Below, one piece after another: positions 1 through 64,000 of a DNA stretch of 64,000 bases. Both the position numbers and the translations under genes were made by a program. The notes below the pieces were generated by a model. The model did not search any database and was not told where the DNA came from. It saw nothing but the letters and a program-made list of their open reading frames with translations. How positions within the stretch are numbered: position 1 is the stretch's first letter; each line of letters starts with the position of its first letter. Source of the DNA: Chytridium lagenaria (lineage: Eukaryota > Chytridiomycota > Chytridiomycetes > Chytridiales > Chytridiaceae); assembly GCA_025449115.1 (NCBI GenBank), contig JAHLKC010000144.1:1-64000 (forward strand), given 5' to 3'.

Positions 1-26
1 TTTTACATTCCCTTAAAAAGCTCACT

Positions 27-343
27 TCATCCATTTATGAAAATGAACGTCGCCATCGTAAGCATATCCCCATCCACATTACTGAAGTCCATAGGAGAGG
101 TGCAAATTGCCGACCCAAGTATCACTCCTAGTCCAGGCATATAAATTCTACAATGTCTCGAAGGAGTCAAACCGTCTCTACCCTCGAAATCTTTTAAGAT
201 GAAGTCGTAAGCCCTTGCTTTATCCTCCGTAGTGAAAGATGGCTATGAAATGGTGCACTTTCAGTCGATCCCTTTATTGCGATTGTGCGTCCATATATAG
301 AAACATTCGTCGAAAAACTCGCAAAGATGGAAAGCAGCTCCAT
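27..343 (-). CDS. possible small two-exon gene, unknown
   Basis: Very tentative. On the minus strand an ATG at 343 opens 13 codons, then a possible intron (GTTTCT...CATAG) leads into a 60-odd-codon open stretch ending with TGA at 27-29. The predicted product (about 78 residues) has no motif I recognise. The region could equally be the 3' end of a longer gene with a different splice pattern, or non-coding. It is listed because the downstream stretch stays open with plausible amino-acid composition. Confidence 0.2.
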
Positions 344-553
344 TCCGTAAAAAAAAAAGTGCGACGGTGTCCATCGAGAGCGAGAGGTTTGCACCGCTTG
401 AGGTTATTTATTTTCCATAAAAGTAAGAGTCTTGGATAGTTTTCGAATGGATTTAGGTGTATAACAATTTCTCTTTTCTTTTAATGCAATTATATATAGT
501 TGTGTGGCATCTGTTGTATAAAATATGAAACCTTTATGACCCTCTCCGTTGCC

Positions 554-1210
554 TCAGCACCCGTAAACTTGCATAATGGCGTTCTTGTACCATTCTTTCA
601 CCGCATGACAGCCTGCGAACGGAGAAAGTGCAGAAAGAACTGAATTCGTTAATTAAAATATATCCTTTACCGTCACTACTGTAAGTATAAATATCTTACT
701 TTCATCCATACTTGAAGACATTGTAAACATTCCCGAATTTTTCGCAGATAAAATGAAGTACTGCACTATATCTTGAAGGTTTGAACCCACAGCCTCAGCA
801 GGGGCGACTTCATCTGCGTTATACCCAGGTGCCAAAATTTGACTGATGGCCGTGGGTGTCAGTTTCTCGACATAAAGTAAAGGCTCTTGACGTTTCTCGA
901 CGACTCTTCCGGCATACAATGGGTGATCCAGTCTTGGATCCCGTCTTGTCTTTCTAAGCGTGCGAGTAGAAGCGGGTCTCGCGTAAGGTCTTGACGATTG
1001 TTGGTTTCTTGTACGTCTTGTGGATACGTTGGAACGGCCGCGGATCGAGACATTTTGGAGAGTAGAGGCGAGGTCGTCAACTTGGGCGTTGTCGATGGTG
1101 GCCTTTGTTTTTTGAGCTGACACAATGTCTCGGAGTAGTGTATCCATGGAGACTCCTGCGACTTGTAGGACTTGAACCAGCTTGATGTAGGTGAAAGTGT
1201 AAGCGTTCAT
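554..1210 (-). CDS. unknown 189-residue protein, one intron
   Basis: The minus-strand gene starts with ATG at 1210 (first exon 1210-700). An 87-bp intron (699-613, GTAAG...CGCAG) is followed by a short exon 612-554 ending KEWYKNAIMQVYGC and a stop. The total is 570 nt, exactly divisible by three, which supports the model. The N-terminal 40 residues look helical. The middle (about residues 55-95) is rich in Arg/Ser/Thr and probably disordered and basic. The C-terminal 80 residues look folded. There is no signal peptide or membrane segment. I do not recognise the family. Confidence 0.6.
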
Positions 1211-1762
1211 GTTGACGATGGTGTGCGTTGGAGCTGGTGGTGTTTTCTAAGTGTAGACTGTGTGAGATGGGAAGTAATACACTATGGCCTTGACGGGAGC
1301 CTTTTCTTCTTGAGAGGATATACAAGATTAGCAGTTTAGAAGGATTTACCAATCACAATCCATTTCGCCACACTATTAACACGTGTGGTCTTGAAGAAAT
1401 ATGAGTTCAGGCGCTAGTGTGAGTGAAGACCAATGGGATGTATTATGTACGCTCGCGAACGTGAAACTATGTGCAATTTTTTCGTTGCTGCATTTTTGTC
1501 TACGTGGAAACCAAACCTAGCGATTATGTAAAGCTGACTCGAAAGCTATGAATGTGAAATAATCTTCGAAAAAGTAGATTATGTGCCTGGTTGAACTTAT
1601 TTACATTCTTTTCATGAATATAAGTGCTTTTAAACAGATTTAAGAAGCAGCACAACACGCACTAGCAATTTGCTAGTAACTTTGGCCTTGATCTGCTCTG
1701 TCCAGGGCGACTTTTTCTCAAAAAAGTATTATATATTAAGTTCAACTTAATCCCATCCTAAA

Positions 1763-3626
1763 TCATATAGTAGACCCCATAGGCGCCGCCGTCGCCTCCT
1801 TCCTTAGCTCTACCGCAAACCTCCTCGCACCCTCATCATCCCCTCCAAAATTACATGCCTCCATAGCAAATACAAAACTACTTCTCAACGGCCGTTTCCC
1901 GACCTCCTCCGCCTCCCTCATCATCGTCTCCATTAACCTTCTCGCCTTCCCTGCAACTTCCTTAATATCCACCATATCTCCTCCACGTCTTCCAAACTCT
2001 GCATACGCCTGTAACAACGAGATCCTCAACTTCATCACCTTTCCACTCCCATCGCCAATCCTATCTCGACCTTTCTCAAACCACTCTTCAGCGCCCCTTA
2101 ACATCCCCATCAATACCCCTTAACACAACCATGCGGCCGTATGAAACGCCATCCATATCGACGCGTCTCCTCCAAGCTTCCTTCCACGCATCCTCAGCAA
2201 GCGAAACAGCACCCCGAATATCGGTCGGTGCATACGCCAAACACGCTTTCATCACCACATTCAACCATTTAGTGCCTTCCCGCCCTGGCACAACCGTGTC
2301 CCTATCGACGACGACCTGAAGCGCGCGAGATGCTGCTTGAAACGCGGGACGCGGGGAGATGTTTCAATGAGAGATGCAATGCAGGAAGTCCAGAGGGAGA
2401 GTTCAATGTTGTGAGATGGGGTCGTCAGACGCGAACGGGAGGGGGTGGGTTTGTCATGGGTGAGGATAGGGAGCATTTGATGGATGCGCGGTGGATGGAG
2501 AGAATAGTGGGTGCGTCCAAAAGACGAGCGTGGAGTTCCATGCCGCGAATAAAGGTTGCTGGTGTGGGATGATCTTTACGGGTCGAGGCATGGATGAAGC
2601 AGGGGTCGAACGTTCGGCAATACCGGACCATCTTCAACAGACTTTGCCTCCTCTGTGAAATATTTATCCCCACCTTCAAACTCCATCGCATCCCAAACTT
2701 CTTTCGCAACGTCCAAATCCCGCTGCGATGGTGGCGTCGGTTTCGATCTCACCGAAGTAGACAATGGGGTTTTTGACGGTTTATTTCATTACCCCCATCC
2801 TTTGCAGCTGATACGCCCGGCGTTATCACTACTACATCTGACGCCAACAATTCCATCAGATGGTTACAGACTTGGACTCCAACTTCAACATTCTCGGCCC
2901 TCATTTCCCTCCACAATTCCTCTGCAAACCTTCTATCCCCCCACCGAAGCGCACATCCCACCATCGCACCATAAGCTTTCGCAGATGGCTTATATCCAAC
3001 ACCACGCAATCCCTCCCTCCATACTACCAGAATATCATCCCGCCATTCCACAGGATCTGAAAGTAACAACCGCAACAAAGTATGATGATCTTGGTATTTG
3101 ACTCGGGAAAGGAGATGATTACGATGCAAAAGACGATAGGTAATGATAGATTCCTCGAGGTAGTTGGAGGAAAGGAATGAATGAAGAATATCCAATTTTT
3201 CCCATCCTGATAAGAACTTGAGTTTAGAGAGATTGAAGCGGCGACGAGGTGGCGTTGAATCGTAGGTGGCAAGTGGTGGGAGTTCAAGTTGATCAATGAT
3301 GGGGGTTTCCTCGGGAGGTGCGTCTCGTTCGGACCTTGGACGACGTTTACCAGTTCGTTGGAGTTGCGGTTCGGTTGATGACGGGCGTCCACCACGATAT
3401 TCGGACGAGTCTCGGCTTCGGATGGGGGGGATGTAGGCTGCGTGTCGTTGCATTGGTGAGGACGCCCAACATCAGGATGATCTCGAACAACTTCGGTGAT
3501 TTTTGAAGGTGTCGAATCCTTTTCTGGTTCTTCACCGTCACCGATCGCTCGACGCATCCTTGGCATCCATGCAACGGGTGTTGAGCAGATGCATCTCCGC
3601 AAGACAGGCCGTGAGATGGCCTGCAT
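1763..3626 (-). CDS. pentatricopeptide-repeat-like protein (probably mitochondrial), frame interrupted
   Basis: Minus-strand coding blocks in all three frames together read as one helical-repeat protein. The N-terminus from the ATG at 3626 begins MQAISRPVLRRC, Arg-rich without acidic residues, which resembles a mitochondrial presequence. Later blocks contain PPR-type helix pairs such as AYGAMVGCALRWGDRRFAEE (near 2900), WLNVVMKACLAYAP (near 2250) and the stretch from 2110 to 1763. Known PPR proteins bind organellar RNA; that role here is inferred. At least three frame changes (near 2095, 2355 and 2440, all at G/C runs) have no GT-AG intron to explain them and look like single-base indels. A splice between about 3560 and 3450 may join the presequence to the body. 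It could be a pseudogene, but neighbouring conserved genes show the same kind of damage. Confidence 0.5.
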
Positions 3627-3704
3627 CTCTTTGATGTTCGTGAAAAGAAAAAAAGAGAGAAATCGGTGACAACCACTTCGGACCTTTGGTGACAAGTTTG
3701 AAAC

Positions 3705-4840
3705 ATGTCGCAGCAGAGACAGTATGAGGAGACGGTGGAGAGGCTTGTAAAGGGATGCAGTGATGCTGCCATGGTGCTGGGAGAGGAGATGACGCATATT
3801 CTGCTCGTGAGTGATCTGATTGTTGAAGCAGGCGTTGCTTTGGGCGCATCATTTTATTTGTACGTCGGTAATGAGATTGGGGCTGATCTTAGAACAACGC
3901 TATGCAGTGCGTTTCGTTGACGTCGTATACGTACTGCGAGCTCGTAGGACCTATGGCGACCCATTATTTGAGTCGGCTATATGAGAAAGAATTACAGGAA
4001 GGGAAGGGCTTCAAATGACGAGGTAAACTTGACGGTGGCTAAGTCGTTCCTCAAGATTCGAGAAGGAGTGTTTAAGGTGTGTTTCTCGTGAGTTCGTGAT
4101 AAAGTACACTCTGTGAGCTTCTGTATGGATGTTCCTGCGCGCGTGCCATTTTGTGGTGACGTTAAGGATGTCGGTGAAGAATAAGTAACGATGTGTACAC
4201 TTCGCAAGGTTTTCTAACAGACACATAGTATCTAACATGTATTACTATTCACAGATAGGAGGTCTCGCTGGCGCGCCACGCCTCATCAACGCTCTCGACT
4301 CTCTACAGACGCACCTCACAGATCGCCTCCCTCAAATCCCTTCGTACCTCTCCACCCTCTTGTCTCTTCACAACATTCCACAACCCCCAACCTGGCAACA
4401 CCCCGCTCTTCCGACTGTAGATTTGAACGAGGGTGAAGCTTATTTCCGGACAGTCTACGGACCCACATCAGATCAACTCATGGACCAGCTAGGAATGTTG
4501 CATCCAGGTCTTGCGGAGATGGTGATAAGAGAGTATGCAGGGAATTATGTGAAGAGATTTGGACTGTTTGCAGGAGGTTGATGTTGATTGTGCCTTGTTG
4601 CGGGGATTGCGGTAATGGGTGGGGAGACTGCGAGGCAGCTTGATAGCCACAAAAGGTACTAAGCTACTCAGAGAGATCTCCACCATACTTTTATTTAACC
4701 AATCTATGCTTACCACAGGGGTGCTCATCAGTCTGGGTGCTTCCCAGTCACAAATCTGTGCAGTCGAGGACGTGGCGAGAGCTGTTGTCCGAACCGCTAC
4801 CGCCGGTGCGGCCGTTGCTGTGAATTCGCTAAAAATTTGA
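3705..4840 (+). CDS. AhpD-like / carboxymuconolactone-decarboxylase-family protein
   Basis: The product resembles the fungal AhpD-like CMD family, all-alpha proteins that include peroxidase-reductase partners and decarboxylases. Recognisable blocks: KSFLKIREGVFK (4045-4080), GAPRLINALDSLQ (4275-4313), a Tyr-Gly segment before HPGLAEMVIREY (4500-4535), and VAGIAVMGGETARQLDSHK (4598-4656). A 63-bp intron (about 4657-4719) separates the last of these from LISLGASQSQICAVEDVARA. Together these match the family core (helix, then QL.SH...AL..GAS). Another intron probably lies between 4078 and 4255. Single-base frame shifts occur near 4008 and 4593. The 5' end is uncertain: the ATG at 3705 is used, but 3789 is possible. 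The gene is divergent from the PPR gene, with only about 80 bp between the starts. No canonical AhpD CxxC pair is visible, so the activity is unknown. Confidence 0.6.
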
Positions 4841-5109
4841 AAAAAGCTCCAAAAAAAAAATTATAAATAAAGTCGGGACTCTGGCGGGACTTTATCTTCC
4901 AACCTCGGACGACTTATACGCTCTCCTCTTCGCGCTCGCAGCAACAGAAGAACGGTCAACCGATAGTCGCATTTTAGCCCATCCATTTCAAACTTTAGTC
5001 CTGATCCTCGTACCTTCACTGGTCGCTTCCCCAAACCCTTGAAGCTATCCCACCCCGTCATCAAACGAGAGACTCCTTGCACCAAACCCTTGGGATAAAG
5101 CCTCAAACC

Positions 5110-5922
5110 ATGAACTTTGGAGCTTTCTCAGGCCTTCATGCGGACCTCAATCTAAACCACAACCCTGTAGCAATAGCGCATGGAAGTGCGGAACTGGTCA
5201 ATCAGGGTCTGGAGTAGTGCGGAAATGGCACAACCGCTAAAGAAGAAGCGCGGGAAGACCTCCTAAAGCAAAGGACGATGGGTTAGTTCAACTCTTCTTC
5301 TTTTCTTTCATCCCTCTGCATGTTTTTTCATGATGTGAGGTCGTTAAAGAAGTAGCATGTCAATGCATTTGTTTTGCAATTATGCTACCCCTTTTACCTC
5401 GTCCCTCTCATTGAATACTGATGACTCATGTCATGGCTTAGAACTTCCAGGCCTCGTTCAACAACCCCTTTCCAAACGGCATGTCCTTCGAACAACAACT
5501 CAACGCCCCTCTCTCCGCCCTCCTAAATCCCACCCCACTCCCCACTCCCACGCCCCCAACCCCCATGACCACCGAAGAACCCCCCAAAAAACGTGGCCGC
5601 GGCCGACCCCCAAAGACCGCACACCGGAAGAACAAGCAGCCCACAAAGCCCTTCTCGCCGCCCGTGCAGCAAAGCGATTAGAAAACCCGCAGATTCCTGG
5701 AGAGAAACGAGGGAGGGGAAGACCGAGAAAGATTCGACCTGAGGAAGCTGGAGCCGCCCCTGCTGCTCCTACGACGGTGGGACAGGATTTGGGAAACCTG
5801 TTATGGCTTCGCATGTGCATGTGATGATGCCGACGTATGGGTTGGCGGTGGCGGATGCTGTGCCTGTGAAGAAGGGGAGGGGACGGCCACCAAAGAATAA
5901 GACGGAGGTGGCTGCTATGTGA
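5110..5922 (+). CDS. AT-hook DNA-binding protein, four hooks
   Basis: Four AT-hook cores are spread along this plus-strand gene: KKRG-RPPK (near 5245), KKRGRGRPPK (near 5590), KRGRGRPRK (near 5708) and KKGRGRPPK (near 5868). AT-hooks insert into the minor groove of AT-rich DNA, so a nuclear chromatin or transcription role is expected. The Pro/Thr-rich stretch between hooks 1 and 2 is probably disordered. A GT-AG intron (about 5282-5441) with a good branch site (TACTGATG) interrupts the gene. Single-base shifts are needed within hook 1 (GGGAAG), at the C run after hook 2 (near 5611) and near 5795 to keep all hooks in one frame. The last reading ends KTEVAAM then TGA at 5920-5922. The start at 5110 is the first ATG of an open stretch and is provisional. 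Confidence 0.6.
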
Positions 5923-6468
5923 TGACTTTGATGTTTTTTTTCGCTTGTATTTTTGCTTTTTGAATGCAGCGGCTTCAGGCTAATTTTTATTTTATATTGT
6001 TGATGTTTCTGTTACATAGTCTTCAAGTGCATTCGTTGCGTTTGCGGGATGTTTTGTGTTTTTGTATCCACCGCTTTATTTTCTTTAAACTTTTTGTGTT
6101 GTTTTGATTTATTCCCTTTGTGGTATGGCGTTTCGTCATTTGTCGAAAAAGTGAAAGATATATATATATTGGATTCTCTTTAATTTCATCATTCAGATTT
6201 CATCTTTGTGGTTTTGTTTATTGTGCTTAAGCATTAAGTGCCATGATGGAAAGCTTTCCAAAGTTGAGGTCGCATATAGTTGGTCCATAAATAAAGAAAG
6301 AGGATGTGGTCGGATGTTATATTTATTTTAATACAGGATACATGAAACTGAATTGCGCAGCAAGGGCAAAGTATGTGTGGGGGTGGGGGGGATGGACAGT
6401 TGGCAGAATAACAAGAGGCGAGTAAAAAAATACAAGAATCAAGGAATGAGCAAATAGGGTGGACAACA
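5923..6468. other. convergent intergenic region, no gene seen
   Basis: This is T-rich 3' flank of the AT-hook gene meeting the 3' flank of the SWIB gene. A short dinucleotide run (tatatatata near 6160) is present. No coding, tRNA or repeat signal was found. Confidence 0.5.
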
Positions 6469-7842
6469 TCAGTCAGAATCAGAATCATCAGTCGGCATTC
6501 CTCTCCTCCGCCTTGCTCTTCAAACTCCTCATCTCCACTATACTCTTCATATTTAACCTCCTTCCCCTCCACTTTCGGCGCCTCATCAACAGGTTTATCA
6601 GGTATCACATCCTCGGCTTTCTTTAAATGCGCGGTGAGGAGTTTGTTGATTTGGAAACTGGTGGTCTTTGCTTGCTTGAACACGGCTTTTGAGAGCGTCG
6701 TCAAATAAAATATTGCGACCGTCGTTGGGGTCTTGTAGAGAGTTGGCCTTGATGTACACCCAGAGTCGTTTAACGACTTCGGTTCTTGATAAACGTTTTT
6801 CGCCATTCAGAGCGCGGAGAGGGGAGTCGCTAAGGACCATGGGTGTATGGAAACCACCCGTTTTCTTTGCGCCTGTTGATGCTGCTGATGATGATGATGA
6901 TTTGGTGCTCTTGGCGGTCTTTGTGGGTTTCTTTGCCTTCTTTGGCTTTGCTTTTGACTTTACGGCGTCCTCATCGTCGTCATCATCATTATCGTCCGTG
7001 TTCTCATCTTCCTCCTCCTCCTCATCATTATCATCAACCTCATCATCCATCCCACCCCCCCCAACCACATCATCGGCCTTCATGACATGCTGGGTCAACA
7101 GCTTGTTCATCTCAAATATCCCCATTTTTGTCACTTTGAACACTGCTTTCAACGCGTCATCGCACAGAATCTCCTTCCGATTCTTCTCATTTTGCAACCC
7201 CTTTTCTTTAATATACACCCAAAGCTGTTCACGATAGCAGGTCGCGACATGGTTGATTCTCCTAGAAACTCTGCGAGCGCTGGTCCCAGTAGTAACGGTT
7301 TGTTGAACCCTCCCCCACTCGATTTTTTGGAAGCGTCGCTGGATTTCCGCTTTTTAGCAGGCTTCTTTGGCGTTTTAGAACCTCTTGTTGCTACGCGTCG
7401 TGAACCTCTCGAGTTTTCTTGTTCCTGGAGACGCCGCGCAAAAGATTCATCATCCTCCGCCACATCCATGTCATCCTCATCCCCGTCCGTCACAATTTCC
7501 TCCGACTTTACTTTTTTACTTCGCGAAGAAGGGGTCGGCATGGTTGATTTCCGTTTTGACGATGGTGTTGTCGCGGTGGATGCCGCATGACCGTTTTGAG
7601 TGGAGGTTTCCGGGGGTGTTGGTTCGACTTTGACTTCTGTTTTCACGTGCGTTGATGTCTTTGATGCGGCGACTTCGTTGTAGATGACCTGGATGATCTG
7701 GTTGAGGTCTGCTTTGAGGGGGGTGAGGTCTTCAGGGGTTGATTCTTGGAGTTGTTTGCGGACGGCTTTGGCAGAGACGAGCTTCCAGGTCTGATGCGCT
7801 GAGGATGGAGCGAATCTGCTCTGTGAAGGAAGAAGGGTTCAT
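6469..7842 (-). CDS. DEK-C / double SWIB-domain chromatin protein (UAF30/TRI1-like)
   Basis: The minus-strand protein begins MNPSSFTEQIRSILSAS at 7842. A DEK C-terminal-type helical domain follows (contains SAKAVRKQLQES), then a basic, Ser-rich linker. The first SWIB/MDM2 domain (about 7320-7070) contains KPLLLGPALAEFLGE, LWVYIKEKGLQ and MNKLLTQHV. After a long acidic Asp/Glu run comes a second SWIB domain (about 6840-6600) with VVKRLWVYIKANSLQD and INKLLTAHLKKAED. SWIB proteins such as yeast UAF30 and TRI1 act in RNA polymerase I activation and chromatin; that role is inferred. Frame breaks lie near 7785, 7232 (AA where AAA is needed), 6690 (AAAA where AAA is needed) and 6500. The last restores an acidic tail ending in DDSDSD with a stop at 6469. 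The breaks interrupt highly conserved SWIB motifs and look like sequence errors. Confidence 0.8.
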
Positions 7843-8355
7843 GGGTCATCGTTGTGGGGGATAGGGATGGCTGGAAAGGCGGTTGGTTGGTTTTGCTGGA
7901 TCAGTCAAAGGGAGGATTTGAAAATGGTTTTCTTCTTTTCCCCCTTGTGATGAATGGGACTTGGAATTTTTTTGAACAGGGTCACCATCAATTTGCAGAG
8001 ATACGAATTTGTTTTGACCTTGATGAACAGTTCCCTCTTGAAGAGATACGATTTGATTGCGGATGTGTGGAGAGTCATGAAGGGGGGAAGAGTGTGTATG
8101 GGCCGACGTTTGGGTTGACGTTTAATAGGGGGGTGGAGCGACAGGTCTTTACCCATCAGATCACCTCGGTCTCGTAACCACGTACTTTTGAGCATGTTGC
8201 AACTTGATGCCTGAAGGGAGCTGCTGGTGAAGAGGTTGTGCGGGTGGCTGTAATTGTATTCTGACAATAACTTATACTTTTCATCCTTAACAATAATCTG
8301 CCCAGGTCTTTATTACAAAATGTATGAGGTTCTTGGATTGAGTATATCAAAATAA
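7843..8355. other. intergenic, no supported gene
   Basis: This region lies between the start of the SWIB gene and the 3' end of the first TMEM53-like gene. Open stretches exist on both strands but show no family resemblance or consistent splice sites. It probably contains the SWIB promoter. Confidence 0.4.
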
Positions 8356-9273
8356 TTAAAGTCCCGTCGAAATCACCTTTTCAACTTCCCCCCCAATACT
8401 CATCCGGATACTTCACCCCATGCCTCACATGCTCCGAATCCACAAAGCACTTTGAATAAACAACATCCCATCCCGTCTCGTCATCTCCACATGTTCCTCA
8501 ACATGCCTATAATTCACCAACGGATCAATCTTGGAATACAAGTAAAGACGAGGTCCCTTCAATGGACCTGTCTTGCTTGAAATCACGTTTCGTGCCGCAC
8601 GTTCAACAGGGGTATCTCTTTGACCCGTCACTTTAGTCAGGAGACCCCAGAGAAAAAAGAAACCACGGAACCCGGCTTTCGCGAGAAACCCGGTGACCCC
8701 TTTCATGCCGTAGGTGAAGGCGGAGATGGCGGCTTCGGGTTCTCCTCGTCCAGGTGTTGAGTCGAGAATGATGGCGGATGTTTGGAGGTTTGTGTTGGCT
8801 CGTTTGAGGGATTCCGTGAGGTGACGAAGGTTGACAGTGCCTATGATAGTTTGAGCATGAGTCGCATACTTTCTCTTTACTAATATTTGTTACTTACCGC
8901 CATTGGAAAATGCATGGACGATGACGGAATTTTCTCCACCACGCAAAACACTCAGCCCTTTAAGGTACGGTATAACCTTATTGAACGATGGTCCCCAAAA
9001 AAAAAATCTGCTCAACCAAACGTCAACAGTCAATATCATCAACCCCCAAGCCTGTTATTACCTTGCGCGTAACTCAAGTTGATCAAAACCATATACCCCC
9101 GATCCCGATAATATTTAGCATATTTTCTGCACATACTGCATCTTCCCATTCATCCATCCAAATATCATCACAACTTGGGATTTTGCCTCTGTGGTCGCTG
9201 TCGGGGACAACACGAAGAACGGGCCGACTCGTTTGTAGTCGTGGACAGGGACGACAGAGGTTGAAGGTGGCAT
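8356..9273 (-). CDS. TMEM53 / DUF829 family alpha/beta-hydrolase-like protein, copy A
   Basis: The minus-strand gene starts MPPSTSVVPVHDYKRVG at 9273. Its first exon carries VVMIFGWMNGKMQYV and RDRGYMVLINLSYAQ, followed by an intron at about 9070. The last exon (8706-8356) reads GPLKGPRLYLYSKIDPLVNY and ends near EVEKVISTGL. TMEM53/DUF829 proteins have an alpha/beta-hydrolase fold; vertebrate TMEM53 is a nuclear-envelope protein, and the fungal role is unknown. It lies head-to-tail with a clear paralogue at 9814-10752. Two single-base excesses are evident when compared with that copy: AAAA for AAA at 9123-9126, and a run of seven Cs at 8388-8394 where the paralogue has six (9846-9851). The latter throws the C-terminus out of frame. 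Middle exons lie between about 8720 and 8960. Confidence 0.8.
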
Positions 9274-9813
9274 TATTAGAATTGGAGTGAGAAAACGGGG
9301 TGGAGGTTATGGGGGTTTTATATTAATTTCGGAAAAATTAATGAGTGGTGCAGAGTGCGGAGAGGATAAATTATAACTCCGCAATGATTGCTTCCGCATT
9401 TTTTGCTGCTTCGATCGATCCAGAGACTGCCCAACTGACGACGTGACGTTATCAATATTACATACTTTAAACTAATCACAGAACTAAAAGGCCTACGCGA
9501 TATCGTACAAGCGACTAAACGATCTATGAGATTTGTTCCAATGTGAAAATACGAGTTCTTGCCACGTATCCAAAGATATTGGTAGGCGTTTCAATAGGAT
9601 CTGCAAGTAAACTTAACACTAGACGAATCCTAAGGGACAGGTGAGAGGGAGGAGGAGGTAACAGAAAAGTCCACACGTATTGCATCTTCTTATAGTGAAA
9701 TAAAAGGTGGTTTTAAAATAATGAAAGAAAGAGAAGAGGTCCAAAGCTACATTTTATTGAACACTTCACACAATAATTTATGAGGAAAACAGGACTCTGA
9801 CCGCGCAAAAAGC

Positions 9814-10752
9814 TTATTCCAACGTTTTCAGCAACTTTTCAACTTCCCCCCAATACTCCTCCTTGTATTTCACCGCATGCTTCACATGCTCCGAATCCGG
9901 GAAGCATTTCGCATACACCCACATCCCCATCGCTCCTCGTCTTCTCCTGATACACCTCAACATGGTTATACCTCACAAAGCGGGTCCACCATGGAATAAA
10001 TATAAAGACGAGGTCCCTTCAATGGACCAGAACGACTTGACACGACATTTCGCGCAGCACGGTCAACGGGTGTGTCTTTGCGTCCAGTGAGGTAACCGTA
10101 GATACCAAAGAGGAAGAAGAAGGAGCGGAAACCGATCAGAGCAAAGAAGAAGGTGAGGGCCTTTGAGGTTCATGGTGAAGGCTGTGACGGCGGCGTCGTT
10201 ATCGTGGTTTCCGGGGGGTGGAGTCGAGGATGATGGCGGGAGGTGTGGAGACTGGTTTTGAACCGTTTGAGTGTTTCGGTTAGGTGACGGAGGTTTACGG
10301 TGCCTGGGATAAGATTAGATGTTAATGGGAGAGGGCTTTGGCGATGTGGTGTTTTACCTCCATTCGAAAATGCGTGGACGATGGCCTTGTTTTTACCTCC
10401 TTCTAGAATACCGAGGGATTCGAGATATGGGATGGCCTCCTTGAAGGCGGGGCCTGAGAGGAAAAAGTCTAACAGAATACAGATGTGTTATTTCAAAACT
10501 AAGAAATGAAATTAACATAAAAATCAAGCTTAAACAGCAACTACCTTGACTCCTACTGAGATTCACTAAAACCGTATACCCCCTCTCTCTATAATACGTA
10601 GCGTACTTGTTGACGAATTGCATCTTTCCATTCATCCATCCGAAAATCAGGACGACTTGAACTTGAGCAGGTCCGGACGTCGGTGTGCCCACAAAGAATG
10701 GGCCAACCTTGGTGTAGTTATGAAGAGCAGCGACAGCGTTCGAGCTTGACAT
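9814..10752 (-). CDS. TMEM53 / DUF829 family protein, copy B
   Basis: Paralogue of the preceding gene. Exon 1 (10752-10545) encodes MSSSNAVAALHNYTKVG...VVLIFGWMNGKMQFV and RERGYTVLVNLSRSQ. After a 76-bp intron, exon 2 (10468-10358) encodes SGPAFKEAIPYLESLGIL and AIVHAFSNGG, matching the family motif HxFSNGG around the pseudo-nucleophile position. The last exon (from about 10303) encodes TVNLRHLTETLKRFK, a membrane-like LIGFRSFFFLFGIYGYL, GPLKGPRLYIYS, and a C-terminus EYWGEVEKLLKTLE with the stop at 9814. The frame is disturbed at several points between 10250 and 9950 (near the GGG/CCC runs at 10215 and near 10155). Spacing to copy A is about 540 bp. No membrane anchor other than the hydrophobic segment is visible. 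Confidence 0.8.
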
Positions 10753-12849
10753 TTTTTTTTTTGTGAAGGGTGAATGATGGAGAGGTGGTGAAAGGTGAGT
10801 GCTTTTATAGAGGCTTTTTTTTCGGGTGATTTGTTTTATCCTTTTACAGGTGAAATGGCACCGCGTTTTTTGCTTCCGCAATTTTTGTAGAGTTATTACC
10901 CCTTTTACATCTAAATTATAACTATATTGGTATGATGATGTCAGGAGGATTGGCCTTTTTTTCCCCATATCTAAATCAACCGATGCATCACTCCTTGTTT
11001 TAACGAAGCCGCTAAATTACTCCAGTTGTTTCAATCCTGATAAAAAATAAAGTTGTTATAGCTATTTCATCCGACATTGCGAATCCAAGGCTTTTTACGA
11101 ATGTGGAAATGGGTTGAGAAGAATAAAGTAGGCGGGCTTAGAAAAATACAAGTACGTCCTCTCTCTGTAGTTGCTGTTGGAATCCTTAGTAATTGCATCT
11201 TAATCCAGCTGTAATTAAGTGGAGACAATGCACTTGTTTAGAAAGTAATATCGCATTAATCAAAGGTATGTATCATGGCCCTTCGGAGATACGTTGGAAA
11301 TATCTTCTCATGACCAAGCCTAGTATGTGTCGGAAGCGCTCAGCCGAAATGGCTACGAGGGATCATTTTTGAATGAAAAAAGTTGAAATTGGCCATATAT
11401 TACATGGTCTGCCACTATGGAACCAGAATATAATTACTCTTAGGATGTGGCTCTATGACGGACATCTGGCGCCTTCATTAAACATTTTTTAACGATAAAC
11501 ATGTCAATTGGCGGAAGACACCATCAACAATATGCATATTCTTACGCGTCGCAGTATATTTGAGCAAAGATGTCATTACTCTGAGCAGTAAATCAGCACA
11601 AAGGCCATGGAAGATGGTCAATACTTTTGATCTCGTCACGAATCATTTCAACCACCACTGACACGTGGGTTTAATTAATGTAAAAGCCATATCTTCAACC
11701 AGACAGTGATGCATACCGCAGAAAACGGTACCGCTTGTACCATACACGCATAGATAGAGGTCTTCCCGTTGATCATGAAGCACACCGGGAGTCGCAGCTG
11801 AGACTTTAGAGTCGATTGATCTTCCCCGTCATCCATCCATCAGGAAGGGACGTTGATATCGATTGTCGTGTAACAGTAATATACTGCTGAAACGGAAAGC
11901 GAAAGTTTGAAAACTCATCCACCAGCTGCTGTTTTCAACAGTCCCCCTCCCAAACGATCCATCCCTCCTTCAACGGCTCTACCAGGGAAAGAACTTCTCC
12001 CTGCTAAAGTTTCTTTCTGTAAAGCAAGTAACCGCTGCTGGCAACTAGTTCCAGCGAGTCCTGTTGTCCCGTTCTCACCGGTGCCGTCAACATTTGGGTG
12101 TATCAAAGTCGGCTCTGCCATCATTTAAATTCGTCCTGCAAGCATCCATTCACTCTATAACCGTCCTTTCTAAAGTTTAACTTCTCTCTCTTTCTTTCCT
12201 GGCTTTGCTTGCGCTGTGGTTGCTGTGCCCCGTCCATCTATCATCTCCTTCAAACTTATTGTTTAACTTTTGTATCCTAATTTTCTACCTTTCTATATAC
12301 TTACCAACCTCATCATTGCCCAGCATGGCCTTCACCACTCTTTTTCAGTAAATGGATAACACATCTTTGTCATTTGCAACCTCCACGCGCAACCCAGCAG
12401 CCACTTGTTTTTCTGTCTCCTTTGTTGATTCCTCACCCTGTTCTCTTCCTACCCTTCCATCGTATAACTTGCATCAAGAACGAGCTTTCAGCCCGTTCTT
12501 TCAAGCATCATCCACCCGCAAAACTGAATTCGCAACTTGTATCCACACATTTTCATTCAACCGTCGGTTGAATCGTCGTCTTTACCCACCTGATCATCGC
12601 TGACCCGTTGTCAGATTCTCAGGAACGCCAAAGTAGCCGTTCTGTACCTTATTTTTTACCGCTTGTTGGTGAGTTTAGTTTTCGTGTCTTTTTTATTTTA
12701 CACACTTTTTTTGATTGCACAGTGACTTTGTCAATTAACCTTTAAAATGCTTCATCCATTTCTACCGCCACCTCGTATGGCGTTCGTAGATACCGATCTC
12801 TGATCGGGACATTTAGTTTTTCAGCCTGTCAACCGAAGAAGAGCCCTCC
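10753..12849. other. 2.1-kb intergenic region, probably promoter/5' leader
   Basis: I find no convincing coding region. The right-hand part (about 12130-12849) is pyrimidine-rich and contains a possible 5'-UTR intron of the RNF10 gene (GTGAGTTTAG near 12669 to TTTTCAG near 12823). Short open stretches at 11907-12128 and 12352-12603 lack any family resemblance. No repeats, tRNAs or mobile-element ends were seen. Confidence 0.45.
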
Positions 12850-15407
12850 ATGGCTCGTAACCGTGCCGCCAAAATGAACATCACTGCAGCCGAGTTTGTG
12901 CCATCCCCTGGTAATGGTGGTGGATCTGGAAGCAACTCTGGCTCCTCAGGAAGCCTTTCACGCTCGAATAGCAGACGCTCGAACCCTCAGCCTGTGTCTT
13001 TTTCAAAGAATAACAATACGAGCCAAGCTCGACCTCGAAGACAGAGTCAAAGGGAGAAGAAGGCAGCCAGGCAATCTGGACCGAATGTCGTTGTGGATGA
13101 TTATGAGGTGATTTTTGCGTTTTGATATTTGATTGTTTACTGAGTTTTTTAGATTGTTGGAATTGGTCTTGCGAACAAGCGCGGCGAAATTTCTTTGAAC
13201 CATCTCATGAATTTCACCTTCCCACCACGTGAGCAGTCAACGCTCGCGCCGGTGAAGAAGAGAGGTGTATCGTATCAACCTTTTATGAAAGAACGATTCA
13301 TCAATGCAAAGTAAGACTTATCCATAAGTTTTTCTTTATTGATTATGGTTTATAGCTATCGCTTTGTGATGGATCCCAATGGAGATTACACTATAAATTT
13401 ATTCGATTCGGACATTATTGTTGAATGGAATGATATTCATCAAGTGGTGGGGGCTTTCTCACAATTTTTTTTCCTGACGTCAATTTAGCTCGTACCTGCG
13501 ACAAAGGTTTTTCATTGTCCGATTTGTCTCTGCGAGCCTATCGCCCCGCGGATAACTCGATGTGGACATATATACTGCTTCTCATGCATCCTACATTATC
13601 TTAGCCTCGATGACGGATCCAAGTGGATGAAATGCCCCATTTGCCATGATGCTGTGTATGGAAAGGATCTCAAGAATGCGAGGTTTATGCATTTGGAGTT
13701 TTTGACAAAAATTTCACCAATGACGCCGAGGGAGATTCCTATGACATTAATTAAGCGCGCTATTGTAGGGATCTATTCATTGCTTACAACCTAATTGATT
13801 TAGAACTCGTCGCTTGCTCTTCCACGAGCTTCTTATTCTCAATGGAATCGTCACCCTAAAAGCATCACTCAGATTGTGCCTCCGACCGTCGGAAACGCTG
13901 AACTTTTTCCATTTGCAAAGTTGATGCTTGCAAACGATTCCTATATGAAGAATCACATCCTCGACCCTGACCGACGTGATTTGGGGATAGCTCTTAACGA
14001 GGCCTTGCATGAAGAAGCTATGATGAAGGCTCTTGGGGGTGATCGATCTAAGGCAGCGATGGAAGCTGGCTTGGCGTCCTCGGGCTCTGAACGCCCGTTT
14101 ATTGAAATGGCTCTCACGGATGTGAAAGCTAAACTTTCCAAAGTTCACATTGTTGAAGGAGAGCCTGAACCAGCTTGTGATGTTGCGGTAGGAAAGAAAC
14201 CCGTTAAGGGGAACGAGTATGGGATGATTAGGAAAGAGCCTGAGCAGATTATTGGTGAGCCTGAGGTTGCAGGGTCTGGCGGTAAGGAATCGGAAGCGCG
14301 GAGGCCGTTAAAGTCGCGATCGAATGGACCGCCGTCAGATGGATTTTATTACTTTTACCAAGCTTCCGATGGGCAGAATGTGTATTTGCATCCATTGGAG
14401 ATCAAGATGCTGTTACATGAGTTTAGCGAGTATGATCAGTTTCCGGATCAGATTGTTGTCAAGGCAATGATTATCCAAGAGTCGACAATGACTGAGGTGA
14501 GGAATGGACCATACCCTTTAAAATTCCTAACGCATCTTAATTTTAGGAATTGAAAAAGAAATGCAAATACTTGAGTCATGTTCCGCTGTCTTGTGACCTT
14601 TCTTTCTGCGAGATTGATTTGACTGGAGTAGTTTCGGACGACACTATAAAATACTTTGACAGTTAGTATAGCGCCGCCCTATTTTTTATTTCTTCTGTCT
14701 CAGAAATTTGTCGCTGACGTCTTTCCTTTTTTTATTACGCAGAGGAGCTCTCTGAGCGTCGCCGGAAGTACCTTAAAATGGAACGTGAGCTTGAGGAAGA
14801 AATCAAAGCAAAGGAGGCTGAGAGCATTGTGGACTTTTCTTCATCTCCCAACTCTGGTTTCCACGGTCACGCCGACCCTTCCCGTGAACAGATTGCTCAT
14901 TCTTGGGAAGACCCCGCCCTTTTCGATACGTTATGGCCCGCCGCGAAGCCAATGTTGGGTGCTCAAGGCTCCTCATCAAGCGCCAACGCAACCTCATCCG
15001 ACGATAACGCGTCAACCCATTCAACGTCTCCTCCTCGCCAAGCATCACGAGACGGCGGTGCATGGGGCACATCCAAATCTTTTGCGACCATTGCGAAAGC
15101 TTCAGGATCCACGCAGAATTCTTGGGCTCCACAGAGTTCTTCAGGAGCCGCAGTGCGTAAGAGTAATCGGATTCTTATTGGCGCTGATTCGGAGGATGAA
15201 GCTTATGGGTATGCTGTGGATGATGAACTTGGGTGGGCACTTGATTTGGAGGATGGATGCGGATGTGAATTCTGGTGGCCCGAATGCAGGTTCTGTGAAA
15301 GGCAAGGAAAGCGAGAGTGCGTCTGTAGATGCTTCCACCCCTAAAACTGGGGGAAGAAAAACAAGAAGGTTCTTCTTGTGACGAATGGTGGACGCCGTAG
15401 ATATTAA
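12850..15407 (+). CDS. RNF10/Mag2-type RING-finger E3 ubiquitin ligase
   Basis: The gene begins MARNRAAKMNITAAEFVPS at 12850. A Ser/Gly/Arg-rich N-terminal tail is followed by an RNF10 homology block (GEISLNHLMNFTFPPRE; FMKERFINANYRFVMDP). A C3HC4 RING (about 13518-13652) follows: CPICLCEPIAP, RCGHIYCFSCILHYL, MKCPICHDAVYG. The block FYYFYQASDGQNVYLHPLEI with IKMLLHEF (about 14340-14430) is characteristic of RNF10. The far C-terminus KKNKKVLLVTNGGRRRY (stop 15405-15407) matches the conserved RNF10/Mag2 tail. RNF10 and yeast Mag2 ubiquitinate small-subunit ribosomal proteins in ribosome quality control; that function is inferred by family. At least six short introns are visible, for example after YE (13108), after NAK (13310) and after IHQ (13446). 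Two single-base frame shifts near 15255 and 15346 must be patched to reach the tail. Confidence 0.88.
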
Positions 15408-15526
15408 TTGGGATATTGTATTCACTTTTATTGCAAGGAGTTTTAAAAAAATATATGTGTGAATGAAACAAAAGTCAGGGTTGTAAAAGTGTGAAAGAAA
15501 CAATGTTATGTAGCGAATCGCTTTTG

Positions 15527-18500
15527 TTAAGTATCGCTGCTCATACTCGGCGGCGAACAGAAGAACGCGAGCATAAGAACAAAGTAAGCGAGTAGAAGCA
15601 TAGCGCCTTTAAAGTAATTCGACTTTCCCTCAATATAGAGGTACGTGACTGTAAACACCGAAAACAGCACAGCCACCAAATCCCAACGCGGGAAAACTAA
15701 ACTAAACGCGTCTTGTACAGGCGGGTTCGGCGTTGTTTCATTTTGCATTGCCGACACGATCGAACCCGACAAATGGTAACGATGGCATCCCACATTGGCG
15801 CCATCATTTTCTCAATCATTTGGAAAGGGAGACGGTGTTCGGGCTCAATGAACATGATGGGATCAAAGTCACTGCCACCGGTATGCGGGGGCTTGGGTCT
15901 CTTGGAATGACCACCACCAAAGATACGCCAGTATGCGGAAAAGGCGACGAGGATGGGGATCTGGAGGAGAGCTACTTGGATGGTGTATGCTGAACCGATT
16001 TCCAGGGATAGAGCAATGTTGCCTTGTTGCGCAAACGCAATGGCGTTGTCTGAAAAAAATTAAGAAATAATCAGTAAACTCCCATTATTTTTTTAAAAGA
16101 AAAAATTATAATGAGGCAATGTGCCTTTTGAAGTTGAAAAACACTTACAGAATTCAGTGACCGTAGGAACAATTGCAAACAACGTCAAGCCCAAAAACTT
16201 TTCGTCAATAGCCCAACCTCCTTCACCCCCTGTATTCCCAGTTGGCAAAACATGATCAACAGCGTCAATCAGAACCTCAGCAATCAAACTGAACATGACA
16301 GTAGCGCCCAACAGTACAATTGTCGATTTTGTCGAGTTCCAATTTGGGTTGTCGTGACCGCCATGACCACCGTGACCACCGTCTCGATGAGAAGAAGTAG
16401 AGGTAGGCTTTACAGGTTCAGCATTGTTCTCGGTTCTTGAAGGTGCATGCCGAGGCACTTCATTCGGTTGACCAGAAGCTCCGCCACCCAATGGAAGCTG
16501 GAGGGAAACAGCTCGAGCTCGGCTAGAGGGTGAAGAAACGCCGCGTTGTTGATTGCTTGGCCCGCAATCAAACCCTTGTTGTAAGCTGCAACGGCAGAAT
16601 TGGTAGTCTGCATGCCTGACGCAGCTCCCGAATGACCCAAGATAGAGGCGCGGTTGGATATCGGAGCAAGAGAGTCTGTGGCAGAGAGCAAATCGCTCTC
16701 TGAATCTGAAGACGAAGACGTTGAATCCCCAGATACAAAGTCATCAACCAAGGCGCGGTTAGAAGAATGGGTCATACTAGAGTTACGGAATCTCTGACCC
16801 CGGTCTTGCCCAGAAGAAGGTATGGCGATTTAACCTTGGCCTAGCTATGCTATGATGAGAGACCCCGGGATGAGCCTTTGGAGCCTGTTGGAAAGACGAA
16901 TGCCCATCCTCGATGATCCCCAAACCATGAACAGAGGTAAGGAGAGCCGACGGCGGCATTGGCGGAAGGTTTGCGCCATTTCCACGAACAGGTGAAACGT
17001 GAGCTTTACCTAAACCCGAGCTTGGAGTGTGGGAAACCCGAGTCCGCGGAGATGAACTTGGACTATTCCATGTATTCTTCAAAGCTGACATTGAGTTGCG
17101 ATGATGCGGCTTCCTTGATCTCAATCCAGAAAAGTCTGCTGAAACGGGACGATCGAGGCTTGTCAAAAGGGGAGTGTGACCATCTTTATGAGCAAAGCCA
17201 GGTTGACTATTACGATAAACGTCTTGATCATCGTGAACTTCTTCCCCGTTCCAGTCAATAATACGAATAGTCTGCAATAAAAAAAGTAAGTAAAATCACC
17301 CAAAAAAAATATTTTAAAATACCCTTCTGTGCTTCTTTTTGGTTTTGTAGATCCGCTTTGCGTGAGTTCGAAGGGTGAACCATAGTCCGATACCGTATAC
17401 CAAGACCAAAGCCGTTGCGCTGCCATACATCAAAGGTCTAGTATACCTCTGGTATATAGGGTCAAGCGTAGGGGCTGGCTGGTGGTATCGGCACGACTTG
17501 CACGAAAGTGCAGCTTGTATAGGTGACAACGAGGCTATTGGGAAAATCAAAGGGAAGGGAAAGTAGAATTAGCATGCACGTTTGCAAGTAAGGTTGAATT
17601 ACAATCAGAAGTATGCACTGGGCATTCCAAACATTGAAGCTCAAATGTCCCATAAACCTCTTGAAAGAGAGTTGGACCGAACACCCCAATAACAGACATA
17701 ATCAACATGGTGCTGGTAACCGTTGCCGCCTTTGAGTTGAACTTTTGTTCCTTCTTCTTCAACCCCCCAAAGAACATAGAAACCCCCGGAAGCGCAAGTA
17801 ATCCGGCCATGTAGCTCCCCACAATCGCGCCTTCAACCATTCTAGTCTTTCCTTCCATTAAGGCAAGGCAGTAAAGGATGACTTCGACAATTGAGCCAAA
17901 GGTGGCGTTTATCACCGCGCCCAATGCGAGGGATCCCGTTTCTGCCGTAATCGAGGAAACCGCCATTCCAATAAAGTAAGACAAGGGAATGACGGAGAGA
18001 AGCGCACAGCAGAAGATGACCGTGTAAGAACCTATACCCTTGTGGTTCAAAAGCGGGCCCAAGTAGTAAAAATCAAAGAGCGTAAAAATAACAACCGCCA
18101 TCAGATTGATGAACATTATGTTGACGCCGTCGACGGTGTACTATTTAAAAAGAAGATGGAATTAGAGATCCTTAATAGTCTATATAAAATCAACGAAAGA
18201 GACAAGGAAGCTAACCTTATAGTATTTTAAACCAATCGCATTGTAAGTGCATAGGACAATTAGATAGTCGGATGTCTCAAACTCCCAGTTCTCATCGTTT
18301 TGATGCCCTCGCTGTGTTGCAGCAGCAGCGCCAGTGTCAACAAAAACACTGACAGGCCGCATAATCTTCAGCGAAGCATCAGCCTTCTGCCCATGGCCTC
18401 GTACGTTCCCATCAGATCTTTTGGTTTTGAAGGCCATTCGACCCCCCGGTTGGTTGAAGAATAGGAGGAGTTCCTGGTGACATGAGGATCGAATTCATCA

Positions 18501-20504
18501 TCCCTGGAGGTGGAGACACCGTCGTACCACTGCTAGCACCTTCACCGCAGTTGTCTCTGGCAATATTGCGAATATCTTCATTATCGCTATCATAATCAAA
18601 TCCACTAGACATTCTAGAATGACCTGCTTGTTCGGCCCTCTCGGAAATGCCTCCTTGACGCCTCAAATCAACGTTCCTCGAACGTTGAACATTGGCCCAG
18701 TGCTCTTCCGGTGAATGCGCCGAAAGTCGGAGAGGGTGTCTCATGAGATGGCGCAAAAGCACATAATTGAGCTTTGCCATAGGAACAGATACGACAGCAA
18801 AGAAACAACATCCGGTAACTACCAGATGAAGAGGCGTCAAAGTGAAAAACATAACAACAGAAAATACGAAGCCAGCGAACCCTCCACTCTTAATACGCTT
18901 AATCCTTCGTTGCCACGATGTCAGATTTTCAGACTCAGGTATGTTAGCGTCTGGCCTCCGTCGTGGGGTGCCCCAGAAAGCGTTTTCTCCAGTATATGCA
19001 GGCCCAGCCGGTTCTCCATAGAATCATTCATATCTTCTTCGTCTGACGTGAGACCTTCAAGGTCTTCGTTGTCGTTAGTTGTTGAGACACGTCGGTATGG
19101 AGTACTGGTTCTTCTGACAGGCTTCGAAGCCTTTGCGCTCAAGTACCTTGCCTCTCCAGAAAGCTCTGGAGTGGTGCGTCGATGCTCACGTGAACTTCTA
19201 TCGGCGTGTGTATATCTGACGAGAGCAAAGGAGTGGTCTCGCTATTATAAATCTCGTCATTCCTAAGATTTCCTTCAGCGTCTTGGTCGTCCGCTCCACC
19301 AGGCAGTTTCGGATTGTACAGAGATACATGGATCCTCCGCTTTGCAATGAACTTGCCGAAAGGCCAAAATATATATCCAGAAAGATTTAAAAGGACCTAA
19401 ACGAAAAAAAGTTAGGTAACTTATCTTTTAAGATTAATAGATACCCTGCCATACTGCCATATCCTCCCCAACTCTCTCGCAAAGCGTGCGAGAGGTCCAA
19501 TAACTATCGAATCATATATCTCAGATGAAGGCTTGCAAGGAAATAGTATCCGATAGAGAATGAATAGAAGCCACGATGAACTCTTCCGACAAAAGATATG
19601 GGAGCGATTATCAATATTGCGACGGCCACGTATGAAAGCGCCATCCACCATCCAAATAAAAATACCCAAATAATATTGCCAGGGAAGAAAACTGTTGAGG
19701 TGTTCTCTTTCGGACGTCCAGGGACAGAATGCAAATCAGAGTAGGTGATTGCATTAATGGATCTATCCTTTTTATAAAGAGCTGGTTTCCAGATTTTCAA
19801 TCCAAAGGGATGAGATACGTTGATAGCCTAACAAGAATATAAAACAAGAAGAGAATCAGTAACAGACTTCCGGTATATCTTGACCTTACCTCTTGCATAT
19901 CCCTGACGGTAGCGTTACCAGAGGCCTCTCCAGAAAGAACTCGATCAGCGGCTTCCATTTTTAACTCCTCGGCCTCGTCTTCATTTAGCGGCTCGATCTC
20001 CATTTGCTCCGTTTCCATTCCGCCGTCGTCCAACGGCATGATGTCATCGTCTTGATCTTCCAAATTAACATCAACGTCATCATCAACATCAGCTTCGAGA
20101 ACGTCATCTTCAATGATCAACGGGGCCGAAGGCACTGGTGTTGCTTGCGCCCGCTGTTGAGCGGCCATGGCAGCCAAAAGTGGATTGCCGCGTTGCGGAG
20201 TTTTACTAAAGTCATCTCCGTCATCCATCGTCGGATCCATGTTGTCGTCATCAAAAGGAGTTGAAGGAAGAAACAGCTTCGGCATGGGATTCATGGAAAC
20301 TTGTTGCTGAAGCTGTAGGTCAACTGGTGTCCCCGGAGGATAGTTTCCTGGTGTGTGTTGTGACGGAGCGGAGGTTGTGGAGCCTGCGGAGGTGGGGCGG
20401 ACCCCATTCAAATCAACTACGGAACCATTCCCACGGCCCTCTCTGCTATTCCCAGCTTCATTCCCAACCAAATTGGTTGCTGATGGCCGTCCTGTAGATG
20501 GCAT
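15527..20504 (-). CDS. VNX1-like vacuolar cation/H+ (CAX-type) exchanger
   Basis: A large minus-strand, intron-rich gene starting MPSTGRPSATNLVGNEAG at 20504. The order is: acidic, disordered N-terminus; a domain with GNIIWVFLFGWWMALSYV (about 19660); a cytosolic Ser/Asp-rich stretch; membrane segments near 18840; then the first CAX alpha-repeat (about 17940-17800) with GSIVEVILYCLALMEGK and EGAIVGSYMAGLLALPG. A long loop follows, including the His/Gly-rich stretch GGHGGHGGHDNPNW. The second repeat (about 16310-15990) carries IVPTVTEF and NIALSLEIGSAYTIQ. The end is membrane segments KGAMLLLAYFVLMLAFFC. Known relatives (yeast Vnx1) exchange Na+/K+ or Ca2+ for H+ at the vacuole. Conserved acidic residues in both repeats are present. 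Several frame shifts occur (for example near 16490 and 16800). It is convergent with RNF10, about 120 bp apart. Confidence 0.82.
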
Positions 20505-21725
20505 GTTCTCGGGACTGGTTCAAAGGATCCCTTCTAGCCTACTTTTTGTTTAAAAAAAAGAAAAACAGTTATGCATGGAGGGGATTAAGTGACGCTTTAA
20601 AAAAAGTTTCATACGTCTCCGCTGGAGATTTAAGTCTGAAGGGAGCTAAGTACAATGAAATGGGATGGTATACAAGAGGCACGGGGAATGAAGGGAAGGG
20701 TGATTTTGAAGCCCCGACAATTAAATATTGACTTCTGTGAAAGGAAAAAAAAAATGAAGGGCGTCATTCGAGCATCGTTGCGCGATGTAGCCTGACGATG
20801 TGCATGCAACCGGCAGATGAAGGGTAATGCAATTTATTTTGGGCAAGTAAAGGGGGATCGACGTGTTGTATCTTTGGGATACCATATACATGTTGATGGT
20901 TGTTTGTTTGCTGTGTTTTGAAGGCAAAGATCATGAAACTAATCCACCATACGATATGCGTCATCACATCATTCTGGTTAGGTTGCCTTCTTTACGCTTC
21001 AATACCCGATAATAAGACCTTGTTTGGTGATGTCTAACTTTCTTTTCTAGAAGAGTCGCTCGACGACTCAGACGCTGTAGTTTTTGTGCTGTGTTGAAGT
21101 GTAAAAAACATTAAAACAATTGCTCCTTCTAAGGAAGTTCCATGGCGTTCTACATGCGACAGTTTCGCGCCCATCACCATCAGCCTTTCCTTCCTTCATC
21201 GTCTCCAGCATAAATATTGTACCTTGCGTTCTTGATATAGAAATGTAACCCAGAGCGAGAATCTCCGCATGAAAACAGCAAATCTCGTATTGTCCTTCAG
21301 AAACCACTCCTTTTTCTAAAGCGGTGCAAAAGTAAAAGATTGTATGGCGATGCATGGAGCAACTTGCTGTATTTATCAAAGAGGCGCCGCACATATCAGA
21401 TTTACCATCGAAATCGAAAATCGGGACTTTATAAAAGTACCTAAACATTTCTTTTTGGGTTATTAGAGCAACCGAACACGTTACAGCTGCTCATCTTTTC
21501 CCAAAACCTACAGCATTAGCTATGGTTGAAGAGCAGAATAAATATAAATGTCGATATGAACAGTGTCGATCCTATGAACGAGATTTACAGGACCTTGCAG
21601 AAATGGGTGTTTAAGTTAGGCGCGCCTGCTAGTCTGCTATTCAGCTACGGTATTAAAAACATCTCCTTTTTACCTCTCCTCTCGACCAATTTCTGGTTGT
21701 TACAGCGTGGATTTCGTTTAGCATC
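20505..21725. other. intergenic, no supported gene
   Basis: This is the region between the exchanger and the GPCR, which run divergently. A 126-codon minus-strand open stretch (21068-21448) has no recognisable domain and poor composition. No repeats or RNA genes were recognised. It presumably holds both promoters. Confidence 0.4.
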
Positions 21726-24700
21726 ATGAAACAGGGTCTCAGCTTAATCGCCCAGGCCCTCACGACCGCTCTACTGGTCGGCAGTCTCCTCCCGTCCATC
21801 TCAGCCATAGTCTCCAAAAAATGATCCAAGAACTATCGAAGTTGGGTATGGGTGCGGAGGATCTTGTCAAGCGCATTACCGATGGCTGATGCAGCAATAT
21901 GAGATTCAGAGACCGAATAACCCCGTCGTCGAGCTTTCTAACTTGGGGTTCACCAAACCTGCATTCTTAGCGTCACTATTTGAAATGAAAACATCACCAG
22001 ATGTGATGTCCATACTACCGTCTCAAGTTCGACAACTGCCTTTGTTGAAGGCAAACGCGTAAGTTCTGCTAACTCTTATTTAAATTGATTTTGTATAGAT
22101 TTGTCAATCTTACAGAGACATATCAAAAGTCGCCATATAATGAGTTTCCGGAGAATTACAAGAGAATCTGCCAATGTAAGTCTTTCTTTACTTCGGGAGA
22201 TATTGAGTCGATCTATAGACAGAGACTCTGCAACAAATTCTACAATGCATGTACGTCGTCTGAAGTATACATCCAATGCTGACATATAATAGTTTTGCAT
22301 TCCAGTGAACATTTACGCACAGAAACTCTTTTTAAGGTAACATGACGCGTGAGACAGTCAAAGGTGTTGGTAATTAACACGATTATTCCACAAAAAAGAC
22401 CATCCGTATTTGCATTTAATAACGTCTCCATCCCCACGACATTCGAATCCATGCTAGGTAATTATTTGTTCTTCGCAGCCGCTAATATCTTCCAGATGCT
22501 TGCGACGCCTTTGCGAGCCGCGGTAAAATTCTTTTCTTCTTCGGCATCAGACAATGGTTTCCGGTTCAGTATTACTTTACTACACTGTTTACCAGGCTTT
22601 GGGGAAGTGAACTTTATGAAAAGTTACTTTCTGGCAATCATCCATGGGTTTCACCAGAGGTCACCACTTACTATGGAGCATTGGAAGATGATGATTGACC
22701 GTCAATGCTTTGGAAATACCACTTACCAGCAGACGTTTGACTTTTCGTAAGTGTGTTCTATTACAGTAGAATACGGAGCGATTCACCAATCTAATACAGA
22801 TTACTAGGAACCTTTCAAGGTGGTGGGGAAGATCCGCTAGCATTTCCTTGTTCGGTATGACTTTAATGCCATCATGGTGAGTCTTCACATGTGTACTATT
22901 TGTCTTCTAGTCGACAATATCTGTTGTGAAAAAAGGTCCTAACTTCAATTCAAGGTACAATTACTACCGCTTTGATGGTCCCGAACCTCTCGTGAATGGT
23001 GATGTCCCGTCAATGCCTTTTCCAAGCATACGTAGAAATTTCCCAAGAGTCGAGATTCTGAGTGCAGAGGCTGTTGCCGTGAGCACACAGTCTCTAATAT
23101 TACCAGCGCTGTCGAAATGGCCGAGTCTTTTACCAACGCCAATGCTCATAGGCAGGGACTTATCAATGGTGGCGTTACATCGCCATTCATTCCAGGCACT
23201 GGTTCCCTTAACAATTCCGACTATCAAATGCTTAGTACCGCAGATCAGGTTGTCTTATGGTTTGACGGTATTTCCGGCGGGGAGTTTGCAGACGTTGCCT
23301 ATATGGTGAGCCAAAAACCACTACTGATTCCTTTTTTTTATGTTTTATACTCCCTATTCTTTGTACATGATTGATACTAACTAAAGTGCTTACCGCGCAA
23401 CAGTACTTTAGAGACTTTGTTTTGAATCAAACGACATGGACTCAATCCGCTAGAGTAAGGTGATTCTTTGGTAGCATCATCTTACTATGTTTCTTTAGGC
23501 TCTCGACAATCTAGCAACAGAGCTTTATCAGAGCACAACACCGCGTCCACTAGCCAGTGTAGATCTTTCTCGCAGCAGAAGATCTGGAAACAGCACCACC
23601 GCCTTCTTTATCGATCAAGCCGTTGTAGTTCTGACGCCTACTACAGGGAATGCCTTGATCTACTACACGATCGATGGTGCGGAACCTATCGCCGGGACAT
23701 CGACTCTGTACAAAGTCCTATTACTCTTTCAGCCCCAAGGACGTTTAATTCCGTTACGTTCCAAATCAAAGCCGTCTCTCTCAAGCCTGGCCTAAAATTG
23801 CATCCGCAACCACTTACTGGAGGTTACGGTTCAACGGAGCCAGCGTATGCAGCAAGGGATGTGCCTTTGGAACATGTGTTGATGATGATCAATGCCAATG
23901 TTCTGCCTTGCACCATAATGTGTTGTTTTCCAACTGCACAGAGGAGATCCCACAAGAGTTTTCAAGCCACAGTACTGTCATTGGGGCAGTGATAACTGCC
24001 GTCAATGCTATTTTGATGTCTGCTTACATCTTCATTGGTGTCGTTTTCGTAATTTACTTCAATCACAAGGTTTTGCGCGCCGCGACATCCATGTCTATGA
24101 TTTTGATTGTGGTTGGATGCTTGCTTGGATGTTCCGCAATCTTTTTTGTTATCCAAAAGCCGACAGAGTTTACTTGCAACGCAAGGCACTGGTTCGCGTC
24201 ATCTGGTCCGTTCTCCGTCTTGTCGTACTTTTTATTCAGAATAGCGTCATTTTTTCCTAACACCTCTATTTGTAAACAGGCTTTGGACTGATCTGGGGGA
24301 ATATTTTGGCTAAAGGATATCGTATCTATCGACTTTTTCAACAACACGAGCGGGAGGAGTATTATGATAGCCAACACGACCATTTTCCTGTGGAGTGGCG
24401 CGATTGTAGCCATCGAGATAATGCTCAGTCTTATCTACACTTTACTCAATGGACCGAAGCCTGTTCTTATTAGAAGGACGGGCTTTTTAGAGTGGACCTG
24501 TCAGTCTCAGAACGAGAGTTTCGACTTGATCATGATCGCTGCCTTTGTTGGTTACAACGCTTTACTCATCATTGGAGGCGTTATCATTGCAGTGATAACG
24601 AGGAACGTTGCCTCTGACTACAATGAGTCGCAGATTCTTGGATACACTACCTTTACGTTTACTATCGTAACGGTGGTGACGATTCCCATCTTTGCAGTCC

Positions 24701-25334
24701 CAGGTCTTTCTTACACGATCCGCTTTGTACTGTTCGCATGCATCATCTTCCTTCTCACGGAATCATCATGTTCCTGTTTTGCGGATCCAAAGTCATGAGT
24801 ATCGCTAAAGACGCGGGTGTCATGAAAGCGAAGGGAAAGTACCTCACAATTCGAGCCCGTGTCGCCAACAAGCTTAAAGGGCAAGGATAAAGCCGCGTTG
24901 AAGGATGGAGAGACTAAAACCGAGACGCATCTCGTCACCAAGCTCTTCTGTATGCCTCCAGGTGTTGCGTCGAGGTGGATTGAATGTATGATTATCCGTC
25001 ATCCCTTGCAAGATCTCCTTCTGGTCGCCAACCATGAGCGTGGGACAGGGATCATGACGGCAAAAGTCTCTCAATGCGTTGTTTCAATATTCAGACTAGG
25101 GAGACATCAAAGGGAGTGACGGTTGTTACTGCTATTTTGCAGAGCGCTGGGAAACAAAGCTTGAAGGTTCAGGCTTCAGATGAAGAAACTTTAAGGAATT
25201 TGCTCGTTATGCCTGCGGGTGCTGCAAATGTTGGGAAAAGTGCGGGGCAGAGCAGTGCCGGCCAGAACTCTTCTGTTGGTCAACGCGAATCAGTGAAGGT
25301 GGGCACCGTCAGGACCAGTGCAATTACAGAGTAG
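21726..25334 (+). CDS. class C G-protein-coupled receptor with solute-binding-like ectodomain
   Basis: The start MKQGLSLIAQALTTALLVGS (21726) is a signal peptide. The ectodomain resembles extracellular solute-binding proteins (TKPAFLASLFEMKTSPDV; FVNLTETYQKSPYNEFP). Near 23610-23790 is a chitobiase/hexosaminidase C-terminal-like beta domain (VVLTPTTGNALIYYTIDGAE). Then comes an EGF-like cluster (CSKGCAFGTCVDDDQCQC, about 23858-23911). The 7TM region of the metabotropic-glutamate/GABA-B type runs about 23980-24780. It contains VFVIYFNHKVLRAATSMSM, PTEFTCNARHW, KGYRIYRLFQQHE, EIMLSLIYTLLNGPKPV and NESQILGYTTFTFT. A cytoplasmic tail runs to the stop at 25332. The family signals through heterotrimeric G proteins; the ligand is unknown. 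About ten short introns are present. Single-base frame breaks occur (for example near 21822 and 24475). A relic paralogue lies 0.6 kb downstream on the other strand. Confidence 0.8.
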
Positions 25335-25888
25335 ACGACGGAAAAAGCTGCCTTTATTTTATTTTTCTTTTGCTGTTTAATATACGATATAGAATTACAT
25401 TATTATCACCCTCAACCCCCACTCTCCTCCCATCCACGCAAAGCTTAACGTACATGAAACGAGGTGGTATTCTTGTTTCCTGTTTGCCAGCCCTCCTTCC
25501 TTTCATTCTCGTTCACCCGCCGCAATATAGAGCGTCTGTAATAAAATAAGCCTAAATATAAATAAAACCATTGAGTTTTCTCGACGTCACTTTTGCTGCA
25601 CGAGGGTAATGATTACAAAATGTTATGGCCTGAGATTACAACTCCCTTCTGTGGGTATCTTGCTGTGATGGATGTCTGTGCCAATTCTGGTTCTAACCGT
25701 GCTATCGAACGTCTTCCAACCGAAGAAAGGACAAAGTATTTACATACAACTAAAATGGATGAGTGCAATTATAAAAGAGAACTGGTGGTGGCGGAAATAA
25801 GTTATGATCAATATTGCAGTTCTGTGTAAAGTCCCAACAATCAGCATCACGTTGTAACCAACAAAAGGCGGTGATCATGATTAGCTAA
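25335..25888. other. AT-rich intergenic DNA
   Basis: No supported gene. A 78-codon open stretch (25593-25829) shows no family resemblance. The T-rich stretch just after 25340 is a plausible 3' end for the receptor transcript. Confidence 0.4.
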
Positions 25889-26165
25889 TTACCCGTTCTT
25901 CGAATGAGAAACAGGCTTGGGGCCGCTGAGGAAGGTGTACATGAGACTAAGAAGGATCTTGATGGAGACGATGACGCCACTCTGCAAAGGAAACTCGTTG
26001 TGGTGTAAATCGCCATACTTTGTCCAGTGTGTTGTTGAAGAGCCGGTATATATTCGATGTCATGATCATTGTTAAGGACGAAGGGAGCCTGATGAAGAGC
26101 AGAACGGTCGCGAGGACCCGCATCAGCAGGCTAGCGTGCGGGCAGAGTAATGGGAATAACACCTT
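25889..26165 (-). pseudogene. relic of a second class C GPCR
   Basis: The minus strand encodes SGVIVSIKILLSLMYTFLSG followed by PKPV (about 25995-25905). This aligns with the intact receptor's SGAIVAIEIMLSLIYTLLNG-PKPV transmembrane segment. Upstream, TSNIYRLFNNTL (about 26080-26045) matches the class C motif (K/T)xRIYRLFxx that precedes it in the receptor. The two segments are in different frames. A stop comes right after PKPVSHSKNG, and no upstream or downstream domain is found. I infer a truncated, inverted copy of the neighbouring gene. Confidence 0.5.
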
Positions 26166-27107
26166 CGATATGTTTTAATTTTTTATGGTTTTCACGACAC
26201 GCCTCTTTGTGGAATTTCTGATCAGCAAATAAAAAAGACTTGTTTTGGCACGCTGTACATATCGGATATTGTCTATCTGCGGCATGAGTAGGTATGACGC
26301 TCTGTCTTATCCATATTTTTAGTACTCAACAGATAAAAATCGGGAATAAGGGCAAATCGGGCACTTCTAGTTGTTTGTTTTTTCAAGAGTCTAGTTTAGT
26401 GGACTTTGTGTGTGAATTATTTAATTACCGAGTATCTTGTTCCAAACTACAACAAGTATAAACTTTCCTTTTACCTTAACCTTTTTATATACTACCGAGG
26501 CAAAGGTAAGCTTTTCTTACTCATTACCGCGTATCTTGTATATACATGTAAATATCGCTAAGTTACTTTTACATGGTAATAATGATGTTTATGTGCAATA
26601 GGTATGCTCTTATGCCAATGTAAATGCTATCTGCAATAAATATGTGGGTTATTTTTACTTATTAGCGCCGAGTGCTTTATTAATGCATGCTGCTTCATTG
26701 CATGCTGTGATTTGATTGGGTGGATTAGATATCGGAAATTAAATACATAAAAGGGCTTTGCTTGGTATGACATCAAGCGCATTGAATGATTGGCTGATCA
26801 TAACCAAGCAATGCCACTTGCCCATATATGGATAAAGATAAGAAATCAAACTTGTCAGAAAAGACATTTCACATTAGTAATTTGCACGTGTGTTTATTTA
26901 TTTATTTTTAATAAATAATTCATGGATGGAATAATAATGGAATGGAACACTTCACACTGAACACTACCGATCCAGTAATGCTTGAATAATTTCATTAATT
27001 ATAAAGCCTGGGATTCCCTCTCCTATCCCTCACTTATTCCCCACTCACCTCCTTATTCTACTTTAAATCAACCTCATATCCGCTAACCTCAGTCATTGAC
27101 GTTCAAA
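26166..27107. other. AT-rich intergenic region, no gene
   Basis: An AT-rich stretch with loosely repeated words (for example taccgcgtatcttgt / taccgagtatcttgt near 26427 and 26526). It leads into the promoter of the first S1/P1 nuclease. No coding signal. Confidence 0.4.
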
Positions 27108-29011
27108 ATGACACTAACTTCATCCTCATCCTCATCCTCATCATCATCCTTCACCGGGATGTTGACAATGATCCCCTTCCTCATCCTGATATCATCGTCT
27201 GTCGTGTCCGCTTGGGGGTCATTCGGTCACAGCGTCACTGGTGAAATGGCTCAAAAGGTATACATTCATTCATTCCATCCATTCCTCATTAACTGTTTTT
27301 ATTTTAGCTGCTGAGTGATAACGGAAGAGCTTTGGTTGCGAAACTCGTTACCAAAGACTATGTAAAGGCTACGGTTATCGGCACTTTGACTGGAAGTGGT
27401 GAGTGTTGATAGTCTGTTTGGGTTTGATTTACTTTTCTGTGCATGCAAGAGTATTATCGAGCAACTCTTGCAGGCTCAATAGCCACCACTGCTCGCTTCT
27501 ACATTCATTCCAATATTCCATTCCACATCAATGAGTAATCAATCACTAACACCATGACCCTTTTTTATTAGCATCAAGCTGGGCTGACACATGGTATGTT
27601 CCATTACTCCCATACATCCTCCTTTATGATTTATCACATCTGTTCTAATCATCTGCATTCCAGGAAATCCTCACACCCTGTCTCTGCTCCATGGCATTAC
27701 GTCGACATGATGGCCAATTCACCCGCAGCATGCGGATACGTTGGTGAGCTCCCATCATCTCTTTCTCATATTAGAATACATGGCCAACTCGTTTAATTCT
27801 AAATTTACAGCCAGCGATTGTGCTGATCGCAACTGGTAAGTCCTTCTCTCTCCTAACTTCTCTTTTCTCTTCCTCTCACAATAAATCTCACCATCTCCAT
27901 AAATAAAGCATCGTCTCCGCCATCACCGATCAAACCCAAATCCTCCTCTCCAACAAGTGCGCCGTCACCCCAACCTCCTCCCAAGCCCTCCTCTACCTCT
28001 CCCACTTCCTCGGCGACATCACCCAACCCCTTCACACATGCAACCGTCAAGTAGGCGGCAACGAAGCCCTCCTCGTCTACGCATCCAAACCATCCAACTT
28101 TCATGCGAGTAAGTCCCAACACCACCACCATTCCCATCATCTCATCTTCCCCCATCACAGTTCACGATACCCAGATCCCCGTTCAACGCTCTAAAGAAGT
28201 TCAAGCCTCCAATCCCGCCTCTTACGCCAACTACCTCATCTCCACCTACGCCTCCACCTCCCATCTCTACAACACCTCCACATTCATCGACATCTCTACC
28301 GTCGATTCTAACAACATTTACCTATCTGCTATTGTAAGCTCCCCCCTTTCTTAAACCTCCCACCCACCCTAACGCCCCTTGTCAGGCTCAATCTGTCGAC
28401 AGCAATAACCTGGATTGCAGTAAATCCGGTTTCTGGACGCTATACGATCAAAACCCTTCCCAGGATTTTAGCACAAGTTATTATGAAGCTGTCAAGATCC
28501 CACTTGAGGAGCAGCTCGCAAAAGGAGGGTTTAGGGTACTTAAATATTCTTTTACTTATCCCCCCATGCGTTTTCTGTTTATTGACTTTTATTTCCTTTC
28601 TTTACATTCATCCCCATGCGTTTTCCGCTTTACCTTATTTTCTTTTCTTCATTCATTTTTTTATTTATTTATCCCCATGCAGTTCCCGAATATTAACTTG
28701 TTTTCGTATATTAACTCACTTCTTTCAACCTTCCGCGTAGATGGCTTCCTGGATCAACGCGATCGCTGATGCCTGCAACGTCAATGGAATGCCAGTACCA
28801 CCTCCTTTGCCACCGTCGCCTCCCGTATCTTCCCCCTCCCCTCCCCTCCCCCTCCTCATGCCTCCACTCTGTCTGCGTCAAAGGCGCCGCTCTCAACGCC
28901 TGCAACCCTTGTGCGGCAACCATCATCACCAATGACCCATATTGCGGAACGAACACGTGGGATATGACGTGTGTGGAGGCGGTGAAACAGCTGTGTGGGA
29001 TGACGTGTTGA
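27108..29011 (+). CDS. secreted S1/P1-type zinc nuclease with Cys-rich C-terminal module (copy 1)
   Basis: The start MTLTSSSS..., with a hydrophobic core MIPFLILISSSVVS, is a signal peptide. Mature protein would begin at Trp of AWGSFGHSVTGEMAQ; in S1/P1 nucleases the mature N-terminal Trp and the next His bind zinc. Later family blocks: SSWADTW, APWHYVDMMANSPAACGYV, CAVTPTSSQALLYLSHFLGD with ITQPLHTCNRQVGGNEA (zinc-ligand His/Asp), and VHDTQIPVQRS. The C-terminus adds about 45 residues with paired cysteines (CNPCAATIITNDPYCG...WDMTCVEAVKQLCGMTC) that classical S1/P1 lacks. These enzymes cleave single-stranded DNA/RNA and 3'-nucleotides outside the cell or in the vacuole. About eight short introns are present, and the frame needs care near 28830. 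It converges with a paralogue downstream. Confidence 0.83.
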
Positions 29012-29456
29012 AGTGTTTTTGGTTTTTGGTTTTTTGTTATTTTGTGGAGGGGTGAGCGCGGGGGTTTTTTTTTGATGGTTGTCGCGCATAATGTTGTAGA
29101 AAGGGTACCCACCATATGACGTTGATGGGATGTGGGGGTTTGTTGTAGGGTAATTTTTTGAACCTCATGAAGTTTTGGTATAGAATAAACGTTTGGATGC
29201 TTATTCCTCCCATGCATTCCACTCTTTTACGTTTATATCCCCTCCTCCTTTATCCGCCCAAAATAAGATACTGTTTCTCGTTACTCTTTGGGAAGAGTAG
29301 AATGACGCATAAAAATCTATTAGGGAGTTGCCGTCGTTTTTTTCAACTCTACCCCTGCTTTTATTCACGACACACACAAGGAAACAGATCACCGCGAAAA
29401 GCCGTGACGTAAGACCACCCACCATTCAAATTCATCAATCTATGAGATCCCATTTT
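29012..29456. other. convergent 3' flanks of the two nuclease genes
   Basis: A T-rich 445-bp spacer between the tails of the two nuclease genes. No gene recognised. Confidence 0.5.
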
Positions 29457-30966
29457 TCAGCATTTCACATCCTCACAACTCTCCCCCACATTCCTCACAC
29501 AAGTCGGATCCCACGCCACATCCCCACAATACGCATCCCGTCTAATCACCGTCCCCGCACACTTGGAACACCCCATCGACAACGGTCCCCAATCGTACAC
29601 ACATCATGGTAACACTTCTCCACCTCTGCACAAGTCTTTGCAACCACGTCAATCCATTTCGCAATCTACATTGACATTCGTCAGTAAAAAGAGGACATGA
29701 ATTTGTATACCCTAAACCCCGCTTTTGCCATTTGAATTTCAATCGGAATCTTTACCTAGATACAAAAACGTTAAACGATACGTGAAGGTAACTCCACAGG
29801 AGGGAGTTTTTGGAAAAGGGTTGGAATAACGTTGCAACATAAAAAACAACTCACAAACTCATAATAAGTGGTGTTGAATTCAACACTCCCGTCACGCTAT
29901 CATAATACCTCCAAAACCCCGTCTCACTACAATCCAATTGATTCGCGTCATCAGACATCAACTATCAATCAAACGTTAATAAAAAAAAAGGATATGCATA
30001 GTTACTACATACAACAGGTGCACGTAACATATCATTTTCGTCCATCGTCACAAGATCCACGATCGCCGTAAAAGCTTCACGTTGCGATGCGTACCGGGAG
30101 ATCAGGAAATCGGCGTACGCGACAGGACTCGACGCGTTGACTTCAAGAGAGCGTTGAACGGGGATCTGGGTGTCATGGACTAATTCATCAGCTTTCATCC
30201 AACGAAAAAGACACTCACTCGCATGAAAATTCGTCGTTACCCCGTTATAAGTCAAAGCGGCATCATTCCCACCTACGATAACGTTAATCCCAACAAAACA
30301 CCAAAATAAACCTCTTGCCCGCGCACAATTATGTAAGGGTTGAGTGATATCCCCCAAAAAGTGCGTCAAGAACTGTATTGCCTGGGTGGCGTTCACCCCG
30401 GCCTTGCATTTCGTGTCAACAAGGTAACGTGTTTGATCAGTGATGGCGGAAACAACGCTAGCAGAGTTTTGGTTAGAATTCAATGGAGTTGTGGGCGGGG
30501 GATTTTATACCAACTGCGATCTGCACAGTCACTGGCTTTATATCCGCAACTCTCGGGAGCTGGGGCGTTGATGTTGATGTAATGCCATGAAGCTGTTTCG
30601 GGAGCAGAGGAACGCCTGTACATGCTGTTTTAGCGCTACGGATGACAAAGAAGGGGATGCCATGAACCATACCAAGCGTCAGCCCAACTTGCCGCTGCAG
30701 AAAGAAACAAACCAAATTAACCACATAGTTTCCAAAAGAGAACTCAACTGCTTCCTCCCAACGTCTTGTTGAAAACAGGATCAAGAAGTCGTTCGACCAG
30801 TTCTAAACCTTGTGGGGAAAGAAGCTTGGAGGCGTTGGTATGCAATGGGATAGGGATGCGTTACCTTTTGCGCCATATGGCCTGTCACGGAATGCCCAAA
30901 CCTTCCCCATGCGTCGACTCCCTGCGTCAACACCACTGCGAGAAGAACGAGCATCGATAATGCCAT
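29457..30966 (-). CDS. secreted S1/P1-type zinc nuclease with Cys-rich C-terminal module (copy 2)
   Basis: A paralogue of the gene at 27108-29011 on the opposite strand, with tails facing. It begins MALSMLVLLAVVLTQGVDAW at 30966 (signal peptide; an in-frame upstream ATG at 31026 also exists), then GRFGHSVTGHMAQK with the zinc-binding Trp and His. Further blocks: ASWHYINI (near 30580), CKAGVNATQAIQFLTHFLGD, ITQPLHNCAR, TTNFHASE, VHDTQIPVQRSLEVNASSP. The last exon, in a shifted frame, encodes CSKCAGTVIRRDAYCGDVAW followed by DPTCVRNVGESCEDVKC. This is the same C-terminal module as in copy 1, with stop at 29457-29459. Introns are short. Several frames must be joined by splicing, and at least one indel near 29580 is likely. 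Confidence 0.78.
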
Positions 30967-31444
30967 GATGATGAGGTGCGATGTTGGAATGTAAAAAAAG
31001 AGGTGCTGGTGATGGGGGTTCATCAACCCCTTTTTATCGTGAAAGTGTCAAACACCATGCTGTGCTGTGTACGGCTGTTGAGGTGTAACGACATGGTGGG
31101 TCCTTATCAACTGTTTATGGGCAATTCAAAGGATAAACGCTCACCCGAACTTCGTGTCATCATCCGTGAAAAATAAACAATTTAAATTTCGACCGCGTAA
31201 AACAGAATAAGAGGCATTTTATTTATTTATTTATTACTCCTTTCGCAGCCCACTGAACAATGAAAAACATGAAAAGAAAAAACAGAAGGAAAAAACTTAA
31301 GAAAAAAAAAGTGTACGCGTTACAAAATAACCCATTTCAACGTAAACAACAAACCACCCAGATTAGTGAAAAGAAAAAAAGTGGTCAACCAGCAGATGGA
31401 TCCCAAAAAACGGTCAAAGTGTGGAGATATTCAAAAAACGACTT

Positions 31445-34066
31445 TCACTCCTCCTCCTCCTCCTCCTCGGCTGTTTTAAACCACTCTACAAGAGGCAAGC
31501 ACTTCTTTTTAACACCTTCACTCACACCCCCACCCTCACACCACCTCAAAAACACATCTTCCTCCACAAGATCGGCATCATAAAGGTTCTTGAAAACAAG
31601 CGCAGCCTTTTTCATCAACCCAGCAGTACGTTGCATAGCTTTATCCCAAGCTTTCAAAAAAGCTGTTTGGTCCGCAGTGGTTCGGATATACTTTTAAAAA
31701 CAAGGTCAGACATACTGAAACGCGAGATGGGAAGAAAAAAAAAAAAAGAATCTTTGAAGAGAGACCCGAAAAAACATAATAAAACAAAGAATCCTCACCT
31801 GTCTCAAAAATGCCTTCCTTTCCATCAACTTCCCCGCCGTGTACTCCTCATCAAAAAGCGCATGAATAAGCACGCTAAACACCTGTGCCTTGGTCAAGTC
31901 ATGTTTGAACTCGACTCTGGTCACTTCCTTGGTTTCTTCCGTCATCGAACGTCCACCTGCTGGGGCCGCAGCGAAATACTTTGAAAGCTCGGCAATAAGG
32001 TTTTCCTCCACCTTTGTGTAGCGAATAGGAATATGAGGAGTGGTTGGGAGGGACGGGGCTGACAGGGTTGGCGTGGGAAGGGCAGAGGGGATGGGGGAGA
32101 CAGACGGGGACTGGAAAGGGTCGCGAAGGGAGAGGTCGGCCATGTTGGGACTAATGTGGAGGAAATCGGTTATTTATTAGTTATCGCCCACTTTAGAAAA
32201 GCACAGCATTATAGAATTGTGGAGAAAAGACCATACCTAATATCACGGACAGGAACCTCAACAATGCGGCTATTCTTCTTGCCATACTGGAAAAAAAAAC
32301 AAAACATTAATTAAATATTCAAACATAGAAAAAATTGCACCCATCAGACGGAAACCTCGCAAATCCAAGAAAAAAGTATAATACCTTATCACCCTCCATT
32401 AAATCCTTCAACGAGATATTGTCATTCTTCTTCCCATTCTTCTTCCCCCCTACCATCACCACGTTCGCCGGCACGCTGTTCAGCACATGATGTTCAACCT
32501 TCGCAACGGTAGGCTGCACTGGAGCCCCCTCCCAAGCCTCCCCACCATTCTCAGCTCCAGTCACAGAAACAAGTGGTGCAGGTCTCGTCCTCAACTCATC
32601 AGGGTTATGAGCAAAATTACAACGCGGTCCATATTGACAGAAATTTTCCTTGATGAATCGCTCGCAGAGACGCGTCTTGTAAAGGGGGTTTTCGGGGCCA
32701 TCGCCTTTTTGCTCGTGTTCTCCGCCGAAGCTGGCGCGATCGCGGAGTTCCGTCTGTATGGGAGATTAGAATAGAATTATGGTAGACCAAAAAAAACAAC
32801 AAAATGGACATGAATAAGGGAAGAAAACTAATTGAAAAGACAAATAGGGACTCACAGTTCCATGAGCAAACGTACACCTTCCTCCATAAGGGCAAGTCCC
32901 TTCCGTCTCATACCTCTCACAAAGCCTCGTCTTATAAAGCGGATTATCCGCCTGCGACGTCTCATCCTTCCCCTCAACTTCAGGTGCAGGATAAGCACCT
33001 TCACCCGCCCCCGACCTCCAACTCTTTGATCCATTCGGCGCAAACACCAATCGCTTCTGATCTTTATCACCCAAAGAAAGAGGTCCCCTGACTACATTCC
33101 CATCTTCCCCAATGGACATAGACATGGGTTTGCCAGGTTGGGTCAACACTCCCCTTGCTGTGTTTGATAAAGCCGTGCTTCCTGGAATCCCACGCCCTTC
33201 ACGGCGTCCACGGCCGGAATCTTCTCCGTCTTCAACATGACGACCCCTACCACCCTGTCGCCTTCGGTCGTGCGTAGACCCAGGGGCACGATTTCGTTCC
33301 GTATTTCCTTGTGGAAGGGCTTCTCCGCCGTGTTTCCACCTTGAATATAACGGTTGGAGGAGGGCATGGGAGACGGGACGCGAGTTTTAAGGAGATCAAT
33401 GTAGTTATTGGCTTGACGGAGGGCGTCTTGCATGTTCTTGTACATGGCCTTCTCGGTTGCCTGTAAAAGATTGGTAATCGTGAAAGGGCAAAGTCTTTAC
33501 CTGAGCTAGTGGAAGCCATGCCATGTTAAGGCCTGCTAGACCACTGGGAATGATGCGTTCCTTGGACGCGATGGAGGCCACGAAATAGGCTACATGTTTT
33601 GGGGTTGTGCCAGATAAGTACTGGAAAAACGCGGTTAGATGCCTAATTTTTGAATGAAAACGTTACTTTGATTTCAATACGAAAAGATGAATCAGTGATG
33701 TTTGATGCTCTTGGCGGAAAGTCCAGTGATGTCAACGGTTTCTCGGATAGCGCACCTAAGAGATGTCTGTAAATATCGTACTGACCAAGAAAGAAATGAA
33801 GAGACTCACTTGACTTCGTCTTCGTTACCAATGACCTTCCCCTTCGGAGGAGCCCAGTGCCGTTTATTGGAATAAGAGTCGTTTAACAATAGAAATTCGG
33901 TGGATCGCTGAATCGAAAGAGTTAGGTTTAAAGAGAAAGATATTTTATAATAGCTCACCTGGATCCGATACAGAATAATGCCTGAGACAAAGAGATGTTA
34001 AGACCATTTACAAAACACAAACTGAAACCCCTTCCTTCACTCACCAGCATATCTACCACCCTCCAT
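31445..34066 (-). CDS. Nudix - tandem CCCH zinc finger - W2 (eIF5C) fusion protein
   Basis: Splice-consistent start MEGGRYAGIILYRIQ (34066; introns GTGAGT...TCTCAG and GTGAGC...ATTCAG). An Ap4A-hydrolase-like Nudix domain follows: WAPPKGKVIGNEDEVK then CAIRETVDITGL, and AYFVASIASKERI. A Ser/Pro linker precedes two CCCH fingers, YKTRLCERYETEGTCPYGGR (about 32930) and YKTRLCERFIKENFCQYGPR (about 32650), each followed by C.F/NFAH. A low-complexity linker leads to a C-terminal W2 domain as in eIF5 and eIF2B-epsilon (TADQTAFLKAWDKAMQRTAG; EEDVFLRWCEGGG) with a terminal acidic Glu run. Parts suggest RNA binding and contact with translation factors; the combined function is unknown. The Nudix box has Asp-Ile where two Glu are usual, so catalysis may be lost. 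A single-base shift lies near 33690. Confidence 0.8.
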
Positions 34067-36885
34067 TCAAAATCCTCTCCGGGAGTTACTTATTAATTAA
34101 GTTGACAAAAAAACGACGGACGGAACAGGTCTCTAAGCGAGTCTATTGCAGAAAAGAATAGTTAATTAAGTGTGAAAGACAAAAGGGTGGAGGGTAGGCA
34201 AAGGTGGTCAAGTTTCTGCATTAACTTTTCGATCGTTTTCCATTCCATGCAAATGCCTTTCAAATCCCATGCGTCCAAGGTCCATAAGCCTTTAGGCCCC
34301 TCTCGATGACTTTGCGTCAGCTCAGACCAATCCACAGAGTTTGATGGACACAGGAGGCTAGGCATGCAAAGTGGGGGATACAAAAGAAACAACCATACGA
34401 ACCGGTTTTCAACCAGTAGAGACGGGAGTGGTCAAGAAACGTTGACGAGTGGAGACACAATATCAACACCGATGAAGAATTGTAATGGGGTGTGTTGATG
34501 GATAGAAAGACGCCCTTTGCCTCAACTCTAACGTACCTTTTTCTCGAATGTGGAGCAGTTTTCGATGGGATTTTTTTTTGGACAAAACTGAAACCTTGTC
34601 CCTCTGACTCAAAGTGTACTCAGTGTTGAGGAAGGAGGTGACGACTATTGAATCGAGATGGCGGATTTGTGGACGTGTAGGCGTATAGAGAAGGTAATCT
34701 TCTGTATGGGAGGCGTTGCATAGGTCCGGCATAGATCTCGCACGTAGTTACTCGTTCATTCTCTTTCAAATGAGGGTGGAACAAGGTGTCAAGTTTTCTC
34801 TCATCCATGGATCCGAGTCCTGACCTGCTCCATATCGCTTACGAGTCTAATCCCGTCTTAGATGAAATGCTGGAGGTGTGCGTACTTATATCGCTTTATT
34901 CTTTCCAGTCTGTTTCGCGTAGACTTTTAATTCAAATCGACTTTGAGGTTAAATCAGTGAATTATGGGCAAAGGCTTTTGTCGTTCGATTTAAAAACTGT
35001 CCGTAGCTTATGAACCCTAATTATCGTAACAAATAATAAAGGTAAAACACTTTCAAGATAGGCGTCGTCTGTAATGCGTAAAAGCATAAAGGTCTTCGGA
35101 ACAGAAATTGGCTAAAATACTGCGCGTTCAGATATCGATATACCACCTTGTTATAACAAAAAACCTCATAAAACAAGTAAAAAATGCCTCTAATCCGTAT
35201 AGTCTCTATTGCCATTCTCATCGAACACTCCCGGTACGTCATTGCTTGCGGATGACGCTATAAGTATGGCAAAATGCTGCTTAAAAGGGTTCATCCAAGA
35301 GAAGTTAGGACGTTCAATTGCACGGTATAGGACATCAAGATCCTAAATTTCCTAGGATATAGAACCAGAGACGCTGTAATTTGGTGATCGGCATTAAAAG
35401 TCGGTCCAGAACTTGGTATGCCTGAGATGAAATGGTTTCTTGGCTTACATGGTTGTTCCAGCTATGGGGTCGGATAACATACCTGTGCTCCTATCTGGGC
35501 GTCTGCCGAGACGACAATGACCTAATGCATCAGCACCTGCTGTCTCTTTACAGAGATTAAAGTTCCTGGACGTCCCATCCTTACACATGGATCAAGACCA
35601 GCCCAGCAGGATGATGAGAATGCTGTATTATGGATGAAGTGCCCTCATACCGTGAGAAAAGCAGATCGATACGAAGTTGATATCGACATGGTTGACCAGA
35701 ACCAAAGCAAAGCAGTCATTACAAGTCATTCACGACCACCTGTCAACGTCTTTCTTGCTTTGGCGTCTGTTGTGTCAACGACAAGGGCCTTGGCGTTGCA
35801 GCAAAGCAGCGCAAGGGGCAAAATGCCATCGTCCGTTGTTATCGGACGTGGTGTCTTTCTCTGCTTGACGACTGGATGGCAGATCTGAATAAGAGGCGAA
35901 ACGTAAATACGTTACAGCAAAACAAAGTATAGCAGCTCTTTGTCTTGACCTGGGAGGGATTTATGTACTTAATGTAGAAGTAATTAATGTTGATGGTCCT
36001 CTACGATAACATCGTTTGAGAATGCATTTATTCGCCTCGAGCTCACATAAATTCGACTGCCTTCATTCTGTGGGTGTTCATTTCTACGAACGTGAAATAC
36101 GCGCTCTTGTTGTCTCCTTTTTGCACGCGTATTGTTACGCGTCTTGCTTTGGGTCAGCCACCATTTTTCTCAAGGGTATCTCTTTATTACGCAGATCCCA
36201 TCTTTTTTTCTTCCACACAAAAAAATTATTTTGGAGAGCAAAGCAAAGAAGCTCCCGTTTTTGAGGGTGTCTTGCATGAAGGTGGAAGAAGCTCCCTCAT
36301 CCAAGCGCGTTTCTGGATCACCAGCTCCCCCTGGATCCTTGCCGGTAAGAGCAGTACCTTCCCTTTCCCTTCCTTCGCCCTGATCAAAGCCCGTTCCATG
36401 GGATGACTCAGGCATTGCTTGTACCTTTGCTTGTCCCTTCACGCCGTCGCCATCCTCGCCATCACCTCCTCTTGCATGCAGACGTTTTTACTCCTTATCA
36501 TTACGATGCAGGATCTCTTTGATCTCTTTTGAACGGAATGAATCCGCAAGACATCTTTTCTTATTCTTTCTTGTCCCGCAGCCCATAACCTGCACAAATC
36601 ACCCAAATCACCATCCTCCCTCTCCTCAACTCCTCCTCGTAGATCAGTTTTCATCACATAGTTTCTAAACGCGATGCTGTCTTGTCTTGCTCTCCTATTC
36701 CACTGATCCCTTCATTCTCTCTGCCCCTTTGATCCATTCTTCCCATTATTTTTGCATCGTGTAACTGCTTACTGTCTGGCATTTCGGACAGCTTCCAAGC
36801 GAGCAGGGGGACCCCATGCTTTTCCCGTTTTTCTTCCTCAACGTCCTCTACCAAGCATGCAATGCCATTTTGACTGCGGATTTGC
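34067..36885. other. 2.8-kb region without a recognised gene
   Basis: Open stretches exist on both strands (for example 35634-35888 plus, 36439-36657 minus) but none shows a domain, consistent splicing or convincing composition. No terminal inverted repeats, tRNA or tandem arrays were seen. A decayed mobile element or a long non-coding transcript leading to the hairpin cluster is possible. I see no direct evidence for either. Confidence 0.35.
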
Positions 36886-36893
36886 TATAAATA
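36886..36893 (+). promoter_or_regulatory. TATA box upstream of hairpin cluster
   Basis: TATAAATA lies in a stretch otherwise rich in C and T, followed by a pyrimidine-rich, AG-poor leader. The first hairpin begins 96 bp downstream. No protein-coding ORF follows, so a polymerase II start for a non-coding primary transcript is a reasonable inference. Confidence 0.4.
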
Positions 36894-36981
36894 CCCCACC
36901 AAATCCCCACTCACCTCCTTCATCACAACTGCCTCATTCATCCTACCTCACTCATTCCATTCCCATCTAAGACCCTTGGAT

Positions 36982-37074
36982 CGACGTTCTCTAAATACTA
37001 AGCGACTTCTCGCCGTATCTTGCAACTTTCATAAATTGGATTGGCAACGAGTAACTTGGATTTGGAGAACTACG
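36982..37074 (+). ncRNA. hairpin unit 1 (microRNA-like precursor candidate)
   Basis: The 5' arm from cgacgttctc (36982) pairs with the 3' arm (37050-37074, starting AGTAACTTGG and ending GAGAACTACG). Mismatches and the bulged A of AAATAC lie at the same places as in the other units. The stem continues inward to GCC/GGC with a C-C mismatch. The terminal loop is the longest of the five (about 25 nt). The position just before the invariant arm forms a U-G pair (37008/37049). Confidence 0.6.
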
Positions 37075-37146
37075 CCCTTGGATTCATACTTGAATTTCCC
37101 ACATCCCCATCTGACTTTTTTTTTGGTTCTCTTGGCCCTTTTTGAT

Positions 37147-37227
37147 CGACGTTTTACAAGTACCAAGCATACTTCTTCCTACTCCCTCATTTGGTAGGAG
37201 CAAGTAACTTGGATTTGGAGAACTACG
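37147..37227 (+). ncRNA. hairpin unit 2
   Basis: This is the longest stem: GATC/GATC pairs extend it 3 bp outward (37144-37230), and CCTAC/GTAGG closes it inward around a loop of about 11 nt. The 3' arm 37203-37227 is identical to the other four units. The pair preceding it is U-A (37174/37202). Confidence 0.65.
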
Positions 37228-37274
37228 ATCGCCAGAAGGCGTTCCCCTGACTTCATTTATATTCTCGCTTTCTT

Positions 37275-37356
37275 CGACGTTTTTCAAATACCAAGATTAC
37301 TCCTTCCACTGCGAATAACTTACCTGGAACGAGTAACTTGGATTTGGAGAACTACG
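37275..37356 (+). ncRNA. hairpin unit 3
   Basis: The 5' arm cgacgttttt...ccaag pairs with the invariant 3' arm 37332-37356. The stem continues through TTACTC/GAGTAA, a C-C mismatch and TTCCA/TGGAA to a loop of about 16 nt. The pair preceding the invariant arm is C-G (37302/37331). Confidence 0.65.
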
Positions 37357-37411
37357 GGGTTTTAGCCCATTCTTCTTAGGATTATATAGTTTACTGCAAT
37401 TCCTGTCGCGG

Positions 37412-37493
37412 CGACGTTCTCTGAATATCAAGATTACTTCTCCCGCTGATTTTTTTTTTCACGGAACAAGTAACTTGGATTTGGAGAACTACG
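37412..37493 (+). ncRNA. hairpin unit 4
   Basis: The 5' arm cgacgttctc...tcaag pairs with the invariant 3' arm 37469-37493. The inner stem TTACTT/AAGTAA gives a U-A pair (37439/37468) where unit 3 has C-G. A C-C mismatch follows as in the other units. The loop contains a T10 run. Confidence 0.65.
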
Positions 37494-37520
37494 GACGTGT
37501 ATATGGACCGCGTTTACTTA

Positions 37521-37587
37521 TAGTCTTTGTTCTATATACATGCCATCATTCTATAGTCTTTTTTCTGTATATATGCCATCATTTTAT
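37521..37587 (+). repeat. 33-bp imperfect direct repeat between hairpins 4 and 5
   Basis: Two adjacent near-identical copies begin tagtctttgt (37521) and tagtcttttt (37554) and share atgccatcatt. They make up nearly all of the longer spacer between units 4 and 5, a local tandem duplication. Confidence 0.7.
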
Positions 37588-37671
37588 CGCTGTTTTTAAA
37601 TACCAAGTTGACTCCTCCTCGATACCTAAACTTCTTGCCGTGGACGAGTAACTTGGATTTGGAGAACTACG
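37588..37671 (+). ncRNA. hairpin unit 5
   Basis: The most diverged 5' arm (cgctgttttt...ccaag) is still complementary to the invariant 3' arm 37647-37671. The inner stem has one extra bulged G, then C-G at the covarying position (37614/37646) and the shared C-C mismatch. Confidence 0.6.
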
Positions 37672-37703
37672 AAAGAATATTGGCCTTTATCAATAAATTG
37701 TCT

Positions 37704-37745
37704 AGTCTACTCATAAGTGTATTCAGTCTACTCATAAGTGTATTC
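37704..37745 (+). repeat. 21-bp tandem duplication
   Basis: agtctactcataagtgtatt plus c occurs twice, back to back (37704-37724 and 37725-37745), shortly after the last hairpin. Confidence 0.8.
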
Positions 37746-38212
37746 ACTGTCTTATCATTATACATATCGCCTCTGCAACTCTAACGTCGAGAATGATTTA
37801 CAAACTAATGCTATCCAGCTATTATTCCTTGATATCTGCGACGTAAAGTTCTGCACGTTTCTTTTTGTCGGGCGCTCTAGCAATCCCCATGAACCCTAAG
37901 TCAGCTCTTCTTGCCTCTCCCACCTCCATTGGAATGTTCTTACATGTTAATGATAGTATCAGTCATGTCCGTCCTTCGTTTCTTTAATTCTGCGTATCTT
38001 GCACAGTTTGACAGTTATGGTTTAGAAACAGCGTTTGTAGAACTCTCTGTCCATTAAAGATACTAGATTTGAATACCGTATTTGATGGAGAAAAGATGTA
38101 TATTTGATGGAATCGCAATATGTAGCTGAAGTGACGAAGGCTGAAAAAGCTTGATCATTTATAAAAAGATATTGGATATATATGCACTCTAAAATCCCTC
38201 AAAAAAATCTCA

Positions 38213-38284
38213 GCCCTTTTAACTCAGTGGTAGAGTGTCAGTCTTCTAAACTGAAAGCCGTGAGTTCGACCCTCACAAGGGGCT
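38213..38284 (+). tRNA. tRNA-Arg (anticodon TCT)
   Basis: A full cloverleaf can be drawn: acceptor 213-219/277-283 (one G-U), D-stem ACTC/GAGT, and anticodon stem TCAGT/ACTGA with loop CTTCTAA (anticodon TCT at 38245-38247). The 5-nt variable loop is followed by T-stem GTGAG/CTCAC with loop TTCGACC. There is no intron. A-box (TAACTCAGTGG) and B-box (GTTCGACCC) match RNA polymerase III consensus, and a T-rich terminator follows within about 15 bp (ttttttgttttttttt). Confidence 0.95.
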
Positions 38285-38518
38285 ATGCGGTTATGTTTTT
38301 TTGTTTTTTTTTAGTTGTTTCTTCATACAAAATTGCCTTTACATCAACACCGAACAAGAGATACGGATGATACTTATGATGAAGACTGCGGTTAACGTAG
38401 CCAAAACAATGAAAGGTATATGGAGGCAAATCAGAAATTGCAGGACGATACTGCATTAAACTTATTGATGTATCTGCACACATGCGTTAGCCTCTTGTTC
38501 GTCTATAGATTTAATTTA

Positions 38519-39085
38519 TCAAGTAGTATTCATATTGCGAGCCCCTCCCTCCAGCAGCAAACGTGTGTACAAGCGCGACCCTATATCCTCCACAATGTCC
38601 CCATTCAATTCAATAAAGCCGAGCCCAACACTCCGCTGGAACACCCCAAAGTACAAAATAAAGTCGAATCCGGGATATTCGTATCTGAAAATGGCCTCAT
38701 GCTCACTCGGGGTATCGACGAGGCGTAGGTTACCGAATGTCTCTCCCTTTTTCAAGACAAAGGTTTGTGGATCTTGTATCGTACTTGACAGTTTCCGTTC
38801 AAGCCAATAGGCGTTTGATCCAAAGACACTTTGCACAAAGATGGTGAGGGGGTCGGTGGATGTTCTTAGGAAGCGGCTGTCTAGATTGCGTTGGTAGAAA
38901 CCCCAAGTAGGAGGCTTCCTCTTTGCTGACGATGCTGTTGCAGTGCATTCCTTTACTTTGCTGCTAAAGCTCTTTGGCGTCTCATCGAGGGATGACGTCC
39001 CCACAACACGACGGATGTAAAATGCAGTCCAGATGACGCTAGCAACTGGTAGTCCCGTGCCTATGAGAAACAGACGTCGCCGCAT
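38519..39085 (-). CDS. unknown 188-residue membrane-anchored protein
   Basis: An uninterrupted minus-strand ORF starting MRRRLFLIGTGLPVASVIWT. Three arginines precede one hydrophobic segment (residues about 4-24), which suggests an N-terminal anchor or signal. The rest (residues about 75-185) looks like one folded alpha/beta domain: FVQSVFGSNAYWLERKL, then FGNLRLVDTPSEHEAIFRYE, then a C-terminal Arg/Leu-rich helix. Its layout resembles small fungal proteins of unknown function, but I cannot name the family. It is divergent from the phosphodiesterase gene (240 bp between starts). Confidence 0.6.
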   Translation of the reverse strand: MRRRLFLIGTGLPVASVIWTAFYIRRVVGTSSLDETPKSFSSKVKECTATASSAKRKPPTWGFYQRNLDSRFLRTSTDPLTIFVQSVFGSNAYWLERKLSSTIQDPQTFVLKKGETFGNLRLVDTPSEHEAIFRYEYPGFDFILYFGVFQRSVGLGFIELNGDIVEDIGSRLYTRLLLEGGARNMNTT

Positions 39086-39321
39086 CGTCCGAGAGAAGAT
39101 GGTGAAGTGAATGATAATCCGACAATCCTACTCTTAGGTCCCATGCAAATCTTTAAGAGCCCATTGGAATTGCGGCAACTTCATGGAAGCAAGTTAAACA
39201 GCAATCATCTTCAAAGACATCCACTCTCCAAGTATCGAGGACGTCTTCATCGGAAGCCGCGATCCCCAAAAAGGTCTAAGTTGATCAGCTTGAAGGGATA
39301 TGACGGAAAGGGCTTGAAATC

Positions 39322-42300
39322 ATGTCATCTGTTCTACCTCCGCAAGGATTTTCAACAGCGAGACGACGTTCGAGCATTCAAGGAGCGCCAATTACTGGAT
39401 CAGGGTCACCGCCGTTCCCAGCGCCACTTCTTCCAAAGAATAATAGCACGTCGAGTGGAGGTGCTTCACGGTCAGACAAGATTGTGTTGAATCCTGTGAG
39501 CGTGCCGGGATCTCGAAAAAGCTCAGGAGTTCAGGAATCGTTGCTGTCTTACTACGGGAGTAGAAGGAATTCTTCAAAGTTAACCTCTGGAAGTGGGTTG
39601 ACTTTTCTCTCGTTTTGTCACTTTGACTATTTATCATACCTGTTCCGCAAGCTAACAACTTTTTGTTGTCTTTACCTCGGTCACTATCGGCATGTTTCGT
39701 ATCCCATACAACAAAAACTATAGGCCTTTCGAGAGCAGGCCAGAAAAAGTCTCATCATACCTCACAAATCATAAAATCCGCCCATAGTTTTCATAACTCA
39801 AACACCCCACCTTTAGCCTCCAACATGGCTTTCACAATGAGCCGCGGTGACAACAAAAATCGGCCCGCACCACTCCAACAGCCTAATGTCAGGCATGCAA
39901 AACGCGGGAACGGTTGAAGAGAACCTTCAAGACATATCCGCTACCCTTCGATCCCGTATGAACAAGATCACGTTGACCTTTTTTGATAAATACGTGGAGA
40001 TGGAGTATGAAAAGTTTTTCCTTTCAAAGAATCTTGTGAAATGGCGACGGAACCTCTGTGTGCTATTTCTGAGCGCGACGGCGGGGTATTGTATTTGATG
40101 ATAAAGTCACCAAATGATGCGGATGAGTGGGTGAAAGGGGAGACTGCGGCGGAACAATGGGCGATGAGCGTTGCTGGAAATGATACCGTTGCAAGGATTC
40201 TACGCCAGACTTGTGGCCAAATATTCATATGGTGAGTCCACATACTGTTTTAATGAAATTAAATTTATATTATAGTTCAACCTGCAACCCAAACACTTTA
40301 TGCAAGGATACTCTGTTCGAAAGGATATTTTATTTTGGACGATGGGGATCCTTATCCCTTTTCTCCTGTACTCTTCACGTCATTCAAACTGCAGGCAGTT
40401 GACATTGGGGCGTCAAGTTCATCTTCTCTCCGCCATCTTTACATGTGTGGTCACAGTCATAGGAATTTTCATCCGATGGCTTATAGTCGAACCCCAAACG
40501 CCTCTTTACCAAACCACCTACCTTTCCATTCTAAGCGTAACCGCCTGTTTCGTCTTTCTACGGATGCGTTTCATCTATTCCGTCGTATGCTGCTGCGTTA
40601 TTGTAGGAGCTTACCTCATTACATCGTTCCTAAGCATTGCGACGACCAGCTCATATCGGATGATCAATACTTATTTTATAACTTTCAGATTGCTGGAAAC
40701 CACTATAACTCGCTGTACTCTTTGGCGCTATCCGTTTTAGCGTTATTGGCTGTGACAGTGATTGTGGCGTGTTCCTGTTTTGACACTGAGAATTTTTTAC
40801 CGTGGTCAATTCCTCGTCTCGCATACACTTCAAAGCATAATGCCAAGCTTACAAATCAGCTTAAAGTGCTTCAGAAAGTGTATGGGAAGAGGCAGCGGAT
40901 TTCGATTCTCCGTTAGAAAAAAGTGTGATGATCATTAGATCCCTTATGGCGGATCGTCATTGACGGCGCAGCATCTTGCTAGAGTTGAGTCAGGTTTTGA
41001 CATTGCTGGGGTCGAGTAATCTTTTGGCGCCGGATTTGGAGAATCAGGTTACAGAGTTCATGGACACGGAGCAGGAGGTACCTTACAATTTGTAAACGCT
41101 TTACTAAATTATTGTTAGGCATGGCTTTCTCGGAGATTGCACCCCAGACGTAAGACACAGAGACAAGACAGTCGCTGGCTCCCAGACGTCGCACTTCAAT
41201 GGCCCAGGACGTTCATCTTAAAATATCCGAAACAATCAACGAGGCACCCGGCTCGTTTTCTCTCGCGTCGATACCGGAATCTAGAGTTCGGTTCAAGCAT
41301 CATCGGGGTTAGGGTCTGAAGCGCAGTCCCCAAAGACAGAGTCTGGGAGTAACGGCAACCTTGCAGTCAAAGAGCCACCACTTCCCGAAAAATCATCTCT
41401 CCTTCCATGCGTGAAGTAGCCACATTGGCGCCCAGTGAATCCCGGCTTTTATTCATGGACACGGAAAATCAAGTCAAGATAAGAAAGTCAACGACGAATA
41501 AACGAAATATGGCGTTTGAGGATCTTATTGAGATACCGAGGGTTGTGGAACTTTTGAAACCGGTGCAATGATTTCAATTGGCCGATTTTCGAGTTTTCTG
41601 AATGCGTGGCGGGGAAACCGTTGAGCTGTCTTGCGTTCTTCTTGTTTAAAAGGAGAGTCTGTTCACTCATTTTCAAATTCCTCCCGACAAGTTTTGGGAA
41701 GTTTATTACGACTATAGAGCAAGGGTATCATTCGGATATTCCATGTGAGTTATCGTTTTCGGAAATCGGTTGCTAAATATTCTTAAGTCCATAATGCTAC
41801 CCACGCCTGCGATTGCTTCACTGCATATCCATTCTCGCATATGGACTCGATAGCGAAAATCACAAACGAATTCGATATTCTTGCTCTTTTCTTTGCTGCC
41901 ATCGTTCATGGTGATGATCCCCCCCGCTTCCCAACTTTTTTTTCTTCAATTTTTTTTCCTAAAAATCATTGCCCCAAAAACTAGATTATGATCATCCCGG
42001 GCTTCAACAAAAACTTCCTGGTCAACACATACGAATCCGCACCATCCTCTACAACGACAAATCGGTTCTCGAAAACCATCACCTCGCAAGCGCGTTCACA
42101 GTTTTAAACAAACCTGACTGCAATTTCCTCTCTCACATGCCTAAAGCCGAATTCAAATCATTACGTGAAATCATCATCGAGATGGTGTTAGCAACAGGTA
42201 CCGCATATGCAATTGTCATTGGCATTTTCTTAAAAGCGTTTAGAACCTCTCGCAACATTTCGTCATCCTCTCCATGTTTAAAAACAAAGTCGCTCAAGTC

Positions 42301-42725
42301 TTTGATCCAGAGGAAAGTCGAGAAGATCGTGTCCTTCTTTGGAAAGTTTCTCATGAAATGTTCCGATGTGTCGAACCCTACAAAAGAATGGTCCATTTAC
42401 TTCAAATGGTGTCAACTTGTCCTCGAGGAATTCATGAGACAAGGGGATATGGAAAAACGTCTCAACATCCCTGTATCCCTTACATGGATAGAGATAGTCT
42501 CAACGTGCCATCAAGTCAAGTCGGGGTTCATCGATTACGTTATATTACCACTTTTTGAGGCTTACGATAAGTACATCCCGATCCCTCACATCATGGAAAT
42601 CTTCGACGAAACAGAGACCACTGGTGGGTTTCCGTCATCATTTTCCAACATGCTAACGTCATTCAGATGTACATGAAAACCATTGGTGTCATTCATATGG
42701 CAAACGTTGTGGCGCCACCGCCTAA
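39322..42725 (+). CDS. multi-pass membrane class I cyclic-nucleotide phosphodiesterase
   Basis: The first exon begins MSSVLPPQGFSTARRRSSIQ (Ser/Arg-rich). A first membrane segment (NLCVLFLSATAGYCIYL, about 40055) and several more follow (about 40320-40780, for example ILFWTMGILIPFLLYSS and LLSAIFTCVVTVIGIFIRWL). The C-terminal PDEase_I domain runs about 41500-42600: HNATHACDCFTAY, FAAIVHDYDHPG (metal-binding HN..HA.D and HD.DHPG), NDKSVLENHHLASAF, FKSLREIIIEMVLAT, MKCSDVSNPTKEWSIYFKWC, SQVGFIDYVILPLFEAYDKY. Such enzymes hydrolyse cAMP/cGMP; membrane anchoring would keep signalling local. Many short introns are present and some blocks shift by one base (for example near 42200 and 42480). The stop could be 42723-42725 or, in another frame, about 42781. 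Joining the membrane part and PDE domain into one gene is inferred from continuity. Confidence 0.72.
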
Positions 42726-43087
42726 AACGGCATCCCTGCATGCACGTGAATCTTCCCCCAAAATCGCTGTACTGCAACAATAATGTTTGATGGATGAAAA
42801 CCTCAACGCGAAATGTTGATTGCGGACAGGATTTTTCGCCTTTTTTACACACTTCTTCTTGTCATTGTATCATACAGAGCAGACCGCGTATAATGGAAAA
42901 ATATGGAAATAATAGATTGTTGCATGAAGAATCTAAATGTCAAGAATATTGCGAAAGTAGTCGCGTTTGTTTGTTTGTTTGTTTGGTGTCGATGCGGTTA
43001 TGAGCGTTGTGATTTGAAAAAACGGTGCACACGATCAAGAAAAGAACATTGCTTGATTTCTCACAAAAACTATTGTCACCCAAAACC

Positions 43088-44196
43088 ATGTCGTTGCTCA
43101 CCCTCACTCGAGAGGGACCTCTGTTCCTCCTCAAGCTGCATCACGCCGACAACCGCTTCTCCCCAGACTTTATCACCGCCTCAACAAAGCGCTTGATCAA
43201 GTCGAGGCTGCCGTTGAGAAAGAGGGGTTGGAGGTGGCGGCGCTTGTGACGATGATTGATCCCAAGGATAAGATTTTTCGAATGGATTAAAGGTGGAGGC
43301 TATTGGGGAGATGGGGAACCGTACTTTTAGTGAGTGTTTGGGCGGGGGGGGGTTGATTGGATGGGGAGTGGGGCAAGTGATGTTTTTTGGGATGCTAATG
43401 TTTGATGGTTTCAAGTGCTTACCAGAATTTGATGGAGAGGTTCTTGACTTTCAGGATCCCGACGGTCGCGGGTAATGTTTTCCGTTCATCCCTCTTGATC
43501 TCTCCTCCATCTCACCTCAACCATGCTCCATCTCGAATATCATCTCTACTTTTTTTTGTCTCGTTGCCATTCACCCAGCCATCACCATTGTCACGTGCTC
43601 GTAATTTAACCTTTTTCCATAGCTCTCTCTGGGCATGCCTTCGCCGGTGGTTGCATGTTTGCGTTAACGCACGATTACAGGGTGATGCGCTCTGACCGTG
43701 GTTTCATGTGCATGAATGAGGTACTTTACATATTTCGTCAGTTTTTGTTTTCTACGCTAACCCCCACTCACTTTTTTGACACGTCCCCCCCCAAAACCGC
43801 CCTTTTGACATTCGCAAACGCCTACACTCAAGGTTGACATGCCTGCCAATCTTACTCCCGGGATGATGTCCATATTAAGGTGGAAGGTGATTCATCCCAT
43901 CGCGTTAAGGGATATGGTGATTCAAGGCCGGAGGTTCAATGCTGTAGGTGTTGTTATTTGTTGTTTTTGTAACAAGAGAATAGGTTGAGGCTGCTACGTA
44001 TGGATTCGTTGACGTGACGGCTGATGGACCGGATGCGGTGATTGATGCTGCGAAAAAGATTGCGTTAAAGGTTGCCACGAAAGCGAAAGCGGGGCTCACG
44101 TACAAGACGTTAAAGACAGAACTGTACAGTGAGACGTCGGGTTTGTTGAAGAGCAAGAATTTGGGATTCGTCGAGCACATCTTTTCTAAACTCTAG
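43088..44196 (+). CDS. peroxisomal enoyl-CoA hydratase/isomerase (ECI-like)
   Basis: A crotonase-fold protein: MSLLTLTREGPLFLLKLHHA start, then DPKDKIFSNGL (the A-loop region that binds the CoA thioester). SGHAFAGGCMFALTHDYRVM follows (the oxyanion-hole glycine block), then MPANLTPGMMSILRWKVIHP and ALRDMVIQGRRFNA. The last exon starts EAATYGFVDVTADGPD. The protein ends FVEHIFSKL with stop, a perfect PTS1 peroxisomal signal. Closest resemblance is to Delta3,Delta2-enoyl-CoA isomerases of fatty-acid beta-oxidation. About four introns are present. A single-base shift near 43180 (ITA/NKALDQ) and another near 43270 must be patched. Confidence 0.85.
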
Positions 44197-44921
44197 AATA
44201 AAACCTCTTTGCTTTTTTTTTTTTTATTATAAACACACCGTCGCGTCTCATGCATTATTCTATTCCTCTGTCTTTTACTCTGAACTATCCATAAAGCTGC
44301 GAGAGACTCTCCACTTTGCATGATAACCTTACAGGTGCATATCTGGCGAGTGAACGTGTTGCGGGGTAGGTCGCAAGCGAATTGTAATGTGACCATCCGA
44401 TCATGTAAAGTGACATCCGATCACTCTGAGCAAAGCAAAAAAAGACAAAGAGGAGTTAAAAGGCAAGGCATAGATGACGTGAATGAAAACAACGCGAAAT
44501 GATATTTTTTTCCAGGCTTATATTATACGATAAATGATGCCACTCACACACACAGTACAAAAAAGACACAACTTTCAAATCCCATCACGTTTTCTTCCAA
44601 CGGCCAACCACTCTCAAACAAATCAAAGGTACGACAACAAACAAACAAGCAGGGAAAAAAAGCAAAAAGACGTGGGGCAAGGAGGAGAGAGATAGAGACA
44701 GAGAGAGAGATTTCGAAAACATAAACAACAACAACAACAACAACAGCAAAGAGAGGCGCTACGAGCAATGATGCGTAATGATGGACAAAGAAAAAGAGGG
44801 GATAAGCGGGATATGATTTAACGTGAGGGCAAGAGAGCAAAAGCATTTTTCAAAACAAGGGATAATAAAGAAATGAAATTCCCTTTTGCCAACTAGAATG
44901 TTTCAACGAGATGGGAATGGT

Positions 44922-45521
44922 TCAAGCTGCGGCAACCTTTTGAGCGACCGTCTTTTCGCTGATAAGCCTCTTTGCAAGGTTATCCTTGGCTTGAGCATTG
45001 CAGGATTGGAGGTTTGAGCATGAGTGAGCTTCAGGAAGTCGGTGTTTCGAGCAAAACTGGAAAGAACAAAGGGTGAGTTTTGTGTGGAAGGTGGAGAATG
45101 GAGGGGAGCAGATTGAAACAAGTTTTGGCGGCAATGGGCAGGGGGGGATGTGGTCATCTTGATGCAAAATGACGCCATGGACGACATGACTCTGGTTTAA
45201 AGGTAAACATGCAACACCCAGTAGCCAGAGTGAGCGGGATGATCAAAACCGCCCATGGAGGCGTCAGTCTCCAGATGGTCATTTCTTTTGAGGACAATGT
45301 CATGTTGATTAAAGATACCATACCTGAGCAGAAACAGTATCGACAAGTGCCCACCGACTTTACGGCAGGAGCTCCACAGCCAAACGCACAACGAGTGACT
45401 TTGCGTTTAGGGTTGGGTGAGTCTGTTGCAGAAGGTACTGTGGCATCTGTGACGGGTGTAGTAGTTGTGGTGGTGTGGTGGTGGTGGCTGGGATGGTGTC
45501 GATGGTGTTGATGGAAGACAT
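44922..45521 (-). CDS. AN1-type zinc-finger protein
   Basis: The minus-strand gene starts MSSINTIDTIPATTTT (45521). A Thr/Pro-rich low-complexity stretch (one indel in the ACC repeats near 45480) is followed by RKVTRCAFGCGAPAVKSVGT and CRYC. An intron (GTATGG near 45320 to TTCCAG near 45060) precedes FCSKHRLPEAHSC, SNLQSCNAQAKDNLAKRLIS and a stop at 44922. Cys/His spacing (C...C, CxxC, FCxxHRLPExHxC) fits an AN1 finger like that of yeast Tmc1/Cuz1-type or ZFAND proteins, which link to ubiquitin/proteasome or stress responses. There is no A20 domain. The exact exon junction inside the finger is uncertain by one base. Confidence 0.72.
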
Positions 45522-45629
45522 GGTTTCCCTTTTTGAGTGAGTGTGTGAGAGTGTGGTAGTGTGTGTGTGTGGATGAGAGATGATAATTTTTCGTATGTAA
45601 ATAATTAAATATTGAACACATCCAAACAC

Positions 45630-46060
45630 CTCATTAAAGAATAACACACATCCATCACATCCATCCATCCATCCATCACATCCATCGCATGCATGCATGG
45701 GTGAGTGAGTCGGTGAGTGAGTGAACAACAATCAACAAACAGCATCTCTACTTGTACTGAAGTAAACTCTATTCTACAACGGCATCATCCATCCCATCCA
45801 TCCATCGAGTATAGTATGGTATACCCTCAAGTGTTCCTCACCCACACATACAACCACATACACATACAACCAACCCACACACACAAGGGACATTTCATCA
45901 AATAGAGGCCCAGTATATATAATAAGGTATATAGTGAAGAGTGAAACAAGAGGACGCGCGTCAAATACTCTGTCAGTCCCTCACTCTGTCGCACAATTCA
46001 TTCATTCATTCATTATAATAATTAATATCAAAAATGAATTGATTTCTTAATTAATTATTT
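45630..46060. repeat. cluster of simple repeats (CATC, GTGA, CACA/CATACA, ATTC)
   Basis: Short microsatellites lie side by side: catccatccatccatc (45657 onward), gtgagtgagt (about 45700-45720), cacacataca/accaaccc runs (45840-45890) and attcattcattcatt (about 46000). No gene was found between the AN1 gene and the 3' end of the FHA-BRCT gene. Confidence 0.75.
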
Positions 46061-46208
46061 AATAATGCGCTGCTTTGCTCTTATTATGCTCGCTCCAAAA
46101 GAACCCTCTCTCCTCATCATCACCCACATCACCCACATCACATTCCCACCTTCAAAATAAAATATAAAAAAAAAAGAATAGAAAACAAATCCAACCAACC
46201 CCTCAGTC

Positions 46209-49200
46209 TCACCTCCACCCCCCTTCCCATCTCATCTCCTCTTCCTGGTCGACATTGACCCACCACCACCACTTAATCTGCACAGACCCACTCAACACGT
46301 GTCCCACATAATCCAGCTGCTGTCTCAATATCCCCGTCAACACAAACTCAATCGGACTGTATAGTCCACCCCACTCCATGCAATCTCCTACACTCCACCT
46401 CATCTTCCTCACAGCCAATAATAACGCATTCTTCCATCTTGGAAGAAGGGGTGACGCCGGTGGCGATTTAAATAGCTAAAAACCACAAAAAAAAATAAAA
46501 AAAAAATATTCAGCGTTTTAACGACAATAAAAAAAAAGGACAGATGCATATTATTTTTTTTCTTTACCTCTCCCCCAGCTGCTCGTACAATCTCTTCAAG
46601 TTCATTCGGCGGTGGCTTCACATTCGGCGTCCGCATACACACTCACTCCCTGCAACAACAATGTCCGTGTCACACTCTGCGCGCTCTTTAAAGACTGTGC
46701 CAACGAAAACCCAAACTTTTCTTCAGTAGCTTTATCCTTTAACAAGAATTTCGCTTCAGCTAAGATTAAAAAAGTCAAAATCACGAACACAAATCATAAC
46801 CTCTAGCACATAAAATAATTAAAGCAATGCCAAACACTCACCCACAAATCGTCCCTCCCTTCTACTCTCCAACAACCATTTATCACTCACAATATGCTTC
46901 CCAGCTGTCAACGCTGCAAGAAATTTCACTGTACGTCGAATCTTGTCTGTCACAAGGTGCGTGCACTCGGACCAAGTCTCCACATTCCTTCCTCCCAGTG
47001 TCTCAACAGTCTAAAGACATGTCATCAGCAACATTCAACGAATCCACCACCAAGAAAGAAAAAAAAAAACACGAAAAACACTCACATCGTTAAAGAAATC
47101 ACCAAGCCCCGTAAACATAATCCTATACTCTTTTGTTTGCAGCGGCTTCTGAGGTGAAGTCCCCGGCGTCCCATCCTTCGCGCGACTCCCACGTTTACTA
47201 AAAGAAAAAAAAATAAATCATTCAACATTCCATCACCTCTCCATTTCCCTTACCTTTTCACCGGCGTTACATCCTCATCCTCTTCCTCAACCACCGACGC
47301 AGGTCTCTTTTTCCCTCTCGACGCCATCCCCGCTTTCCCCCTTTTCCCTCTCCCTTTTCCCCCGGGCGTCTCCTCCTCGTTCCAACCGCGATCCGACGAT
47401 GGCGTCGAGTCCTGTGACGCCTGAGGTGTCACATCAGGGGGGACAGTCGCATCCACATCTTCATCCACCATCGATATCGGTGCAATCCATGTGGAAGACG
47501 CAGAGTGTTCCATCACAGCCGGGGATGACGTTGGAGCCTCCTCGTCTTTTTTTGACGTTTCGGATTCATCTACACCACCCCTTTTTTTCGTGGCCGCACG
47601 TGGTTTCTTTTTGAGGCCCCCATCATCCACCTCATTCACAGAGGGATCCTCTTGATTTTCTATCTCTGATTTCCCCCTCTTCCGTGTTGTTTTCTTGGGT
47701 GTGGGTTTCACCACACTCTTTCGACCCTTCTTTACAGGTGGATCGATCGTCGGTTCTAAAACAAAATTCAATACAACAATCACATCATCTACAACAAAAC
47801 GCACCTGCCTCCGCATCCTCATCCCTATCCACCTTCTTCACCCCTCTCAAACTCCGTCTCCCACTCTTCTCCACATCCTTCACACCCTCCTCCGCCATAC
47901 TCCCTCCCTCCCTCTCACCCTCCCCACCCAAAGAATCCAGCTTCACACCCTCCTCCCCCATACCCCCTCCCTCCCTCTCACCCTCCCCACCCAAAGAATC
48001 CAGCTTCACACCCTCCTCCCCCATACCCCTCCCTCCCTCTCACCCTCCCCACCCAAAGAATCCAGCTTCACACCCTCCTCCCCCATACTCCCCCCCAAAG
48101 GTGTACCCCCTCCCACCAAAGAATCCAGCACAACCGTCTCCGCCTCCGACACCACCCCAGACGACCTCCTCCATCCTCCTCTCACCCCACCCTTCCGCCC
48201 ACCCAAACCCTCAGGCGTGCCTTCCACAAGAACACTGTCTCGATTGACAGGCGTCGCGGCAACCATGTCTGGAGAGGTACCCGGCGTGTGTTTAAGCACA
48301 ACGCCACGACGGGGTCGCGTCGACGGGGTTTTCATGTCCATCGTGGACATGGAGGATGTGTCCTCTGGTTTCGTCGACCAAGATGAGGATGTTCGAGGAC
48401 GACTTTTATGGAACATCACATGTAAATATACTGTGAAAAAAGAATCGCTCACGTACCTGGAATAAGCGCTCTTTGGTGTTTTGTGGAATGAAACAGATGG
48501 AGCAAGATTAGAGTCTTGGGTTGGTTCAACGTTCACTTGTTTCAAGGGTGTCTTTTTGGTATCCTCTGCCTCCCCATCCGTTTCATCATCCTCTTCATCC
48601 ACCTCCGGCTCTCTTTTCACCTCCTCCTTCTTCACCTCCTTCACCTCCTCAATCTTCTCTCCATCCCCCTTCTCATCACCACCCTCCTCCTCCTCATCCG
48701 ACTCCTCCAACACAGTATCCCGCGTCCGTCTCACCCCCGCCTCATCCCCCAGCATCTTCACCGGCGGTGTCGCCGCAACCCGATCCTCCGTCCCCTCCCG
48801 CTCTGGCGTCTCCCCCCCCTCCTCCGACTCCATCATCGACGACAACGCCTCAAACCGTGTCAAGGTGGGTGTTCCAAACGTCACCCTTTTCATCGTCCGT
48901 GTCGGTGAAGACGCAGACGGGCCAGGGGGTGGGGTCGTTGCGGCGGGTTCTTCACCTTCGGTCACATCGTCATCGGTTGTCCCGAGATCTGGGTCGACGA
49001 TGAGCGTGGCGCCACCCCAGTATGGGTCGTTGGGATCTATGGGGATATTGGGGTCCGTGTTGAACAGGGTTGTGGTGGGTGCATGTGGTTTTAAGGCTTC
49101 TTCTTTGGTAAAGATGATTTGGGTTGTTGCGACGCCTGTATGGTTTTCCGTAACCCCAGTCCCATCATGACGTTGTGGTGATGAAACCATCTGCGTGGCG

Positions 49201-50768
49201 TCCGTCATCACCTGTGCAGGGCTAATGCCGGTGACATGGGTGGGTGCCCCATCTGTGCTTGGGATGCGCATTGTTGGGATGATGGGGTTTGGGGATGACG
49301 GGAGGTTTTTGTCGTCATCGGTTTGGACGAGTTGGGTGGGACTTGGATGGGGGGTGGGGAGACGCGGAATGTTGGGGAGATGGTGGGGTTTTTTGGGGAG
49401 GGAATGCGGAGTGTTGGGGATGTGGTTGTGGTGTTGATGTGGAGAGAGAGTTTGGACTGATGTTGGGAATATAGGATATGATGAAAGGCGTTGGAGTTGT
49501 ATGAGCAAGAAAAAAGATGAGGAAAGACGTTGGGAATCATGTTAGAAAAAAGGATGAGAGAACATGAGGAGTACTGGGAAACAAAAAACCAACCAAGGCT
49601 TTGGAATAACATGAATAAAAGCATACCTTGTTTGGTTGTGAAAGAGATTGAGACTGTGTGTTTGGAATCGACTTTAACTCTCCCGAATCTTGAATCAAGT
49701 CATCCATATTCCACTCTACATGCTGAGTCCGTGTATCCCCAACCTCCATTCCCGAGTCCGAACCCATGTCATCAAATATCACGGGATTCCCAAACTCGTC
49801 GTCGTCGTCGTGAGGAACAACACCAGTAGATGGAATCCCCGATCCTGCTGCGTTATGAGTTTCTGAAGATGCGATTTGGGTGGGCGGAACGGTGGCCGCT
49901 GTACCGCTACGAGGTGATGATCCACGACCACCAAGGGAAGTACGTGTGGGGATACTGAGGAGGTCGGCTCTTGTTAAAAGGTCTTCATCATCGTCATCAT
50001 CGTCCAAAGTAACAACCTTGAGAGTAGGAGAAACCTTCTGATCAGCTCCGTTCCCTTCATTCTGCTTCGATCCGACGCTGAATGATCCATTCCGTCTTCC
50101 TCCACCGGTTACAAGCGTGGCGGGTAGATCTTTAATGTCCAAAGGTGCATTCCGAATCTCCTCTATATCCGAGTCAGATTCCGAATCTTCAACTCTCCTC
50201 GTTTTCTTTGCCGACCTTATCGGTCGAGTAATCTGAGAAGAGTTTTCCGATGAAGGGTTTGACGTCAACGTCCTCCCCGATGAATTCTATCCCATCATCA
50301 GTTCCATTCACTTCCAAACTCTTCCTCACCTCATCCGCATCCTGAATCACATCATCACTATATTCCCCCAACCCAATCCCCGGGTTCACCCTTTCATAAA
50401 AACACGTCGTAGGTCCAAACGCAATCATCTTATTATGCGCGAGTTCGTAGAGTTTATTGGGGAAGAGTTTGTACCCTTTCATCCCAATACATGTTCCGTT
50501 GGTCGATTGAAGGTCCTCCACAAAATGTTCTAAACCGTCTTCTGATACCTCTGAAACACACCTATTAGAGATGACGAACGCCGTGGAGAAAGTTACCGAT
50601 GATGGCATGAACGCTGCTTACTCCAACAGTGTCGAGCGAGACGCCATTGAAACGACCCCCGGCTCGACCCACAACGTTGATGCCAGAATTGACCGCTATC
50701 TGCTCTTCTCCTTGTCTATCACTGGCGAGGACTCGAAGATAAGCCACCTGTAGATGGGGATGATGCAA
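46209..50768 (-). CDS. FHA - tandem BRCT DNA-damage mediator (Mdb1/MDC1-like)
   Basis: The N-terminal FHA domain (50768-50390) contains VAYLRVLASD, NVVGRAGGRF and SSVHAIIEVSEDGLEHF. The last crosses a 47-bp intron that restores the frame exactly and leads to VEDLQSTNGTCIG. A very long Ser/Thr/Asp/Glu-rich disordered middle follows, with TP/SP sites, tandem 21-residue repeats and basic KKGRKSVVKPTPKKTTRKRG-type stretches. C-terminal BRCT blocks: EYRIMFTGLGDFFND; KFLAALTAGKHIVSDKW; TPNVKPPPNELEEIVRAAGG; LPRWKNALLLAVRK. FHA plus tandem BRCT is the plan of fission-yeast Mdb1 and vertebrate MDC1, which bind phosphorylated H2A(X) at DNA breaks. Function is inferred from architecture. Indels are visible (for example 48026). 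A first exon starting at 50983 is an alternative. Confidence 0.78.
47878..48090 (-). repeat. 63-bp tandem coding repeats in the FHA-BRCT gene
   Basis: About 3.5 copies of a 63-bp unit encode the 21-residue unit G(S/G)MGEEGVKLDSLGGEGEREG in the disordered middle of the protein. Units are almost identical at the DNA level. One is 62 bp because a C run is four (48026-48029) instead of five (47963-47967). That breaks the frame. Confidence 0.85.
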
Positions 50769-51407
50769 ATGTCAGGGGTGGGAGAGTCGGCCATGCATGG
50801 TGTTTTACGATATAAAACAAGTGCGTCGTTATGGAAGGGATAGACGGCGATACCTACCACTCGCTTATCGTCAATATCATCTTCGAGCCTCTTTCGGAGG
50901 TACAGCGCATGCTCTTTGCTGACTTTCTCCTCGATGCTCAAGAGCACGTCCTCGTCCAACATCTGGAATTTGCTGTTGGACAACTTCGGCCCTCCCTTTC
51001 AACTTGGCCTGGCAAAAGCGAACAGTCAAAGACTTTTATCCCTGTTCTGCTTTACGTTAACGACGATGGGGTATACGTTCAGCACGCGTTATAACTATAT
51101 TCATCCAATGGAAGGATAGAGCGGAGGTGTGGGGTGAAGGTGTGGAAGGGGTTAGTAGTGATAAGTGGCGACGATACATGTTTGGCGAGGAAAGAACAGA
51201 TGGACAGCAGAAATAACCAGGTAATATAGTTTACATCAAGTAAAAGGTGCCAGACTTTTAAAAAAAGTAAAAAGAATATTAATGTCGATAGCGGCGACCC
51301 TCGTCGACAGTTCATGAAACTCATACGTATTAAAAAAAAAAAAAAAGAAAACAGAAAGTGAATTCATCATACAGGCGTCGTCTACGAAAAAAGACCAGGT
51401 GGCTCCA

Positions 51408-51836
51408 TCACTTGTGCTCCACTCTTACAACGCCAAAAATGGTCTCGGTCCCACGATTTAAGATGATATCTTTTGGTATCCAGTCATGATATTCCGGCGC
51501 TAATGATAACTTAAAAAGAGTAGCCCGATTTGAAATCGACGCACTATAGCGGCGTGGATGGTTGAGCAACGTCGACACCATGGCGATAGCGATTGCATAC
51601 GCATCGCAGTCTCGGATACTCATAATCAACGAATGATGATAGAATGACGTCGGGTGAGAAAGATTGGATGATCCACGGAAGGTTATTCGAGTGGAGCTGT
51701 GTAGATGTGGGAAGTTGAGGATTGAGGGTTCCGTCAAGCAAGAGGTATCGTAAGTCAAATGGTAGAATTTGAAACCATTGGGATAATATCTGCTCTCCAA
51801 ATCCGTTTCGACGAAAAGTGGTTCGACAACGCTGTA
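51408..51836 (-). CDS. unknown protein, C-terminal exon
   Basis: A minus-strand open stretch of about 140 codons preceded by a possible 3' splice site near 51836. It encodes VVEPLFVETDLESRYYPNGF...LAPEYHDWIPKDIILNRGTE...VVRVEHK and a stop. Composition is protein-like (aromatic and hydrophobic residues spread evenly), but no family is recognised. Further exons may lie upstream on the minus strand (51900-53100); I cannot join them reliably. Confidence 0.4.
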   Translation of the reverse strand, partial: YSVVEPLFVETDLESRYYPNGFKFYHLTYDTSCLTEPSILNFPHLHSSTRITFRGSSNLSHPTSFYHHSLIMSIRDCDAYAIAIAMVSTLLNHPRRYSASISNRATLFKLSLAPEYHDWIPKDIILNRGTETIFGVVRVEHK

Positions 51837-53148
51837 TTTTAAATGTTAAGACCTCGTGTATCCTGCAGATAAGCTCAATTCACGGCGACGTAATATGCTG
51901 AGAATCTGTCTAAAAGTGCAAATATTCATATCAGTTTACTAACGTCGATGGGTTCCAGAGTTCTAGGTATATCATGGTGCAGTGCCGTCACTGAAAAACT
52001 AAAAGCCCCATTTAATAGTTTTAAAGACTTAGTTTGTAATATTCTAACAAAAAGCGTTGAGTCAAAAGGTATTTCTGAAGGGAGAGCTTTAAAATTACAA
52101 AGAGACTAATGAATATGGGAAGTCGAATCAACAATAGCAAAGAAGAATGCAATAAATATTGTCTCTCACCATGCTAACAATCAAGCCAATACGCATTCGA
52201 GCATACGGAATATTATGCGTATAAAAATAAGTCAGCGTAGAATATTTAAATATGATGGCGTCAACTTACTTATTGCACTGCGAGCAAGAAGATTAAGGCG
52301 TGAAGAAGCTGGAGAGACGGTTCAGATATAATAGCTAACGTCAGCATCGACCGAAATTTGAGTACAGACTTTAACTAGGATGGCCAGAAGCCCTTGGGCT
52401 TGCAGCCATGGAGGCAACTGTTGATTTATATAGTAGCCCTTAAGCATTTGAAGTAATGGAAGAATGCAAGTAAATTGTGAACCTATCTCCAGAAAGGCGA
52501 TCAATTGTGTTAAGATTAATGAAACTTTTAGCAAAGTATCTGTAGAAGACGGTAAATTACTCTCAATCCGCTTTCAAGGCATCAGATTCTCGACTTGACT
52601 CTATTCGTCCAAAAAGTAATCGAAATATTTTCCAAGAACGCGACCAACGAGACTAACTTTTCGATGACAAAACCCTTCAACCCATCATATGTGTCCTTTC
52701 AAAACTCAGAACTTTTCGATACTGAAACCGACCGAACTTCCTTCCTTTTCTCGCATTTTTATGATATTCCATCACACTTTATCTTTGACCGCCGGAAAGG
52801 AAGGCGTGTAGTTTTGAACAAATCAGTCGAAAAACGTTCAGAAAGCATTTTTTTTAAAAAGAGCGACGTACTTACAGGTAAAAATAGGCAAGCAACCATA
52901 GCTGTCCATAGATCGCACTCTTGTTTAAAAGTACGTGATCTCCCAAATGCTCGGTGGCAGTCAAATTCACGGCGATGTGCTCTCCGAGTCCAACTATCTG
53001 TTCAGAATAAGTCTCTTGACGGTAGTCGCGCTGACGGACGACGGGATCGCGATGAGGGACGAGGGGATGGAATAAATTTAAGATTTGAAATCATTTGTAT
53101 GGATGTTCCTACAAAATTGATGAAACAACATACTAAACACTAATAATA
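51837..53148. other. region without a resolved gene model
   Basis: Contains open stretches on both strands (52595-53143 plus; 52322-52534 minus) with no recognised domain. It may hold upstream exons of the unknown minus-strand gene and the promoter of the cytochrome b5 gene. Confidence 0.35.
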
Positions 53149-54108
53149 ATGTCTAATTTCTTGTCGCCTTTCAGTGCCCACTCGAGCAGGCCTCCACGGC
53201 AGCTAGGCGCCACAGCGAGACCAGCATCGCCAGAAAAGCTAGTGCCAGACAGTCTTTCACTTGGATCTGACTCTGACAGCGACAGCAAAAGCGATTCATC
53301 GCAGGACGACGACGAACTGGGTGATGAATCAGAGGAGGTCCTCAACCAGTTTCCCATGCTAAATGGGCCACAGCGAGCAGCAAAGATCCCGACACCATCA
53401 ATTGTGTCGCCTATCGCTTCTTCTTCCACCGCACCGAGCATAGCCAGAGGGCGGAAAAAGGTTCCACTTGAACCTGGACATTCTTCACTTGATTGGTCGA
53501 GGCTCAAGTCTTCCAACACCGATCTTCGAGGTGTCCCTAGAATTTCGCGGTACACGCCATCAGAAATAGCCTTACATAAGAAGAGGGATGATTGCTGGAT
53601 GGCCATTGCTGGAAAAGTTTACAATGTCACCCATTACATGAAGTTTCATCCTGGAGGACAAGGGCAACTCATGAGAGGTGCTGGAAAGGATGCAACGGAA
53701 CTCTACTTCAAGGTACATCCGTGGGTTAACCATGAGAATATTCTGGGAGAGCAATGCCTTGTGGGATATCTGATCCCGGAATCGTCCAAGAGAGAAGAAC
53801 CAGCACCTCGTCCAACTACTTTATCACCAGCAAAGCCTCCTGCATCAAACAATCTTGGCCCCTCCTCATCCTCCTCTCTACCTATTTCTACATCAAAGTT
53901 GGAAGCATCTTCAACAACACCTTTAAACAACACAACAACTACATCAGGCCCTTCTTTCCAATTTGCTGTCCCCGAGATTCCGAAGCGCGTTGCTGTGGCC
54001 ACTGCCGCCTCCGTCTCGTCCTCCTCACACCAGCAGACACCTCTTTTGGACGATAAGAATGTTTTTGAATCTAGCTCTCTCGCGAGTTCTCTTGATGAGC
54101 AATGCTGA
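53149..54108 (+). CDS. cytochrome b5 domain protein (CYB5R4-like b5 domain, no reductase)
   Basis: A single-exon, intact 319-residue ORF. Residues 1-100 are disordered and Ser/Asp-rich. Residues about 104-130 carry KVPLEPGHSSLDWSRL, the conserved lead-in seen before the b5 domain of CYB5R4/Ncb5or. The b5 domain spans about 134-209 (YTPSEIALHKKRDDCW, HPGG at 167-170, heme ligands His167 and His190 in KVHPWVNHENIL). Residues 210-319 are Ser/Pro/Thr-rich and disordered. There is no flavin reductase domain and no membrane anchor. By family it should bind heme and pass electrons to an unidentified partner, possibly soluble. Its lack of introns and frame breaks is unusual for this window. Confidence 0.9.
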   Translation: MSNFLSPFSAHSSRPPRQLGATARPASPEKLVPDSLSLGSDSDSDSKSDSSQDDDELGDESEEVLNQFPMLNGPQRAAKIPTPSIVSPIASSSTAPSIARGRKKVPLEPGHSSLDWSRLKSSNTDLRGVPRISRYTPSEIALHKKRDDCWMAIAGKVYNVTHYMKFHPGGQGQLMRGAGKDATELYFKVHPWVNHENILGEQCLVGYLIPESSKREEPAPRPTTLSPAKPPASNNLGPSSSSSLPISTSKLEASSTTPLNNTTTTSGPSFQFAVPEIPKRVAVATAASVSSSSHQQTPLLDDKNVFESSSLASSLDEQC

Positions 54109-54508
54109 AGCAAGTACTGCGTCGCTAGCGACTCTCCCATGATAATAAAAACCTCCGTCCACTTAAAAGATTTTTATTTTTTGAGAAAAGAAAAAATTTG
54201 AATATACAGAAAGTGAGTGTTGCTGGAGTCCGTCGCCGCAGCTGGAGCAACAAAAGGAATGCATTCCACTCGTTATCTAAAGGTGTCTTTCGAGCATGAG
54301 GTGCGATGGGGATAGTATCCGAGGTGCTGGAGAAGAGTATACTGGGGACCACAACGAGATGGGAAAGTTTTGTCGTGCTTTGCCCTCAACGGTTGACGAC
54401 AGAAATTCCTTCCGGCTGGAATGCACTTTCTTGAACCAAACGCCATCTAACCATATCTATTTCTGTTACTTGCATATGCCGATAAAAAGCTAGCTGAAAG
54501 ACCCATTG

Positions 54509-57300
54509 ATGTCGCTTCAACATCAGCTTCCGGCCAAGCCGAATGCAAGCTTGCCCGCAGTCGAGGACGACCGCCTCGGCGGAGGTAGGGGAAAGTTTAA
54601 TCGCGAGAGAGATGAATCTAGCGGATATGCCAGAAAGGATTCATTCGGTCGGGATAGCAGGGAACCACTAGACCGCAAAAGACGGGATCGTTCGGATAGT
54701 CGAGATGATGGTACGGATCCTGCTAGATGCCTTTTTGATATCGTAGCTATCTTTTTGTTTTAAGCTGAATTTTCTTCTATAGACAGAAGGAAGAGGCGGC
54801 GGTCAATGTCGCCACGGTCCCGCGGCGGTGGTGGTGCTGGTGACGGTAACAAATACGTTCCAAATTACGACAGGGATGGATATATCCCGCCTCCTCGCTA
54901 CAATGGCGGGGCCGGCGGAATGGCTCCAGTCCACGGTGGATATGATTCTGTTAACATAAACTTTATGGATCAGGAAATGGACGCATGTTGGTTTTCTTTC
55001 TTCTTTCCTTTAATTTTTCATGTTACAGAATACTCACTTTTTTTATCAAAGGAATAAAATCGATGATCCTATTGACTTGGACTATCAGATGTCTTTCCGT
55101 CAGTTTATTGAATTCTCAAAATTTAAGCACCGTGAGTCTCGTGCCCGAGGAGAATTGGACGATGAGGAGATTCGCAGACGGTTCCAAACTTATAAGGACA
55201 AGTATCAGGTTAAGATCTTGACCGCTTTCTTTGACGAGCATAAAGGATCAGAATGGTAATGTTTTGCGACTTATTTTTTTAAAAGCTGGTCTGTGGTGCT
55301 AAAGCTTAAATTTTAATGCAGGTTCCGTGAGAAATACCACCCCATTGACTCCCTTCCTCTGCGTGAGGAGGTCCATAAAAGGCAGAAGAGCTTTTTCCCC
55401 AACTTCCTGGACGATATCAGAGCCGGGAAACTTGACGAGATTTCGTTTGATGAGATACCTAGTTCTACCCCTGCTACTGATGCTGTCGAAGATGCCAAGC
55501 CTGCGGATATTATGGATGCGGATGATGCCGAGGTGCCAAAAGAAGATGAAGGGACAGCTCCCGCTGGCGCAGCGGCTTCGACGCTTTCACAAATGCCTAC
55601 TGCAAACCCAGCCGTTTCGCATTTCAAAATCTCCGCGTTGTTCCTCAAGGCGGTACCGCCCACTGTTAAACGTCAACAACTTATTGAGGTTAGTCTTTTT
55701 AAGAAGAGGCATTTTAGATATCATTGCTCACATTGTTTATATATATTTATAGATTTGTAAGAAGGTTGAGGGGTTCTCATATTTGGTCATCAGTGATCCT
55801 CGTCCCGACAAAAAGTTTTACAGATTAGGATGGATAGTTTTTGACGAAGGAGCTGATCTTGAGAAGGCTAGGGAGGAGTTGAATTTGAAAAAAGTAAGCC
55901 ATTCTTATCATTACAATGTCTTACCCATCTTACCCATATTTAGATTGATGATTTTACACTCAACCTTGCACCCCACAACAATATGACAATCCGAAGTCGC
56001 CTTCTTCCTGCTGAATTTAATTCTCCGGAGCGGCTAGAGCGTGATTTGGAGAATGCCCGACGCCTAGTCAAGGCTCTTGATCAGGAGGCTGGATTAACCA
56101 GATTGAGGGTGGTGCTATTGAAGCCATCGAAAGTCGCCTTCAGGATATTGTGTTTAAGCAGGAGGCATATCAAGAGCCGCACAAGGAGGATGACCGCATG
56201 GAGGATGATGAGGAGCATGCAGCTTTAGATCGGGCTGTGGATGGACCTACTCCGGTGTCTACAAAAAAAGTGGGTGTATTTGATATTTTGGAATTTACGT
56301 TCTAATGGATTGTTTACAGACAAAGCTTACTCTGGATATTCTTATTGAATACCTTCGTCGTGTCCATTGGTACGACTTCTACAGCGGCGTCGAAGCTGAT
56401 GGTCCGGAAGACTTTTGCCGCCGTGCCTGGGTCCATATTCGCAAGGCATTTAGCGGCGCCGAGATTGAAAAGGATGCAACCAACTCTAGGCCTTCTCACA
56501 AAAAGTCTGATTATCAGCACTTCTCGGAGCGCCTGGATTCCCGCGTCGCACTCCGTACCCTCGTACTTTCTCCTGGATCCTGGGGAGGCGAGGAGCTTGA
56601 AAAATTGGTGGGAAAAATCCAGAGGCAGAAGTTGACCGGATTCTCACTACCAAGCATGTCGCTAAAATCGAGTCTGAAAAGTATCGATGCAAAGATTGTT
56701 CAAAGTTGTTCCGTGGCGAGGAGTTTGTGAGGAAGCATATCAGATCGAAGCATCCCGAGGTGGTGAAGGAGTTGATGGTGGATGTAGACTTTTATAATGC
56801 TTACGTAAGGGATCCGAATCGCGCGCATTACGCGTATGGTATGCCCAGTGCTACTGGCGGTGTGGGCGGTGCTAGTGGAGGCATTCCTAATTTTGGTGGG
56901 TCGATGAATATGCCGGGTGGAGGAAATCAACCGTCTCCGTGCCTACGGTCTGGCCACCTCCCATGCCCCCCATAATGATGGCTGGCGGGCCGTTGGTGAT
57001 GGGAGCTACTGAATGGGTTCCTGGAGGCGTTGGATATTATAATGGAAGGGAACGAGGCGGACGAAGGATGTATCGTCAAGGCTTGGGCCTCCTGCTCCAC
57101 GTGGTGGAAGAGGTGCTGGTGGTGGAGGACCTCCTCCTTCTAGGTAAGCGTTAGCGTAGATTATTTTACTTTTCTCTTCCGACGCTTTCCTGGCTATTCG
57201 CTAATATTTTAATATGAGTAGGAATATGCCTGTCGACCCTCGCTCACGCAACAGGATTGTTTACGATGATCTAGATGCACCCCAAGGGCGAGAATATTGA
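54509..57300 (+). CDS. ARS2: ARS2/SERRATE homologue (nuclear cap-binding partner)
   Basis: Order: Arg/Ser/Asp-rich N-terminus (RRSMSPRSRGGGGAGD); SFRQFIEFSKFKHRESRARG (DUF3546-type block near 55090); FREKYHPIDSLPLREE; VSHFKISALFLKAVPPTVKR; FYRLGWIVFDEGADLEKARE (RRM-like); LDILIEYLRRVHWYDFYSGV. A C2H2 finger follows (YRCKDCSKLFRGEEFVRKHI with RSKHPEVVKEL, about 56685-56780). A Gly/Pro-rich tail ends RIVYDDLDAPQGREY (stop 57298-57300), matching the conserved ARS2 C-terminus. ARS2 links the cap-binding complex to small-RNA processing, snRNA export and RNA decay; that role is inferred. Introns are short. The frame is broken by single bases near 56093, 56611 (A run), 56940 and 57080, in a gene that is usually essential. 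Confidence 0.9.
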
Positions 57301-57823
57301 GCTTGATTATGATTAAGTTTCTTTAGTCTTATTTTTTTCTCTTCTTTCCTGTCTTCGTTTTTCGCGATTGAGATCCTTTTTTCTGCTTGCTGCTCTTTGA
57401 GTTTAAAGCATAATCACACCTCTTATTCCTGTTTACATACCTTCATTTTCGAATTTTCCTTTCTTATTCTTTCCCCAACCCTCTGACTTCGCTATTGAAT
57501 ATTGACTGACTTCTGTGGGGCTTCACGGACCCCCGTGTTATCTTGTTAGTTTCTTTATCAAATTTTTGATTTCCTTTGTTGAATGCCTGTAGTTGTTGCG
57601 TGTCTGGCGGGTTTTTAGTTTCCTTTATGATTTTGAAGTAAAGAACGTGGATAAACGTAGATTTCGTAAGGTTGTTTGAGTTTGCTTTCGTTTAGAGGCG
57701 TCCAGGGCTATTTTACAGCCAGCTTCATTTTCTACGTGACGTGGACATTTTCTCGTGAAATGCTTATCCGCACTTTTTGTTGATATGATGAGGCACAGGT
57801 TATTATCTGAAACCATCACCACC
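57301..57823. other. ARS2 3' flank and promoter of the next gene
   Basis: T-rich region with no coding signal. It holds the ARS2 3' end and, from about 57600, upstream DNA of the transcription-factor gene. Confidence 0.45.
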
Positions 57824-60531
57824 ATGAACCTTCAAGCAATTGTCGTGGTCTGTCAAGGATGTGGGACTCGATGGAGACAGCCTTATGAAGGGCCTGGAGT
57901 TGAGTGAGTTGCTCTTCACCATCCGTGATGGATTGTTTGTTCCTTTTGGTGGTTTGGAAATTGCTGACGTCTTACTCTAATCTCATGGGCATCTATCTTG
58001 ATTATCATCGAATGGACTAAAACGTCCTCAGTCTATGCATGAGTTGCCTTGCAGTCATGTGGAAAAGTGGGTAAGTAACTCCTTGATTCTTCCTGTCACC
58101 TTTCTACAATTCAAATTAAAGCCATGTCCTTCACTGAGGCGGCATCACTAAACGTTTATCGTTTTCCAGCAGTTTTACTGAAAACTCTTTCAACCCCGTA
58201 CCGCTCAACCTCGACATACTCTTCTCTGAATTTCCAGATATACCATCCATTGCGGGAACCATCTTCCCCATGCTGAAAACTCCATCCACCACTGCTCATT
58301 CGACCTCAACTATGGACGTTAACGAAGGACGTTCGCCGTTTGGCTTTGACGGATCCGCGTCACTCTGGATTGATCGTGCGATCGTTGAAAAATATTATCG
58401 ATCCGGACGGTTCCTTCCGTTTGAGGTGATAAGACGACAGACCATGTTGCAGAACTTTGATAATTACAGTATGCCTTTGAGGTAGGCTTTTTTTTACTGT
58501 TTCGCTGCAAGATTTCAATATAGTTAAACTTTGTTGCGACTTTTTCTTGTAACTTTAAAGAAGTGCAATGTGCGCCTTGTCTGCAATCTTGTCAGCACCG
58601 CCTGCACCGGTCGAGGTCGTTGATCGATACTATGGGGAAGCGAGACGCCAGATGATGGAATCTTTGGAGCATTCTCCAACCATCGAAACAGCACAAACGG
58701 CGTTGATGCTCGCATTAATTTCTATGCTTTTGGGGAAATATCCAGCCGTTTTCATGCTTGCCGGTATGGCTGTTAGAATGGTAAGAAGGACTTTTTAAAC
58801 TGTAATGATTTTAACATACTGCTGTAGATGTCTTATCTTCATCTAGACACAACTGAAGCTTTACAGTCATTGGGACATCTTTCTGAGGATCAAGAGACGC
58901 CATTGTGAGATGCTTTTGGGTGTGCTTTTCGGTTGATAGGTGTAAGAAGATTTTATATACTATCATGGTGTAATTTATACCTCACTTTTTTATGGATTGT
59001 GCAAACATACTGATATTCTTTCAGTTCTTTCCGTCTTCTCCAACCGCCCCGCCCAAATGGCTCCTAACCAGTCATCGATTCTTCTTCTCAACCGCGTGCC
59101 GAGGGGTTTACTTCCAGACTCTGTGTTCTACAACCTTCCTCTTGAGCATAACTATCCAACGCATCCATCAACACTTTCTCCGTCATCTCCAAACATGCCA
59201 GGACCGCCACCTACACCAACACCTTATCATCACAAATCGAAATTCTCTCGCCAGATACGCCTTTAACTGCCGGGTCTATTGGCGCTGCAGACGTAATGTA
59301 CCAAGACATCGATAACCATAAATCACCTTTCGCGTCTCCCTTGCCTAATCCATCCACCGACAACCTTCCACATATTTTTTTTGCAGGACGCATCATGGGA
59401 ATCTTACACGACATTACTCGTGACATTGACGTGTGTGGGGAAGACGAGGATGATGCGTATGGGAGCTTGAAAAGGGATGATCAAGGCGAGTTGGGGCCAA
59501 GACGATTTGAGAGGGACGCGAGATTCGAAGTTAGGCTTGATGAATGGTATCGCGATATTCCTGAGGGGCTTCGTGTTAGCCCAGAGATTGCAGAGGCTGG
59601 TCTCTCTGTTCGTCAATTTGCTATTTCTAGTATTGAAGGCGCAAGAGTGCGTGAGAAATCTGCGTTGGATGATGGACTTGGTTGTTCGGATTCTAAGACA
59701 GCTATGAAGTTTATGCTGCATATCATGTATCAGACGTGTGTATTGCAATTGCATCGGCCGAGAGTTCGATTACGAAGGATGGCTATTGGAAGGGAGAGGG
59801 CATGGTGTCTGCGTGGGAAGAGCATCTGCAAACGTTTCATCGGGAAACTCTACATCTTCAATGCCTTTGTCACCCCCTCCTAAATTTAATGTGCTTACAT
59901 CAAGACGTCTTGATCGATCCATGAGATTATCTTACCATGGTGCATGCACCATACTTGGGATCCTTGACACGCTTGGGCATTATGCTCCGGAATTGGAGCA
60001 TTACCAGGAACGGAAGCGGAGGGAGGACGAGACAAGATGGAAGGGTGATTTTGAAAGACGGAAGGAAAGGCTTAGTCAAGAGATGGAGTTGTTACGCAGG
60101 GAGCAGAAGGCGCAGAAAGAATCTGCAGAAGCGATGCAAATAGATGGGGAAGGAGAGTCTTTTACGAAGAAACGTACGGGTGTGGGACGGGCGAAACGAT
60201 TAGAGAAGGAATGGAAGATATTGAAGGAGGATAAAGAGAAAATGGTGGGGAGACATTTTGACATTGTGAGAAAGACTCCTGTGAATGCTTTTGCGATTGC
60301 GATATCGTGTCTGTGTTGTTGGAAACGTGGGTTTGTGTGGGGTGGGCAAAGTGTTTAAGAATGAGAGGCGGTGTTTGGGGTGGAGACAGAGTAACGATGG
60401 ATCAACCGGCGATAATGGGTTCGTGGATTGGGGAAGAAGACTGGGAGGATGGTCTGGTAGATGATGTCATTGAAGCGATGGGTATTGGAATAGGGTTGAT
60501 GGAGGGACAGAAGTTTAGGGTGGTGTGGTGA
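57824..60531 (+). CDS. GATA-like zinc finger fused to fungal transcription-factor domain
   Basis: Exon 1 (57824-57903) begins MNLQAIVVVCQGCGTRWRQP. Exon 2 (58032-58070) continues DLCMSCLAVMWKSG and exon 3 starts at 58170. All junctions are GT-AG and keep one frame. The result is C-x2-C-x15-C-x2-C with GATA-finger-like surroundings (CGT.W..P; LC..C; K.G). Downstream is the fungal-specific transcription factor (middle homology) domain: SASLWIDRAIVEKYYRSGRF, RSAMCALSAILSAPPAP, ETAQTALMLALISMLLGKYP and LAGMAVRM, then RFEVRLDEWYRDIPEGL and LHIMYQTCVLQLHRPRV. A Lys/Glu-rich coiled-coil (about 60000-60200) follows. The usual Zn2Cys6 cluster is absent. It probably binds DNA; targets are unknown. Frame changes occur after about 58900 and near 59770. 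Confidence 0.72.
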
Positions 60532-61632
60532 TATGGCGACATCACGTTCTTTTTCGGAAAAGGGCAAGGAAATTCCTTCCGATCCTAAACTGCCGTCAAG
60601 CTCCATAACCGCGGATGAGCGATGGTTAGCGTTGTAAAAAGTATTGTTGATCGGCACAGGAAGCGGTTGGGTGGAGCTGAATGGGATTTGGAGGAGGAGG
60701 AAAAGTTTTTGGGCAAGTGGATGGTTTGCTGGAAAAGTTTGGAACGGAGTCGGTGGGTACCATTTGGAGGAATTCTTGGGGCTGGAGCTTTGTTGTGATT
60801 CACTGCAGCTATCATGTATTCACTCAATCATTAATTCTTTAGTAACTTACAATTTCTGCAATTCCCACTTCTCCTCGCTCCGTTACTATGTTCTTGTGAA
60901 TTTAGAATCATTGTTTTTGTGTCTACTTCACTTTCCAACGCGTTCTGCTGCTACCATCGATCTTTTAATAGAAAACTCCTATCTAAAGCTTGATTATGGA
61001 TATCTTCTCGTAACTTTCTTGATTTTGCTTAATCCTGTCGTCTCTGCTTGCCCCCTCAGACCACTCTTCGCCACAACCGCCTGACTAAATATCTGATTCG
61101 TATCGTGGTGACTTTAGACGATATTATTTTTTTACGCGAGGACGTCGATGATGATGCTTTGAATTGGTCAAGGGGAGAGCTATGAAGAGAGGCTTTGAGA
61201 ATACGCTCATTAAGGTGAAAGTAACGGGTTGGTGTCGAAAAGGGTATTCTTCTGACAAAAAACCTGCAATGACGATCCCCGCATCATGAATGTCGCTTTT
61301 TTAAGATATTTAAAATACCCTAACAGCAAACAAGTGTTGGTGAGGATTGGATGCTCGTGAATAAAGATAAGAACAAAATAAGGGTCAGTGTTGTGAGAGT
61401 AGACGGAAACGCGCCTTTGAAAATGGTGTATGACTAGTTATGCCTTGTAATGGTAGACGCGTTGATAGGAGGCGAGAGGGTTAAGAGGGCATTGACGACG
61501 ATGTAGGTTTCCCTTTATGATTTATCAATTAATCCAGACAGTTGCATCACACTGACGTTTTCCATCTTATCACTGTACAAACATGGCATATATTATATAT
61601 ATTCTTGATCCTTACAGATTGCATTCTCGTCT
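60532..61632. other. intergenic, no supported gene
   Basis: A 146-codon open stretch (60644-61084) has no domain, and its 3' half is simple hydrophobic/T-rich. The remainder is AT-rich 3' flank between two convergent genes. Confidence 0.4.
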
Positions 61633-63219
61633 TTACAAAAGCTTTAACCTTTTCAAACACTTTATCACGGTCTCCCTTCCCACCGGTTTTTCCAACCACC
61701 CATCAAATTGCGCCGCCTCTTTGATTTCCTCCCGCCTTGATGTCGTCACCGCCACCACTTTTATTCCCCTCCACAGTCTCGCCTCTCTTATCTGTCGCGT
61801 TGCATCTATCCCATTCAGGATTGGCATTTGAAGGTCCATGAATATAACGAGTGGAAGTTGGGGGAGGAGAGGGAGGTGGTCTAAAGCCGATCTCCCGTTG
61901 GAGTGATGATGGATGGGCGGAACGGGTGGAGTAAGGATTTTGAGTAAGAGGTGATGGAGGATGCGTCGATTGATGAGGGAATCGTCGACGATGAAAATTG
62001 AGGGGAGAATGACACTCGGATGTTGAGGCCCTACTGTCACACCCAATCCTTTGACGTCGTCCGGATCCTCGAACTTTCCGGCGTTGTATGCACATGGTAC
62101 ATTCAGTGCTGATGCATGATCATGCGTGGCATCAGCGTTCACGAGGCTGTTGCTAACCTCATCCTTCGAATTAACCTCGATGGGGTTTGGGATGGAATTG
62201 AGTAACGCGGTTTTTTGAGTTTTGGGTGGTGTCGATTGTTTGGCGTGATGAATTACATAGGTTGGGATGACGAGGATGAAGATGAAGAGGAGGTGTTGGG
62301 TGTGAAGCATGTCGGAATGGATATTGGTGGAGCGTATCGCGACATATTCTGTTACCAGTGTCAAGGTGAGGATTGCAGAGGTGTAGCCGAGAAGTCCCAG
62401 CAAGGAACCACTGATCAAGATGAAAGGAAAGGAGAAGAGATGGCTTGGGCTATAGAATAGAAAGGTGGGGAGGGAAGAGATGACGGTGGAGGGGTTTTCT
62501 GGATTCAATAGATGGGAGAGGATGACGACGATGGCAACGGAGATGTTCCAGAAAAGGCCTAGAGCGAGTTTCTCGGTGGTGTATGGGTGAAAATTCCTGT
62601 CCGCGCCGTGATGGCGAAGGTGAGGGACAAGGGAGAGGACAAACGGAATGATGACGATGCTACCAAGAAAATTCGAAAGGGCTCGTTTCGGAACTGTCGA
62701 TTGGAGCCAAGCCTGAAGATCATCCGTGTCGTTTCTTGTTTTAACGAGTGTGAAAAGGGATGCGTTTGTGACGGCGGAGACGGCTGAAGCCAGAGTTATG
62801 GAAAGAGGGGATAGGTGAGAGTCTTTTGTGTTTTGAAGTCTAAGTACGGTTTTGAGGTGGATTAATGATGCGATGCGATGCAAGTGCGGATCAAGCTTTT
62901 GCATGGCGATTAACATGACGGTGCATGACAGTGTGTCAGTAACAAGTAGTTGTAGTTTTGTGGACAAAGGGTAGTTGACTTTAGCAGTTATTAGGTGTAG
63001 AAGGGCGATACAAGGTAAGAAGAAAGAGTTTTTGCGAGAGCTGGATAACAATATGGCTACGACGTATCCGTTGGTAAAGTTGATGGGAACATTGGAGACA
63101 GTTTCGTCTCCCAAATCGACTACCCCTGTGATGAGACGGAGCAGAGCAAAAAGTGACGCGGAAAAGAGATCTGTGACGAGCGAGGAAGGGGTAGGAATAA
63201 AGGCACTAAAGTCGATCAT
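61633..63219 (-). CDS. membrane-anchored response regulator without kinase core
   Basis: An intact single-exon ORF of 528 residues starting MIDFSAFIPTPSSLVTDLFS. About eight to ten hydrophobic segments (residues about 10-330) resemble a MASE1-type membrane sensor. After a linker (about 340-400) comes a complete receiver domain (402-528): Asp pair 412-413 (FIVDDS), phospho-acceptor Asp462 (MDLQMPILNG), Thr492/493 (AVTTS) and Lys511 (WLEKP). No HisKA or ATPase domain lies between them, so it cannot autophosphorylate. It would need a histidine kinase or phosphotransfer protein from elsewhere. Fungal receivers normally sit in hybrid kinases or in Ssk1/Skn7-type proteins. No frame breaks are seen. 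Functions in osmotic, light or redox sensing are possible but not shown. Confidence 0.8.
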   Translation of the reverse strand: MIDFSAFIPTPSSLVTDLFSASLFALLRLITGVVDLGDETVSNVPINFTNGYVVAILLSSSRKNSFFLPCIALLHLITAKVNYPLSTKLQLLVTDTLSCTVMLIAMQKLDPHLHRIASLIHLKTVLRLQNTKDSHLSPLSITLASAVSAVTNASLFTLVKTRNDTDDLQAWLQSTVPKRALSNFLGSIVIIPFVLSLVPHLRHHGADRNFHPYTTEKLALGLFWNISVAIVVILSHLLNPENPSTVISSLPTFLFYSPSHLFSFPFILISGSLLGLLGYTSAILTLTLVTEYVAIRSTNIHSDMLHTQHLLFIFILVIPTYVIHHAKQSTPPKTQKTALLNSIPNPIEVNSKDEVSNSLVNADATHDHASALNVPCAYNAGKFEDPDDVKGLGVTVGPQHPSVILPSIFIVDDSLINRRILHHLLLKILTPPVPPIHHHSNGRSALDHLPLLPQLPLVIFMDLQMPILNGIDATRQIREARLWRGIKVVAVTTSRREEIKEAAQFDGWLEKPVGRETVIKCLKRLKLL

Positions 63220-64000
63220 TTTCGGTTGGACCGCGAAGGAAGTCCTCAATTGAGAGGGTATTGATCCGTCAAAGTATGCGAAGGACGGTGAAGGTATTAT
63301 TACTTTTTTTTTCTTTTTCTTAAAGATCGTTCCCTGGTTGGGGGTTCCCTTTATTATTACCAAACCGAGTCGGTTTCGGCTTTTTTGGGAAGAAAGCCAG
63401 CGGAGCTCAACCAATTGGCATGTCCGCCTTCACGGCCTGGAGGGGCCGTTCCGCCAAAGAGGGGACTTTTTCACGGTAAATGATTAAATCCCAGAAAATC
63501 CATTGTGAGTCATCGATATTATGTTTTGGGCCCAGACCGAGCGGAACTGACGGCTGATCTCATTTTTTCTCTTTTATACACATTTGCACATTTGGATATA
63601 AATAACAAAAACACGGATTACCAACCAATACGATGTGAGGCAGATGTGAGATTATTTGCATCGCTTTGTTTGTCTGTCCTTTCCCTATAAATATTTATAA
63701 TAATACTTTACAGTCCTTTTTTTTAATATTTACAAAATGTGATTTATTTATTACTCGGATGATTAATGAAATGAATAGAATAAAGACAATTTCTCTAAGA
63801 TGTAATTGCTTGATCCAGGAGGTAATTATAATGTTTGAGGTCATTGTATTGTTGCAAAAGCCAGTGGGTAGTTATAATGTTATTGGTTCTACCTGAGCTG
63901 AACAGAGGGAAAGGAGTGGGTTATAAAGCAATGAGATGCTTATTCACTGGTGTACGCATATTCGATGATCCTGGTAAAACTACCTACTATCCCATCCATA
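63220..64000. other. right-edge intergenic DNA
   Basis: Begins with the promoter of the response-regulator gene (T-rich run near 63303). No gene or RNA was recognised to the window edge. Confidence 0.4.

Follow-up and report, generated by a model that had tools for sequence, protein, structure and literature searches.

Clustered microRNA genes of animals and plants contain several paralogous hairpins that give the same mature sequence. The criteria applied to microRNAs in these lineages include a guide:passenger duplex formed on the two arms of the hairpin with no more than about five unpaired guide bases, and further the precise excision of 20-24-nt RNAs, a star strand with 2-nt 3′ overhangs, dependence on Dicer, loading into Argonaute and the existence of complementary targets. 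In fungi, according to the portions of PMC9757828 drawn upon here, fewer than half of 1727 reported microRNA-like loci reached basic standards, and nearly all of the top-tier loci are lineage-specific. A tier 1 milRNA is defined in those portions as intergenic, conserved between genomes and supported by small-RNA reads; 25 loci are given as conserved in several species, and likely paralogous loci with the same small RNA are described in two strains of Fusarium oxysporum; when the most abundant small RNAs in the libraries of different species were compared by a simple search, no conserved sequence emerged. The words chytrid and cluster are absent from the main text of PMC9757828 in the same portions, and a search by title and abstract opening, in which subscription papers and preprints are thinly covered, showed no report of a chytrid microRNA among the papers listed. 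Here we describe an array of hairpins in the chytrid Chytridium lagenaria, located in a stretch of 64,000 nucleotides that was analysed as a whole (contig C144, positions 1-64000, hereafter the window), and compare it with these systems.

Hairpins of the window and the pairing of their arms

The window carries on its plus strand five identical copies of the 25-mer AGTAACTTGGATTTGGAGAACTACG, which start at 37050, 37203, 37332, 37469 and 37647, exactly where a preliminary description of this DNA had placed five identical 25-nt elements. Each copy forms the 3′ arm of a hairpin of 83-95 nt (A1-A5; Table 1) with a predicted minimum free energy of −24.3 to −29.2 kcal/mol, and the hairpins of about 80-93 nt first proposed are thus borne out by the predicted folds. 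The predicted stem has about 11 lower pairs, a fixed bulged A and five further pairs; above these it is looser and closes with a loop that varies, and the bulged A keeps its one site in all ten hairpins of this array and of a sister array found elsewhere in the genome (B1-B5). Comparison with dinucleotide shuffles gives z values of −3.9 to −7.6 for A1-A5 and −3.1 to −5.5 for B1-B5, the observed energy being reached by none of 500 shuffles except for B1 and B2 (one of 500 each), and in 10 of 10 hairpins the plus strand is predicted to give a better fold than its antisense. Comparably strong single hairpins are common in the window, where 186 of 8522 folded 90-nt segments reach at least 26 pairs with a minimum free energy of −22 or lower, so that folding by itself is little proof and the case must rest elsewhere. 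What is beyond chance, as judged from the letters of the two arrays, is the conjunction of a repeated identical arm, a partner drift that is mostly of the wobble type and the existence of the sister array.

Table 1. Positions in the window of the five hairpins, the upstream promoter element and the neighbouring tRNA gene
Feature	Position	Strand	Details
Hairpin A1, 95 nt	36980..37074	+	5′ arm 36986-37002; invariant core 37050-37071
Hairpin A2, 83 nt	37145..37227	+	5′ arm 37151-37167; core 37203-37224
Hairpin A3, 84 nt	37273..37356	+	5′ arm 37279-37295; core 37332-37353
Hairpin A4, 84 nt	37410..37493	+	5′ arm 37416-37432; core 37469-37490
Hairpin A5, 86 nt	37586..37671	+	5′ arm 37592-37607; core 37647-37668
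TATA-type promoter element TTTGCTATAAATACCCC	36881..36897	+	also found at the sister array and at two U2 snRNA genes
tRNA-Arg (TCT)	38212..38285	+	downstream of array

The arms of the window array follow one another at spacings of 153, 129, 137 and 178 nt; as these are not all multiples of three, a repeated peptide or other coding repeat was ruled out. No stop-to-stop open reading frame of at least 130 aa occurs at 33387-38521, and the array is intergenic as far as can be seen, an untranslated exon or an intron being possible. Short tandem duplications of 33 nt and 21 nt lie at 37519-37587, in the spacer before A5, and at 37704-37746, just after the array.

The proposal that the 3′ arm is fixed and the 5′ arm drifts yet continues to pair is upheld by the alignment of both arrays. 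A 22-nt core, AGTAACTTGGATTTGGAGAACT, is identical in nine of the ten hairpins (arm positions 1-22), the tenth, B5, differing at positions 15, 16 and 18 and carrying four changes within the 25-mer as a whole. Position 23 is A in eight hairpins and T in two, and positions −1 (C) and 24-25 (CG) are invariant. Position 0 immediately precedes the core and is occupied by A or G; in most units the letter that faces it on the 5′ arm has changed in step (columns 32/80: C-G in five, U-A in three, U-G in one, unpaired in one). The core is bounded by the variable positions 0 and 23, an arrangement that would fit precise excision without showing it. Identity falls to background from 1 nt past the 25-mer on the 3′ side and declines across some 5 nt towards the loop; in the loop and beyond position 25 pairwise identity is mostly 0.2-0.4, with some columns beside the arms higher. 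The putative mature arm is therefore better conserved than the loop and flanks while the hairpin is kept, as is asked of microRNAs, here within one genome and across an ancient duplication.

The drift of the partner arm is also unevenly distributed. In the nine hairpins with an unchanged core, the 16 paired columns of the lower 5′ arm vary in 10 of 10 cases opposite G or U against 0 of 6 opposite A or C (Fisher p 1.2e-4). This test was made first on 17 lower 5′-arm columns, and its extension to the whole core, where 11 of 12 columns opposite G or U vary against 2 of 9 opposite A or C, weakened the p value from 1.2e-4 to 0.002. B5, with its changed core, was excluded from the column test and entered with its own letters in a test of individual cells, for which A1 was aligned by hand with one gap; over the ten hairpins 196 of 208 cells pair, wobble pairs occupy 24 of the 118 cells opposite G or U, and a T-to-C or G-to-A change occurs in 0 of the 90 cells opposite A or C. 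In a MAFFT alignment 91.4% of 279 cells pair, against at most 54% when the arms are slid, and the covariation score was reached by none of 500 shuffles and the number of double-change cells (10) by two; pairs changed on both sides (5; 50 of 500 shuffles) and further pair types (21; 82 of 500) were not significant. Related sequences inflate such covariation counts, and the wobble asymmetry is the stronger test, as a bias in mutation would be expected in the two kinds of column alike. The core changes of B5 are GG to TT and G to A, and all three changed positions still pair; the TT faces a partner GG, so that these pairs are kept as G-U, and B5 is perhaps a second guide sequence. At the loop-side end of the core, among the nine hairpins, unpaired letters account for the variation in two columns opposite A, with 3 cells in each, and for a single cell in one column opposite U; pairing is looser there, which counts against the explanation favoured below. 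Since columns opposite G or U drift by wobble and those opposite A or C rarely vary, pairing acts in RNA and on the plus strand. The 3′ arm is, as far as the alignments speak, read by its sequence, its partner being kept by RNA-level pairing on that strand, and the comparative case for RNA at the level of the single hairpin is strong.

Sister array, duplicated block and promoter

The genome searched comprises 41.9 Mb in 356 contigs and holds one other array, on the minus strand of contig C118 (match 74006-74521), with five hairpins, B1-B5, within 73835-74565. A 24-mer with up to three mismatches has nine sites in the genome over both strands, five in the window and four on C118, one of the latter with one mismatch. 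No third array was found by DNA similarity search of the genome, and a covariance model applied to the examined loci recovered the ten hairpins and their antisense and no others. The preliminary description had held that a palindromic repeat or transposon end dispersed through the genome would speak against its reading, and the genome-wide searches found two arrays only. A DNA-level inverted repeat, a transposon end or an array of protein sites homogenised by gene conversion would also present identical DNA repeats with an inverted partner; however, such an element is confined here to two loci of the genome, and, with the flanks at background identity, conversion tracts would have to stop near the arm edges in every copy. 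The drift moreover tolerates G-U and not A-C, a difference of strand that a DNA cruciform would not make, and we consider an origin at the DNA level very improbable.

The arrays lie inside a duplicated block (window 16300-25050 versus L012 1548-8210), relative to whose genes the array and the tRNA are inverted. On the window side the block includes sodium/calcium exchanger domains at 16.1-18.1 kb, one of two above the cut-off, and a class C GPCR domain at 24.3-24.8 kb. The exons that align at 22.5-24.8 kb are identical at 260 of 348 residues and at 41 of 120 fourfold-degenerate sites; at the latter value neutral sites look close to saturated, and the duplication would be ancient. The block may be the trace of a large duplication within the Chytridium lagenaria genome. 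A mixture of two species in the assembly, by which the arrays would be orthologs, was considered and rejected, as the seven matches to the RNA polymerase largest subunit fall in three genes, as one would expect of a single species. When A1-A5 are paired with B1-B5 in order, this assignment ranks first of 120 in three of four choices of region (the choices overlap), but only 35th of 120 on the flanks alone. The one-to-one order does not hold equally well for every unit, B2 being a better match than B3 for A3. The array of five hairpins is, on this comparison, probably older than the duplication of the block.

Alignment of the upstream regions of both arrays led to the recognition of a shared TATA element. 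Its 17-bp pattern, TTTSCYATAAATACCCC, has four exact matches in the genome, namely the two arrays and sites on C34 and C223 that belong to U2 snRNA genes (RF00004), the U2 5′ ends lying 36-37 nt past the TATA start. When up to one mismatch is allowed, the pattern has 7 sites in the genome against 3 for a reversed control; the one-mismatch sites are C46:250207, C59:116293 and C63:96908. By analogy with the U2 genes, the transcription start of the array may be inferred to lie near 36922-36923, and the promoter, being of the U2 type, is presumably one of Pol II. The pattern is absent upstream of the one U1 gene examined, of five U1 matches, so that the element may be called U2-like but not, on the sites compared, a general feature of snRNA genes. 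The tRNA-Arg (TCT) gene also follows the sister array, a case of microsynteny, and is probably not part of the array unit.

A promoter pattern held in common with two U2 snRNA genes would also suit small, stable RNAs of the nuclear or nucleolar type, 80-95 nt long, that work as whole hairpins. However, over 36.0-38.5 kb no family of Rfam 15 other than tRNA rises above its gathering threshold and the array has no U2 match, a C/D or H/ACA layout was not seen by eye, and the loop is unconserved; such RNAs are thus distinctly improbable here. Five weaker Rfam matches, including one to mir-651 on A5 (20.3 bits, cut-off 106), were dropped as chance.

A proposed model for the array, with its machinery and possible targets

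The components that a small-RNA pathway would call upon are encoded in the genome. PIWI gives 17 matches and RdRP 13, each set grouped by reading into six loci, and the RNase III matches represent two Dicer-type genes and one single-domain gene. The Dicer-type gene on C45 has a Dicer dimerisation domain and RNase III domains, and that on C2 has helicase C-terminal, Dicer dimerisation, PAZ and RNase III domains. Over its PIWI part, an Argonaute on C347 scores 292 bits to human Argonaute-2 versus 151 to Neurospora QDE-2, and in sequence alignment it retains the slicer residues D-E-D-H, at what we take to be the positions of the tetrad; among the 120 of 3655 matches listed, most named chytrids have a relative of it at 70-92% identity, with lower values in some. 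Joined into one query, this Argonaute matches a Chytridium lagenaria protein with 99% identity along the length of the query. An ARS2/SERRATE gene lies in the window, with PF04959 at 56595-56828 as the sole genome match found and SERRATE_Ars2_N at 55317-55757 barely above cut-off. Its presence, noted in the preliminary description, is confirmed, but the bearing on the hairpins suggested there is not, a shared contig being no evidence. The window also encodes a cytochrome b5 protein, which is nearest, itself aside, to proteins of Dinochytrium and Phlyctochytrium.

The present data allow a model in which the U2-type promoter would give rise to one non-coding transcript that holds the five hairpins, promoter and hairpins being recognised by sequence and transcription proposed from them. 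Dicer would then make one cut close to the base of each hairpin and another about 22-25 nt further up, all five hairpins would yield one 3′-arm guide, about AGUAACUUGGAUUUGGAGAACU, and this guide would be loaded by Argonaute. The guide may repress RNAs by partial pairing, or its target may lie outside the assembly, which is the weakest step of the model. Five hairpins per transcript, in two arrays, would supply a higher dose of a single guide. A family of Dicer-processed, microRNA-like RNAs with the guide on the 3′ arm is, in our assessment, the best explanation and a probable one. In the predicted structures the first 20 nt of the core contain 0-3 unpaired bases in 10 of 10 hairpins, as a guide:passenger duplex would. 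It counts against the model that the stem below the internal loop, under the paired arm, is only two base pairs long and offers no obvious cue for a lower cut. The guide/passenger reading of the preliminary description is thus well supported, at the level of sequence, by the fixed and the pairing arm, the sister array and the U2-type promoter, and the term microRNA itself is what we infer from them.

The preliminary description had also called for a search for antisense targets of the 25-mer. Over the whole genome and both strands, no contiguous antisense or sense site with up to three mismatches to the arm was found outside the two arrays, so that a near-perfect target was not obtained, and with wobble and two mismatches allowed the genome gave 137 sites, own sites included, versus 157 for a reversed control. 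In 145 kb that took in the window and the sister locus together with the loci for Dicer, RNase III and Argonaute, no target rose above shuffled guides, the best score of 7.5 being equalled or exceeded by 133 of 200 of them. The core 22-mer was not found in a prokaryote genome collection; the core 19-mer occurs in three viral contigs, with the same surrounding sequence in the parts compared, and was taken as coincidence. As no target stands above control, the guide would act by partial pairing or on something outside the genome.

Two alternatives bear on this outcome. It is possible that the arrays encode an undiced, structured non-coding RNA, in which a protein or another RNA would bind the invariant arm, repeated five times for avidity. 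The sequence data would fit equally any RNA whose 3′ strand is read, and the want of a near-perfect mRNA target in the genome agrees with such a role. However, if a protein read the helix, one would expect the structure, or else both strands, to be maintained, and not 22 letters of a single strand with a partner that drifts by wobble. Nor did the search of the genome reveal a complementary RNA (up to three mismatches) encoded at another site; we regard this possibility as unlikely. Alternatively, the locus may be a hairpin siRNA locus whose guide is aimed outside the genome, at a host alga, a virus or a parasite, as the control level of endogenous targets would allow and as the trans-species roles of some fungal hairpin RNAs, discussed in the portions of PMC9757828 used here, would lead one to consider. 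However, a core unchanged through an ancient duplication would suggest a steady target and not an arms race, and a guide of this kind seems improbable.

The Dicer-processed microRNA-like family, if true, would constitute a strong genetic case for a fungal microRNA system, with a held guide, a wobble-drifting passenger and a defined promoter, and it would provide one 22-nt sequence to seek in any chytrid small-RNA library and bear on whether microRNAs had a single origin or several. A wider claim would be that of a deeply conserved microRNA family in early-diverging fungi, to which the same-guide arrays of five hairpins, the U2-type promoters, an age greater than that of the large duplication and an Argonaute strongly conserved among chytrids could be referred; on this we are evenly divided. 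Were it true, microRNA genes in the animal and plant sense would not be absent from fungi.

Comparison with known systems

The array can be set beside three known systems. Like the microRNA clusters of animals and plants, it consists of short hairpins close together on the same strand, in which one arm is fixed and the other drifts while pairing, it has a paralogous locus with the same, here putative, mature sequence, and Argonaute and Dicer genes are present in the genome. Unlike those clusters, it belongs to a chytrid, is without a long lower stem of the Drosha type, repeats one putative guide five times in a single array and carries a U2-type promoter. The resemblance to the fungal milRNAs of PMC9757828, as they appear in the portions used, lies in short hairpins without a long open reading frame, a host that has Dicer, Argonaute and RdRP, and a hairpin size near that of animals. 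In contrast to those milRNAs, nine of the ten paralogous chytrid hairpins have kept one core through an ancient duplication, and since the between-species search described there found no shared mature sequence, a family held for so long would appear unusual among fungi, as far as those portions of the source extend. With the U2 snRNA genes (RF00004) of the same genome the array shares the 17-bp promoter pattern, whereas in Rfam it has no match to U2 itself.
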